DNA from: Bacteroidaceae bacterium
Lineage (GTDB): Bacteria; Bacteroidota; Bacteroidia; Bacteroidales; Bacteroidaceae
Direction of reading: 5' to 3'
NCBI GenBank assembly: GCA_017650045.1
Contig: JAGCFP010000031.1
Span: 1 to 43,163 of the forward strand
Length of the DNA: 43,163 bases
Part shown: piece after piece, positions 1 through 43,163 of the stretch
Layout: every line of letters begins with the position of its first letter
Position numbering within the stretch: the stretch's first letter is position 1
The notes under the pieces: model-generated
Told to the model about the DNA's origin: nothing
What the model saw: the letters and a program-made list of their open reading frames with translations, nothing else
Databases searched by the model: none
Translations under genes and position numbers: made by a program

Positions 1-1
1 C

Positions 2-1867
2 AGTGCCGATAATCATACCTTTATCTATAATATGGGGGTAAACATGGTGGGTGTGCCACAAATCACCATTCCTGCAGGTTATCTGAAACAAGGTGATGTG
101 GTGATTATCCGTTATGCAGAGCAGCTTTATCCGGGCTTCAGTGGGGATGAACGCTACTATGTAAGGACTTATGGACGCAGTGGTAAGAATATTGCTGGTC
201 GTCCGCTCTACGAGACTTTCCGTGCAGCGTTGGCAGCCGACTTCTATATTGCTAAGGGTGGGGAGGCTGTGACTATACAGCCAACAACTACCTATCGTGG
301 TTATCAGTACATTCAGATTACCCTTCCAAGTCATGTGGGGGCTTTGCCACTCGCTAATGTGAAGGGTTTGGTCATGTCGAGCGATGAGCTTCCTACGGGT
401 ACTTATGTGGCCACTACCAGTGATGGCAACAAGACGGCCAATCTGGTAAATCAGCTTATAAAGAACATTCAGCGCAGTCAGTTGGGCAACTTCTTCACCA
501 TTCCAACCGATTGTCCACAACGTAACGAACGTATGGGATGGACGGGTGATGCACAGGCTTATACCCGCACAGCTACCTACAACAGTGACGCACAGAATTT
601 CTTCCGCCAGTGGATGGTGAATCTGCGTGCCGATCAGGGTGTGGGTAATGATACCAATGTGCCTGGTGGTGTAGGTAGCACCGTGCCAACCTACAACCGT
701 GCAGACGATGAGAGCTTCGCTGATGGTACGACATGGGCTGCTGCTGTGTGTATGGTGCCTTGGCAACTTTATTCTCAGTATGGTAATACGCAAGTCATCA
801 GCGAGAATATGGAAGCCATGATGGCTTGGCTTCGTGGAATGGATTATTACGACCAAAGCGAAGAATATCCTCATCTTTCTGCCAAGGCTACTGGTCTGGC
901 TGATTGGCTGGCAATGGACAATCGCACACCTTCTGATTTGGTGAACAATGCGATCTACATTTATATGATGGATTGTACGGCTAAGATGGCAGATGCCATT
1001 GGGCGTTCCGACCTTGCTGCGGAGCTTCGTGCCCGTCATGATGCTGCCAAGGAGGAATGGAATCGTTGCTATGTAGATCCTGCTACTGGCAAGACACGCA
1101 ACCAGCAGGGTGCCTTGGTACACTCTCAGGCTTCTTATGCTACGCCTCTGAACTTCAACTGCTTCGATGAGAACAATAAGGCGAAGGCAGAGCAATATCT
1201 GGCAGAGTTGGCAAAGAATCCATCTTTGAGTGGTGAAGGACAGAACAAATATCCTGCCTATACCATCACGACTGGTTTCTCTGGTACTCCGAACATCCTT
1301 CCAGCACTGAGCCGTGCGGGTAGGGTAGATGAAGCCTTCCGCATGTTTACTTGTACTGATTATACCTCTTGGCTCTATCCTGTGACTAAGGGTGCGACTT
1401 CTGTATGGGAGCGTTGGAATGGTTATGAGGCCGCTTTTGGAGAGAATAACCAGAACTCTATGAACTCCTTCAATCACTTTGCTCTGGGAGCAGTTGGACA
1501 ATGGATGTATGAGTATCAGTTGGGTATCACTGCTGAAGGTGGTTACAAGCACTTTATCTTGCAACCAACGGCAGGAGCAACTTACACCTCACTGACTGGT
1601 TCTTATCGTTCTAACTATGGGGATGTGAAGAGTGCTTGGAAAGCTGATGGCAAGGGTACGATGACGGCCTATGAAGCTACTGTTCCTGCTAACACTACTG
1701 CAACACTCTACTTGCCAGTGGGAACCAATGTGAGTCAGTTTGGCACTGCTAATGGCGTACGATATGTGGGCAAGGTGCAGCACAATGGGATCACTACAGC
1801 ACAGTATGAGCTTCAGAGTGGACACTTCAACTTTACCATTGGTAACGCTGAGGTGACGGTTAGATAA
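2..1867 (+). CDS. Alpha-L-rhamnosidase, GH78 family (5' end outside window)
   Basis: The reading frame is open from the first bases of the window, so the N-terminus is missing and the first ATG in the window (base 32) is internal. The visible 621 or so residues begin with the YNMGVNMVGV strand typical of the beta domain before the GH78 catalytic barrel. The family signature DCPQRNERMGWTGD follows at about bases 510-555; in GH78 the acidic residues of this motif belong to the active site. An (alpha/alpha)6 barrel region rich in Trp follows, then a C-terminal beta-sandwich. GH78 enzymes release terminal L-rhamnose from rhamnogalacturonan or plant glycosides, in Bacteroidales usually in the periplasm. 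A second rhamnosidase of another family (GH106) lies at 28.3-31.5 kb and an AldA-like enzyme at 4.8-6.3 kb. The signal peptide cannot be assessed. Confidence 0.93.
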   Translation, partial: SADNHTFIYNMGVNMVGVPQITIPAGYLKQGDVVIIRYAEQLYPGFSGDERYYVRTYGRSGKNIAGRPLYETFRAALAADFYIAKGGEAVTIQPTTTYRGYQYIQITLPSHVGALPLANVKGLVMSSDELPTGTYVATTSDGNKTANLVNQLIKNIQRSQLGNFFTIPTDCPQRNERMGWTGDAQAYTRTATYNSDAQNFFRQWMVNLRADQGVGNDTNVPGGVGSTVPTYNRADDESFADGTTWAAAVCMVPWQLYSQYGNTQVISENMEAMMAWLRGMDYYDQSEEYPHLSAKATGLADWLAMDNRTPSDLVNNAIYIYMMDCTAKMADAIGRSDLAAELRARHDAAKEEWNRCYVDPATGKTRNQQGALVHSQASYATPLNFNCFDENNKAKAEQYLAELAKNPSLSGEGQNKYPAYTITTGFSGTPNILPALSRAGRVDEAFRMFTCTDYTSWLYPVTKGATSVWERWNGYEAAFGENNQNSMNSFNHFALGAVGQWMYEYQLGITAEGGYKHFILQPTAGATYTSLTGSYRSNYGDVKSAWKADGKGTMTAYEATVPANTTATLYLPVGTNVSQFGTANGVRYVGKVQHNGITTAQYELQSGHFNFTIGNAEVTVR

Positions 1868-1887
1868 TCATTGACTGAGCAAAAGAA

Positions 1888-1921
1888 AACTTCCCTTGGC
1901 TTTGCTGAGGGAAGTTTTTTT
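1888..1921. terminator. Bidirectional intrinsic terminator between convergent genes
   Basis: A perfect 9-bp stem, AACTTCCCT (1888-1896) with AGGGAAGTT (1908-1916), is followed by a T run on the plus strand. On the minus strand the hairpin is followed by TTTTCTTTT. It overlaps the stop codon of the minus-strand gene that ends at 1920. Confidence 0.85.
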
Positions 1922-2687
1922 ATTGTTTCTCTGTGAGATATTTCCAATAGCGGAAGGGGAGATCCTTGCGATGTTTACGGGGGTTCCAACGTTCCTTGAT
2001 GGCAACGGCCTTGAAGTAGGTACGCCAGAGGTCTTGAAAGAGTTTCTCGTCCTTGTCCATCAGACTTTCTTGCAATTTCCCTGTGACAAGATGCTCCATC
2101 TGTTGATCTTCAAACGTCACAAGTTCCACAGTCTTCAAATCGTAATAATAGCCGTAGCGTCGCTTGGTGTCATAAATGAGCCAAGGTTGGTCATTGAAGC
2201 GATCTTGGAAATGTGGAATGGCCAAGGGAAGGGTATTGAATTGGGGTTCAATGGCAGCGAAGTAGGTTCCATCTACCGTTTTTTGAAATCGGATGAACTG
2301 CATGAGATGTAGTCGTTCATAGCGCACTTTCTTGTAAATCTGCGAGAGCGTTAAAACATCAGGATCGGTAAAGTTGGTTTCAATACTCTTTCCTGCATCG
2401 AAGGTCTTTTGGATATAGCGGAAAAGTGCATTGGCAACCTCTGGAAGTTCTGACAACCATACGTTAGTGAGCATGCTCATAGCTGTGGGAGAGAGGTGTT
2501 TCTCCAATCCTTTCCAAACCCTCTCTGCCTTTGGTTTGTCAGTGATAATGGTCAGATGTTCATCAACGAACATTGGCAGCACTTCACCTTCGGCTATCAA
2601 TTGGTCAGGAAAGCAATGCTGTGCATAAGCCTCAAAGACACAGGTTAACAGCCCCTCAAATGACTGATCGTATATAAACACTTTCAT
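1920..2687 (-). CDS. Putative DNA repair protein, TIGR03915/DUF4130 type
   Basis: This 255-residue protein begins MKVFIYDQSFEGLL and contains the SEL(P)EVANALFRYIQKTFDAG and RFNDQPWLIYDTKRRYGYYY segments I associate with the TIGR03915/DUF4130 family, which is found almost always beside a radical SAM protein of the TIGR03916 family. The same frame stays open further upstream, but that stretch lies inside the upstream gene in another frame. I therefore chose the ATG at 2687, two bases after the upstream TAG stop (2690-2692). The tight spacing implies one transcript and probably translational coupling. The family is predicted to act in DNA modification or repair; as far as I know its reaction is unproven. 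Confidence 0.85.
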   Translation of the reverse strand: MKVFIYDQSFEGLLTCVFEAYAQHCFPDQLIAEGEVLPMFVDEHLTIITDKPKAERVWKGLEKHLSPTAMSMLTNVWLSELPEVANALFRYIQKTFDAGKSIETNFTDPDVLTLSQIYKKVRYERLHLMQFIRFQKTVDGTYFAAIEPQFNTLPLAIPHFQDRFNDQPWLIYDTKRRYGYYYDLKTVELVTFEDQQMEHLVTGKLQESLMDKDEKLFQDLWRTYFKAVAIKERWNPRKHRKDLPFRYWKYLTEKQ

Positions 2688-2689
2688 AA

Positions 2690-3961
2690 CTAAACGGGGT
2701 CTATGAAAGGTAGTTCCATTTGTAGCAGATCTACTTTCTTGGTGTGTGGTGTGAGTAATCGACGTACCCCTTGCGGAGTGAGTTCCTGAACCGTTTGTTT
2801 GGGTAGTTCGTTGCAAGTGATGAAGTATTGCGCTTTTTTCATCACCACGCCAATACGCTTCAGATCATCAAAACCGATGCGCGTAAAACGACGAGATGTA
2901 ACAATCATCATCGCACTCTTTACCCCAATGCCTGGTACACGGAGTATCTCTTCATAACTGGCACGATTGACATTCACGGGAAAGAACTCCGGATGACGTA
3001 GGGCCCAACTCAGTTTCGGATCTATGTCGAGGTCAAGGTTTGGATGTTGGGCATCTACAATCTCATCTACTTTAAACTGGTAAAAGCGCAATAGCCAATC
3101 GGCTTGGTAAAGGCGGTTCTCACGCACTAAAGGTGGTTGTTTCAGTATGGGTAACCGTTTGTCGTAGGTATTCACGGAGACGTATCCAGAATAGTACACA
3201 CGACGCATACTCAGTGAGCGTTGGCCGTAGAGAGCAGAACTAACGTTCAGAATATCCTTATCGCTTTCAGAAGTAGCGCCAACAATCATCTGTGTGCTTT
3301 GGCCAGCAGGCACAAAGCGGGGAGCATGGCGGAATTTCCGACGGTCTTCTTTGTTTTCCAACATCCCTTGTTGGATATACCTCATGGGTTGGTAAACGCT
3401 TTGATGGTCTTTCTCTGGAGCCAAAAGTTTGAGGTTCTGTTCGGTAGGAATTTCCAAGTTCACGCTGAGGCGATCAGCATAACGTCCTGCTTCATTGACC
3501 AATTCCTGACTGGCTCCAGGAATGCTTTTCAAGTGGATGTAGCCATTGAAACGATGTACCTCACGGAGATCCTTGGCAACTCTTACCAAGCGTTCCATCG
3601 TATAGTCTGGATTGCGTACCACACCAGAACTAAGGAATAATCCTTCGATGTAGTTACGGCGGTAAAACTCCATAGTTAGCTCCACCAATTCGGTCACTGA
3701 TAATGTGGCACGTCGGATGTCATTGCTACGACGATTAATACAATAGGCGCAATCATAGATACACATATTGGTAAGCATCACTTTGAGCAAAGAGATACAG
3801 CGTCCATCCTCTGCAAAGCTGTGACAAATGCCCACGCCTCCAACAGTGTTTCCTACCTGTCCGGCACGACCTTTCCTGACAGTCCCACTGCTGGAGCAAG
3901 ACACGTCATACTTTGCCGATTCAGTAAGTATTTTCAGCTTATCGAGTACGTTTGCATTCAT
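2690..3961 (-). CDS. Radical SAM putative DNA modification/repair protein (TIGR03916 type)
   Basis: A 423-residue protein. The radical SAM cluster motif CX3CX2C is C67-IYD-C71-AY-C74. The N-terminal region carries a Gly-rich VGNTVGGVGICHSF segment. Near the C-terminus, VNRASYEEILRVPGIGVKSAMMI is a helix-hairpin-helix, a non-specific DNA-binding element, which supports action on DNA. The protein matches the family annotated as putative DNA modification/repair radical SAM protein, the obligate partner of the downstream DUF4130-type gene two bases away. A weak minus-strand -7 match (TACCTTTA, 3982-3989) lies just upstream. Family assignment is firm; the chemistry is unknown. Confidence 0.9.
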   Translation of the reverse strand: MNANVLDKLKILTESAKYDVSCSSSGTVRKGRAGQVGNTVGGVGICHSFAEDGRCISLLKVMLTNMCIYDCAYCINRRSNDIRRATLSVTELVELTMEFYRRNYIEGLFLSSGVVRNPDYTMERLVRVAKDLREVHRFNGYIHLKSIPGASQELVNEAGRYADRLSVNLEIPTEQNLKLLAPEKDHQSVYQPMRYIQQGMLENKEDRRKFRHAPRFVPAGQSTQMIVGATSESDKDILNVSSALYGQRSLSMRRVYYSGYVSVNTYDKRLPILKQPPLVRENRLYQADWLLRFYQFKVDEIVDAQHPNLDLDIDPKLSWALRHPEFFPVNVNRASYEEILRVPGIGVKSAMMIVTSRRFTRIGFDDLKRIGVVMKKAQYFITCNELPKQTVQELTPQGVRRLLTPHTKKVDLLQMELPFIDPV

Positions 3962-4002
3962 CTATTAGTTCGTTTAGATTGTAAAGGTAATAATATTTTC
4001 TT

Positions 4003-4033
4003 TTTGTCTGTTCAAAATCTTGTATTATATTTG
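4003..4033 (+). promoter_or_regulatory. Bacteroidetes-type promoter for the glycine-zipper lipoprotein
   Basis: TTTG (4003-4006), 19 nt, then TATATTTG (4026-4033), a full match to the Bacteroidetes -33/-7 consensus. The start codon follows at 4057. Confidence 0.7.
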
Positions 4034-4056
4034 CATGGACATTTAAACGTAGAAAA

Positions 4057-4707
4057 ATGAAAAAGATTCTTATAGCTTTAATGGCAACTGCAGTGATTCT
4101 TTCATCGTGCAGCAGTGTTTTTGGTATTAGTGGCGCCTCTACAGGTGCGATGGTAGGTGGAACACTAGGGTCTATTCTTGGTAATGGTACTGGGCGTTAT
4201 GGTTCTACGATTGGTGGTTTGGTAGGAACGATGGCAGGTGCTGCTGTAGGTAACGCTATACAGAAGAAGACTACAGAACAGCAAATCAATAGGGTATTGA
4301 GTAATGCCAATGCTCAGCAATCAGGTATTACAACACCGAACCTATCATCTGTGTCTCTGAATACCTCATCTGTGCGTTTAGAGAACTTCCATTTTGTGGA
4401 TGAGAACAATAATCAGGTCATTAATCGTAATGAAGAATGTAAGGTGATGTTTGATGTAGTAAATACTGGTAATTCTACCGTGCGTGATGTCACACCACAG
4501 ATGGAAGTTGTAAATGGAGCTAAAGGACTCTTATTAGGTGGAGCCACTACAATAAGTTCTATTCCTGCTGGTGGAAGGGTGACATACTCAGTACCTGTTA
4601 TAGCAAAGAAGGTAAAGAACGGTGAGGCAGTGTTCCAAGCTTATGCTACAGAGGCAAGTGGTGCTGTAACTGAAACCATAGAGTTCTCTCTGACAACACA
4701 GAAGTGA
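4057..4707 (+). CDS. Glycine-zipper lipoprotein of unknown function
   Basis: A 216-residue protein. The N-terminus MKKILIALMATAVILSSC is a lipoprotein signal with the lipid-accepting Cys at about 18. Residues 25-70 hold repeated GxxxG patterns (STGAMVGGTLGSILGNG, GGLVGTMAGAAVGNAI), a glycine-zipper membrane-inserting element as in outer-membrane lipoproteins such as SlyB. The remainder is a predicted beta domain of about 130 residues, starting near VRLENFHFVDENNNQVINRNEECKV. The segment about an extra N term, VFDVVNTGNSTVRDV, resembles secreted beta-sandwich modules. It is monocistronic with its own promoter and a downstream hairpin. The AT-rich codon use differs from the neighbouring hydrolase genes. 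Function not recognised. Confidence 0.85.
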   Translation: MKKILIALMATAVILSSCSSVFGISGASTGAMVGGTLGSILGNGTGRYGSTIGGLVGTMAGAAVGNAIQKKTTEQQINRVLSNANAQQSGITTPNLSSVSLNTSSVRLENFHFVDENNNQVINRNEECKVMFDVVNTGNSTVRDVTPQMEVVNGAKGLLLGGATTISSIPAGGRVTYSVPVIAKKVKNGEAVFQAYATEASGAVTETIEFSLTTQK

Positions 4708-4713
4708 GAATAT

Positions 4714-4819
4714 AATTGAGAATTGAGGATTGAGAATTAACCACCCAAGGCTGTTCTCAATCCTCATTTATTTAATTGACAATTGTAAATCTTCAATCCT
4801 CAATTTTTAATTTTCAATT
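4714..4819. repeat. Intergenic heptamer repeats with a terminator-like hairpin
   Basis: The gap holds 7-nt tandem units: AATTGAG, AATTGAG, GATTGAG (4714-4734), then TTCAATC, CTCAATT, TTTAATT, TTCAATT (4792-4819), ending right at the stop codon of the minus-strand gene. Within it a perfect 13-bp inverted repeat (4724-4736 with 4754-4766) encloses 17 nt and is followed by TTTATTTAATT, so it probably serves as a terminator for the lipoprotein gene and perhaps for the convergent dehydrogenase gene. Confidence 0.75.
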
Positions 4820-6256
4820 TTAATAGTGCGTCTGCAGATAAACTACGTGGGTAGTGAGGTATTCTTCCACACCATGTTTGCCGTCAGCGCCACCGATACC
4901 TGATTTCTTTACACCAGCATGGAAACCTTGAATAGCTTCGAAGTGCCAACGGTTGATGTAAGTTTCTCCGAACTGCAATTCACGACAGATACGAGTGGCA
5001 ATGTCGATGTCCTTCGTAAAGACTGAAGATGCCAAGCCATATTCTACATCATTGGCCCACTTGATCACTGTATCAATGTCTTCAAATTCAATGATTGGAA
5101 GTACAGGGCCGAATGTCTCTTCATGCACGATGTCGAAGTCTTGCTTCACATTGTCGAGCAGGGTAGGTGCGTAGAAATAACCCTTGTCGCCAATACGATG
5201 TCCACCGCACAGCAACTTAGCACCTTGCTTGATGGCATTCTCAACCTTTGCTGTTACACTCTCCAGAGCACGCTGCTCTACCAATGGCCCCATCTCTGCA
5301 TCCTTCATCACGGCAGGATTGCCTACCTTTACATTCTGGAACTTCTCCAACAGCAAGGCTGTGAGCTTCTCCTTCACATCCTTATGTACATAGAGGCGTT
5401 CGGCATTGTTGCAGATTTGTCCATTGTTGCCAATGCGGCTCTCGAAGATAGCCTGTGCTGCCAGTTCTAAATCGGCATCTGGGAAGACGATGGCAGGAGC
5501 CTTTCCGCCCAATTCCAGTGACACCTTGGTGATGTTTGGCGCAGCTGCTTCCATAATCTTCTGGCCAGCACCAACACTTCCCGTAAGGCTCACGATACCA
5601 ACTTTAGGACTGCTTGCCATAGCGTTACCAACTAATGAGCCCTTGCCAGTTACTACATTAAATACACCAGCAGGAAGACCAGTCTCGTGTACAATTTTGC
5701 AGAACTCAGTACAGTTCTCAGGTGTAAGTTGTGAAGGTTTCAAGACGATGGTACATCCAGCTATGAGGGCTGCACCCGCTTTACGTGCAATGAGGAAGAA
5801 AGGGAAATTCCACGGTAAGATACCTGCTGCAACACCGATAGGTTCCTTGAAAAGCATCATGGTTTCTCCTCGGTTGTCGCTTTGGATGATTTCACCCTCA
5901 ATACGACGTGCGAACTCAGCCATGTAGTCGAAGTAGGTAGCAGTGACACCAACCTCTACACCTGCCAATGCTTGTGTCTTTCCTTGTTCACGTACCAGAA
6001 TTTCCTGAAACTTGTCGAAGTTTGAACGAATACCATCTGCCATTTTATGCAGATACACAGCACGTTCAGCAGCAGGAATAGCTGCCCATGATGGTTGTGC
6101 TGCCTCTGCAGCATCAATCGCTTCCTGTACGTCTTCCAACGTGCCATCTGGCTGACGGCTTACAACTTCTTCTGTGGAAGGATTCAACACTTCAATCCAT
6201 TTTCCAGAACGGCTTTCGCAGAACCGTCCGTTGATGTACATCTGTAAATCTTTCAT
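4820..6256 (-). CDS. aldA: NAD-dependent aldehyde dehydrogenase, AldA-like
   Basis: At 478 residues it is almost the length of E. coli AldA (479) and resembles it from end to end: MYINGRF, EGEIIQSDNRGE, GILPWNFPFFLIARK, ELGGKAPAIVFPDADLELA, GETYINRWHFEAIQGFHAG and KSGIGGADGKHGVEEYL. The catalytic Cys is C282 in GQICNNAERLY and the conserved Glu is in LELGGK. AldA oxidises L-lactaldehyde to L-lactate, the fate of lactaldehyde from rhamnose or fucose breakdown, and also glycolaldehyde. Two rhamnosidases lie in the same window, but no rhamnose isomerase, kinase or aldolase gene is visible here. The frame is open upstream to 6316, but MKDLQMYINGRF (start 6256) matches the family N-terminus. The substrate is inferred from similarity only. 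Confidence 0.88.
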   Translation of the reverse strand: MKDLQMYINGRFCESRSGKWIEVLNPSTEEVVSRQPDGTLEDVQEAIDAAEAAQPSWAAIPAAERAVYLHKMADGIRSNFDKFQEILVREQGKTQALAGVEVGVTATYFDYMAEFARRIEGEIIQSDNRGETMMLFKEPIGVAAGILPWNFPFFLIARKAGAALIAGCTIVLKPSQLTPENCTEFCKIVHETGLPAGVFNVVTGKGSLVGNAMASSPKVGIVSLTGSVGAGQKIMEAAAPNITKVSLELGGKAPAIVFPDADLELAAQAIFESRIGNNGQICNNAERLYVHKDVKEKLTALLLEKFQNVKVGNPAVMKDAEMGPLVEQRALESVTAKVENAIKQGAKLLCGGHRIGDKGYFYAPTLLDNVKQDFDIVHEETFGPVLPIIEFEDIDTVIKWANDVEYGLASSVFTKDIDIATRICRELQFGETYINRWHFEAIQGFHAGVKKSGIGGADGKHGVEEYLTTHVVYLQTHY

Positions 6257-6312
6257 GGTGTAATATATTAAAAATCTATTCGCTTGTAAAAATAGCAATA
6301 AATATGCATTTG

Positions 6313-6329
6313 TCAAAATATCGTTTTGA
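6313..6329. promoter_or_regulatory. Inverted repeat between divergent genes, possible operator
   Basis: TCAAAA (6313-6318) and TTTTGA (6324-6329) form a 6-bp inverted repeat with a 5-nt spacer between the divergently transcribed aldA-like and sugar transferase genes. It is AT-rich, so chance is possible. Confidence 0.3.
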
Positions 6330-6353
6330 AATATTTTTTACATATAAATGTAT

Positions 6354-6380
6354 TTTGTATACTTTTTTTCTTTATATTTG
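6354..6380 (+). promoter_or_regulatory. Promoter of the sugar transferase gene
   Basis: The -7 element TATATTTG (6373-6380) is a perfect consensus match. The nearest TTTG (6354-6357) is only 15 nt upstream, shorter than the usual 19-21, so the -33 call is weak. A leader of about 75 nt separates it from the start codon. Confidence 0.5.
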
Positions 6381-6461
6381 CATCGACAAGTAGGATGGCC
6401 AACATGAATACAATGGGAAGCATCTGCGATAAACTATAAATGTAACCTTGTTGAACTAAAA

Positions 6462-7871
6462 ATGACTACTATGTCGAACATGTCAAATAATAGAGTTATA
6501 AAGAATACCAGATATTTCACTGTTTTGGTTGAGATTGTTGATATTCTCATTCTAAATTTATATACATGGCTTAGCATTGTGATGCTGTTCAACTTAAACA
6601 GAGAACATAAAGGTTTCTTCTTAGCCGTTAATTTAGCCTATATCCTCAGCGTGTCTTTGGCTCCTCCTAATACCTACAGGAAGCATATCAATAATATGAC
6701 CATTTTGCGAAGAGCTACGGGCATTTGGCTTTTCTTCACACTCTTTTCTGTGCTTTTGTTATTGTTCTTGGATTTATCGAACATTAGTTATTGGTGGCAG
6801 GGTGTGCTTTATTTCGGCATTTATTTTGGTATTTTAGTTGCCGGACAGATTTTCATTCATTCCATATTACGAAAGCTTCGTAAGCAGACACTTTATTCTA
6901 CCTCGGTATTCTTAGGTAATTCATCAGCTTTGGAACGTCTTTATGTGGAAATGGGAACAGATCCTGCACAGAGTTATTTAGTGAAAGGTTATTTTGCCAA
7001 CAAACCTTCTGATACTTTCCCCGAACAGGTACCATATTTAGGTCGTTTGGAAGAAGCTCGTGAATGGTTGGATGCCAATGATATAGATGAGATTTATTGC
7101 TGCCTTCCTCCTGAACAATCAAATTTCGTAAATAAGGCCATAGATTATTGTGATAATAATGTTAAGCAATTTTATGCCGTTCCTGTGGTGCTTAATACAA
7201 CCAAACGACAGATGGGAACTGTGCAGATGGGTGATATGCCCATTATGGCATTACGGTTTATGCCACTCACATTGTGGAGCAATCGCTTGAAGAAACGTTT
7301 GTTCGACCTTATTGTTTCTTTTTTGGTATTGCTTTTGGTTATGCCTTGGGTCACTGCAATAGTAGCTATCATCATGAAACTTACCATGCCTGGTCCTATT
7401 TTCTTCCGTCAGATGCGTACAGGTCTCGATGGTAAGGAGTTTGAGTGCCTAAAATTTCGAAGCATGAAGGTCAATGCTGAAGCTGACTCAGTTCAGGCAA
7501 CAAAGAACGATCCTCGTAAGACGAAATTTGGTAATATCATGCGTCATTACAACATTGATGAACTGCCACAGTTTTGGAATGTTTTCAAAGGTGATATGAG
7601 TGTAGTAGGACCACGTCCGCATATGGTGAAGCAGACTGATGAATATTCGGCCTTGATTCCAAAATATATGGTGCGTCATTTTGCTAAGCCAGGCATAACT
7701 GGTTGGGCACAAGTGACAGGTTTCCGTGGTGAGACTAGTGAACTCTGGCAGATGGAAGGTCGTGTTAAGAAAGACATTTGGTACATTGAGCATTGGAGTA
7801 TCTGGTTAGATATCAAGATTATGTGGCTCACCATTAAAAATGTTTTAGTAGGTGATAAGAATGCTTATTAA
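6462..7871 (+). CDS. Undecaprenyl-phosphate sugar-1-phosphate transferase (polyprenyl glycosylphosphotransferase)
   Basis: A 469-residue inner-membrane protein with the architecture of WcaJ/WbaP-type initiating enzymes of capsule and exopolysaccharide synthesis. Roughly four N-terminal membrane segments (residues 20-130) are followed by a Rossmann-like CoA-binding-type domain (about 140-250), a further hydrophobic hairpin (about 275-305) and the catalytic bacterial sugar transferase domain (about 306-469). The catalytic domain shows PGPIFFRQMRTGLDGKEFECLKFRSM, HYNIDELPQFWNVFKGDMSVVGPRP, KPGITGWAQV and DIWYIEHWSIWLDIKIMWLT. It transfers a sugar-1-phosphate, often glucose, from a UDP-sugar to undecaprenyl phosphate. 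No other polysaccharide genes flank it, so it is an orphan initiator. Codon use is AT-rich. The upstream ATG at 6462 was kept; ATGs at 6471 and 6480 are possible alternatives. Confidence 0.93.
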   Translation: MTTMSNMSNNRVIKNTRYFTVLVEIVDILILNLYTWLSIVMLFNLNREHKGFFLAVNLAYILSVSLAPPNTYRKHINNMTILRRATGIWLFFTLFSVLLLLFLDLSNISYWWQGVLYFGIYFGILVAGQIFIHSILRKLRKQTLYSTSVFLGNSSALERLYVEMGTDPAQSYLVKGYFANKPSDTFPEQVPYLGRLEEAREWLDANDIDEIYCCLPPEQSNFVNKAIDYCDNNVKQFYAVPVVLNTTKRQMGTVQMGDMPIMALRFMPLTLWSNRLKKRLFDLIVSFLVLLLVMPWVTAIVAIIMKLTMPGPIFFRQMRTGLDGKEFECLKFRSMKVNAEADSVQATKNDPRKTKFGNIMRHYNIDELPQFWNVFKGDMSVVGPRPHMVKQTDEYSALIPKYMVRHFAKPGITGWAQVTGFRGETSELWQMEGRVKKDIWYIEHWSIWLDIKIMWLTIKNVLVGDKNAY

Positions 7872-7989
7872 ATTAAGAATTGAAAATTGAGAATTAAATA
7901 ATAAAGGCTGCAATTAATCACTGCAGCCTTTTCCATTTTTTGAGAAAACCTATTAATATTTAAATCTCAATTCTCAATGTTCAATTTTA
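7871..7989. repeat. Heptamer repeat blocks in inverse orientation around a terminator
   Basis: Block one (7871-7898) reads AATTAAG, AATTGAA, AATTGAG, AATTAAA. Block two (7962-7989) reads AAATCTC, AATTCTC, AATGTTC, AATTTTA, broadly the reverse complement of block one. They flank the hairpin at 7904-7930. Block two runs into the aminotransferase gene and encodes its last residues, KIEH-stop. Confidence 0.75.
7904..7930. terminator. Intrinsic terminator between convergent genes
   Basis: AAGGCTGCA (7904-7912) pairs perfectly with TGCAGCCTT (7922-7930) over a 9-nt loop, followed by TTCCATTTTT on the plus strand and by T-rich sequence on the minus strand. Confidence 0.8.
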
Positions 7990-9173
7990 TTATAAGCTTC
8001 TAGTGCCTTTGCCAGCACTACTAGTGCACGTTGCAGATCTTCTTTTTTCAAAGTATAGCTGATGCGCACCTCATTCTTTCCAGCCCCAGGAGTAGTGTAG
8101 AAGCCAGAAGCAGGAGCCATGAATACGGTTTGTCCTTCATAGTTGAAATCTGTAAGACACCATTCGCAGAACTTGTCGCTGTCATCAACAGGAAGCTTTG
8201 CTACAGTATAAAAAGCACCCATAGGGATAGGAGAGTAAACTCCAGGAATGCGGTTCAGGCCATCTATCAAACACTTACGTCGCTCTACATATTCATCATA
8301 TGTGTCGCGTAGATACTCTTCTGCTACATCAATTGAAGCTTCTGCAGCAATCTGGCCAACCAAAGGAGGACTTAGACGTGCTTGACAGAATTTCATCACA
8401 GCCTTTCGTACTTCCTCATTCTTGGTAATCAATGCACCGATGCGGATACCACACTCAGAATACCTTTTAGATACAGAGTCTATCAGCACAACGTTTTGCT
8501 CAATGCCTTCCAGATGGCAGGCAGAGATATAAGGTGAACCTGTATAGATGAATTCACGATACACTTCATCAGAAAAGAGGAAAAGGTCATACTTCTTCAC
8601 CAAGTCTCGTATCTGATTCATCTCACGACGTGTATAGAGGTAGCCCGTAGGGTTATTGGGGTTGCATATCAAGATAGCACGTGTACGCTCATTGATAAGG
8701 TTTTCAAACTTCTCTACTTTTGGCAAAGAGAAACCTTCTTCAATGGTAGTGGCAATGGTGCGAATCTTGGCACCAGCGGAAATGGCAAAGGCCATATAGT
8801 TGGCATATGCAGGTTCTGGTACGATGATTTCGTCACCAGGGTTCAGACAAGAGAGGAATGCAAAGAGCACAGCCTCAGAGCCTCCAGAGGTGATAATGAT
8901 GTCATCGGCAGTTACATTGATATTATATTTGGCATAGTAACCAACCATCTTCTCGCGTAGTGTGCGGAAACCGGCACTCGGGCTATATTCCAAGATCTTG
9001 CGGTCAATGTTGCGAATGGCCTCAATAGCGCATTCTGGTGTAGGCAGATCGGGCTGTCCGATGTTCAGGTGAAAGACATGGATACCTCTTTGCTTGGCAG
9101 CGTCAGAGAGTGGAGCCAACTTACGGATAGGGGAAGCAGGCATCTCAATTCCTCGTATGGAAATCTGTGGCAT
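7974..9173 (-). CDS. PLP-dependent class I aminotransferase (aspartate aminotransferase-like)
   Basis: A 399-residue fold-type I enzyme. Seen motifs are HLNIGQPDLPTPE, SPSAGFRTLRE, IIITSGGSEAVLFAF, EPAYANYMAFA, NPNNPTGYLYTR, SDEVYREFIYTG and the Schiff-base lysine K236 in SVSKRYSECGIRIG; the conserved Arg near the C-terminus is in NEVRISYTLKKEDL. These fit the aspartate/aromatic/alanine aminotransferase group; the exact amino acid cannot be read from the sequence. The gene is alone on its strand, with a -7 match upstream. The last codons lie in an intergenic-type heptamer repeat. Confidence 0.92.
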   Translation of the reverse strand: MPQISIRGIEMPASPIRKLAPLSDAAKQRGIHVFHLNIGQPDLPTPECAIEAIRNIDRKILEYSPSAGFRTLREKMVGYYAKYNINVTADDIIITSGGSEAVLFAFLSCLNPGDEIIVPEPAYANYMAFAISAGAKIRTIATTIEEGFSLPKVEKFENLINERTRAILICNPNNPTGYLYTRREMNQIRDLVKKYDLFLFSDEVYREFIYTGSPYISACHLEGIEQNVVLIDSVSKRYSECGIRIGALITKNEEVRKAVMKFCQARLSPPLVGQIAAEASIDVAEEYLRDTYDEYVERRKCLIDGLNRIPGVYSPIPMGAFYTVAKLPVDDSDKFCEWCLTDFNYEGQTVFMAPASGFYTTPGAGKNEVRISYTLKKEDLQRALVVLAKALEAYNKIEH

Positions 9174-9199
9174 TTCTTCTGTTTGTTAAGTTTTGCTTG

Positions 9200-9207
9200 C
9201 AAAGATA
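9200..9207 (-). promoter_or_regulatory. -7 element for the aminotransferase gene
   Basis: CAAAGATA on the plus strand is TATCTTTG on the minus strand, a perfect TAnnTTTG match 27 nt before the start codon. I see no -33 TTTG at the usual spacing. Confidence 0.5.
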
Positions 9208-9284
9208 GTGCAAATTTCTTCATTTATCACATAAAAAGAATAAAATAAAAAGCAGGAAGACAATAAGTTTTGCAGAAAAGGCTG

Positions 9285-9292
9285 TATCTTTG
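9285..9292 (+). promoter_or_regulatory. -7 element for the GH43 gene
   Basis: TATCTTTG matches TAnnTTTG and lies 26 nt before the start codon. The TTTG at 9269-9272 is only 12 nt upstream, too close for a standard -33. Confidence 0.5.
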
Positions 9293-9318
9293 CTGAAAAG
9301 ACACTAAATTTTAACTTT

Positions 9319-11031
9319 ATGAATATTAAACATCTACTTTGGACATTGCCCGCTTTGTTGATGATAGCTTGTAACCAAGTACCAGTCTTGGAGCATAAAG
9401 CTGTTTTTGAAGATTTCATTTACGAGGGAAATGACGTGTATTACCAGCAACATCCGTTGCAGGCCGATGATGAGTTCTATAACCCCATTCTGCCAGGTTG
9501 GTATTCAGATCCCAGCATCTGTGCTGATGGTAAAGGTAACTATTTCATGGTAACTTCTACCTTTGGCTATTATCCTGGTGTTCCGCTTTTCCATAGCACA
9601 GATATGGTCAATTGGCAACAGGTGGGACATATTCTTACGCGTCCAGAGCAACTGCCATTGGAACATAATTCAGTGAGCACTGGTGGTATCTTTGCAGCTT
9701 CTCTTTTCTATAATAAGTACAATGACACCTATTATATGATAACTACCAACATGGGGCGTATGATGCGTGGTCTGCAGGGAAACTTCATCGTGAAGAGCAA
9801 AGACCCGTTAAGTGGTGAATGGTCAGATCCTATCTGGCTGGATGATATGGGGGGCATTGACCCATCACTTTTCTTCGACGATGATGGCAAAGCCTACGTG
9901 GTGCATTGTGGCATGACACTCAATCCGCCTTATCCTGGGTGTAACCAGATAATTATGCATGAGTATGACTTGGAAAACGATAAGGTCATCGTAGAAAGTG
10001 CCACCGTGTTGGCTGAGGGTGGAGCATTTCCAGAGAACAAGCCCATTGCTTTGGAGGGACCACATCTTTATAAATGGAATGGTAAATACTATCTGATGTG
10101 TGCTGAGGGTGGTACCGAATTGGGGCATTCAGAAGTTATCTTCCGTAGTGATGACCTTCATGGTAAGTTCGTGGCTTGGGAGAAGAATCCGATCCTTACG
10201 CAGCGCACACTAGGCAATCGTCAAGATGGCGTATACTGTACGGGTCATGCCGATATCGTACAAGACCCACAGGGTAATTGGTGGTCTGTGTTTCTCGGCA
10301 CTCGCCGTATAGATGGTGAGATGGAGAACTTGGGTCGTGAGACGTTTATGATGCCTGTGTGCTGGAGCGATGATGGATGGCCTTACATGACTCAGGGTAA
10401 CGATCAGGTGCCTCTAATTTTGAAGATGCTAGGTGTCAAACGTAATGAACAGGTGACCTTCGGAAACTTCTCCATAAGTGATGATTTTACCTCTGCTAAG
10501 TTGGCTGATTATTGGGTGACTGCCCGTGATGCCGCTACCGACAAGTATTCACTCTCCGAGTTGCCAGGTACCTTGGTGTTGAACTGTAATACGATGACAC
10601 TCTGTAACAACCAAGGTTCTGCAGCCTATGTTGGCCGTCGTTTACAGCACCATCAGTTCCGTGCCACAACACGTATGTATTTCCAGCCAGAGGCGGGAGA
10701 ATGGGCAGGTATGGTATTGCTTAAGAATGAGAGCTTGCAATACTACCTTGCTGTGGGTACAGAAGGCATTCAGGTACAGAAGATAGGAGAAAACGATGTG
10801 TATGAAGTGCTGGCTTCCGCACCTCTTACTGGCAAGAAAGATGTTACGTTGTGTATAGAGGGAACCAACAAGGGAAAGACATTCGATTTCTCTTATTCTA
10901 CCGATGGTGGCCACACTTGGAACATTCTACTTGCTGGTGCTGATGCCGACTATCTGGCTACGCACTATAGTAGCAATGGCTCCAGCAGCTTTACTGGGAC
11001 TACAATTGGTATGTATGCAGTGAAACGTTGA
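9319..11031 (+). CDS. GH43 glycoside hydrolase lipoprotein (beta-xylosidase / arabinofuranosidase type)
   Basis: A 570-residue protein. The lipoprotein signal ends at LLMIAC (Cys 18), so it is membrane anchored. The five-bladed propeller of GH43 spans about residues 50-370. Catalytic residues by family position are base D64 in NPILPGWYSDPSI, pKa modulator D181 in GGIDPSLFFDDDGKAYVVHCG and general acid E246 in LEGPHLYKWNGKYYLM. A C-terminal ConA-like beta-sandwich (about 385-570, starting DDFTSAKLADYWVTA) matches the accessory domain of beta-xylosidases. It likely trims xylose or arabinose side groups from plant hemicellulose. It is followed at 41 nt by the phosphatase-peptidase gene with no terminator visible between them. 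The subfamily and substrate cannot be fixed here. Confidence 0.92.
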   Translation: MNIKHLLWTLPALLMIACNQVPVLEHKAVFEDFIYEGNDVYYQQHPLQADDEFYNPILPGWYSDPSICADGKGNYFMVTSTFGYYPGVPLFHSTDMVNWQQVGHILTRPEQLPLEHNSVSTGGIFAASLFYNKYNDTYYMITTNMGRMMRGLQGNFIVKSKDPLSGEWSDPIWLDDMGGIDPSLFFDDDGKAYVVHCGMTLNPPYPGCNQIIMHEYDLENDKVIVESATVLAEGGAFPENKPIALEGPHLYKWNGKYYLMCAEGGTELGHSEVIFRSDDLHGKFVAWEKNPILTQRTLGNRQDGVYCTGHADIVQDPQGNWWSVFLGTRRIDGEMENLGRETFMMPVCWSDDGWPYMTQGNDQVPLILKMLGVKRNEQVTFGNFSISDDFTSAKLADYWVTARDAATDKYSLSELPGTLVLNCNTMTLCNNQGSAAYVGRRLQHHQFRATTRMYFQPEAGEWAGMVLLKNESLQYYLAVGTEGIQVQKIGENDVYEVLASAPLTGKKDVTLCIEGTNKGKTFDFSYSTDGGHTWNILLAGADADYLATHYSSNGSSSFTGTTIGMYAVKR

Positions 11032-11072
11032 AGTTGAATGGATAAATCTTTCATGATAATTAAGAATGTAAT

Positions 11073-13307
11073 ATGATTAAAATTTTCATTAGATCGTTGA
11101 TGGTGGGAATGGCTGTTGTGAGCTTAGGTATCACAACGGCTGCATCACAACAGCCGCAGGCTTATCTTCAGGTAGAAGACCTTCCTGACATACTCTCTTT
11201 TCTTCCACCTCCCCCAGAAGAAGGTTCACCAACTTTCGAGGCAGATAAAGCCATCCATGCTTGGGCACTTAGTCAGAGGCAGGGCGAGCGTGCTCAGAGA
11301 GCCATTCGCGAAGGAACAACTAATGTGGATAGTATGGCGCTTTGTTTTAGTGGAGCTTTCGGTAAGAAGCTTTCCAGAGAAACTACACCTCTTACGATGT
11401 ATTTGTTAGAGCGTAGCATTCGGACATTTCGTTTGGCAGCTACTAAGCCTAAGAATGCCTATTTGCGCAAACGTCCCTTTGTCTATTTCAACGAAGGTAC
11501 ACTGATTCCAGAGTATGAGGAAGAGGAAAGAAATACAGGCTCCTATCCTTCGGGACACACCACACGTGGTTGGGGGATGGCACTTGTGTTAGCTCAGCTT
11601 AATCCAGATAGACAGGATACACTCATGGCCTGTGGATATGAATGGGGGCAGAGCCGTGTCATTGCTAATTATCATTGGCAGAGTGACGTAGATGCTTCTC
11701 GACTGATGACTTCTGCTACTTTTGCCAGACTCCAGGCTTGTGAAGAATATCGAAAAGATTTGGCTGCAGCAATGGAAGAACTTTACGCACCTGAAAAGCC
11801 AGCACGTGAGAGTGATGAACAACTCTTGAGAAATTGGATCAAGACCATTGCCTCTGATGAGTTTGGCGGACGTAAGCCAATGACTGCATACGAGGATAAA
11901 ACGGTAAGTTATTTGGCTGAACAATTGGAGGAACTGGGGTTGGAGCCTGCCTTCGATGGCAGTTGGTTCCAACCGTTTGAGATGATAGCTGTCACAGCTA
12001 AGCCATTAGGCAGTAAACTTACTGTGAGAGGAAAAAAGAAGGCAGAGTTACGGTATCCTAATGATTTGGTGGTATGGACCGCTCGTGCCACGGATAAGGT
12101 TGTACTCCCTAAGGCAGAGTATGTTTTCTGTGGTTTCGGCATTCATGCGCCTGAGTATGGCTGGGATGATTATGCAGGTATCGATGTGAAAGGTAAAATT
12201 GTCATAGCTATGGTGAATGATCCTGGTTATTATGATAATACACTTTTCCGTGGGCTCAATATGACCTATTATGGCAGGTGGCTCTATAAGTTTGAGGAGG
12301 CTCTTCGCCAAGGGGCTGCTGGTTGTCTGGTGCTACACAACACAGAAGCCGCAAGCTATGGCTGGCACGTGTGTGTGAATGGTCATATGGAGGATAATCT
12401 TGCTCTTTATGACCCTGCTACCCACAATGCTAATGAACTGGCCTTGAAAGGTTGGCTCCACGAAGATGGCGCACGTAAGCTTTTTGCAGCTGCGGGCATG
12501 GATATGAATGCCGCTGTTGAGGCTGCTAAGAAGCCTGGTTTTAAGTCATTCTCTCTCAAGGTCAAAGGAGATATCAAGATGGCAGTCTCTTACGATCTTC
12601 AGCAGACGCGTAATGTAGGTGCTATCCTTCGTGGAACGGACCAGAAGGATGAGGTGGTGGTCCTAAATGCCCATTGGGATCATCTGGGAATCGGCTTGCC
12701 TGACGAGCATGGAGACTCTATATACAATGGTGCTGCAGACAATGCATCAGGTATGGCAGGAGCACTGTTGGCTGCTAAAAAGTTTAAAGAACAACCACAA
12801 GCACCTCGTCGCAGTGTGCTTTTCCTCTTCCCCTCATCCGAAGAAAGCGGCCTTTTCGGTTCAGAGTACTACTGCAATCATCCAGTCGTGCCTATGGACA
12901 AAACAACAGCCTGTCTGAATTTTGAGAGTATTGGTCCTGCCGAACTTACCAGAGATATAGTTATCTTGGGTGGAGGAGAAAGTGACCTTGATCGATATTA
13001 TGAGGCTGCTGCAGCTGCTCAAGGCAGGTATATCTTCTATGATGACGACAATTCTGATGGCTGGTTCTTCCGTTCCGACCATTATAATTTCGTGAAGAAA
13101 GGTGTGCCTGCTGTGGTGGTGGAGAATGGTTTGCACCCTGTGGATTTGGGACGTCCAAACAAGTACCCTATGCCTGTATGGTATCACAAACCTTCTGATG
13201 AATATCGGAATGATTGGGATTTGAGTGGCACATTGTCCAACGTGAACTTGATTTTCAGCGTGGGCCTTTCTCTGTCTAATGCTGAGGAGTTATTAGGCAG
13301 GGAATGA
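11073..13307 (+). CDS. PAP2-type acid phosphatase fused to an M28 metallopeptidase
   Basis: A single 744-residue frame with two enzymes. After a signal peptide (about 1-25) comes a class A acid phosphatase/PAP2 domain with the start FLPPPPEEGS and all three signature parts: K127-X6-RP, P159-S-G-H162, and S194-R-X5-H201-X3-D205. From about residue 245 a second unit begins (DEQLLRNWIKTIASDEFGGR), with a PA-type insert around 335-480 and an M28 peptidase core. Metal and catalytic residues are H534 and D536 in AHWDH, D556 in ADNASG, E590/E591 in SSEESGLFGS and the late His in YHKPSDEY. M28 enzymes are di-zinc aminopeptidases. Both halves look intact. It is probably periplasmic and probably cotranscribed with the GH43 gene. 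A natural fusion is the simplest reading; a lost stop codon between two genes is the alternative. Confidence 0.9.
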   Translation: MIKIFIRSLMVGMAVVSLGITTAASQQPQAYLQVEDLPDILSFLPPPPEEGSPTFEADKAIHAWALSQRQGERAQRAIREGTTNVDSMALCFSGAFGKKLSRETTPLTMYLLERSIRTFRLAATKPKNAYLRKRPFVYFNEGTLIPEYEEEERNTGSYPSGHTTRGWGMALVLAQLNPDRQDTLMACGYEWGQSRVIANYHWQSDVDASRLMTSATFARLQACEEYRKDLAAAMEELYAPEKPARESDEQLLRNWIKTIASDEFGGRKPMTAYEDKTVSYLAEQLEELGLEPAFDGSWFQPFEMIAVTAKPLGSKLTVRGKKKAELRYPNDLVVWTARATDKVVLPKAEYVFCGFGIHAPEYGWDDYAGIDVKGKIVIAMVNDPGYYDNTLFRGLNMTYYGRWLYKFEEALRQGAAGCLVLHNTEAASYGWHVCVNGHMEDNLALYDPATHNANELALKGWLHEDGARKLFAAAGMDMNAAVEAAKKPGFKSFSLKVKGDIKMAVSYDLQQTRNVGAILRGTDQKDEVVVLNAHWDHLGIGLPDEHGDSIYNGAADNASGMAGALLAAKKFKEQPQAPRRSVLFLFPSSEESGLFGSEYYCNHPVVPMDKTTACLNFESIGPAELTRDIVILGGGESDLDRYYEAAAAAQGRYIFYDDDNSDGWFFRSDHYNFVKKGVPAVVVENGLHPVDLGRPNKYPMPVWYHKPSDEYRNDWDLSGTLSNVNLIFSVGLSLSNAEELLGRE

Positions 13308-13350
13308 GACAACGTGCCCGTGACAGATGGCATAGAGTTGTGTGAGACCA

Positions 13351-13384
13351 AAAAAGGGGAACATCTTGCGATGCTCCCCTTTTA
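13351..13384. terminator. Bidirectional terminator between convergent genes
   Basis: AAAAGGGGA pairs with TCCCCTTTT, with inner CAT/ATG pairing, closing a 34-nt hairpin whose ends supply A and T runs on both strands. It separates the fusion gene from the minus-strand TIM-barrel gene. Confidence 0.85.
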
Positions 13385-13400
13385 TTATTGCGCTTTACAA

Positions 13401-14405
13401 TTACTTTACAAAGTCGGAAGTGTTCAGGAAGAGAGCACTCTGCTCCAGACGATCGAACTGCTTGCCGCTGTTCGTATCCTCAATCTCGATAAAGAAGTAC
13501 TTGCGACCATTAGCATAGAACTTTTCAAAAATGTTCTTGAAGTTCATAGCACCTGATGCACCCAATACCATGAAGTCCTTGATATGCAACATGTGGATAC
13601 GGTCTGCACGTCTGGTCAGCCATTCTACAGGATCCTGCTGGCCCATCACAGTCCAATATACATCAAGCTCGAAGATCACGTTGGCAGGGTCAGTGTTGTC
13701 CATATATACATCCTCGATGATCTTGGCATCTTGACCTAAAGCCATGCCTGCGAAGAGATCGCCCAAAACAGCAGCAGTGCTATTTTCAGTCACCTTGGCC
13801 ATTTCCATGTTGTGGTTGTGATAACCGAACTGGATGCCACCTGTTGCTTTCACTGTTTCACCAGATACATTGAGCAGGTTGGCGAAATCCTTTGCAAATT
13901 CAATGTTAGTAACACGCATTGGAGGCATCATCGGCTGAACCAGATACTCGCAGCCCAACTTAGCGTGATCTTCTGCCACAGGCTTCCAGAATTCCTTGAT
14001 GTCATTTACCATATCCTTGAATGCCTTTGGCTTTGGAGCAGGAGCACCTGGACGAGCGAACAGACCAGCCATCATGACATCTGGAGTCACATGAGAACTC
14101 ACAATCTTCAGGTCAGCAGCATCGGCCTTCTGCTTGAATTCTTCCATGCTAAGTCCAAACACTTTGTGGTCAGTTGCACTATAACCAGCTAATTCCAGAT
14201 TCTTGATGCCCATCTTGCGGATGCGCTCCAAGTTGGCACTAAGGTCGCCTTGCGTGAGTTCCGGACCTAATGTGTAGGTTTGCAAGCCCAGTCCCTTATT
14301 GGTGTTGATCACTGGCTCTGCAGGAACAGCCTCCTTGGTTTGGCAGGCTGCCAGGGCACCCAATGAAAGCATAGATGCGCCCTTTAAGAAATTTCTTCTA
14401 TTCAT
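13401..14405 (-). CDS. Tat-exported sugar phosphate isomerase/epimerase-like TIM-barrel protein
   Basis: A 334-residue protein. The N-terminus MNRRNFLKGASMLSLGALAAC carries a twin-arginine signal (RRNFLK) with a lipobox Cys at about 21, so it is probably exported folded and lipidated. The rest is a xylose-isomerase-like TIM barrel: GLGLQTYTLGPEL, MGIKNLELAGYS, IVSSHV, GCEYLVQPMM, IQFGYHNHNMEM, VIFELDVYWTVMGQQDPVEWL and IHMLHIKDF. The His, Glu and Asp residues in HNHNME, ELDVYW and HIKD are those that bind a divalent metal in this superfamily. The substrate is unknown; the context is carbohydrate hydrolases and esterases. Confidence 0.88.
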   Translation of the reverse strand: MNRRNFLKGASMLSLGALAACQTKEAVPAEPVINTNKGLGLQTYTLGPELTQGDLSANLERIRKMGIKNLELAGYSATDHKVFGLSMEEFKQKADAADLKIVSSHVTPDVMMAGLFARPGAPAPKPKAFKDMVNDIKEFWKPVAEDHAKLGCEYLVQPMMPPMRVTNIEFAKDFANLLNVSGETVKATGGIQFGYHNHNMEMAKVTENSTAAVLGDLFAGMALGQDAKIIEDVYMDNTDPANVIFELDVYWTVMGQQDPVEWLTRRADRIHMLHIKDFMVLGASGAMNFKNIFEKFYANGRKYFFIEIEDTNSGKQFDRLEQSALFLNTSDFVK

Positions 14406-14448
14406 AAATCAATTATTAAAAATGTTGGTTTAAGTCATTAAAACTGTG

Positions 14449-14456
14449 CAAAAGTA
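14449..14456 (-). promoter_or_regulatory. -7 element for the TIM-barrel gene
   Basis: CAAAAGTA on the plus strand reads TACTTTTG on the minus strand, matching TAnnTTTG, 44 nt before the start. No convincing -33 is seen. Confidence 0.45.
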
Positions 14457-14513
14457 GTGACTATTTTTCAATTCATGCCATAGATTGATGAAAAACTTTT
14501 GGCAAGCGACCTT

Positions 14514-15617
14514 TCATTTGAACAGTCTTGGCGCAAAGTCATGCAAGTTGTTGCGCCAGGTGTGCCAGCTGTGTCCGCCAGGAGCCTCAGTGAACTCATA
14601 CTTGATACCAGCCTCATCATAGAGCTTCAATGTCTCCTTGCAGTTATTGTATGCGATGTCCTCAGGACCACCTTGCGTAAACAACACAATCTTGTAGTTG
14701 TTCAGTTGCTGCACTATCTGCTTCAGGTGAGCACGTTCCATCTCATACTTCTCTGTGTTGCCAGGAGCGTAGCTGCTGCTCAGCACGATCATGTACTTGA
14801 ATCTTTCAGGATGATAAGTCACCGTTTCCATCGTCTCCATTCCACCCATAGAGAGGCCTGCCATTGCCGTATGGTCTGGATCTGTCAACACTCGATAATT
14901 CTCTTCCACATAAGGCATGATGCTTGTGATCATGTCGTCTGCGAAGATAGGCACCTCGTCTTGTACATTGCCACTTGGTGTGTCGATGCTGCCGTTAGGC
15001 ATTACCACTACCATTGGCACGATCTTGCCTTCAGCCAGTAGGTTATCCAGGATCAATCCAGCGGCACCTACACCAGGCCAACTATTGTCTGTATCACCTC
15101 CACCATGTACCAGATAAAGCACTGGCAGCTTGTCGGCACTCTTCTCATAGCCAGCTGGTGTCCAAACGTGCATACGGCGCATCTCGTTCAGTGTCTTAGA
15201 AAAATAGTAGCGCTGTGCTATCGCCCCATGAGGCACGTTCTTCATGGCAAAGAACTCGTTGCCTGTGGGTTGCACCTTGGCTACGGCACGGGTTTCACCT
15301 TGAATCTCGCCACCCTTGGGGTCGAAGGTGTTCACACCGTCCACCACGAAGTTGTAGCGATAGTTGCCTGGAGCCACATTGGGCAGGGTGGCTGACCATA
15401 CGCCATTCTCAGCTTTCACGAATTGTACGCCACGAGCATTGATGTCACCACTCATGGTCACTGTCTCAGCATTAGGGGCATAGATACTGAATGTTACTTT
15501 ATCCCCGTTTACACGCACTGACTGCAGCGTGTCGTTTGGGGTAGGGGTTCTGCGGAATTGTGCAGAGGCTGCCGTTGCTATGCAGAGGGCAGCCAGAAAT
15601 AGAAAGTTCCTTTTCAT
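14514..15617 (-). CDS. CE1-like esterase with N-terminal CBM48/E-set domain
   Basis: A 367-residue protein with a signal peptide (MKRNFLFLAALCIATAASAQ). Residues 35-115 form an immunoglobulin-like E-set/CBM48 domain (VTFSIYAPNAETVTMSGDINARG, NYRYNFVVDGVNTFDP). An alpha/beta-hydrolase follows with LPVLYLVHGGGDTDNSW as the oxyanion region, nucleophile S256 in GLSMGG and the catalytic His in GGHSWHTW. This layout is that of carbohydrate esterase family 1 enzymes (feruloyl or acetyl-xylan esterases) of gut and rumen Bacteroidales. A paralogue is encoded at 16.9-18.1 kb. The ester substrate is inferred. Confidence 0.9.
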   Translation of the reverse strand: MKRNFLFLAALCIATAASAQFRRTPTPNDTLQSVRVNGDKVTFSIYAPNAETVTMSGDINARGVQFVKAENGVWSATLPNVAPGNYRYNFVVDGVNTFDPKGGEIQGETRAVAKVQPTGNEFFAMKNVPHGAIAQRYYFSKTLNEMRRMHVWTPAGYEKSADKLPVLYLVHGGGDTDNSWPGVGAAGLILDNLLAEGKIVPMVVVMPNGSIDTPSGNVQDEVPIFADDMITSIMPYVEENYRVLTDPDHTAMAGLSMGGMETMETVTYHPERFKYMIVLSSSYAPGNTEKYEMERAHLKQIVQQLNNYKIVLFTQGGPEDIAYNNCKETLKLYDEAGIKYEFTEAPGGHSWHTWRNNLHDFAPRLFK

Positions 15618-15670
15618 TGTTATAAAATGTTAGTTATCGTTTTTTCAATTGTCTCCTTTCGTTGATACTG

Positions 15671-15702
15671 CAAAGATAGTACTTACTTTGCATTTCTGCA
15701 AA
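15671..15702 (-). promoter_or_regulatory. Consensus promoter for the esterase gene
   Basis: On the minus strand, TTTG (15699-15702), 20 nt, TATCTTTG (15671-15678). This is a complete match to the -33/-7 consensus, 54 nt before the start codon. Confidence 0.75.
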
Positions 15703-15931
15703 CATAGTGATGCTCTTCATGAGCGAAAGTAGCTTACCTTACGGCTATCCACGCCTTACCTTACGGGTAACCTTACCTTTGGTTACGCTCCCCATTTTTG
15801 CGCTTACGCACAGAAAAATTTGTTCTTGTGCACACCAACAAATTTTTTCTAACTAGGAAAATATTTTTTCCTAACTAGAGAGATAAAATACAGCTAAATA
15901 TCACTTCAAAGATTTATTTAAACATTTTTTG
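15703..15931. repeat. Gene-free stretch with direct repeats and hairpins
   Basis: No coding frame is convincing. Direct copies of CTTACCTTACGG lie at 15733-15744 and 15755-15766. GTAACC (15767-15772) and GGTTAC (15781-15786) can pair. A perfect 11-bp stem (15814-15824 with 15837-15847) is followed by Ts and looks like a plus-strand terminator without a gene before it. CTAACTAG occurs at 15849-15856 and 15871-15878, and TAGGAAAA (15854-15861) pairs with TTTTCCTA (15866-15873). It might encode a small RNA ending near 15848 or be remains of a repeat element. Confidence 0.4.
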
Positions 15932-15939
15932 TATCTTTG
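15932..15939 (+). promoter_or_regulatory. -7 element for the DUF5020 gene
   Basis: TATCTTTG, a perfect TAnnTTTG match 29 nt before the start codon; no TTTG at the expected -33 spacing. Confidence 0.5.
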
Positions 15940-15968
15940 CACCTGAATAAAAGAAGAATTGCCTAACT

Positions 15969-16736
15969 ATGATGAAAAAATCTATTTTCCTCCTTATGCT
16001 GTTATCAGCTATTTGCTGTGCACAGGCACAGGTGAATGTACAGCTACATCGTGATTTTGGTCGTACTTTATACTCTGATCAGGAGCATGAGCGACCCCAG
16101 GTGACTACAACTGTTGAAGTGCTGAAACCCGACCGCTGGGGTACTACCTATTTCTTTGTCGATATGGATTATCTTTCTGACGGTGTGTCTGGGGTGTTCA
16201 TGAAGTTTACGCGCGACTTTACCTTGGCCCGTTTATCTGCTAATTCCGCGCTGGTTACCCATTGGGAATATAATGGAGGCATGCAGAGCATCAAGAGTAA
16301 TTTTTATGGTAATCGTTTCCAGCATTCATTGGTAGGAGGCTTAGGTTGGACTTGGCACAGCAACGACTTTGCTAAGACTTACTTAGTGAATTTGGGCTAT
16401 CGACAGCATTTCAAGGACCATACGCACGAGGGCTTTGCAGGCTTTCATGCCAATCAGGTTTGGAAGATAGATTTTGGCCATAGGCGTTTCACCTTCAATG
16501 GTTTCTCAGAGATTTGGTATAATAAGACACCAATGGGTAAAATCAGTTTTCTGACTGAACCTCAGTTCTGGATAAACCTAAACACGTTGAAGGGTATGGA
16601 AGGGGTAAACCTAAGTCTTGGTGCAGAAGTGGAGATATCAAATAATTTCATTTATGCCAACTGGTTGTATAATCCTATGCTGAATCATCAAACCTTCTAT
16701 ATGAATCCCACGCTGGCCATGAAGTGGACGTTCTAA
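15969..16736 (+). CDS. DUF5020 family outer-membrane protein (Tsx-like beta-barrel)
   Basis: A 255-residue protein with a signal peptide (MMKKSIFLLMLLSAICCAQAQ). The mature chain is rich in alternating aromatic strands (TTYFFVDMDYLSDGVSGVFMKFTRDF, HSLVGGLGWTWHSNDF, FSEIWYNKTPMG, MNPTLAMKWTF) and ends in Phe, the usual outer-membrane barrel C-terminus. I recognise the DUF5020 family of Bacteroidales, which is distantly related to the nucleoside channel Tsx. A transport role is inferred only from that. Two ATGs are adjacent at the start; the first is used. Confidence 0.82.
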   Translation: MMKKSIFLLMLLSAICCAQAQVNVQLHRDFGRTLYSDQEHERPQVTTTVEVLKPDRWGTTYFFVDMDYLSDGVSGVFMKFTRDFTLARLSANSALVTHWEYNGGMQSIKSNFYGNRFQHSLVGGLGWTWHSNDFAKTYLVNLGYRQHFKDHTHEGFAGFHANQVWKIDFGHRRFTFNGFSEIWYNKTPMGKISFLTEPQFWINLNTLKGMEGVNLSLGAEVEISNNFIYANWLYNPMLNHQTFYMNPTLAMKWTF

Positions 16737-16740
16737 GAAT

Positions 16741-16773
16741 AAAATCCCCAAGTCACAAGACCTGGGGATTTTT
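16741..16773 (+). terminator. Intrinsic terminator after the DUF5020 gene
   Basis: AAAATCCCC pairs with GGGGATTTT, extended by GTC/GAC around an ACAA loop, and is followed by a T run. Confidence 0.85.
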
Positions 16774-16807
16774 GTTGCTTAGCGCTTGTCCTGCCCACTG
16801 AAGTTGA

Positions 16808-18058
<1,251 letters not shown>

Positions 18059-18098
18059 TGTATAATTCATCCAATCGAAATATAAAAAACTACATGAT

Positions 18099-21000
18099 AT
18101 GAAAAAAACAATCTTATCCATTCTGACATTCACCTTTGTTGCAGTTGTCTGTGCACAAGACAATCCGCTGTGGATGCGCTATAGCGCCATCTCACCCGAT
18201 GGTAGCACCATAGCCTTCAGTTATCAGGGCGACCTCTTTACTGTACCTGCGAGCGGGGGTAATGCCAAACAGCTTACTACTAACTCGGCTTATGATGCGC
18301 AGCCAGTGTGGAGTCCCGATGGACAGCAGATAGCTTTCGCTTCAGCTCGTGAGGGTAGCATCGACGTGTACCTTATCAGTAAAGAGGGTGGGGCGCCCAC
18401 CCGACTCACCACCCATAGTGGCAGTGAGATTCCATTGGGTTTCCTCGACAATGAAACCGTGCTACTGCAATGCAACATACTGCCTACGGCTCAGAGTGCT
18501 TTCTTCAGTCAGCGCATGCCTCAGGTATATAAGGTAAGCACCAAAGGTGGACGTATGCGCCTCTTCACCTCTGTGACGATGGACAATCTGAGCGTCTTTC
18601 CAGACGGGCGCATCCTCTACCACGATCGCAAGGGTATGGAGGATACTTGGCGTAAACATCAGACCTCGGCTGTGGTGCGTGATGTGTGGCTCAAGACAGC
18701 TGATGATCACTTTACCAAACTCACTGACTCACGGGCAGAGAATCGCAATCCAGTATGGGCAGCTGATGGACAGAGTTTCTACTATCTGAATGAAGCCAGT
18801 GGGACGATGAACGTGTATAAGAAGAACATCGACGGCTCAGGCACACAGCAGCTCACCACGTTGAAAGATCACCCTGTGCGCTTCCTCAGCGTGAGTCAGA
18901 ACGGTGTACTTTGCTTTGGCTATAATGGCGAGATCTATACTATGCGTGAGGGCAGTGCACCTCAGAAAGTGAACATCCGCATCGTGAAAGACAGCAGTGA
19001 TCGTGATGTGGTGAAGCAGGTGCAGCGCAGCGGAGCTACAGAAATAGCCGTGAGTCCAGAAGGTAAGGAAGTAGCCTTTATCCTGCACGGAGATGTGTAT
19101 GTCACCAGCGTGGAATATGCCACCACCAAGCAAATTACCGATACCCCAGAGCAAGAGCGTAACATCGATTTCTCACCCGATGGACGTAGTCTGGTCTATT
19201 CGGCTGAACGCGATGGTTTCTGGCAGATTTATCAGAGCAGCATCGTGAAGAAGGAAGACAAGCTTTTCACTTACGCTACAGATATTAAGGAGGAGAAATT
19301 GACCAATAGTCGTGTGACTTCCTTCCTACCCAAATATAGTCCTGACGGAAAGGAAGTGGCTTTTTTGGAAAACCGCACCACGCTGCGTGTGCTCAATCTG
19401 GCCAGCAAGCAGGTGCGTACAGTGATGGATGGCAAATTTGAATACAGCTATTCAGATGGTGACCAGTGGTTCCAGTGGAGCCCAGACAGCAAATGGTTGC
19501 TCTCCAATTACATTGGCTATGGTGGTTGGAACAATAAGGATGTGGCCCTTATCAAAGCCGATGGTACAGAGATTCACAATGTGACACAGAGTGGTTACAA
19601 CGATGTGAATGCCAAGTGGGTGCTGGGTGGTAAGGCCATCATCTTTGGCAGCGATCGGGCAGGCTATCGCAGTCACGGAAGCTGGGGAGCTGAGGACGAT
19701 ATCTACATCATGTTCTTCGACCTCGATGCTTATGAGCAGTTCCGTATGAACAAGGAAGAGACAGCCCTCTTTGAAGAGGCAGAGAAAGACCAGCAGAAGC
19801 AGAAGGAAGAGGCTGAGAAGAAAGCTGCTGAAGCCAAGAAAGGAAAGGCTGCTACCATTGATGACAAAAAGAAGGATGTGGAACCTTTGGTGTTCGACTT
19901 GGACAACTGTCGCGATCGTGTGGTGCGTCTCACTGTCAATTCATCCAATCTGGGTGATGCATTGCTCACCCCCAAAGGCGACAAGCTCTACTATACAGCT
20001 CGCTTCGAAGGTTCACCCGACCTCTGGATGCACGACCTGAAAGAGGGTAGTACCTCTATCGTTCTGAAAGGTGTAGGTGGCGGAGAGTTGATGACAGACA
20101 AGGACTTCAAGCAGGTGTATGCCCTTTCAGGAGGTACCATCAAGCAGATTGATGTGGAGAAGAAGAGTACCAAGAACATCAGCTATGAGGCTACGTTCAA
20201 TTATCGTGCCTCTGAAGAGCGTGACTATATCTTCAGTCATGTGTGGCAGCAGGTGCAGGATAAGTTCTACCTGCCCGACCTGCATGGAGTGGATTGGGAA
20301 GGTCTGAAGCAGAACTACAGTCGTTTCCTGCCTTACATCAACAACAACTATGACTATGCAGAGATGATGAGCGAGTTGTTGGGTGAGTTGAACGCTTCGC
20401 ACACAGGTATGCGCTACTATGCTCCTTCAGGTCGATTGGCAACAGCCAACTTAGGCGTGTTCATAGATGATACCTATCAGGGTGACGGACTAAAGATTTC
20501 TGAGGTGATCGCTAAGGGGCCTTTTGCAGTGAAGAAGACGGGTGTGGTAGCTGGCAGCATTATCGAGCAGATTGACGGAACTCCCATTACTAAGGATATG
20601 GATTACTATCCTCTTTTGGAGAATAAGGCTGGCAAGCAGGTACGCGTAAGTGTACTCAATCCTGACGGTAAACGCTTTGAAGTAACAGTAAAAGCTATCA
20701 CTACTGCACAACGCACCGATTTGTTATACGACCGTTGGGTGGAACGTAATAAGCAGAAGGTGAAGGAACTCTCTGACGGTAAGATTGCCTATGTGCATGT
20801 GAAGGCTATGGATAGCCCCAGCTTCCGCACCGTATATCGTGACCTGCTGAGTGATGAGAACCGTCAGAAGCAAGCTGCTGTGGTGGACGAGCGTCACAAC
20901 GGTGGTGGTTGGCTGCACGACGATCTCTGCACCCTTTTGGCAGGAGAGCAGTACCAGAGCTTCATGCCTCGTGGACAGTACATTGGCTACGATCCATACA

Positions 21001-21344
21001 ACAAGTGGGTGAAACCCAGCTGTGTGCTGATGTGCGAGGATGATTACAGTAATGGCCACGGCTTCCCTTGGGTATATAAGACACTGGGTATAGGTAAGTT
21101 GGTGGGTACTCCTGTGGCTGGTACAATGACAGCCGTATGGTGGGAGTATGTGATCGACCAGACCTTGATGTTTGGTATTCCAGAGGTAGGTTGTATGGAT
21201 ATGCAGGGTCGCTATCAGGAGAACCTACAGTTGGAGCCTGATATCGCCGTCTATAACACCCCTGAGGAGATGCTTCGTGGTGAAGACAAGCAGTTGGAAG
21301 CTGCTGTTCGTGAAATGCTGCGCCAAACGACTTCTTCGAATTAA
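18099..21344 (+). CDS. Tricorn-like S41 family serine protease
   Basis: A 1081-residue exported protein (signal MKKTILSILTFTFVAVVCAQ). The N-terminal two thirds are WD40/TolB-like propeller repeats (ISPDGSTIAFSYQGDLF, PVWSPDGQQIAFASAR, DFSPDGRSLVYSAERDG, KYSPDGKEVAFLE). A Lys/Glu/Ala-rich coiled-coil linker lies at about 555-595. A helical region, a PDZ domain (about 790-870) and the S41 core follow. Catalytic candidates are S767-H768 in NASHTG and the nucleophile S984 in DDYSNGHG; E1041 sits 57 residues later, close to the spacing of Ser965 and Glu1023 in archaeal Tricorn. These enzymes degrade peptides; here probably in the periplasm. The nucleophile is followed by Asn where Tricorn has Asp. 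Confidence 0.92.
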   Translation: MKKTILSILTFTFVAVVCAQDNPLWMRYSAISPDGSTIAFSYQGDLFTVPASGGNAKQLTTNSAYDAQPVWSPDGQQIAFASAREGSIDVYLISKEGGAPTRLTTHSGSEIPLGFLDNETVLLQCNILPTAQSAFFSQRMPQVYKVSTKGGRMRLFTSVTMDNLSVFPDGRILYHDRKGMEDTWRKHQTSAVVRDVWLKTADDHFTKLTDSRAENRNPVWAADGQSFYYLNEASGTMNVYKKNIDGSGTQQLTTLKDHPVRFLSVSQNGVLCFGYNGEIYTMREGSAPQKVNIRIVKDSSDRDVVKQVQRSGATEIAVSPEGKEVAFILHGDVYVTSVEYATTKQITDTPEQERNIDFSPDGRSLVYSAERDGFWQIYQSSIVKKEDKLFTYATDIKEEKLTNSRVTSFLPKYSPDGKEVAFLENRTTLRVLNLASKQVRTVMDGKFEYSYSDGDQWFQWSPDSKWLLSNYIGYGGWNNKDVALIKADGTEIHNVTQSGYNDVNAKWVLGGKAIIFGSDRAGYRSHGSWGAEDDIYIMFFDLDAYEQFRMNKEETALFEEAEKDQQKQKEEAEKKAAEAKKGKAATIDDKKKDVEPLVFDLDNCRDRVVRLTVNSSNLGDALLTPKGDKLYYTARFEGSPDLWMHDLKEGSTSIVLKGVGGGELMTDKDFKQVYALSGGTIKQIDVEKKSTKNISYEATFNYRASEERDYIFSHVWQQVQDKFYLPDLHGVDWEGLKQNYSRFLPYINNNYDYAEMMSELLGELNASHTGMRYYAPSGRLATANLGVFIDDTYQGDGLKISEVIAKGPFAVKKTGVVAGSIIEQIDGTPITKDMDYYPLLENKAGKQVRVSVLNPDGKRFEVTVKAITTAQRTDLLYDRWVERNKQKVKELSDGKIAYVHVKAMDSPSFRTVYRDLLSDENRQKQAAVVDERHNGGGWLHDDLCTLLAGEQYQSFMPRGQYIGYDPYNKWVKPSCVLMCEDDYSNGHGFPWVYKTLGIGKLVGTPVAGTMTAVWWEYVIDQTLMFGIPEVGCMDMQGRYQENLQLEPDIAVYNTPEEMLRGEDKQLEAAVREMLRQTTSSN

Positions 21345-21375
21345 GGAACTATATTGAAGAGATTTCTTTTAATAG

Positions 21376-21406
21376 TGCGGGTTCATATTGAATCCGCATT
21401 TTTTTT
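21376..21406 (+). terminator. Intrinsic terminator after the protease gene
   Basis: TGCGG (21376-21380) pairs with CCGCA (21394-21398), with inner TTC/GAA pairs, followed by an eight-T run. Confidence 0.85.
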
Positions 21407-21481
21407 CTCTTTTTCTGAAATAGAGATTAAACTTTTTCTTAAATTAGCAGTCTAATAACCAGATAAACTACTAAAACCCTA

Positions 21482-22141
21482 ATGATTATGAAGAAAAAAC
21501 TTTTAGCAATGGGAGCCTTCCTGTGCATGACGATGGCAGGAATGGCGCAGATGCCTCAAGGGGCAGGTCAGAGACCAGGTGGAGCAGGACAGCGTCCGCA
21601 GGCACCACAGATCTCAGAAGAGCAAAAAGCAGAGATGATTCAGACGCGTGTGAATGAAGTTTCTGAAGACGCAGGCGGACTGGATGCTGCTACACAGGGT
21701 AAGGTGAAAGATCTTTATACGCAGTATTTCGACGTGCTGAGCAGGGGTAAACCAAGTTTGCCTTCAACAGGTGGCGGAGGAACTGCTGCTGGTGGTCGCG
21801 CAGGTGCCATCCCTTCTGGTGGAGCCGGAGGTGGTGGTGGTGAAATGGGCGGCGGCGGAGGTGGCGGCGCCATGATGGGTGGCGGCGGCATGCGAGGCGG
21901 CATGGGCGGAGGTGGCAACAGCGACATGCTGGAGCGCATCCGTACGCAGATCAAGGAATACAACGATGCCAAGAAGGCTTTTGATAATGGCCTGAAGGAG
22001 ATGATGACCAAAGACCAGTTTAAGGCTTATCAGAAGGGCGACAAGGTTCGTGAAAAAGAACGTGAAAAGGCTCGTGCCAACCAGCGTCCTGCAGGAATGG
22101 GTGGTGGTATGCCTGGAGCAGGCGCAGGCCCTGGTCGCTGA
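21482..22141 (+). CDS. Exported Gly/Met-rich low-complexity protein of unknown function
   Basis: A 219-residue protein with a signal peptide (MKKKLLAMGAFLCMTMAGMAQ after a possible MI extension). The mature part has three zones. The first is a Gln/Pro/Gly N-terminus and a helical segment (about 45-85, SEEQKAEMIQTRVNEV...KDLYTQYFDVL). Then comes a 60-residue glycine-rich stretch with GGGG, GGMRGG and MMGGGG blocks, and finally a charged helix (MLERIRTQIKEYNDAKKAFDNGLKEMMTKDQFKAY) ending in a second Gly/Met tail. The two helices resemble Spy/CpxP-like or DUF4890-like periplasmic proteins split by a Gly-rich insert, but I cannot assign it. It has its own terminator; no consensus promoter is seen. 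Confidence 0.75.
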   Translation: MIMKKKLLAMGAFLCMTMAGMAQMPQGAGQRPGGAGQRPQAPQISEEQKAEMIQTRVNEVSEDAGGLDAATQGKVKDLYTQYFDVLSRGKPSLPSTGGGGTAAGGRAGAIPSGGAGGGGGEMGGGGGGGAMMGGGGMRGGMGGGGNSDMLERIRTQIKEYNDAKKAFDNGLKEMMTKDQFKAYQKGDKVREKEREKARANQRPAGMGGGMPGAGAGPGR

Positions 22142-22166
22142 TTCGATAGTTGAGTCCAACCATTTC

Positions 22167-22194
22167 CCCTCCCTCTTTTCAGGGAGGGTTTTTT
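22167..22194 (+). terminator. Intrinsic terminator after the Gly-rich gene
   Basis: CCCTCCCT (22167-22174) pairs perfectly with AGGGAGGG (22181-22188) over a 6-nt loop, followed by TTTTTT. Confidence 0.88.
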
Positions 22195-22245
22195 GTTTTC
22201 TGATATTCAAGTCTTACCTTAATTAAATCTACCACTTTTCCTCTG

Positions 22246-22362
22246 GCTTTAAATGACGCTCCGTCCTTCGGGCATCCCTTTTTAAGAGAGGGAGTTTCAT
22301 ACTCTCCCCCCCTAACAAAGGGGAGTACCCCATACATGGGAGTGAAGTGTAGGAGATATTAT
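22246..22362. repeat. Degenerate hairpin-forming intergenic element
   Basis: This gene-free stretch has G/C runs able to form several alternative short hairpins, for example GGGAGT (near 22290) with ACTCTCCC, and GGGG with CCCC across AGTA near 22321. Its style (GAGGGAGTTT, GGGGAGTACCCC, GGGAGTG) resembles dispersed intergenic repeats I have seen in Bacteroidales genomes. I cannot confirm copy number from this window. Confidence 0.4.
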
Positions 22363-22405
22363 CCCCAAAAAACCTTAATTTGTTGTGAAGTTAGAATAGT
22401 TGTAT

Positions 22406-22413
22406 TATTTTTG
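22406..22413 (+). promoter_or_regulatory. -7 element for the Cys/His-rich membrane protein and TonB receptor
   Basis: TATTTTTG matches TAnnTTTG directly before the gene at 22422, giving a very short leader. A TTTG (22379-22382) lies 23 nt upstream, slightly long for a -33. Confidence 0.45.
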
Positions 22414-22421
22414 CGCCCAAG

Positions 22422-22772
22422 ATGAAGTTGAGTAGGAAAAGACATATTGCTTCTTGGCTATTATTGGCCGTCTTCGTGCCCATGCTGATGCTCTCGTCAC
22501 TGCATGTTCATGAGATATTAGAAGCTGTGGGGGTAGAGTGTGTGGAGTGTGTTACACATACCCCTCATGCAGGGCATTTCTCAGGTAGCACGCTGCATGT
22601 AGATACCTGCGTACTTTGTCAGTTCCTGGCCATTTCTTTCTTGGCAGTAGCAATGCTTGCTGTGCTGCCTTTCCAGCGCTTGATCGCATATTTATCTACT
22701 ACTTCTGTCCACAGGGTCACTCCCGATGTCTGTGGATTTAACTCTGTACGTGCCCCTCCGTTTGTGTTTTGA
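22422..22772 (+). CDS. Small Cys/His-rich membrane protein upstream of a TonB receptor
   Basis: A 116-residue protein with two hydrophobic segments (about 11-28 and 68-88). The loop between them is dense in possible metal ligands: HVHEIL, VECVECVTHTPHAGHF, LHVDTCVLC. That gives six His and four Cys within about 40 residues, including a CxxC pair and a second CxxC. It resembles DUF2946-like proteins that precede metal-related TonB receptors in other phyla. The family is not firmly recognised. The neighbouring receptor, 75 nt downstream, has ZnuD-like features, so a role in handling zinc or copper is plausible but inferred. The short distance to the promoter suggests a nearly leaderless mRNA. 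Confidence 0.65.
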   Translation: MKLSRKRHIASWLLLAVFVPMLMLSSLHVHEILEAVGVECVECVTHTPHAGHFSGSTLHVDTCVLCQFLAISFLAVAMLAVLPFQRLIAYLSTTSVHRVTPDVCGFNSVRAPPFVF

Positions 22773-22790
22773 ATATCTTTTAGATGAGGA

Positions 22791-22806
22791 CATAGTTCTA
22801 ACTATG
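22791..22806 (+). other. Perfect hairpin between the two metal-related genes
   Basis: CATAGTT (22791-22797) pairs with AACTATG (22800-22806) over two bases, too tight for a stable loop unless the end pairs open. T-rich sequence follows. It could be a regulator site or a weak attenuator in the 75-nt spacer. Confidence 0.35.
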
Positions 22807-22847
22807 CCCTTAAATTTCTTTTTCAAAACATTTTTAAACGACTTAGT

Positions 22848-25220
22848 ATGAAACAATTATATCTATTGTTGTCATTCCTGTGCTTATGCTTGGGAGTGAC
22901 AGCCAATCCACCAGTGGACAAAGCTTCACTGCGAGGAAAAATCACAGACGCTGTAGATGGAAACAGCGTGATAGGTGCAAGTATTTATTTTCCTACGCTG
23001 AGAGTAGGCACAGTGACCAATCAAGAAGGACTTTATTCCATAAGCAATCTGCCAGCAGTAAAAACCACTATACAGGTGAGCTATGTGGGCCATCAGACCA
23101 TCATCCAAGAGGTGGATTTGCGTACGATAAGCACCCTGGACTTTGTAATGCATGAGAATAACGCTATGCTGGGCGAAGTGGTGATCACTGGCCTCACAGG
23201 TAGCGCTTTGGCTCAGAAATCGCCTACACCTGTCTCTGTCGTGGATACCCGCTTCTTGCAGGAAACCTCCTCTACCAATATCATCGACGCCATCGCCCGT
23301 GAACCAGGGGTATCGCAGATTACCACAGGCAGCGGCATTTCCAAACCCGTGATCCGAGGATTGGGTTACAACCGCATCGTGGTGGTAAACGATGGGGTGC
23401 GTCAAGAAGGGCAGCAGTGGGGCGATGAACACGGCATCGAGGTCGATGGGCAATCCGTTGGCTCAGTAGAAATCCTCAAGGGACCAGCCAGCCTGATGTA
23501 TGGCTCCGATGCATTGGCAGGTGTACTTATCCTGCACGATGAAGCCCTGCTGCCACTTGGACACATGCATGCCAACATAGAGTCGGGTTACCAGACCAAC
23601 AATGGTCTGTTCGACTACACGCTCAACTTTGCAGGCAATAAAAATAATGTAGTGTGGGATCTGCGCTGGAGTCAGAAATTGGCTCATGCCTATAAGAACA
23701 AGTACGATGGTTACGTCTATGGCTCACAGTTTCGTGAACGTGCCCTCTCTGGTATGTTGGGTCTGAACAGACGCTGGGGCTTCTCACACCTTAAGCTGTC
23801 GGCTTATCACATCACTCCAGGCATCATAGAGGGTGAGCGTGATAAATCTGGCGCTTTCGTGAAGCCCGTCTTCGTTGATGGTGAGGAAGACGAGGTGCTG
23901 GCTACCTCACACGACTTCCATTCCTATGCCCATCCTATGCCTTATCAGCAGGTATACCATTATAAGGCAGTATCAGAAAATTCCTTCGTGCTGGGTGATG
24001 GAACCCTTAAAGCTGTGGTAGGCTTCCAGCAGAATCGTCGTCAGGAATATGAAGAAATTGAGACGCCAGATGAGGCAGCCCTTAATCTGCGACTGAATAC
24101 GTTGAACTACGACGTGCACTATCTTTCGCCCGAGTCGAATGGATGGAAATGGGCAGCAGGTCTTTCAGGCATGTGGCAGCGCTCCGAGAATTTAGGAGAA
24201 GAATTCCTGATTCCCGATTATCGCTTGTTCGACATAGGCGCCTTTACATCCCTCACTCGCAACTTCCAGCACTTCACGCTGAGCGGAGGCTTGCGCTATG
24301 ATGTGCGACGTCTGCACAGCTATGCCCTGATAGAAGAAGGTAAGCAGCGCTTCGAGGATTTTACACGTAATTTTAGCGGACTCACAGGTAGCTTGGGAGC
24401 TATCTATAACTTTGCTGATGGACTGAACCTGCGTGTGAACCTCTCTCGTGGCTTTCGTGCGCCCAACATCAGCGAGCTGGGGGCCAACGGTGTGCATGAG
24501 GGTACTTTCCGTTATGAGATAGGCAACCATCATCTGAAGCCTGAATACAGTTGGCAGGGCGACTTGGGCTTGGATTATTCCTCCGAGATTTTCTCTGCCC
24601 AACTCTCCCTTTTCGCCAACCACATAGACAACTATATCTTTCTGGAGAAACTGACAGATGCCCAAGGTCGCGAAGTCATCATCGACGATGAGGCAGCCTA
24701 TCAGAATCGGGGAGGTGATGCCCGCTTGTGGGGTGGGGAAATGCTGGTGGATATTCACCTCATCGAGCAGTTACACTTCCAAAATACCTTCTCGTATGTG
24801 AATGCCCATCGCCTGCATCAATCAGGCGATGCCAAGTACCTGCCTATGACGCCAGCCCCACGCTGGACATCCGACTTACGTTACGACATCATTCGTGACG
24901 GTAAGACGCTGAACAACCTCTACGTGTCTTTAGGGATAGAGTACAACCTCCGTCAGAACCATTTCTATGGGATAGGAGGCACAGAGACTGCAACCCCTGC
25001 CTACACATTGCTGAATGCTGCTGCAGGTGTGGATGTGATGCATCGTGGCTACAAGCTATTCTCCGTGTTTCTCACAGGCAACAACCTTACGAACGCAGCC
25101 TATCAGAGCCACCTCAGTCGCTTGAAATACGCTCCAGTAAATGAGCGCACCTTCCGACGGGGTGTATTCAATATGGGTCGCAATTTTGGCATCAAGATCG
25201 TAGTGCCGTTGGAGCTTTAA
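22848..25220 (+). CDS. TonB-dependent outer-membrane receptor, ZnuD-like
   Basis: A 790-residue protein with a signal peptide (MKQLYLLLSFLCLCLGVTA). A carboxypeptidase-regulatory-like domain (about 27-110, LRGKITDAVDGNSVIGASIYF) is followed by the plug domain (about 115-230) and the beta-barrel. The plug holds ISKPVIRGLGYNRIVVVNDGVRQEGQQWGDEHGIEVD and ILKGPASLMYGSDALAGV, which match receptors of the ZnuD group for zinc or other metals, rather than SusC. A His-rich loop, HDFHSYAHPMPYQQVYHYK, and HMH near residue 245 fit metal capture. No SusD gene is adjacent; the partner is the upstream Cys/His-rich gene. Its last 29 bp overlap the convergent transporter gene. The specific metal is inferred. 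Confidence 0.88.
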   Translation: MKQLYLLLSFLCLCLGVTANPPVDKASLRGKITDAVDGNSVIGASIYFPTLRVGTVTNQEGLYSISNLPAVKTTIQVSYVGHQTIIQEVDLRTISTLDFVMHENNAMLGEVVITGLTGSALAQKSPTPVSVVDTRFLQETSSTNIIDAIAREPGVSQITTGSGISKPVIRGLGYNRIVVVNDGVRQEGQQWGDEHGIEVDGQSVGSVEILKGPASLMYGSDALAGVLILHDEALLPLGHMHANIESGYQTNNGLFDYTLNFAGNKNNVVWDLRWSQKLAHAYKNKYDGYVYGSQFRERALSGMLGLNRRWGFSHLKLSAYHITPGIIEGERDKSGAFVKPVFVDGEEDEVLATSHDFHSYAHPMPYQQVYHYKAVSENSFVLGDGTLKAVVGFQQNRRQEYEEIETPDEAALNLRLNTLNYDVHYLSPESNGWKWAAGLSGMWQRSENLGEEFLIPDYRLFDIGAFTSLTRNFQHFTLSGGLRYDVRRLHSYALIEEGKQRFEDFTRNFSGLTGSLGAIYNFADGLNLRVNLSRGFRAPNISELGANGVHEGTFRYEIGNHHLKPEYSWQGDLGLDYSSEIFSAQLSLFANHIDNYIFLEKLTDAQGREVIIDDEAAYQNRGGDARLWGGEMLVDIHLIEQLHFQNTFSYVNAHRLHQSGDAKYLPMTPAPRWTSDLRYDIIRDGKTLNNLYVSLGIEYNLRQNHFYGIGGTETATPAYTLLNAAAGVDVMHRGYKLFSVFLTGNNLTNAAYQSHLSRLKYAPVNERTFRRGVFNMGRNFGIKIVVPLEL

Positions 25221-26079
25221 GAGCTCGCCACGTCTGAAGCAGCACACTCAGCAGAATCAGGGCGATGCCAATGTAGAAAGAGAAGTTGATCTCCCGTCCT
25301 TCACCAAAAATCAGAAAAGCCAGGATAATTGTATAGCAGGGTTCCAGGTTGTACGTCAGATTCACGGTGAAGGCCGAGAGGCGCTTCAACGCCTGGATCT
25401 GAAGCAGATACATACCCACTGTGCAGAACAACGCGTGACACAGCATCAACCAGAGGTTGTTCCCTTCTGGAATCACCATCACAGGCTGCTGACTGGGGAA
25501 GAAAAAGAGGTAGATAGGGATGATGGCAGAAACGGCGATGAGACCACCCGACATCTGGTACATCAGCACCGTGCGACTGCTTACCCCCACACTCGCCTTC
25601 TTGTTGCAGATAGCATACAGCGCACACACTGCTGATGACACCACCCCGATGGCGATACCATAACGGTAGCGCGCATCAAAAGAGAAGATACACAGCACAC
25701 CAGCCACTGTGATGAGAGAAAAGAGCAGCTCCAGCCACGAGAAACGCTTTTTGAACAGCAGCGGCTCGAAGATGGCCGTGAAGAAGCCTATGAGCGAGAA
25801 GCAGATCACACCTATCGACACATTTGCTGCCTTGATGCTCCCATAGAACAATATCCAGTGAAAGCCCAGCAACGTGCCACATCCGCAGAGCTGCAGGAAC
25901 TTCTTCCAGCCCACCTTAGGCAGACCCGTGAACACCAGCAATATTGCACTGGTGAACAGCATGCGATACCACACGATATCCACCTCGTTCAGCGTGATCA
26001 GTCGTCCGAACAAGCCTGTGAATCCAGCCAGCATCACACTCAGGTGCAGCTGTATAAAACCTTTCTTCGTTTCGTTCAT
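25192..26079 (-). CDS. EamA/DMT family transporter
   Basis: A 295-residue protein with about ten hydrophobic segments arranged as two EamA repeats: the first from LHLSVMLAGFTGLFGRLI to about residue 135, the second from YGIAIGVVSSAVCALYAICNK to the end. Typical features are FWHWILFYGSIKAANVSIGVI-like segments and NLEPCYTIILAFLIFGE in the last part. Members export or import small metabolites; the substrate is unknown. Its 3' end overlaps the TonB receptor gene by 29 bp in convergent orientation, leaving no room for a terminator between them. A lipoprotein gene lies 34 nt upstream on the same strand and may share its transcript. Confidence 0.9.
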   Translation of the reverse strand: MNETKKGFIQLHLSVMLAGFTGLFGRLITLNEVDIVWYRMLFTSAILLVFTGLPKVGWKKFLQLCGCGTLLGFHWILFYGSIKAANVSIGVICFSLIGFFTAIFEPLLFKKRFSWLELLFSLITVAGVLCIFSFDARYRYGIAIGVVSSAVCALYAICNKKASVGVSSRTVLMYQMSGGLIAVSAIIPIYLFFFPSQQPVMVIPEGNNLWLMLCHALFCTVGMYLLQIQALKRLSAFTVNLTYNLEPCYTIILAFLIFGEGREINFSFYIGIALILLSVLLQTWRALKAPTALRS

Positions 26080-26113
26080 CCCTCTTGATATCTATGGGTC
26101 ACAGAGTCGCCTA

Positions 26114-26653
26114 TCAAGGCAACTTCTGCGCAGGCCACCCGTAATCTTGATACCAGGTAGCCTTGAGTTGGTGCGTTTTCACATAGTCGGCCAGCGTCTT
26201 GGCCCTCAGAGCTTCACGCCCCTCAGCATTGCTGTTGATGGCATGAAAAGCCTCGTAGTTCGCCCCAAAAATCCGCTGCGCACTGGGCAGGTTCCCAGCC
26301 CCGTCCTCCACTTGGTCGAAGCCCGTCACCTCGTAGCCGTTGGCTGTCTGGCTGATGTGCATCAATCCAGGATGACTGCCCCCAGAGACACATTTCAGCG
26401 TGTCACCCACCAGGTTGTAGTTGAACACCCAGAAGTCGCCCCACACCTTGATGTCCGCCTTCTCCTGCTCGTCCACAGCCACGATGCTGCTTACAGGCAC
26501 GCAGTGCTCACCCTCCGCATACTGCTTGCCCAGACTCACCAGATAGCGGTCTATCGCAGAGGTATAGCCCTCTGAGGCAGGGCTCGTTGCCTGTTTGCTT
26601 TGGCATGAAGCCAGCGCCAGCAGCACTATACAAAAGAAAACTACCTTTTTCAT
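26114..26653 (-). CDS. Small lipoprotein of unknown function
   Basis: A 179-residue protein. MKKVVFFCIVLLALASC is a lipoprotein signal (Cys 17). The mature part contains YTSAIDRYLVSLGKQYAEGEHCVPV, KVWGDFWVFNYNLVGDTLKCVSGGSHPGLMHI and GYEVTGFDQVEDGAGN. This looks like a compact alpha/beta domain with two Cys that might form a disulfide. I do not recognise a named family. It lies 34 nt upstream of the EamA transporter gene, probably in one transcript. A -7-like TAACTTCG (26680-26687, minus strand) is a weak promoter candidate. Confidence 0.8.
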   Translation of the reverse strand: MKKVVFFCIVLLALASCQSKQATSPASEGYTSAIDRYLVSLGKQYAEGEHCVPVSSIVAVDEQEKADIKVWGDFWVFNYNLVGDTLKCVSGGSHPGLMHISQTANGYEVTGFDQVEDGAGNLPSAQRIFGANYEAFHAINSNAEGREALRAKTLADYVKTHQLKATWYQDYGWPAQKLP

Positions 26654-26716
26654 TTCATTGAAATTACATTATGACCTTGCGAAGTTAAGGAAAAAAGTTC
26701 AAATATGCTTAAAAAA

Positions 26717-26748
26717 CTTGCATCCCAATGCCACTTTACCTATTTTTG
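26717..26748 (+). promoter_or_regulatory. Promoter of the LolA-like gene
   Basis: CTTG (26717-26720), 20 nt, TATTTTTG (26741-26748). The -7 is perfect and the -33 differs from TTTG at one base. Confidence 0.6.
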
Positions 26749-26776
26749 CAGGGATAAAATCGCTTACAGATACTAA

Positions 26777-27394
26777 ATGAGAAAAGTCGTTATATCCTTC
26801 TTCCTCTGCATGCTGGCTGGCATTACGGCCTATGCCCAGCGTACCTACACCCCAGAGCAAGCTCGCCAGTTGTTCGACCAGAAATACGATATGGTCTTCG
26901 GGAGTCAGGGAGCCACCTTGCACTATGCTGTCAATATCATTGGCATCTATAAGACTGAGGGCACCATCTGGTACAAGGGTCAGAAGAGTAAATTTATCGA
27001 TGAGAAATACATCGCTTGGAACGATGGTACTACCTACACCCGTGTGGAGCGCAAGAAGCAGGAAGTGGTAATCTATGGGGCCAATGACGAGGCGCGTGAC
27101 AAGTACGCCACCAAGTTCTCCTTCGAGCCCAACAACTACACCTACGCTGCCTATGAGGAAGGCGACCAACTCATCATCACCCTAAAGGCTAAGAAAGGCG
27201 TGAAAGGCGTGAAAGAAGCCCAGTGCTACATCAACCGTCTGTCGGGCTACCCTGAGGGGGTGCGGGTGAAGGTATTTATCTTCTCCACCACCATCAAGAT
27301 TACCAATTTCCAGAGTGGGGGCATCAGTGACGACCTCTTCGTCTTCCCTCGCCAAACCTATGCTGACTATACTTACGTGGATAATCGCAAGTGA
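26777..27394 (+). CDS. LolA-like outer-membrane lipoprotein carrier family protein
   Basis: A 205-residue protein with a signal peptide (MRKVVISFFLCMLAGITAYAQ). The pattern ATLHYAVNIIGIYKTEGTIWYKGQKSKF, followed by strands each ending in charged residues and a final DDLFVFPRQTYADYTYVDNRK, resembles Bacteroidetes LolA-like proteins, which commonly close with a FxF...YPxVEVIDLR-like strand. Such proteins bind lipid or lipoprotein acyl chains in the periplasm. It is flanked by small exported proteins of unknown role. The match is by pattern only; DUF4412-like families are an alternative. Confidence 0.6.
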   Translation: MRKVVISFFLCMLAGITAYAQRTYTPEQARQLFDQKYDMVFGSQGATLHYAVNIIGIYKTEGTIWYKGQKSKFIDEKYIAWNDGTTYTRVERKKQEVVIYGANDEARDKYATKFSFEPNNYTYAAYEEGDQLIITLKAKKGVKGVKEAQCYINRLSGYPEGVRVKVFIFSTTIKITNFQSGGISDDLFVFPRQTYADYTYVDNRK

Positions 27395-27415
27395 AAGGCC
27401 AATGAAACATCTTCG

Positions 27416-27961
27416 TCATTGTAGTGCATTGAATAGATGTGCCGCTTGTTTCTGTATGCTCTCGCCCTCGGAGTTTTGTAGTTGGTAGCACAGTCCCATG
27501 CCCGCTTGGCCATGCTTGAAGTTAACGTATAATTGTGATAACGGATGATGGCTCAGGTACTCCAGTTGTGCCAGACTGAGCCTGATGGAGCAGTTCACCA
27601 CCCAGATGCCGTTAGCCTGCTCAGGATGGGTAAACGAGCTTAATTCCAAGATGTTTTCAGGCTTAATGGGCAGTCGCTTCACTTGGTCCTCCAGAAACAC
27701 CAGCATCAGCGAGCTGTGCCCCTCTTCAAAGTCGTAGGGCGTGGTGGTACCTATGGTGATATTCAAGAAGTTGATGTCACCCTTATCAAAGTGTGCAAAA
27801 CACAGTCCGCACATAGAGAAGCCCTCAGAATCCACCTTGCTCACCTCGTTGGAGAGGTTGGTCATGCGGGTGATTTGGTAACCATCCTCATTGAACAGCT
27901 GCGCTTGCATGGAGAGCGGCAGGCAGAGCAGCAGGAGCATCCATATCGTTTTCTTCATCAT
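27416..27961 (-). CDS. Exported protein of unknown function
   Basis: A 181-residue protein starting MMKKTIWMLLLLCLPLSMQAQ, a signal peptide. The frame is open further upstream to 28102, but that region contains a consensus promoter (28004-28034), so the start at 27961 (or the next ATG at 27958) is preferred. The mature chain (YQITRMTNLSNEVSKVDSEGFSMCGLCFAHFDKGDINFLNITIGTT, then a beta-rich domain ending GLCYQLQNSEGESIQKQAAHLFNAL) shows alternating strands and a CGLC motif. I do not recognise the family. It is monocistronic and convergent with the LolA-like gene, 21 bp apart. Confidence 0.75.
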   Translation of the reverse strand: MMKKTIWMLLLLCLPLSMQAQLFNEDGYQITRMTNLSNEVSKVDSEGFSMCGLCFAHFDKGDINFLNITIGTTTPYDFEEGHSSLMLVFLEDQVKRLPIKPENILELSSFTHPEQANGIWVVNCSIRLSLAQLEYLSHHPLSQLYVNFKHGQAGMGLCYQLQNSEGESIQKQAAHLFNALQ

Positions 27962-28003
27962 AGTCACTTCACATTTCTTGGCCCTATACCACAGGTGCCA
28001 CTG

Positions 28004-28034
28004 CAAAGATAGTGATAGACGGTAGATTACCAAA
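28004..28034 (-). promoter_or_regulatory. Consensus promoter for the exported protein gene
   Basis: On the minus strand, TTTG (28031-28034), 19 nt, TATCTTTG (28004-28011): a full consensus match that also fixes the downstream start codon choice. Confidence 0.75.
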
Positions 28035-28270
28035 GCACATTCCCATTTTTTAACACACAGCAGGGCAATCCCAGCGCTGTGGCTAATCGCTACGCCATAC
28101 ACGGACTTACTATCACATATTCTTTATCTATTCATAATCAGCATATTAGGATTTCGAGCGCTTACTATTTCTGATACCCCTGTCTTACTTACCCTTGCCC
28201 TAAAATAAATAATGAGGTACTTTTATACAAGTTATAAAGCCTGAAGAAAACTCAAAATTATATTAGGTAT

Positions 28271-31200
28271 ATGTTGGTAAAGAAAATCTTTTCTGTAGCA
28301 GCTGCATTGCTTTTAGCTTGCTCCTGCAGCGCTCCCCAAGACTCTCTGGACGATCTCCAGAAAGGGTGGGAGAATCCCCCTCTGAGTGCCCGCAATCGCG
28401 TATGGTGGCACTGGATGAATGGTAACATCACTAAGGATGGTATCCTGAAAGACCTTCAGTGGATGAAAGACACCCGTCAGGGTGGCGTACACAATTTCGA
28501 TGCTGCACTGGGTACACCCACTGTTGTTGAGAAGCGTCTCATTTATATGGACGAAGGTTGGCAAGATGCCTTTGCCTACGCTGTGAAAGTGGCCGATTCT
28601 TTAGGCTTGGAGTTCACTGTGGCTTCTGCTCCAGGATGGAGCTCTACAGGCGGCCCTTGGGTAAGCGAGAAAGACGCTATGAAGAAGTTGGTCTGGAGTC
28701 AGACTTATGTCTCTGGAGCAGTTGATATGATGCTTCCTGAACCCCCACACACCACAGGTGCCTTCCTCGATGGAGCCCCTGCTGGTCGTGGTGAAGCAGG
28801 CACAGGCTATGAGTATTACGAAGATATCGCTGTGATTGCTGTGAAGCAGCCCGCAGGTCGTCAGAGTACCGCAGAGATGGGTGCTAAGGTCACCTCCAGT
28901 GGAGGCCGTTTCACGCTGGAGCAGCTCACCAATGGCAGCCTCGCAGATGCTGTGATGCTCCCTCGTGATGATAGGGCAGGCTTTGCCTGGATTCAGTTTG
29001 AATACTCAGAACCCGTCACCATCAAGTCCATCAAGATGGTAGGCGCAGGAGCAGGTACCCAGCTCGAATCCAGCAATGATGGCAAGACCTTCACCCCTGT
29101 ATGCGATGTGCGTGGGGGCAGCCTATCACAAGTCACCCTGAGCGTTCCTGCCACTACCGCTAAGTATTTCCGCGTGCGTGTGGCCAATCCTCGTGCTGCT
29201 GGCGGAGGTTTCTTCGGAATGGGAGGCGGGCCTTCTGCCCCTCCTGCAGGCACCATGATTGCAGAATTGGAGCTTTACCCATATTCTATGGTACATCGCT
29301 TCGAGGATAAAGCAGCCTTCTCTTCTGCTTCCAACCTCACAGCTCAGCCTACGCCAGCTACAGAGGGTGAAGTCTTCCCTTCTGCTGACGATGTGGTGGA
29401 TGTGACTTCCTACTACCAGAACGGAAAACTCATTTGGAATGCCCCAGAAGGAGAGTGGAAGATCCTCCGCTTCGGATGGTCGCTCACTGGTAAGCAGAAC
29501 CATCCAGCACCTTTGGAGGCCACAGGTCTGGAAGTCGATAAGCTCGATCCAGAGGCTTGGACACGCTATTTCCACACCTACCTTGATATGTATAAGAAAG
29601 CCTCTGGCGGGCTGATGGGTCAGCAGGGTGTGCAGTATGTGCTGACAGACAGCTACGAGGCTGAGTGTGAGAACTGGACGCCAGCGATGTTCCAGGAGTT
29701 TCAGAGTCGTAGGGGATACGACCTCAAGAACTGGCTCCCCGTGCTTGCAGGTGAGGTCATTGGCTCACCTACACAGAGTGACGCCTTCCTCTTCGACTGG
29801 CGCACCACCATTGGTGAGTTGATAGCTGATAACTACACCCTGCTTTCTAAGATTGCCAAAGAAGAATATGGCATGAAGGGCCGCTATACAGAGAGTCATG
29901 AAGGAGGGCGTGCCTATGTGGGTGACGGTATGGACCTGAAAGCCACAGCAGAAGTGCCTATGAGCGCTATGTGGGTCACAGCCCCTTGGGTACCTGTAAA
30001 TCCTGATGGTACGCCCGATATGAGTGTGTATGATGCTGACGATAAGGAGTCAGCCTCTGTGGCACACATCTACGGACAGAACATCGCAGCTGCAGAGTCT
30101 ATGACGGCTCCAGGCGGAGGCGGAAAGTCCTATTCCTACTATCCAGGCAACCTGAAATATGTGGCCGATCGTGAGCTCTCCAATGGTATCAATCGTTTCG
30201 TGATTCATGAGAGTGCCCACCAGCCCGATGATGTGCACGTGCCAGGTATGTCCCTCGGAGGCATAGGGCAGTGGTTCAACCGTCACGACAGTTGGGCACC
30301 TATGGCAGGCATCTGGGCCGACTATATGTCGCGCAGCAGCTTCATGCTGCAGGCAGGTAAGAACGTGGCAGATATCCTCTACTACTATGGCGAGGATGCC
30401 AATGTGACCTCTGTCTTCAATCGTGCTCCCTCTATCCCTGCGGGCTACCAGTGGGATTACCTCAATCCCGATGGATTGCTGAACCACATTTCCTATACGA
30501 AGGGACAGCTTCTCTCTACAGGTGGCACCACCTACAAGGTGATTTGGATGGATCGTAACGTCGATGTGATGTCCCTGCCTGTACTGCGTAAGATTGCCTC
30601 TCTGGTGAATGCAGGTGCTTGGGTAGGTGGTGTGCGTCCTACGCGTTCTGCCTCCCTCACAGACGATTCTGCAGAGTTCCAATCCCTCGTAGCCGATATC
30701 TGGGACAGCGGCAGAAAGAATGTGGTAGAGACCAAAGAACTCTCCGAGCTTCTCAATGCAGCAGGTGTGGCTACAGACGTCAATATCCCTGCAGGCTATA
30801 AGTTCCTCCACCGCACCCTTCCAGGTACGGAGATCTACTGGGTGAACAAGCCCGCACGCGACTATCAGACCGTCACCCTTTCCTTCCGCGTCAGTGGTCT
30901 GAAGCCTATGCTCTGGCACCCCGACAGCGGACTGCAGGAAGAGGTATCTTATGCCCAGAAAGACGGTCGCACGGAAGTCACCCTGAACCTTGTGCCAGAC
31001 GATGCTGTGTTTGTAGTCTTCGCAGGTAAAGCTGCTAAGGAATACACCAAACCCGCAGAAACGAAGAAGAGCGAGCAGACTCTGGAAGGTCCTTGGATTG
31101 TAAGTTTCCAAGAGAAGCGTGGAGCCCCTGCATCTGCTGAGTTTGCTACGCTTGAGAGCTATACAGAGTCCACAGATCCTGGCATTAAGTACTTCTCAGG

Positions 31201-31534
31201 AATCGCCAATTATGCCAAGACAATTGACGCATCATCAGAAGGGAAGATGGTGCTTGATTTGGGTCGTGTGGCCGATCTGGCAGAAGTCTATGTGAACGGA
31301 GAGTACTGTGGAACTGCCTGGAAAGAGCCTTATCAGGTGGATATCACTCAGGCTGTCAAGCCTGGCAAGAACCTCTTAGAAGTGAAGGTAGCTAACGTAT
31401 GGGTGAACCGTCTCATTGGCGATGAGCAGCCTGGGGCAGAGCGCATTGGCTGGACCGACTCTCGTGGTTTCAACGGCAGTGAACCTCTGCAGCCAGCAGG
31501 TTTGCTGGGCCCAGTGAGGGTGGTGAACTATTGA
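28271..31534 (+). CDS. Alpha-L-rhamnosidase, GH106 family lipoprotein
   Basis: A 1087-residue protein with a lipoprotein signal (SVAAALLLACSC, Cys near 17 or 19). The N-terminal part of the catalytic region carries the GH106 hallmark NRVWWHWMNGNITKDGILKDLQWMKDTRQGGVHNFD. Further family segments are FTVASAPGWSSTGGPWV, VQYVLTDSYEAECENWTPAMF, TESHEGGRAYVGDGMDLK, FVIHESAHQPDDVHVPGMSLG and GIWADYMSRSSFMLQ. An internal carbohydrate-binding-like insert (about 240-335) is Gly/Ala-rich. The C-terminus is a GH2-like sugar-binding sandwich (about 975-1087). GH106 enzymes remove rhamnose from rhamnogalacturonan. A DUF6377-type regulator gene follows 92 nt later with its own promoter. No SusC/SusD pair is adjacent and no consensus promoter is visible in the 310 bp upstream. 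Confidence 0.92.
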   Translation: MLVKKIFSVAAALLLACSCSAPQDSLDDLQKGWENPPLSARNRVWWHWMNGNITKDGILKDLQWMKDTRQGGVHNFDAALGTPTVVEKRLIYMDEGWQDAFAYAVKVADSLGLEFTVASAPGWSSTGGPWVSEKDAMKKLVWSQTYVSGAVDMMLPEPPHTTGAFLDGAPAGRGEAGTGYEYYEDIAVIAVKQPAGRQSTAEMGAKVTSSGGRFTLEQLTNGSLADAVMLPRDDRAGFAWIQFEYSEPVTIKSIKMVGAGAGTQLESSNDGKTFTPVCDVRGGSLSQVTLSVPATTAKYFRVRVANPRAAGGGFFGMGGGPSAPPAGTMIAELELYPYSMVHRFEDKAAFSSASNLTAQPTPATEGEVFPSADDVVDVTSYYQNGKLIWNAPEGEWKILRFGWSLTGKQNHPAPLEATGLEVDKLDPEAWTRYFHTYLDMYKKASGGLMGQQGVQYVLTDSYEAECENWTPAMFQEFQSRRGYDLKNWLPVLAGEVIGSPTQSDAFLFDWRTTIGELIADNYTLLSKIAKEEYGMKGRYTESHEGGRAYVGDGMDLKATAEVPMSAMWVTAPWVPVNPDGTPDMSVYDADDKESASVAHIYGQNIAAAESMTAPGGGGKSYSYYPGNLKYVADRELSNGINRFVIHESAHQPDDVHVPGMSLGGIGQWFNRHDSWAPMAGIWADYMSRSSFMLQAGKNVADILYYYGEDANVTSVFNRAPSIPAGYQWDYLNPDGLLNHISYTKGQLLSTGGTTYKVIWMDRNVDVMSLPVLRKIASLVNAGAWVGGVRPTRSASLTDDSAEFQSLVADIWDSGRKNVVETKELSELLNAAGVATDVNIPAGYKFLHRTLPGTEIYWVNKPARDYQTVTLSFRVSGLKPMLWHPDSGLQEEVSYAQKDGRTEVTLNLVPDDAVFVVFAGKAAKEYTKPAETKKSEQTLEGPWIVSFQEKRGAPASAEFATLESYTESTDPGIKYFSGIANYAKTIDASSEGKMVLDLGRVADLAEVYVNGEYCGTAWKEPYQVDITQAVKPGKNLLEVKVANVWVNRLIGDEQPGAERIGWTDSRGFNGSEPLQPAGLLGPVRVVNY

Positions 31535-31564
31535 TGAGTAAACATAAATTATTTGTCTCATATT

Positions 31565-31595
31565 CTTGACTATTTCACAAAAGTACGTACCTTTG
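31565..31595 (+). promoter_or_regulatory. Promoter of the DUF6377-type regulator gene
   Basis: CTTG (31565-31568), 19 nt, TACCTTTG (31588-31595). The -7 is perfect and the -33 has one mismatch. Confidence 0.6.
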
Positions 31596-31626
31596 CGTAT
31601 ACTTCTGAAAAGCACCAGTCAGGAAT

Positions 31627-33306
31627 ATGAGACGTTTTTTTACCTATATCCTTATCCTCTTCGTTGCCCTGCGGGCAGCAGGCAGCGTGCCAGCCAAGTA
31701 CCAATCTTACTTGGCGATGGTAGATTCCGCCTTACAGCATCAACATGAATACGTCGCTCAACTCGAAGAACAGATCAGCGTGTTGCGCAGCCAGCTCCGC
31801 ACTACAGTAGGCGATGAGCAGCGCTATGTGCTGTGCGACCTGCTTTCACAGAAGTTCTACTACCTCAACAGCGACTCCGCCCTCTATTACCTCGCTCAGA
31901 AAGAAGTCCTCGCAGAGAAATACCAGCGAGCCGATTGGAAGAACGAGGTGCTGCTCTCACGTGGCAACCTCAACACCCAGATAGGCCTGCTCACCAGAGG
32001 CGAAGAAGACCTGAGCACCATCCGTCCGCAGGAACTGACAGACAATCAGAAAGGCCGTTATTACTCCATGCTCATCTTCCAAGAGACACAGAAGTCCAGG
32101 CTCTCTGGCACCCCCTCGCAGCTCTCTACACAGCTCACAGACAGCCTGAAGAAATACGCCCCCTTTGGCGATGAAATGGTTCAGTATTGGTCGATGTTCT
32201 TCACCTACCAGGAACCCGATCGCAACGAACGGCTCATCTCCACCATCACGCAGATCTACCAACATCAGCATCAGGAACAGAGCCCCCTCAGCGGACGTTC
32301 AGCAGTGATGGCGGCCAACAATTATAGGACGGTTGGTGATGAAGACCGCTGGATGGAGTACCTCTGTCGCTCCGCAGCCGACAACATCAGCTTCATCAAT
32401 CGCGACCACAGCGCCCTGCTCAGCCTGATATCCTACCTCATAGAGCAAGACGATGTAGAGCGTGCCTACCGCTATATGGACTACATCATGCAGGTGCAGC
32501 AAGAGTACCCCGACAATGTGCGCTCCTCCCAGATGGGCCAATATATGGAGCAGATCTACACGGCCACCCAGCGCCTCACGGAGCGTCAGCAGCGCCTCAC
32601 GCGCCAGTACCTCTACGCCCTCGTAGCCCTACTGTTGGTGCTTCTTGCAGCCCTCTTCTTCTTGGTTCGCTCCCTGCGTCGCCAACGTCGTCAGCAGGCA
32701 GCCATTAGTGAGACCAATGCCCAGCTCAGCGAGAGTATCACCCGCCTCACGGAGACCCAGTACCAACTGCAGGAAAGCCATCAACAAGTCAGCGAGGTGA
32801 ACCGCCAGTTGGGTGCTGCCAACTACATCAAGGAGCAGTACATCGGCTCCTTGTTCTCCACCTGCTCCGAGTATATCAACAAGCTCGACAGCTTCCGTCA
32901 GGACATCAACCGCAAGCTCAAGGCAGGGCAGGTAGAAGACGTGCTGCGCCAGACGCGGGCCGACAACAGCCAGACGCGTGAAGAAGTGAAGGAGCTCAAC
33001 AAGACCTTCGATGCCACCTTCCTCTCCATCTACCCCGACTTCGTGGCCGACTTCCAGACGCTGCTCAATGACGATGAACCCCTCGCCACCCCGAAGAACG
33101 GCCTGAACACCGAGCTGCGCATCTTCGCCCTCGTGTGGCTGGGCATCAGCAGCAGCGTGAAGATAGCCGAGCTGCTCCACCTCTCCACGCAGACCGTCTA
33201 TAATGCCCGTCAGAAGATGCGCTCCCGTAGCCTGCAGCCCTGTGCCACAGCCGAGGAGTTCGCAGCCATCGTGCAGGCATTGGGTAGGGGCAAGATCGTA
33301 GGATAA
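31627..33306 (+). CDS. Membrane-anchored DUF6377-type transcriptional regulator
   Basis: A 559-residue protein. After a signal peptide, residues 25-320 form a helical, TPR-like sensor domain that I place in the DUF6377 type (YLAMVDSALQHQHEYVAQLEEQISVLR, YLNSDSALYYLAQKEVLAEKY). One transmembrane helix follows (about 328-348, YLYALVALLLVLLAALFFLV), then a cytoplasmic coiled coil (about 355-400) and a C-terminal DNA-binding domain with a helix-turn-helix near 501-530 (LVWLGISSSVKIAELLHLSTQTVYNARQKMRSRS). Such proteins usually sit next to polysaccharide utilisation genes; here the target is likely the adjacent GH106 gene. Base composition is clearly GC-richer than its neighbours. Confidence 0.87.
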   Translation: MRRFFTYILILFVALRAAGSVPAKYQSYLAMVDSALQHQHEYVAQLEEQISVLRSQLRTTVGDEQRYVLCDLLSQKFYYLNSDSALYYLAQKEVLAEKYQRADWKNEVLLSRGNLNTQIGLLTRGEEDLSTIRPQELTDNQKGRYYSMLIFQETQKSRLSGTPSQLSTQLTDSLKKYAPFGDEMVQYWSMFFTYQEPDRNERLISTITQIYQHQHQEQSPLSGRSAVMAANNYRTVGDEDRWMEYLCRSAADNISFINRDHSALLSLISYLIEQDDVERAYRYMDYIMQVQQEYPDNVRSSQMGQYMEQIYTATQRLTERQQRLTRQYLYALVALLLVLLAALFFLVRSLRRQRRQQAAISETNAQLSESITRLTETQYQLQESHQQVSEVNRQLGAANYIKEQYIGSLFSTCSEYINKLDSFRQDINRKLKAGQVEDVLRQTRADNSQTREEVKELNKTFDATFLSIYPDFVADFQTLLNDDEPLATPKNGLNTELRIFALVWLGISSSVKIAELLHLSTQTVYNARQKMRSRSLQPCATAEEFAAIVQALGRGKIVG

Positions 33307-33313
33307 TCCATAT

Positions 33314-33348
33314 AATTTTTAATTTTCAATTTTCAATTTTCAATTTAA
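33314..33348. repeat. AATTTTC heptamer tandem repeat
   Basis: Five successive 7-nt units: AATTTTT, three copies of AATTTTC, AATTTAA. It begins a few bases after the stop codon of the regulator gene and ends beside the -7 element of the next gene. Confidence 0.8.
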
Positions 33349-33352
33349 TTCC

Positions 33353-33360
33353 TATCTTTG
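33353..33360 (+). promoter_or_regulatory. -7 element for the small winged-helix gene
   Basis: TATCTTTG matches TAnnTTTG, 25 nt before the start. The -33 position falls in the heptamer repeat and lacks a TTTG. Confidence 0.55.
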
Positions 33361-33385
33361 CAAAGAAACTAAAACGACTTAGATT

Positions 33386-33628
33386 ATGAAAGCATCTGCA
33401 AAAAAGAACCAAGTAAAAGAACTTACTGAACGTCAGAAAGTTATTCTGGAAATCATTGCCCAGAACCCCTTTATCGCAGCTAAGGCTGTGGCTGAAAAGG
33501 TCGCTGCTAAGACCGCTGTGACAGACAAGACCGTGATGAACGACATTACCCGCCTGAAACAGATGGGCATCTTGTCTCGTAAAGGTAGTAAAGATAGTAA
33601 ATGGGTCATCGCAGAAAAGGAAGCTTAA
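33386..33628 (+). CDS. Small winged-helix DNA-binding protein
   Basis: An 80-residue basic protein. ELTERQKVILEIIAQNPFIAAKAVAEKVAAKTAVTDKTVMNDITRLKQMGILSRKGSKDSKWVIAE is a winged helix-turn-helix of the DeoR/MarR-like kind, with a recognition helix around KTVMNDITRLKQMG and a wing at RKGSKDSKWV. There is no effector domain, so it could be a small repressor or a nucleoid-type accessory protein. It is monocistronic with its own terminator. Targets unknown. Confidence 0.82.
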   Translation: MKASAKKNQVKELTERQKVILEIIAQNPFIAAKAVAEKVAAKTAVTDKTVMNDITRLKQMGILSRKGSKDSKWVIAEKEA

Positions 33629-33648
33629 CCATCCTTGTGTCTTAAAAC

Positions 33649-33696
33649 AAGAAAGCCCAATGCAGCGTTATCTTGCAGCATTGGGCTTCTTCTTTT
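33649..33696. terminator. Bidirectional terminator, copy 1 of a near-duplicate pair
   Basis: GCCCAATGC (33655-33663) pairs with GCATTGGGC (33678-33686), with a further GC/GC pair beyond an A-A mismatch, flanked by AAGAAA and TTCTTCTTTT. It separates two convergent genes. A nearly identical hairpin lies at 39087-39134. Confidence 0.88.
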
Positions 33697-33728
33697 ACAT
33701 CAACTTACACTAAGCTCAAAATAACTCT

Positions 33729-34418
33729 TTATTTGAGGAACTGCTCGATGCTCATCCCAGCAGCCAAGCCCTGAATCTCAGGAACCAGACGGGTGAAGTG
33801 TGCAGAAGCAGAGTGAGCGTCGAGTGAAGGTTGGTCTTTCCAAGTTTCATAGATCAGCAGCTCCATAGGGCGCGTCACGCTGGAAAGTATGTCATACTCC
33901 ACTACGCCAGCATCCTTCAGAGAGGCAGCTACCAACTCACGACCCTTAGCAATGATCTGAGCCTTAGAAGCCTCGTCTTTAGCCTGCACGTGGCAGTTGA
34001 TACGAATGGTGGTACCCTTAGCTTCAGGAGTGAGGGCATCGATGCTTAGCTCACCCAGTGCCTGCATCTGTGGAACGATGGTGGTGAAGTGAGAGGTTGC
34101 AGAGTGTGCATCGAGAGATGGCTGGTCTTTCCAAGTTTCATAGATCAGCAACCAGCCCGGACGGGTTTCGCTCTGATACATGTCATACTCCATAGCGCCT
34201 GCATCTTTCAGTGACACAGGGATAAGCTGGCGAGCCAGTTCGATAGCTGCAGGAGCCTTGTCGGCAGTTACTACGAGCGGAGCGTTCAGACGGATGAAAG
34301 CCGGAGCCTCATTGACTGGTTCAGCAGGAGCGGCAGCTTCCTGCTGTGTACCCTTGTTAGAGCAAGCGGTAAAAAAGGCTACGCTCATCAGAGCTACGCC
34401 CATAAAAATTTTCTTCAT
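33729..34418 (-). CDS. Lipoprotein with two tandem ABM (antibiotic biosynthesis monooxygenase-like) domains
   Basis: A 229-residue protein. MKKIFMGVALMSVAFFTAC is a lipoprotein signal (Cys 19), followed by an Ala/Pro/Glu linker. Two ABM domains follow (about 41-130 and 136-225). They share the segments SLKDAG...EYD and LIYETWKDQPSLDAHSA almost exactly. ABM domains form ferredoxin-like dimers; members such as YgiN act on quinols or similar small aromatics, and others have no known activity. Here the tandem pair could form one intramolecular dimer. It is next after the HxlR gene on the same strand, and an HxlR-like inverted repeat (34489-34506) sits at its promoter. Its substrate is unknown. 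Confidence 0.88.
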   Translation of the reverse strand: MKKIFMGVALMSVAFFTACSNKGTQQEAAAPAEPVNEAPAFIRLNAPLVVTADKAPAAIELARQLIPVSLKDAGAMEYDMYQSETRPGWLLIYETWKDQPSLDAHSATSHFTTIVPQMQALGELSIDALTPEAKGTTIRINCHVQAKDEASKAQIIAKGRELVAASLKDAGVVEYDILSSVTRPMELLIYETWKDQPSLDAHSASAHFTRLVPEIQGLAAGMSIEQFLK

Positions 34419-34455
34419 AATCTTTTTTTTTTCAAGTTAATCTATTTTGGTTATG

Positions 34456-34487
34456 CAAATTTAGCAATAATCTTCTTTTTATACAAT
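34456..34487 (-). promoter_or_regulatory. Promoter of the tandem-ABM gene
   Basis: On the minus strand, ATTG (34484-34487), 20 nt, TAAATTTG (34456-34463). The -7 is perfect and the -33 has one mismatch, the same ATTG variant as the promoter of the precursor peptide at 37.3 kb. Confidence 0.6.
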
Positions 34488-34488
34488 A

Positions 34489-34506
34489 ACTTACCAAAGC
34501 GTAAGT
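34489..34506. promoter_or_regulatory. Candidate HxlR operator (ACTTAC-N6-GTAAGT)
   Basis: A perfect 6-bp inverted repeat with a 6-nt spacer (34489-34494 and 34501-34506), 7 of 8 if extended outward. It abuts the -33 element of the ABM gene, in the 150-bp gap directly downstream of the HxlR gene. The placement suits a dimeric regulator; binding by this HxlR protein is inferred. Confidence 0.5.
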
Positions 34507-34568
34507 AAGGTGTATAATTGAAACTATTGGTCAATTACAACGGTTTTTAGCTTTGCCAATCTTGCATT

Positions 34569-34949
34569 TTAATTCTTTTTTCCTTCAGCATACTGTCGCC
34601 TGTCTGTGATGATGGCACTGAAGTTCTCCAGCGACCAGTTTACCAGGTTGTTCAGCAGGGGCATCAGGGAGCCAGAGCGTTCTGTAAGGTTATATTCCAC
34701 ACGCGGAGGAACCTCAGCGAAAGCCGTGCGTCCCACCAGCCCATCGGCCTCCAGATTGCGGAGGGTGAGGGTCAGCATCTTCTCCGAGATGTCGGGGATA
34801 GCCCTTTGCAATTCCTTGAAGCGCAGAGGGGTCTGGGCTCCATCGAGCACCAGAAGGACCAGCAATGTCCACTTGTCGCCTATCCTTGATAAGACATTAC
34901 GGATGGGACATTCAGGAAACAGGGGGTCAATCAGTTGATCTCTAAGCAT
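34569..34949 (-). CDS. HxlR family winged-helix transcriptional regulator
   Basis: A 126-residue protein of usual family length. It shows ECPIRNVLSRIGDKWTLLVLLVL, RFKELQRAIPDISEKMLTLTLRNLEADGLV and the wing EVPPRVEYNLTERSGSLMPLL, all HxlR signatures. C14 just before the first helix is at the position of the redox- or quinone-sensing Cys of relatives such as YodB. It is the last gene of the precursor-peptide operon, starting 3 nt after the dehydrogenase stop. HxlR relatives often repress quinone or aldehyde detoxification genes; the neighbouring quinone-oxidoreductase-type and ABM genes fit that. Effector not known. Confidence 0.93.
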   Translation of the reverse strand: MLRDQLIDPLFPECPIRNVLSRIGDKWTLLVLLVLDGAQTPLRFKELQRAIPDISEKMLTLTLRNLEADGLVGRTAFAEVPPRVEYNLTERSGSLMPLLNNLVNWSLENFSAIITDRRQYAEGKKN

Positions 34950-34952
34950 ATC

Positions 34953-35915
34953 TTAATTTATTTGAAGGATGATCTTGCCACCAGCGCCCCCCTTTTCTAA
35001 TAAGGTGTGCGCTTCGACGATCTCATCCAGTGTAAAGACTTTGGCATAAAGGGGTTGGATATGCGCATTGGTGATGATGTCGAACATATCCGTGATGGCT
35101 TTCCTGGAGGGAAAGTTGGAGTAGAAACCCGTGAGAAACACTCCGTTGGGAATGTCTTTGATGGGGTCGAACTGAGGAATGCTATAGACATTGCCCAGCA
35201 CCCCCGTGCTGCAGACATAACCTGGGCGACTGACGGTGAGCAACGAGTCACGCAAGGTTTTAGGCCCGATGAGCTCAAGCACCTTGTTGGGTCGCATGGG
35301 GAGCGATTGCTGGCAGATACATTCATCATCGATGATGCAGCAGTCGGCCCCGATGGCTTTCAGCCTCTCGAACGAAGCCTCACGACGGGCAGCCACTATG
35401 ACCCTTGCTCCGATGGCCTTCGCCAGTTGGATGGCAGCCTGTCCCACCGTAGAGGTGGCTCCACGCACCAGCAATGTATCTGTAGCCACCAGTTGCAGAC
35501 ATTCAGAAAGCGAGCCATAGGCCGTATAATAGGTTTCTGGGATAGCAGCCAGTGAAATCCAGTCAAGGTCGGTATCCACCTTGAACACCTGACGCTGGGG
35601 CAGCAGGGCATATTCCGCATAACTGCCGTTGAATGAGCGACCCATACCCCCCATCAGGGCTATCACCCTGTCGCCCTCATGGAGCTGTGAATCAGAGGCA
35701 TCCACCACCTCGCCCACACACTCTATGCCTGGCACTATGGGCGTATGGATATACTCGTGGTCGGCCTCAAACATCCTCAGTAAGGCTTCCGAGTGGTTCA
35801 ACCCAGCAGCACGCACCCTGACCAACACCCATCCAGGCTTCACCTCTGGCACAGGTATCTCACTCACCTTCAAATCTTCGGCCTTACAGCATTTGTCTAA
35901 TACTACCGCTTTCAT
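34953..35915 (-). CDS. Quinone oxidoreductase-type MDR dehydrogenase in the precursor-peptide operon
   Basis: A 320-residue NADPH-dependent medium-chain dehydrogenase/reductase. N-terminal GroES-like domain (MKAVVLDKCCKAEDLKVSEIPVPEVKPGWVLVRVRAAGLNHSE, PGIECVGEV, GDRVIAL), then a Rossmann domain with VRGATSTVGQAAIQLAKAIGARVIV and a final GGAGGKIILQI. It lacks the catalytic-zinc Cys at the AAGLNHSE position, so it belongs to the zinc-free quinone oxidoreductase group. An upstream MLEG start is possible, but the ATG at 35915 overlaps the TAA stop of the radical SAM gene (TAATG), a strong sign of translational coupling. It might reduce a quinone or enone, or act on the modified peptide; the latter is speculation. 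Confidence 0.9.
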   Translation of the reverse strand: MKAVVLDKCCKAEDLKVSEIPVPEVKPGWVLVRVRAAGLNHSEALLRMFEADHEYIHTPIVPGIECVGEVVDASDSQLHEGDRVIALMGGMGRSFNGSYAEYALLPQRQVFKVDTDLDWISLAAIPETYYTAYGSLSECLQLVATDTLLVRGATSTVGQAAIQLAKAIGARVIVAARREASFERLKAIGADCCIIDDECICQQSLPMRPNKVLELIGPKTLRDSLLTVSRPGYVCSTGVLGNVYSIPQFDPIKDIPNGVFLTGFYSNFPSRKAITDMFDIITNAHIQPLYAKVFTLDEIVEAHTLLEKGGAGGKIILQIN

Positions 35916-36943
35916 TATTCCTTCCAACATTGCGGGTCAGCCGCATAAAAGTTTTTCGTATATCCGTAGGCAACAGCAGGACATCCGCGACAGAAGCGCA
36001 GCAGCTCGCACTTACTGCATTTCTCGAAGCGTTCATGCTGGCGGTATTGGTCCATCCGTTCACCACAGAACACATCAGCCAGTTCCTCATTCACCGTGCC
36101 CACATAGCTCTCAAAGCGTCTGCAAGCCATCAGTCGCCCCTCAGCAGAGATGGTAAAATGGCAGTTGCCACAGTTGCACCCATCATAGATGGTCTCCTCG
36201 TCCAGTCCCTCAGGAATCTTGAACAAGCCCTTCTCATAGAGGAACAGCGTCCACAGATGATCCTTCAGGTTAAAGGTCGTGTCAGTGTCCTTATACTGCT
36301 CAAACTTTGCCCAACATCTTTCCAGGAGGTCGCGATACTGCAACGGCTCTATGTGCCAACCCTTATCAGGTGCAGCCTTATCCTCGCTCGTGGGGCAGTA
36401 GCGCCCGAAGGCAAAGATGTCTGCATGATGCTCCACCACCAGGTCTATGATGTCAGGTACCTCATGGATGTTGGTCCCCGATACCGTTGTCATGATGGCA
36501 CAGTGCATCCCCGCCTTTCGGATGGTGTCTATGGCCTCCAGCGTGCGGTCTAACGAGCCAGGCTTACGGAAATAATCATGAGTCTCTCGCAATCCGTCTA
36601 TGCTCAGCTGATACTTTCGACACCCCAAGCTTTTCAGTCGTTGGCACACCTCATCCGTCAGATGGAACGGGTTGCCCATGATGGTGAAAGGGATGTCACG
36701 ACTGTGCACCAACTCCAGGAAATCCCAGAAGCGGCTGTGAAGGATGGGGTCGCCCCCCGTGATATATAAATAAGGTAAGCGACTCATCCGCTGGCACATG
36801 CGCTCCACGTTTGCAAGCACTGAGACAAGCCTTTCCCACGACATCTCTACCAGTTGTGGATGCCCCTCTGAGAAGATGTAGCAGTGCTTGCAACGCTGGT
36901 CGCACGCATCAGTGATGTGCCATTGAAATGCGAAATACTCCAT
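35915..36943 (-). CDS. Radical SAM/SPASM peptide maturase of an ACGX-type system
   Basis: A 342-residue enzyme. The radical SAM motif CX3CX2C is C14-DQR-C18-KH-C21, followed by YITGGDP (SAM-binding GGE-like motif) and QLSIDG. The C-terminal SPASM region (about 250-342) holds many Cys: CNCGNCHF, LMACRRFESY, then CSKCELLRFCRGCPA and the last Cys in PQCWKE. This should bind one or two auxiliary 4Fe-4S clusters, as in peptide-modifying enzymes. The ATG at 36943 is preferred over the GTG at 36946 because an AAGGAG lies 5 nt before it, unusual for this phylum. It begins 9 nt after the ACGX precursor stop and overlaps the dehydrogenase start. I recall a TIGRFAM model for radical SAM/SPASM proteins of an ACGX system; the match needs a search. 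Likely substrates are the Cys residues of the upstream peptide. Confidence 0.88.
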   Translation of the reverse strand: MEYFAFQWHITDACDQRCKHCYIFSEGHPQLVEMSWERLVSVLANVERMCQRMSRLPYLYITGGDPILHSRFWDFLELVHSRDIPFTIMGNPFHLTDEVCQRLKSLGCRKYQLSIDGLRETHDYFRKPGSLDRTLEAIDTIRKAGMHCAIMTTVSGTNIHEVPDIIDLVVEHHADIFAFGRYCPTSEDKAAPDKGWHIEPLQYRDLLERCWAKFEQYKDTDTTFNLKDHLWTLFLYEKGLFKIPEGLDEETIYDGCNCGNCHFTISAEGRLMACRRFESYVGTVNEELADVFCGERMDQYRQHERFEKCSKCELLRFCRGCPAVAYGYTKNFYAADPQCWKE

Positions 36944-36952
36944 CACGTCTCC

Positions 36953-37198
36953 TTACTTCTCACCTGCACCACAGGCACTGCCACAAGCAGCAGGTTTCTC
37001 CTCAGGCTTGTCGCCTGCACCACAGGCACTGCCACAAGCAGCAGGCTTCTCCTCAGGCTTGTCGCCTGCACCACAAGCACTTCCACAGGCAGCAGGTTTG
37101 TCACTGGCACCACAAGCAGCCCCACAAGCAGCGGGCTTCTCCTCGTTCAACATAACGCCCTGAGCGCTATGAGCGAAATTAAAATCTACTCTTTTCAT
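36953..37198 (-). CDS. ACGX-repeat precursor peptide for radical SAM modification
   Basis: An 81-residue peptide from the ATG at 37198. The frame is open further upstream, but that part has a different composition and contains the promoter. Residues 1-20 (MKRVDFNFAHSAQGVMLNEE) look like a leader. Residues 21-81 hold four blocks, KPAACGAACGASD, two of KPAACGSACGAGDKPEE, and KPAACGSACGAGEK. There are eight Ala-Cys-Gly-X motifs and eight Cys, no aromatic residue after position 8, and Lys/Pro/Glu linkers. Repeated Cys motifs with fixed spacing directly upstream of a SPASM enzyme are the hallmark of a modified peptide precursor. Metal-binding or a simple Cys-rich peptide are alternatives. There is no signal peptide, so export would need another route. 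Confidence 0.88.
   Translation of the reverse strand: MKRVDFNFAHSAQGVMLNEEKPAACGAACGASDKPAACGSACGAGDKPEEKPAACGSACGAGDKPEEKPAACGSACGAGEK
36956..37138 (-). repeat. In-frame coding repeat of the ACGX precursor
   Basis: Units at 37100-37138, 37049-37099, 36998-37048 and 36956-36997. The two 51-bp units differ at only a few bases, and the last is 42 bp. Near-identity suggests copy number can change by slippage or recombination. Confidence 0.85.
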
Positions 37199-37282
37199 TT
37201 TCTTACTTTTAAAAATAAACATCTGGTTAGCTAATCGCTTTACAAAGATGCGGAAAAGAATCATTCTCGACAAGAGAGCACG

Positions 37283-37314
37283 CAAAGGTAAGCAACTTTC
37301 TAAAAGAAAGCAAT
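37283..37314 (-). promoter_or_regulatory. Promoter of the ACGX operon
   Basis: On the minus strand, ATTG (37311-37314), 20 nt, TACCTTTG (37283-37290). The -7 is perfect and the -33 is the ATTG variant also seen at the ABM gene. The leader is about 80 nt. A GTAAG half-site overlaps the -7 at 37288-37292, but no full ACTTAC-N6-GTAAGT repeat is present. Confidence 0.55.
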
Positions 37315-37419
37315 AATGAATGTCAAATATTTTTTGCACAGCAATATTACAGATTATTAACGTAATCAGCACCTCAGCAAATATACATCCCTCCACACCC
37401 AGTGAAAACCTTCCGCAAG

Positions 37420-37453
37420 TTTGGTATTTCTATAGTTTTTTTTTGTAGTTTTG
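37420..37453 (+). promoter_or_regulatory. Promoter of the Na+/H+ antiporter gene
   Basis: TTTG (37420-37423), 22 nt, TAGTTTTG (37446-37453), start codon at 37490. Confidence 0.55.
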
Positions 37454-37489
37454 CATCCGAAAAAAGTCAGACCATAATAATTAAGAACT

Positions 37490-39082
37490 ATGATAGAGTA
37501 TTTTGCCATCTTCGTCATTACGATGATCGTAGTGATTTCCCTGCTTACTGTGTTAGGCAACCGACTGAAAATCGCTTATCCCGTTTTGTTGGTGTTGTTC
37601 GGACTGATTGTCGGACTCATTCCGGGCTTACCACAACTCACGCTGGATCCTAAACTGATACTCATCATATTTCTGCCGCCCTTGCTCTATGAGAGCTCTA
37701 TGAGCGTGTCTGTGAAGGAGGTGCGTAACTGGTGGAGGGTCATCCTGAGCTACGCCTTCCTGCTGGTGCTGCTCACAGCCCTGTCGGTAGCGCTGCTGGC
37801 GGCTTGGCTCATACCAGGCTTCTCACTATCTACGGGCTTCCTGCTGGGTGGCATCGTGGCTTCCACAGATGCGGTGAGTGCCAACGTGATCATGAAATAC
37901 GTCAAGGTGCCCAGCCGTGTATCTACCATCATAGAGACGGAGAGTCTTTTCAACGATGCCTCCTCACTGATTGTGTTCAGCTTCGCCTTAGTGGCAGTTG
38001 CCACAGGCACCTTCAATGCTGGGCAAGCCTCCCTCTTATTCGTCTGGATGGTGCTGGGAGGAGCTGCCGTCGGGGTGCTGGTCACGATGATTCTGGTGCA
38101 ACTGATGCGCTGGCTTCGCGTAGATACTAAGGTGGCCATCGTGCTTGGCCTCATTGCACCATACATCATGTATCTGATAGGAGAGGCCATAGGCGCTTCA
38201 GGCGTGCTGGCAGTGGTGTGTGGCGGCATGATGCTGGGATATTCCAACGTGAAAATCTTAGACAGTGAAACGCGCACCCAAGGGCTGAACGTGTGGCGCA
38301 ATTTCGTCTTCCTGCTCAACGGATTTGCTTTCCTTCTGCTCGGACTCGACCTGCCAGAGGTGGTCAGTGGCATCCAGCAAGAAGGCCTCAGTATCTGGAC
38401 GGTCACCCTGTGGGGTTTAGTGCTGGCGCTGATGCTTATGCTGGTGCGCTTCGGAACCTCCTTAGGAAATATGGCAGTGGCTTGGCTCCGTAGGAAGGTA
38501 TTGGGCGATCATAAGAACCAGTACCTCTTCGACCTTCCCACCTGCTGCATCGTGGGTTGGAGTGGCATGCGTGGCGTGCTGGCATTGGCAGCGGCGCTGT
38601 CCATCCCCTTGGTAATAGAAGAAACGGGTGCCCCCTTCCCACATCGCAACCTGGTGCTCTATCTCACGTTCATCATTATCCTGGTCACCCTGTTGGTGCA
38701 AGGGTCCTCGCTCCCTTCTCTCCTGAAGCGCGTGCGCTTCCCTGAGTATAACGACCATATTCCAGAAGACGCAGCCCGTAAGCTTATCCGTCGCGAGTTG
38801 GCAGAATATAGCTTGGAGTACATCCAGCGCCATCCTGCCCAGACCGATGAAGAGCAAACCCTGGTGAATTACCTCATCGAATACTGGAACGACAGGCTCA
38901 GCGATAATAAGAACGTCTTACCCACGAAGGAAGAAAACAAGAACTATTTCTATCGCCTCTGTCAGGCCCAGCGCATGTATCTCAACGACATCAATCACAA
39001 GCATCCCGAGATCAGTGAAGAGCTCATCCGCCTGTTTGTCCTCAGCGTAGATTTGGAAGAACTGCGGTTGAAGCATGAGTGA
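37490..39082 (+). CDS. CPA1-family Na+/H+ antiporter
   Basis: A 530-residue inner-membrane protein with about 12 membrane segments (to about residue 405) and a cytoplasmic helical tail of about 110 residues. CPA1 motifs are IIFLPPLLYESSMSV, GGIVASTDAVSANVIMKYVKVP and ESLFNDASSLIVF with N155-D156, the ion-binding pair of the family. GWSGMRGVLALAAALSIP lies near the end of the transport domain. It exchanges Na+ (or K+) for protons to control pH and sodium. It is transcribed divergently from the ACGX operon from its own promoter and ends at a bidirectional terminator. Confidence 0.93.
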   Translation: MIEYFAIFVITMIVVISLLTVLGNRLKIAYPVLLVLFGLIVGLIPGLPQLTLDPKLILIIFLPPLLYESSMSVSVKEVRNWWRVILSYAFLLVLLTALSVALLAAWLIPGFSLSTGFLLGGIVASTDAVSANVIMKYVKVPSRVSTIIETESLFNDASSLIVFSFALVAVATGTFNAGQASLLFVWMVLGGAAVGVLVTMILVQLMRWLRVDTKVAIVLGLIAPYIMYLIGEAIGASGVLAVVCGGMMLGYSNVKILDSETRTQGLNVWRNFVFLLNGFAFLLLGLDLPEVVSGIQQEGLSIWTVTLWGLVLALMLMLVRFGTSLGNMAVAWLRRKVLGDHKNQYLFDLPTCCIVGWSGMRGVLALAAALSIPLVIEETGAPFPHRNLVLYLTFIIILVTLLVQGSSLPSLLKRVRFPEYNDHIPEDAARKLIRRELAEYSLEYIQRHPAQTDEEQTLVNYLIEYWNDRLSDNKNVLPTKEENKNYFYRLCQAQRMYLNDINHKHPEISEELIRLFVLSVDLEELRLKHE

Positions 39083-39086
39083 ACAT

Positions 39087-39134
39087 AAGAAAGCCCAATG
39101 CTGCGTTAGCGTGCTGCATTGGGCTTCTTTTTTT
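39087..39134. terminator. Bidirectional terminator, copy 2 of a near-duplicate pair
   Basis: GCCCAATGC (39093-39101) pairs with GCATTGGGC (39116-39124), with an inner GC/GC pair beyond a T-T mismatch, flanked by AAGAAA and TTCTTTTTTT. It lies between the antiporter and the minus-strand smalltalk gene and abuts the latter's stop codon. Confidence 0.9.
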
Positions 39135-39240
39135 ACAGCATACTCATGCAGGATGATACACCTATCGAGGTACCAATGGCTGTGAGAATAGCTATAAGCA
39201 ACTGAATGCCATACTTAATAAGTTCTTTCTTGTTTTTCAT
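39133..39240 (-). CDS. Smalltalk-type small membrane protein
   Basis: A 35-residue ORF: a charged start (MKNKKELIKYG), one hydrophobic helix (IQLLIAILTAIGTSIGV) and SSCMSML. It matches the pattern of the Bacteroidetes smalltalk protein family, tiny single-helix proteins found beside HU-family genes. An HU-HIG gene lies 92 bp upstream on the same strand. The Cys after the helix might be lipidated, but that is uncertain. Function unknown. Confidence 0.75.
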   Translation of the reverse strand: MKNKKELIKYGIQLLIAILTAIGTSIGVSSCMSML

Positions 39241-39321
39241 AGTTAATAGTTTAGAGTTTAGGGTTTAGAGTTTAGAGAATTGCTGCGCAGCCTAATTCTC
39301 AATTCTCAATTCTCAATTTTC
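39241..39321. repeat. Two heptamer arrays around a palindrome
   Basis: AGTTAAT then AGTTTAG, AGTTTAG, GGTTTAG, AGTTTAG (39241-39275), followed by the palindrome GCTGCGCAGC (39282-39291), then AATTCTC three times and AATTTTC (39294-39321). All units are 7 nt. It lies between the smalltalk and HU-HIG genes. Confidence 0.8.
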
Positions 39322-39332
39322 AATTGGTCTGA

Positions 39333-39890
39333 TTACCCGATGCCTCCATCACTGTTGCCACCAGTGTTCTCAGTGCCACCAGTGTTGGTGTTGCCACCAG
39401 TGTTCTCGCTGCCCTCGTTCTCGCCAGTGTTGTCACCACCTTCGTTATCCTCCACTTCACCACTGTCACCACTGGTCACACGCTTCAGAACGTTGCCCTC
39501 TTCGTCCAGACAAGTGATTTGGATGCTCGTGTTCTTCAGTTCATCCTTCAGAGCCACATTAGGGGCGAAGATGATGCGTCGTACAGAGATCAGGGAAGTC
39601 TTCACGTCCTCCAGATTCTCCACTGCCTTAGAGCGGACGCTGAAACGCATGTTTCCCAGTCCTGGCAGAGGCACGCTGTGGCCTTCAGTCGCCCACGTGC
39701 GAATCACTTCACCTGCAGCATCCCAAGCTGCCTTGATCACACCTGCTGAGATCCCGCTGTGGGTGGATGCCTCGCTGAAGACTTTCTTCTCCTGGATTGG
39801 CGTGTAGAGGTCGGGGCGCATTACGAATTTCTTGCCCGGGTTCTTACCCAGTTTCACTTCACGTCGTTGTGCAATTACTTTAATAGCCAT
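39333..39890 (-). CDS. HU-family DNA-binding protein (HU-HIG type) with low-complexity acidic tail
   Basis: A 185-residue protein. Residues 1-95 are an HU-like domain (MAIKVIAQRREVKLGKNPGKKFVMRPDLY, SEASTHSGISAGVIKAAWDAAGEVI, GHSVPLPGLGNMRFSVRSKAV). A short Ig-like region follows (about 96-142, ISVRRIIFAPNVALKDELKNTSIQI). The final 43 residues are a Gly/Asn/Thr/Glu-rich acidic tail with repeated NTGG and ENTGG, encoded by repeated CCACCAGTGTT-like DNA. Such genes recur beside smalltalk genes in Bacteroidales. It probably binds DNA; the role is unknown. It has a consensus promoter at 40070-40101 and a leader of about 175 nt. Confidence 0.88.
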   Translation of the reverse strand: MAIKVIAQRREVKLGKNPGKKFVMRPDLYTPIQEKKVFSEASTHSGISAGVIKAAWDAAGEVIRTWATEGHSVPLPGLGNMRFSVRSKAVENLEDVKTSLISVRRIIFAPNVALKDELKNTSIQITCLDEEGNVLKRVTSGDSGEVEDNEGGDNTGENEGSENTGGNTNTGGTENTGGNSDGGIG

Positions 39891-40069
39891 AGTTTTGTCG
39901 TGTTTTAATTAGTAAATATATTCAATTCTCTCTGTCTTTTTTCGGCTCGGATTCACAGGGCCCCATCAAGGAGAAATTTTGCGACCTTTAATGCGCGCAA
40001 TTTCCAGAGTTAACTTTCGCAATTTTTATCCTTAATGCTAGTGTCGCCGCCACCTCAAGCAAGACAATA
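39891..40069 (-). other. Long untranslated leader of the HU-HIG gene
   Basis: About 175 nt lie between promoter and start codon. Direct copies of CGCAATTT are at 39996-40003 and 40018-40025, and AAATT/AATTT arms around 39975-40003 can form a hairpin. No known riboswitch is recognised; a structured leader is possible. Confidence 0.35.
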
Positions 40070-40101
40070 CAAAGATACAAAATCAAGGGGGCGCTGCCAA
40101 A
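40070..40101 (-). promoter_or_regulatory. Consensus promoter of the HU-HIG gene
   Basis: On the minus strand, TTTG (40098-40101), 20 nt, TATCTTTG (40070-40077): a complete consensus match. Confidence 0.7.
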
Positions 40102-40154
40102 TTATTTGAGAATTCATTTTCGACTTTTTTGAAGTGTTAAAATCATATCGGGAG

Positions 40155-40357
40155 CGCACTGCGCACCGCGCACCGCGCACCATTACTCAAATTCGTTTTC
40201 TAAACCAGGTGCGCTGCGTACATACTTATCTTATATATTATAATAATTATTATAATATATAAGATAAAAATAAAGATAACAATTATATTGGCGTTCAAAG
40301 ATTCCTCTTACACGTTGCAAAACACCAAACGGTGCGCGGTGCGCGGTGCGGAGTGCG
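40155..40357. repeat. 27-bp inverted repeat built of GCGCACC heptamers, enclosing about 150 bp
   Basis: Arms at 40155-40181 and 40331-40357 are reverse complements with a single mismatch. Each arm contains GCGCACC-type units in tandem (three perfect copies in the left arm, 40161-40181). The enclosed 149 bp include a perfect 42-bp palindrome. The element lies in a 650-bp gene-free region between the HU-HIG and TlpA-like genes. It could be a mobile-element remnant, a nucleoid-protein site or a structured RNA. Confidence 0.85.
40226..40267. repeat. Perfect 42-bp AT-only-core palindrome
   Basis: Two exact 21-bp arms meet at 40246/40247 with no loop. Nearly all A/T, the only G/C being one pair (40230 with 40263). 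It can extrude as a cruciform and is centred near the middle of the larger inverted repeat. Confidence 0.9.
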
Positions 40358-40495
40358 AACCTAAATAAACTGAGGGAGAAATAGCAGAATGTAAGAGACG
40401 GCACCTCGTTTTGATTAATATAGACCTATCTATTTGCGCAAAAATGCAGAGATGCAATGGTTAAGGCAGGAGCGCCCCTTGCCTGTAAGAAAAGA

Positions 40496-40531
40496 ACTCC
40501 CACTACAGGAATAAAACCTTGTTGTGGGAGT
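40496..40531 (-). terminator. Terminator of the TlpA-like lipoprotein gene
   Basis: ACTCCCAC (40496-40503) pairs with GTGGGAGT (40524-40531). In the minus direction it is followed by TCTTTTCTT. Confidence 0.75.
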
Positions 40532-40541
40532 CTTCTATTAA

Positions 40542-41759
40542 TTATAACAATTCGTCTATTGTTTTCTTGATTTCCAAATCCGTATAATCTAACCCAAATC
40601 CGTAAAACACCTTCCTTACAAATCTGGTTTTATCGATGAGGAAAAACCATGGAGCGGCCTTTCCCGTCTTATAAGCCTCTATTACTTGATCTGTAGCGCG
40701 AACATAGGGGTAATTCAACTGCTTCTTTTCTTGATAAGTTCTCATCGTTTCATCATTTGCACCCCATGATTCCAGAGAGATTATCTGCAAATCATTTTCG
40801 CTGTAATCTTCACGCAGTTTCTTTAAGAAAGGTACCGCTGCCTGACAAGGTCCACATGCCACTCCTGAGAACTCTAATAATATTAATTTAGAGTGAAAAT
40901 CTTTCAAAGAGACATCTTTACCATCCATGGTTTGCAAGGTCCATTGTGGCGCTGGCAAATTCAATAAGGCATTCTTTTCACTCCGAGATTGTGATGCACG
41001 AGTATAAGGTTTAACCACATAATTATAAGGTATATAGTCCGATATATCGAAATCTTCGGGGTTTTCAGCATTAATCACAGGGTCTATGCATTGGCTATCT
41101 GAAGTATTATGCTCTTGGATACGTTTTAAGCGATAAGGTAAATCTTTCTGCTTATCAATCCAAAGTTCATACTCAGAAGTCGGATCGGTTATTATTGGAT
41201 TTGCAGCATCATTATGTACTATCTGCCCACCGATAAGCTCCACTTGCTCATCCTCTTTTATAATGATGTGGAACTTATAATAATCCACTGAATCTACCAA
41301 TGTATAGGTCACATTATCCTCTGTAGTCAAGGTATAATCCAAGAGTGCATGAGCATCCTTATAAAAAGGAGCAATAAACGGGCGAAAAGGGAGTTTCCTT
41401 GTAGAAAAATCATCTCGAATAACACCCTCATGTTCTGGAAAAACATCGTAGGATGCTTCACCATCATAACCAAAAGACATCTGCCTTTTATTGTCTGGAT
41501 CCAGAACCACAAAAGACCATCCCATCATCGTATCTTCAGGATGGATGTAAGACTTAAAATAGCTCATGGTGTGGCCGTCTGGTTCCTTCGCACCCCATAA
41601 ATAATTGTAACTCTCCAGCGTATAACTTGCAGTTTTTATTTGCTCCAGATTACCCTTTACCTGTTTCAGATAAGCGTTAGCATCTATCGGCCTTTCAGCA
41701 CAGCCAATAAATGAGACGAGTACAGACAGAAGCAAAAACGTTTTTTTTATCGTAACCAT
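40542..41759 (-). CDS. TlpA-like thioredoxin-domain lipoprotein
   Basis: A 405-residue protein with a lipoprotein signal (LLLSVLVSFIGC, Cys 20). The N-terminal 270 residues form an unassigned beta-rich domain (ASYTLESYNYLWGAKEPDGHTMSYF, QMSFGYDGEASYDVF). The C-terminal 130 residues are a TlpA/AhpC-TSA-type thioredoxin fold with C302-G-P-C305 in GVACGPCQAAVPFL and the cis-Pro loop KAAPWFFLID. It would act as an envelope thiol-disulfide reductase, partner unknown. Genes of this layout often occur near TonB or peptide systems in Bacteroidales. The AT-rich codons differ from the hydrolase genes. It stands alone with its own terminator. Confidence 0.87.
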   Translation of the reverse strand: MVTIKKTFLLLSVLVSFIGCAERPIDANAYLKQVKGNLEQIKTASYTLESYNYLWGAKEPDGHTMSYFKSYIHPEDTMMGWSFVVLDPDNKRQMSFGYDGEASYDVFPEHEGVIRDDFSTRKLPFRPFIAPFYKDAHALLDYTLTTEDNVTYTLVDSVDYYKFHIIIKEDEQVELIGGQIVHNDAANPIITDPTSEYELWIDKQKDLPYRLKRIQEHNTSDSQCIDPVINAENPEDFDISDYIPYNYVVKPYTRASQSRSEKNALLNLPAPQWTLQTMDGKDVSLKDFHSKLILLEFSGVACGPCQAAVPFLKKLREDYSENDLQIISLESWGANDETMRTYQEKKQLNYPYVRATDQVIEAYKTGKAAPWFFLIDKTRFVRKVFYGFGLDYTDLEIKKTIDELL

Positions 41760-41829
41760 AATATCTTAATTTTTATTGTTTATTTGTGAACAAAAAAACT
41801 CATTGCGCAAACGTATTATTTGTTTGCTG

Positions 41830-41837
41830 CAAATATA
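41830..41837 (-). promoter_or_regulatory. -7 element for the TlpA-like gene
   Basis: CAAATATA on the plus strand is TATATTTG on the minus strand, a perfect TAnnTTTG match 71 nt before the start. No -33 at the standard distance. Confidence 0.45.
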
Positions 41838-41892
41838 AGTACAAAAGTGGAGAAGTGGTGCATTTTCAGTTAAGCCCACGGTTCAATGGACC

Positions 41893-43163
41893 TCAAAGGG
41901 AAGCGATAAAGTCGTCCCAATCTGAAGGGGCACCCTTGATGCCAAAGGCTTTGGTGTAGAGTGAACGACGGACGCCTGAGATATGCGCCTTGCTGTAGTC
42001 GGTCAGTGAGGCGATGTCGTTAGGAGAGACACCCATGCGACGCAGAAGGCTGATCTCAATCTCCAAGTCGCTCATTTCGCAAAGCTCCAGCAGACGTTTC
42101 ATGAAATCGGGATAAAGGGTATCGAACGTATCGCGCAGCTGTTCGTAGTCTTTCTGCAACAACAGGTGCTTGCGATTTATCAGGTAGATGATGCGACGAT
42201 AGATGTCTGTATTCTTCAGTTCGCTATCCGCATTTTCACGCACCTTTATCTGTTTCATCTCCTTGGCCACCTGCTGATTGAGTTCCTGTTGCATCTCTTC
42301 TACATGCTGGCGAAGGGTACTGTTCTCATTGCCCGACTGCTGCAAGAGAGCTTCCAAATTGCGGATGCGCTCCATCTTTTCAGTAATGGAACGCTCAGCC
42401 AAACGTTTCTGTTCCAGCTGGTCGCTCTCCAGCTCCTGCAACTTGGTGCGCATGGCTTCACGTTTGCGCAGATAGTACATATAGGCAATCAGCGCCAAGA
42501 ATGCTAGGGTGGCAATGACACACACCAAAATGGCGATGGTCTGACTCTTGCGTTCTCCTTTCTGTGCTAATGAGGCATTCTCCTTCAAGGCCTGCTGGTA
42601 GTTGTAGAGCGAGTTCATCTCTGCCATCACAGCTACAACATCGCCGTCAAAGCTACGTGTCTTGAAGTCAGAATATCGAGACATGTAGTTCCCATATTCT
42701 TTGTAATCCTTGCGTCTATAGGCTATATCTGCCATGATTCGGCAGAGTTCGCTTTTCTCTTCGTAGTTGCCATAGGTCATCACTTCTGATAAGTAATGAG
42801 GCACTTTCTCATACTCATATTTATGCCAGAGTATCTGTGCGGCTATCAGGTTGGCCTTGCTACGATTTTCACTGTTAAGCTTGGCCAATACAGGCTGCAA
42901 GGTTTTCCAGGCATTATCATAGTCGTGCCTAATGAGCTGAAACTCGGCAATCTCCAAGGCAGCCACATTACGTAGAGTCAAGTCGCCCTGTGCTGTGGCT
43001 AGGTTTTCCGCACGACGGAAATAGTAATACACACTGTCGTACGCCTGTCGCTGACGAAATATGAGGCCAATGTCACGCAAGGTATAAACCATACCAGAAA
43101 CATCATGCTGCAAGCTGTCGCACAGAAATGCCTGACGATAAGTGAACAAAGCATTGTCATAGA
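41893..43163 (-). CDS. TPR/transmembrane/helix-turn-helix regulator (N-terminus outside window)
   Basis: The frame is open to the end of the window (the codons before the first possible TTG start read YDNAL), so the N-terminus is missing. The visible 420 or so residues begin with TPR-like helices (NALFTYRQAFLCDSL, RDIGLIFRQRQAYDSVYYYFRRAENLA, DYDNAWKTLQPVL). One transmembrane helix follows (AILVCVIATLAFLALIAYMYYL), then a long coiled coil (KREAMRTKLQELESDQLEQKRLAERS and onward) and a C-terminal helix-turn-helix (LLRRMGVSPNDIASLTDYSKAHISGVRRSLYTKAFG). The architecture parallels the DUF6377-type regulator at 31.6 kb: an envelope sensor coupled to a cytoplasmic DNA-binding domain. Targets unknown. 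Confidence 0.85.
   Translation of the reverse strand, partial: YDNALFTYRQAFLCDSLQHDVSGMVYTLRDIGLIFRQRQAYDSVYYYFRRAENLATAQGDLTLRNVAALEIAEFQLIRHDYDNAWKTLQPVLAKLNSENRSKANLIAAQILWHKYEYEKVPHYLSEVMTYGNYEEKSELCRIMADIAYRRKDYKEYGNYMSRYSDFKTRSFDGDVVAVMAEMNSLYNYQQALKENASLAQKGERKSQTIAILVCVIATLAFLALIAYMYYLRKREAMRTKLQELESDQLEQKRLAERSITEKMERIRNLEALLQQSGNENSTLRQHVEEMQQELNQQVAKEMKQIKVRENADSELKNTDIYRRIIYLINRKHLLLQKDYEQLRDTFDTLYPDFMKRLLELCEMSDLEIEISLLRRMGVSPNDIASLTDYSKAHISGVRRSLYTKAFGIKGAPSDWDDFIASL

Follow-up and report, generated by a model that had tools for sequence, protein, structure and literature searches.

A conserved ACGX-type radical SAM peptide operon with an HxlR regulator and an interchangeable reductase in a Bacteroidaceae bacterium

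The window, i.e. the whole stretch of 43,163 nucleotides analysed here, harbors a compact set of four genes on its minus strand. The leading gene (36953..37198) encodes the ACGX-repeat precursor peptide AcgA of 81 amino acids with eight ACG motifs, whose stop codon is separated by nine nucleotides from the ATG (36943) of the radical SAM/SPASM maturase AcgM (342 aa; 35915..36943). The TAA of the maturase has one A in common with the ATG of a quinone-oxidoreductase-type medium-chain reductase (TAATG; 320 aa; 34953..35915), the two frames meeting at position 35915, and a spacer of three nucleotides lies between the end of the dehydrogenase gene (34953) and the start of the HxlR (DUF24) regulator (34949; 126 aa; 34569..34949). 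The four genes and their spacings thus correspond to the original prediction, which had also placed them behind a single promoter. A candidate for the latter is the promoter-like element TTG-N20-CATCTTTG before the peptide gene (37243..37273, minus strand), with an imperfect inverted repeat (CTTTCT-TTT-AGAAAG; 37292..37313) as candidate operator upstream of it. A further minus-strand gene (33729..34418) encodes a protein with two ABM domains (PF03992) that was judged by eye to be a lipoprotein. It is preceded by a stretch with a promoter-like TTG-N20-TAAATTTG (34456..34489; spacing counted by eye) and by the inverted repeat CTTAC...GTAAG (34490..34509), another candidate operator. An Rfam scan of the window at gathering thresholds gave no match.

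The suspected affiliation of peptide and maturase with the ACGX family was confirmed by HMM search, in which both exceed the curated NCBIfam cut-offs: AcgA reached 74.2 bits with TIGR04341 (cut-off 28) and AcgM 566.7 bits with TIGR04340 (cut-off 400). By these scores the locus is a member of the NCBIfam ACGX pair TIGR04341/TIGR04340 (acgA/acgM). The maturase also matches Pfam Radical_SAM and SPASM, and neither the CX3CX2C motif (C14, C18, C21) nor eight C-terminal cysteines vary among 32 selected maturases. The SbtM model TIGR04082 is the top non-ACGX NCBIfam match for the maturases of the window, Roseburia and Subdoligranulum (170.7, 156.5 and 158.9 bits, respectively), the window score comparing with a cut-off of 350 bits. 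The alignment is confined to positions 198-515 of the 516 model positions, so that about 197 N-terminal positions are absent. The distribution of the maturase is patchy, since over-cut-off matches were found in one of 395 genomes of a phylum sample and in two of 295 genomes of an order sample, with the window's own genome counted in both.

The related loci number 314, and the conservation of the gene set was investigated in the best 80, 53 of which have sufficient flanking sequence; being the closest relatives, the 80 loci share descent. A peptide ORF, defined as an upstream ORF on the maturase strand that contains three or more [AS]CG motifs, is located beside the maturase in 77 of the 80 loci, and the pairing of precursor and maturase, whose absence from other genomes would have spoken against the original prediction, is accordingly widespread among the relatives. 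In the three peptide-less loci L010, L036 and L070, the maturase match is preceded by 47, 469 and 103 bases, respectively. The upstream fragment of L070 terminates in ACG repeats, panB occupies the place upstream of the maturase in L036, and nine upstream residues in L010 resemble the C-terminus of PanB by eye. In six more distant maturase relatives (L083-L088), no ACG-repeat peptide was present in the short stretches examined, three of which (L083, L084, L088) are close to contig ends. Across 78 peptide ORFs, 436 of the 478 cysteines are followed by glycine, and no signal sequence was seen in the peptides by eye.

The dehydrogenase of the window exceeds the cut-offs of Pfam ADH_N and ADH_zinc_N, and its top NCBIfam model is the PIG3 quinone oxidoreductase with a score below the cut-off (167.4 vs 296.8 bits). 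A homologue of this type occurs in 48 of the 80 loci, and most of the remaining ones contain a nitroreductase instead. With chosen queries, a 45% query-coverage filter and a limit of 3 kb, a reductase was found on the operon strand in all 53 well-flanked loci, either directly downstream of the maturase or near it. The type is quinone-oxidoreductase only in 37 loci, nitroreductase only in 15 and both in a single locus; exactly one family is hence present in 52 of 53. A first table with both reductases in 14 of the 80 loci was dropped, this count probably reflecting ORF calls that ran into the maturase. On the maturase tree the reductase type switches 11 times, and at least nine of these changes are forced by well-supported branches. 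Dehydrogenase and HxlR are thus conserved partners of the peptide operon rather than bystanders. The dehydrogenase had been proposed to be either a tailoring or a detoxification enzyme; its replacement by an unrelated nitroreductase in many relatives favors, to some extent, a detoxifying reductase over an enzyme dedicated to tailoring.

The regulator of the window is a clear match to PF01638 (92.1 bits, cut-off 20.8), and an HxlR gene is located within 3 kb in 50 of the 53 well-flanked loci and missing in three. It is the only HxlR found in its own genome (76.6% complete), and HxlR genes occur in 23 of 60 sampled genomes of the order, including the window's own, with at most two per genome. 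The N-terminal cysteine C14 is retained in all 71 cassette HxlRs and is the only cysteine in 55 of them, as in the window. It is aligned with C14 of YybR (PDB 4a5m), which we take to be HypR. Of 16 control HxlRs that could be read, 15 also have an N-terminal cysteine, which is a non-discriminating trait of the family at large; because it is so common, it documents competence for sensing and not specificity. According to the literature, N-terminal cysteines enable HypR, YodB and CatR to detect HOCl, diamide and quinones, and the nitroreductase YodC has diamide and quinones as substrates (PMC6943732), QorR is a regulator with one cysteine (PMC11633110), and formaldehyde sensing by HxlR of B. subtilis requires Cys11-Lys13 (PMC7835342). 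The residue two positions after the cysteine is V, I or F in all 71 cassette HxlRs and never Lys, and formaldehyde sensing was rejected based on this missing Cys-x-Lys pair.

The promoter class TTG-N19-21-[TC]AnnTTTG, to which the element of the window belongs, was found in 52 of 67 upstream regions compared with 1.1 expected in shuffles, and a motif finder mostly retrieved this promoter in the co-directional group. A GTTAC/GTAAC inverted repeat resembling an operator is common in the upstream regions of the relatives according to k-mers and a mismatch-tolerant test; an exact enumeration of inverted repeats listed no GTTAC-type site. This repeat is absent from the promoter of the window (best fit with four mismatches), where the candidate operator at 37292..37313 departs from the form of the relatives. 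TTAC-N4-12-GTAA occurs seven times in the whole window and one to seven times in ten shuffles; such repeats are not rare, and it is therefore its position that designates the repeat before the ABM gene as a candidate operator.

The ABM gene itself probably belongs to the set, and full-length homologues adjoin the cassette in L003, L004, L008, L021 (90.6% identical) and L045. ABM proteins recur in 13 of the 80 loci, together with PNPOx-4Fe4S proteins (16), cupins (5) and tautomerases (4); these other recurrent neighbors are of redox or detoxification type. Among the gene clusters present in at least four of the 80 loci (clusters 0-22), some of which were also scanned with a family library, no exporter or protease was recognised on reading. 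This agrees with the original prediction, which had noted that no such gene is adjacent to the peptide, and a peptide made for export was rejected because no exporter was recognised in these clusters.

The complete set of peptide, maturase, HxlR and reductase is also located on plasmids of Roseburia and Subdoligranulum (Bacillota) and of the archaeon Methanosphaera. Each of the plasmid cassettes has a single reductase type, all three contain an FeS/PNPOx-like protein, and the Roseburia pair carries the annotation acgA/acgM. Culturable carriers are, for example, Labilibaculum manganireducens (L050) and Roseburia sp. 831b (L153). A literature search retrieved nothing on the ACGX pair, whose family is named without a function, and the setting with HxlR and an interchangeable reductase was not found in print. 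The ACGX pair itself had already been named; its conserved neighborhood of HxlR and swappable reductase represents the new result.

The DNA itself shows the family membership of the genes, the content and conservation of the set, the exchange of one reductase type for the other, a cysteine of the sensor type and a promoter class. On this basis we give even chances to the operon being an HxlR-controlled, inducible cassette for electrophile or thiol stress that comprises an intracellular modified peptide and a reductase. The regulator, a DUF24 protein with one N-terminal cysteine, would sense a thiol-reactive compound, probably quinone-like, and control the promoter before the peptide gene. AcgA would be a small peptide that stays in the cytoplasm and contains numerous Cys-Gly units, which AcgM may convert, most likely into a sulfur heterocycle such as 5-thiooxazole by analogy with SbtM, an enzyme described to form thiooxazole with the loss of four hydrogens (PMC11002830). 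The reductase would reduce the offending compound, and beside it the modified AcgA, with its multiple soft-sulfur sites, could trap electrophiles or metal set free under stress. The gene content suggests that the modified peptide may help cells to withstand thiol-attacking chemicals. A more general formulation is tentative and rather doubtful: an intracellular, HxlR-induced, radical-SAM-modified Cys-repeat peptide may represent an encoded soft-sulfur scavenger or redox buffer with an interchangeable reductase, spread on chromosomes and plasmids of gut and rumen bacteria and archaea, as the counterpart of a low-molecular-weight thiol in anaerobes.

The Cys-Gly repeats and the SbtM kinship of the maturases would also suit a metal buffer in which AcgM-made 5-thiooxazoles bind Cu(I) or another soft metal and HxlR and the reductase serve the redox side of metal stress, an anaerobic counterpart of the captophorins and bufferins made by MNIO enzymes. 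Captophorins contain several 5-thiooxazoles, bind copper and are formed in stress (PMC12668002). No MNIO gene (PF05114, DUF692) was matched in the 76.6% complete genome of the window or seen by eye among the recurrent neighbors, and such a buffer would need a different enzyme for this reason. We regard it as unlikely, since no gene for the transport of metals, for a metal chaperone or for a regulator responding to metals was recognised among the recurrent clusters, some of them scanned, and since the peptides appear to lack a signal sequence whereas bufferins are exported. The same Cys-rich precursor with a SPASM maturase could indicate an exported thioether peptide of the sactipeptide or ranthipeptide type with antibacterial or signalling use, and SkfB indeed scored highest when the maturase profile was compared with PDB sequences (66.6 bits over profile positions 9-181). 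This is highly improbable given the stress-type partners, the failure to recognise an exporter, protease or immunity gene among the recurrent clusters, some scanned, and scores far below the cut-offs of the SkfB (63.9 vs 300 bits), PapB (52.4 vs 340 bits) and StsB models, the former two among the best 25 of 66 models.

The tight operon and the constant presence of a reductase might alternatively mean that the reductase acts on the peptide, e.g. by oxidising or reducing an AcgM-made ring, so that the operon yields one modified peptide. Enzymes with the nitroreductase fold act as azoline dehydrogenases in the gene clusters of other peptides, but a scan of six cassette nitroreductases gave only one weak match to the SagB-type peptide dehydrogenase (13.7 bits vs a cut-off of 78.4), which led us to reject this identity, and at least nine swaps with an unrelated medium-chain reductase are less natural for a peptide-specific step; a tailoring role is thus quite unlikely. 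Modified AcgA could also serve the reductase as a cofactor or electron partner, in the way that mycofactocin serves the dehydrogenases associated with it, a proposal consistent with the reductase directly downstream of or near the maturase in every well-flanked locus and with the FeS/PNPOx-like protein in 16 of the 80 loci and all plasmid cassettes. Two unrelated families filling the slot would be odd for a protein-specific cofactor, both ordinarily use NAD(P)H or FMN, and the maturase is far below the cut-off of the mycofactocin maturase model (71.5 vs 265 bits), which makes this proposal very unlikely. The neighborhood of this peptide pair, which had been named without a function, offers a specific and cheap test of HxlR control and cysteine chemistry. 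If our preferred reading as an inducible stress cassette is true, modified ribosomal peptides would act in the cytoplasm as stress reagents of anaerobes from gut and rumen.

The cassette was also compared with known systems. The window maturase and its adjacent peptide, nine nucleotides apart, belong to NCBIfam ACGX with scores over both curated cut-offs, and the context of HxlR and interchangeable reductase, not found in print, is described here. The thio(seleno)oxazole system of SbtM provides the closest non-ACGX model, yet the window maturase remains under its cut-off and lacks the N-terminal part, and no selenobiotic target model is among the matches listed for the window peptide. With HypR, YodB, CatR and QorR, the cassette has in common the HxlR fold, the N-terminal cysteine and a nearby nitroreductase or quinone reductase; the difference is that the cassette HxlR is joined to a radical SAM peptide pair. 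HypR also has a second cysteine, but 55 of the 71 cassette HxlRs contain a single one. Captophorins and bufferins share with AcgA the repeated Cys-Gly units and a link to stress, which is proposed in the case of AcgA, but they are made by MNIO enzymes, whereas the cassette has a radical SAM enzyme instead. If the proposed function is true, this would be a second route to stress peptides, parallel to the one in Pseudomonadota in which MNIO enzymes use oxygen.

The cassette is located on the minus strand of the window and comprises the peptide gene acgA (36953..37198), the maturase gene acgM (35915..36943), a quinone-oxidoreductase-type medium-chain reductase (QOR; 34953..35915) and an HxlR regulator (34569..34949). 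Gene order, spacing and the eight ACG motifs of the peptide are found in the window sequence at the positions originally predicted. The proposed ACGX identity was borne out by an NCBIfam profile search, which assigned the peptide to TIGR04341 and the maturase to the radical SAM/SPASM family TIGR04340, both above the curated cut-offs. The pair is already known by name; no paper on it was found in the open-licence literature searched, which leaves its absence unproven, and the main text of a survey of Bacteroidales peptide clusters contains no word beginning with ACG and no HxlR (PMC10352776). The source genome is a 2.27-Mb draft (completeness 76.6%), and the closest named maturases stem from Bacteroidaceae genomes from ruminants (91% identity in locus L002). 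Homologues with 85-87% identity to the large lipoprotein-like gene that lies upstream in the window (28271-31534) adjoin the cassettes of L006 and L002; close relatives thus share part of the neighbourhood.

Scanning a single genome from each species, we found 314 stretches with maturase relatives; our counts cover the best 80 of them, which share common descent. An upstream same-strand ORF with at least three [AS]CG motifs is present in 77 of these 80 loci, and its distance to the maturase has a median of 18 nt (up to 100 nt in 65 of 77). No such ORF was found in the 47, 469 and 103 bases available upstream in L010, L036 and L070, respectively; a short fragment in L070 terminates in ACG repeats, panB occupies the upstream stretch of L036, and nine upstream residues in L010 resemble the PanB end by eye. 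The 78 peptide ORFs, including that of the window, harbor three to eight Cys-Gly units each. CG contains 436 of their 478 cysteines, a total that includes stray cysteines added by N-terminal over-extension of some ORFs; it is followed by A, S or T in 433 of 436 cases, and [ST]AQ precedes the first CG in 69 peptides. The CX3CX2C motif and eight cysteines in the C-terminal part do not vary among 32 chosen maturases. The panB gene, which codes for ketopantoate hydroxymethyltransferase, lies near the cassette in seven of the 80 loci (L018:430-1251, L036:3-458, L049, L050, L054, L055 and L060); the L018 copy (PF02548) sits between peptide and maturase, and that of L060 is partial and more than 5 kb away. 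A short maturase-like stretch with two internal stops in a sampled genome from the window's own family (G351:C3:112459-112740; model positions 1-94, 65.9 bits) is perhaps a decayed copy.

Partner genes were counted with chosen queries at 45% coverage within 3 kb of the best 80 of 314 loci, which yielded QOR in 48, a nitroreductase (NTR) in 26, HxlR in 70, a PNPOx-like protein with 4Fe-4S motifs (PNPOx-4Fe4S) in 16, ABM domain (PF03992) proteins in 13, cupins in five and tautomerases in four. In the 53 well-flanked loci (no fewer than 1500 bases on the upstream and 2000 on the downstream side), QOR or NTR is present in all 53 and HxlR in 50. QOR alone occurs in 37 of them, NTR alone in 15, neither in none and both only in L004, where the NTR lies upstream, roughly 2 kb from the maturase. 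On the maturase tree (81 sequences, 74 labelled by reductase; bootstrap not fully settled) we count 11 label changes, of which well-supported branches force nine or more, compared with about 21 for shuffled labels. The reductase type is hence clustered yet switched repeatedly, as two unrelated enzymes with one role would give. Five of the 80 loci have a DUF5131 gene no further than about 5 kb from the cassette (L038, L050, L058, L064 [PF07505] and L077).

The HxlR gene follows on the same strand downstream, as in the window, or lies divergently upstream; it is missing from the well-flanked loci L004, L007 and L067. HxlR matches were obtained in 23 of 60 genomes sampled from the order, including that of the window, with at most two per genome, and no HxlR besides that of the window was found in the 76.6%-complete source genome. 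Given this sparseness, the regular presence of HxlR near the maturase is well beyond what chance would give. All 71 cassette HxlRs retain C14, which is the sole cysteine in 55 of them and corresponds in the alignment to C14 of YybR (4a5m), the best match in the PDB, which we take to be HypR. In HypR, C14 has been named as redox-sensing (PMC6943732). Cys-Pro is also present in 15 of 16 readable controls (from 21 HxlRs in 30 order-sample rows), which counts against a cassette-specific sensor cysteine. The longer CPxRN is shared by 71/71 Bacteroidota-type cassette HxlRs, 3/16 controls and 0/3 plasmid HxlRs; the formaldehyde-sensing lysine is absent from the aligned cassette HxlRs. Outside ACGX cassettes, HxlR genes adjoin cupin genes in L118 (PF07883) and, by eye, L124 and L128, and an NmrA/NAD(P)H-binding gene in L125; cupins occur in ACGX loci too.

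At least 60 noncoding bases precede the peptide in 67 of 78 regions, and TTG-N19-21-[TC]AnnTTTG is present in 52 of these 67 (1.1 expected in shuffles); within the 53 bases that end at the TTG of this element, GTTAC-N5-16-GTAAC, when up to one mismatch is allowed, is present in 20/52 regions (0/47 in the next 53 bases upstream; shuffles 0.86) and with at most two in 40/52 (8/47; shuffles 7.96), all figures being inflated by common descent of the regions. The form was not found before the window's peptide (best four mismatches), where a different imperfect repeat is a candidate operator (37292-37313), which counts against one simple operator.

Beyond the cassette, the product of the next gene (33729-34418) is lipoprotein-like and contains two ABM domains; ahead of the gene there are a promoter-like stretch and a CTTAC...GTAAG repeat. 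L021 (90.6% identical), L003, L004, L008 and L045 have full-length homologues close to their cassettes; in L003 and L008 the homologue, a second gene and the peptide gene are lined up, with gaps of 14 and 34 nt. ABM proteins include quinol monooxygenases, and the PDB matches of this one include LsrG.

Searching 72,556 plasmid records at the protein level (E 1e-40) gave four matching records, which represent three distinct plasmids, that of Methanosphaera in two versions. The Roseburia sp. 831b plasmid carries acgA, acgM, a divergent HxlR, an NTR (57% identical to that of L042), PNPOx-4Fe4S, a protein-ADP-ribose hydrolase and a Sir2-named protein. That of Subdoligranulum variabile harbors a divergent HxlR, an eight-ACG peptide, maturase, nitroreductase and macrodomain genes and, by eye, PNPOx-4Fe4S and a Sir2-like protein. 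The archaeal Methanosphaera plasmid contains PNPOx-4Fe4S, a divergent HxlR, a peptide that TIGR04341 does not report and that has six ACG motifs and one PCG, a maturase annotated as two separate reading frames (L155:5995-7019) and a QOR sharing 49% identity with that of the window. All three plasmids thus keep HxlR, the peptide and the maturase together with one type of reductase. BREX genes are near the Methanosphaera cassette. In L003, L004, L007, L021, L058, L153 (Roseburia) and L154, which span Bacteroidota and Bacillota, the cassette adjoins genes for a protein-ADP-ribose hydrolase of the macrodomain type and for a Sir2-like protein; the Sir2-like protein is below the Pfam cut-off in L153 and without match in L007 and L154.

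Taken together, the thiol-type sensor, the reductase and the accompanying flavin/FeS, ABM and tautomerase proteins point to reactive electrophiles, e.g. quinones. The best lead on the peptide is SbtM, the best non-ACGX model for three maturases, although the profile search did not assign the maturase to it. SbtM is reported to catalyze thiooxazole formation with the loss of four hydrogens (PMC11002830). Together with the sensor/reductase setting, this lead suggests that AcgA may carry several modified nucleophilic Cys-Gly units and act in the cytoplasm alongside the reductase. Among known systems, HypR, YodB and CatR use N-terminal cysteines to detect HOCl, quinones and diamide, and YodC is a nitroreductase with activity on diamide and quinones (PMC6943732). 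QorR is a one-cysteine regulator, which a title cited in PMC11633110 links with quinone oxidoreductase.
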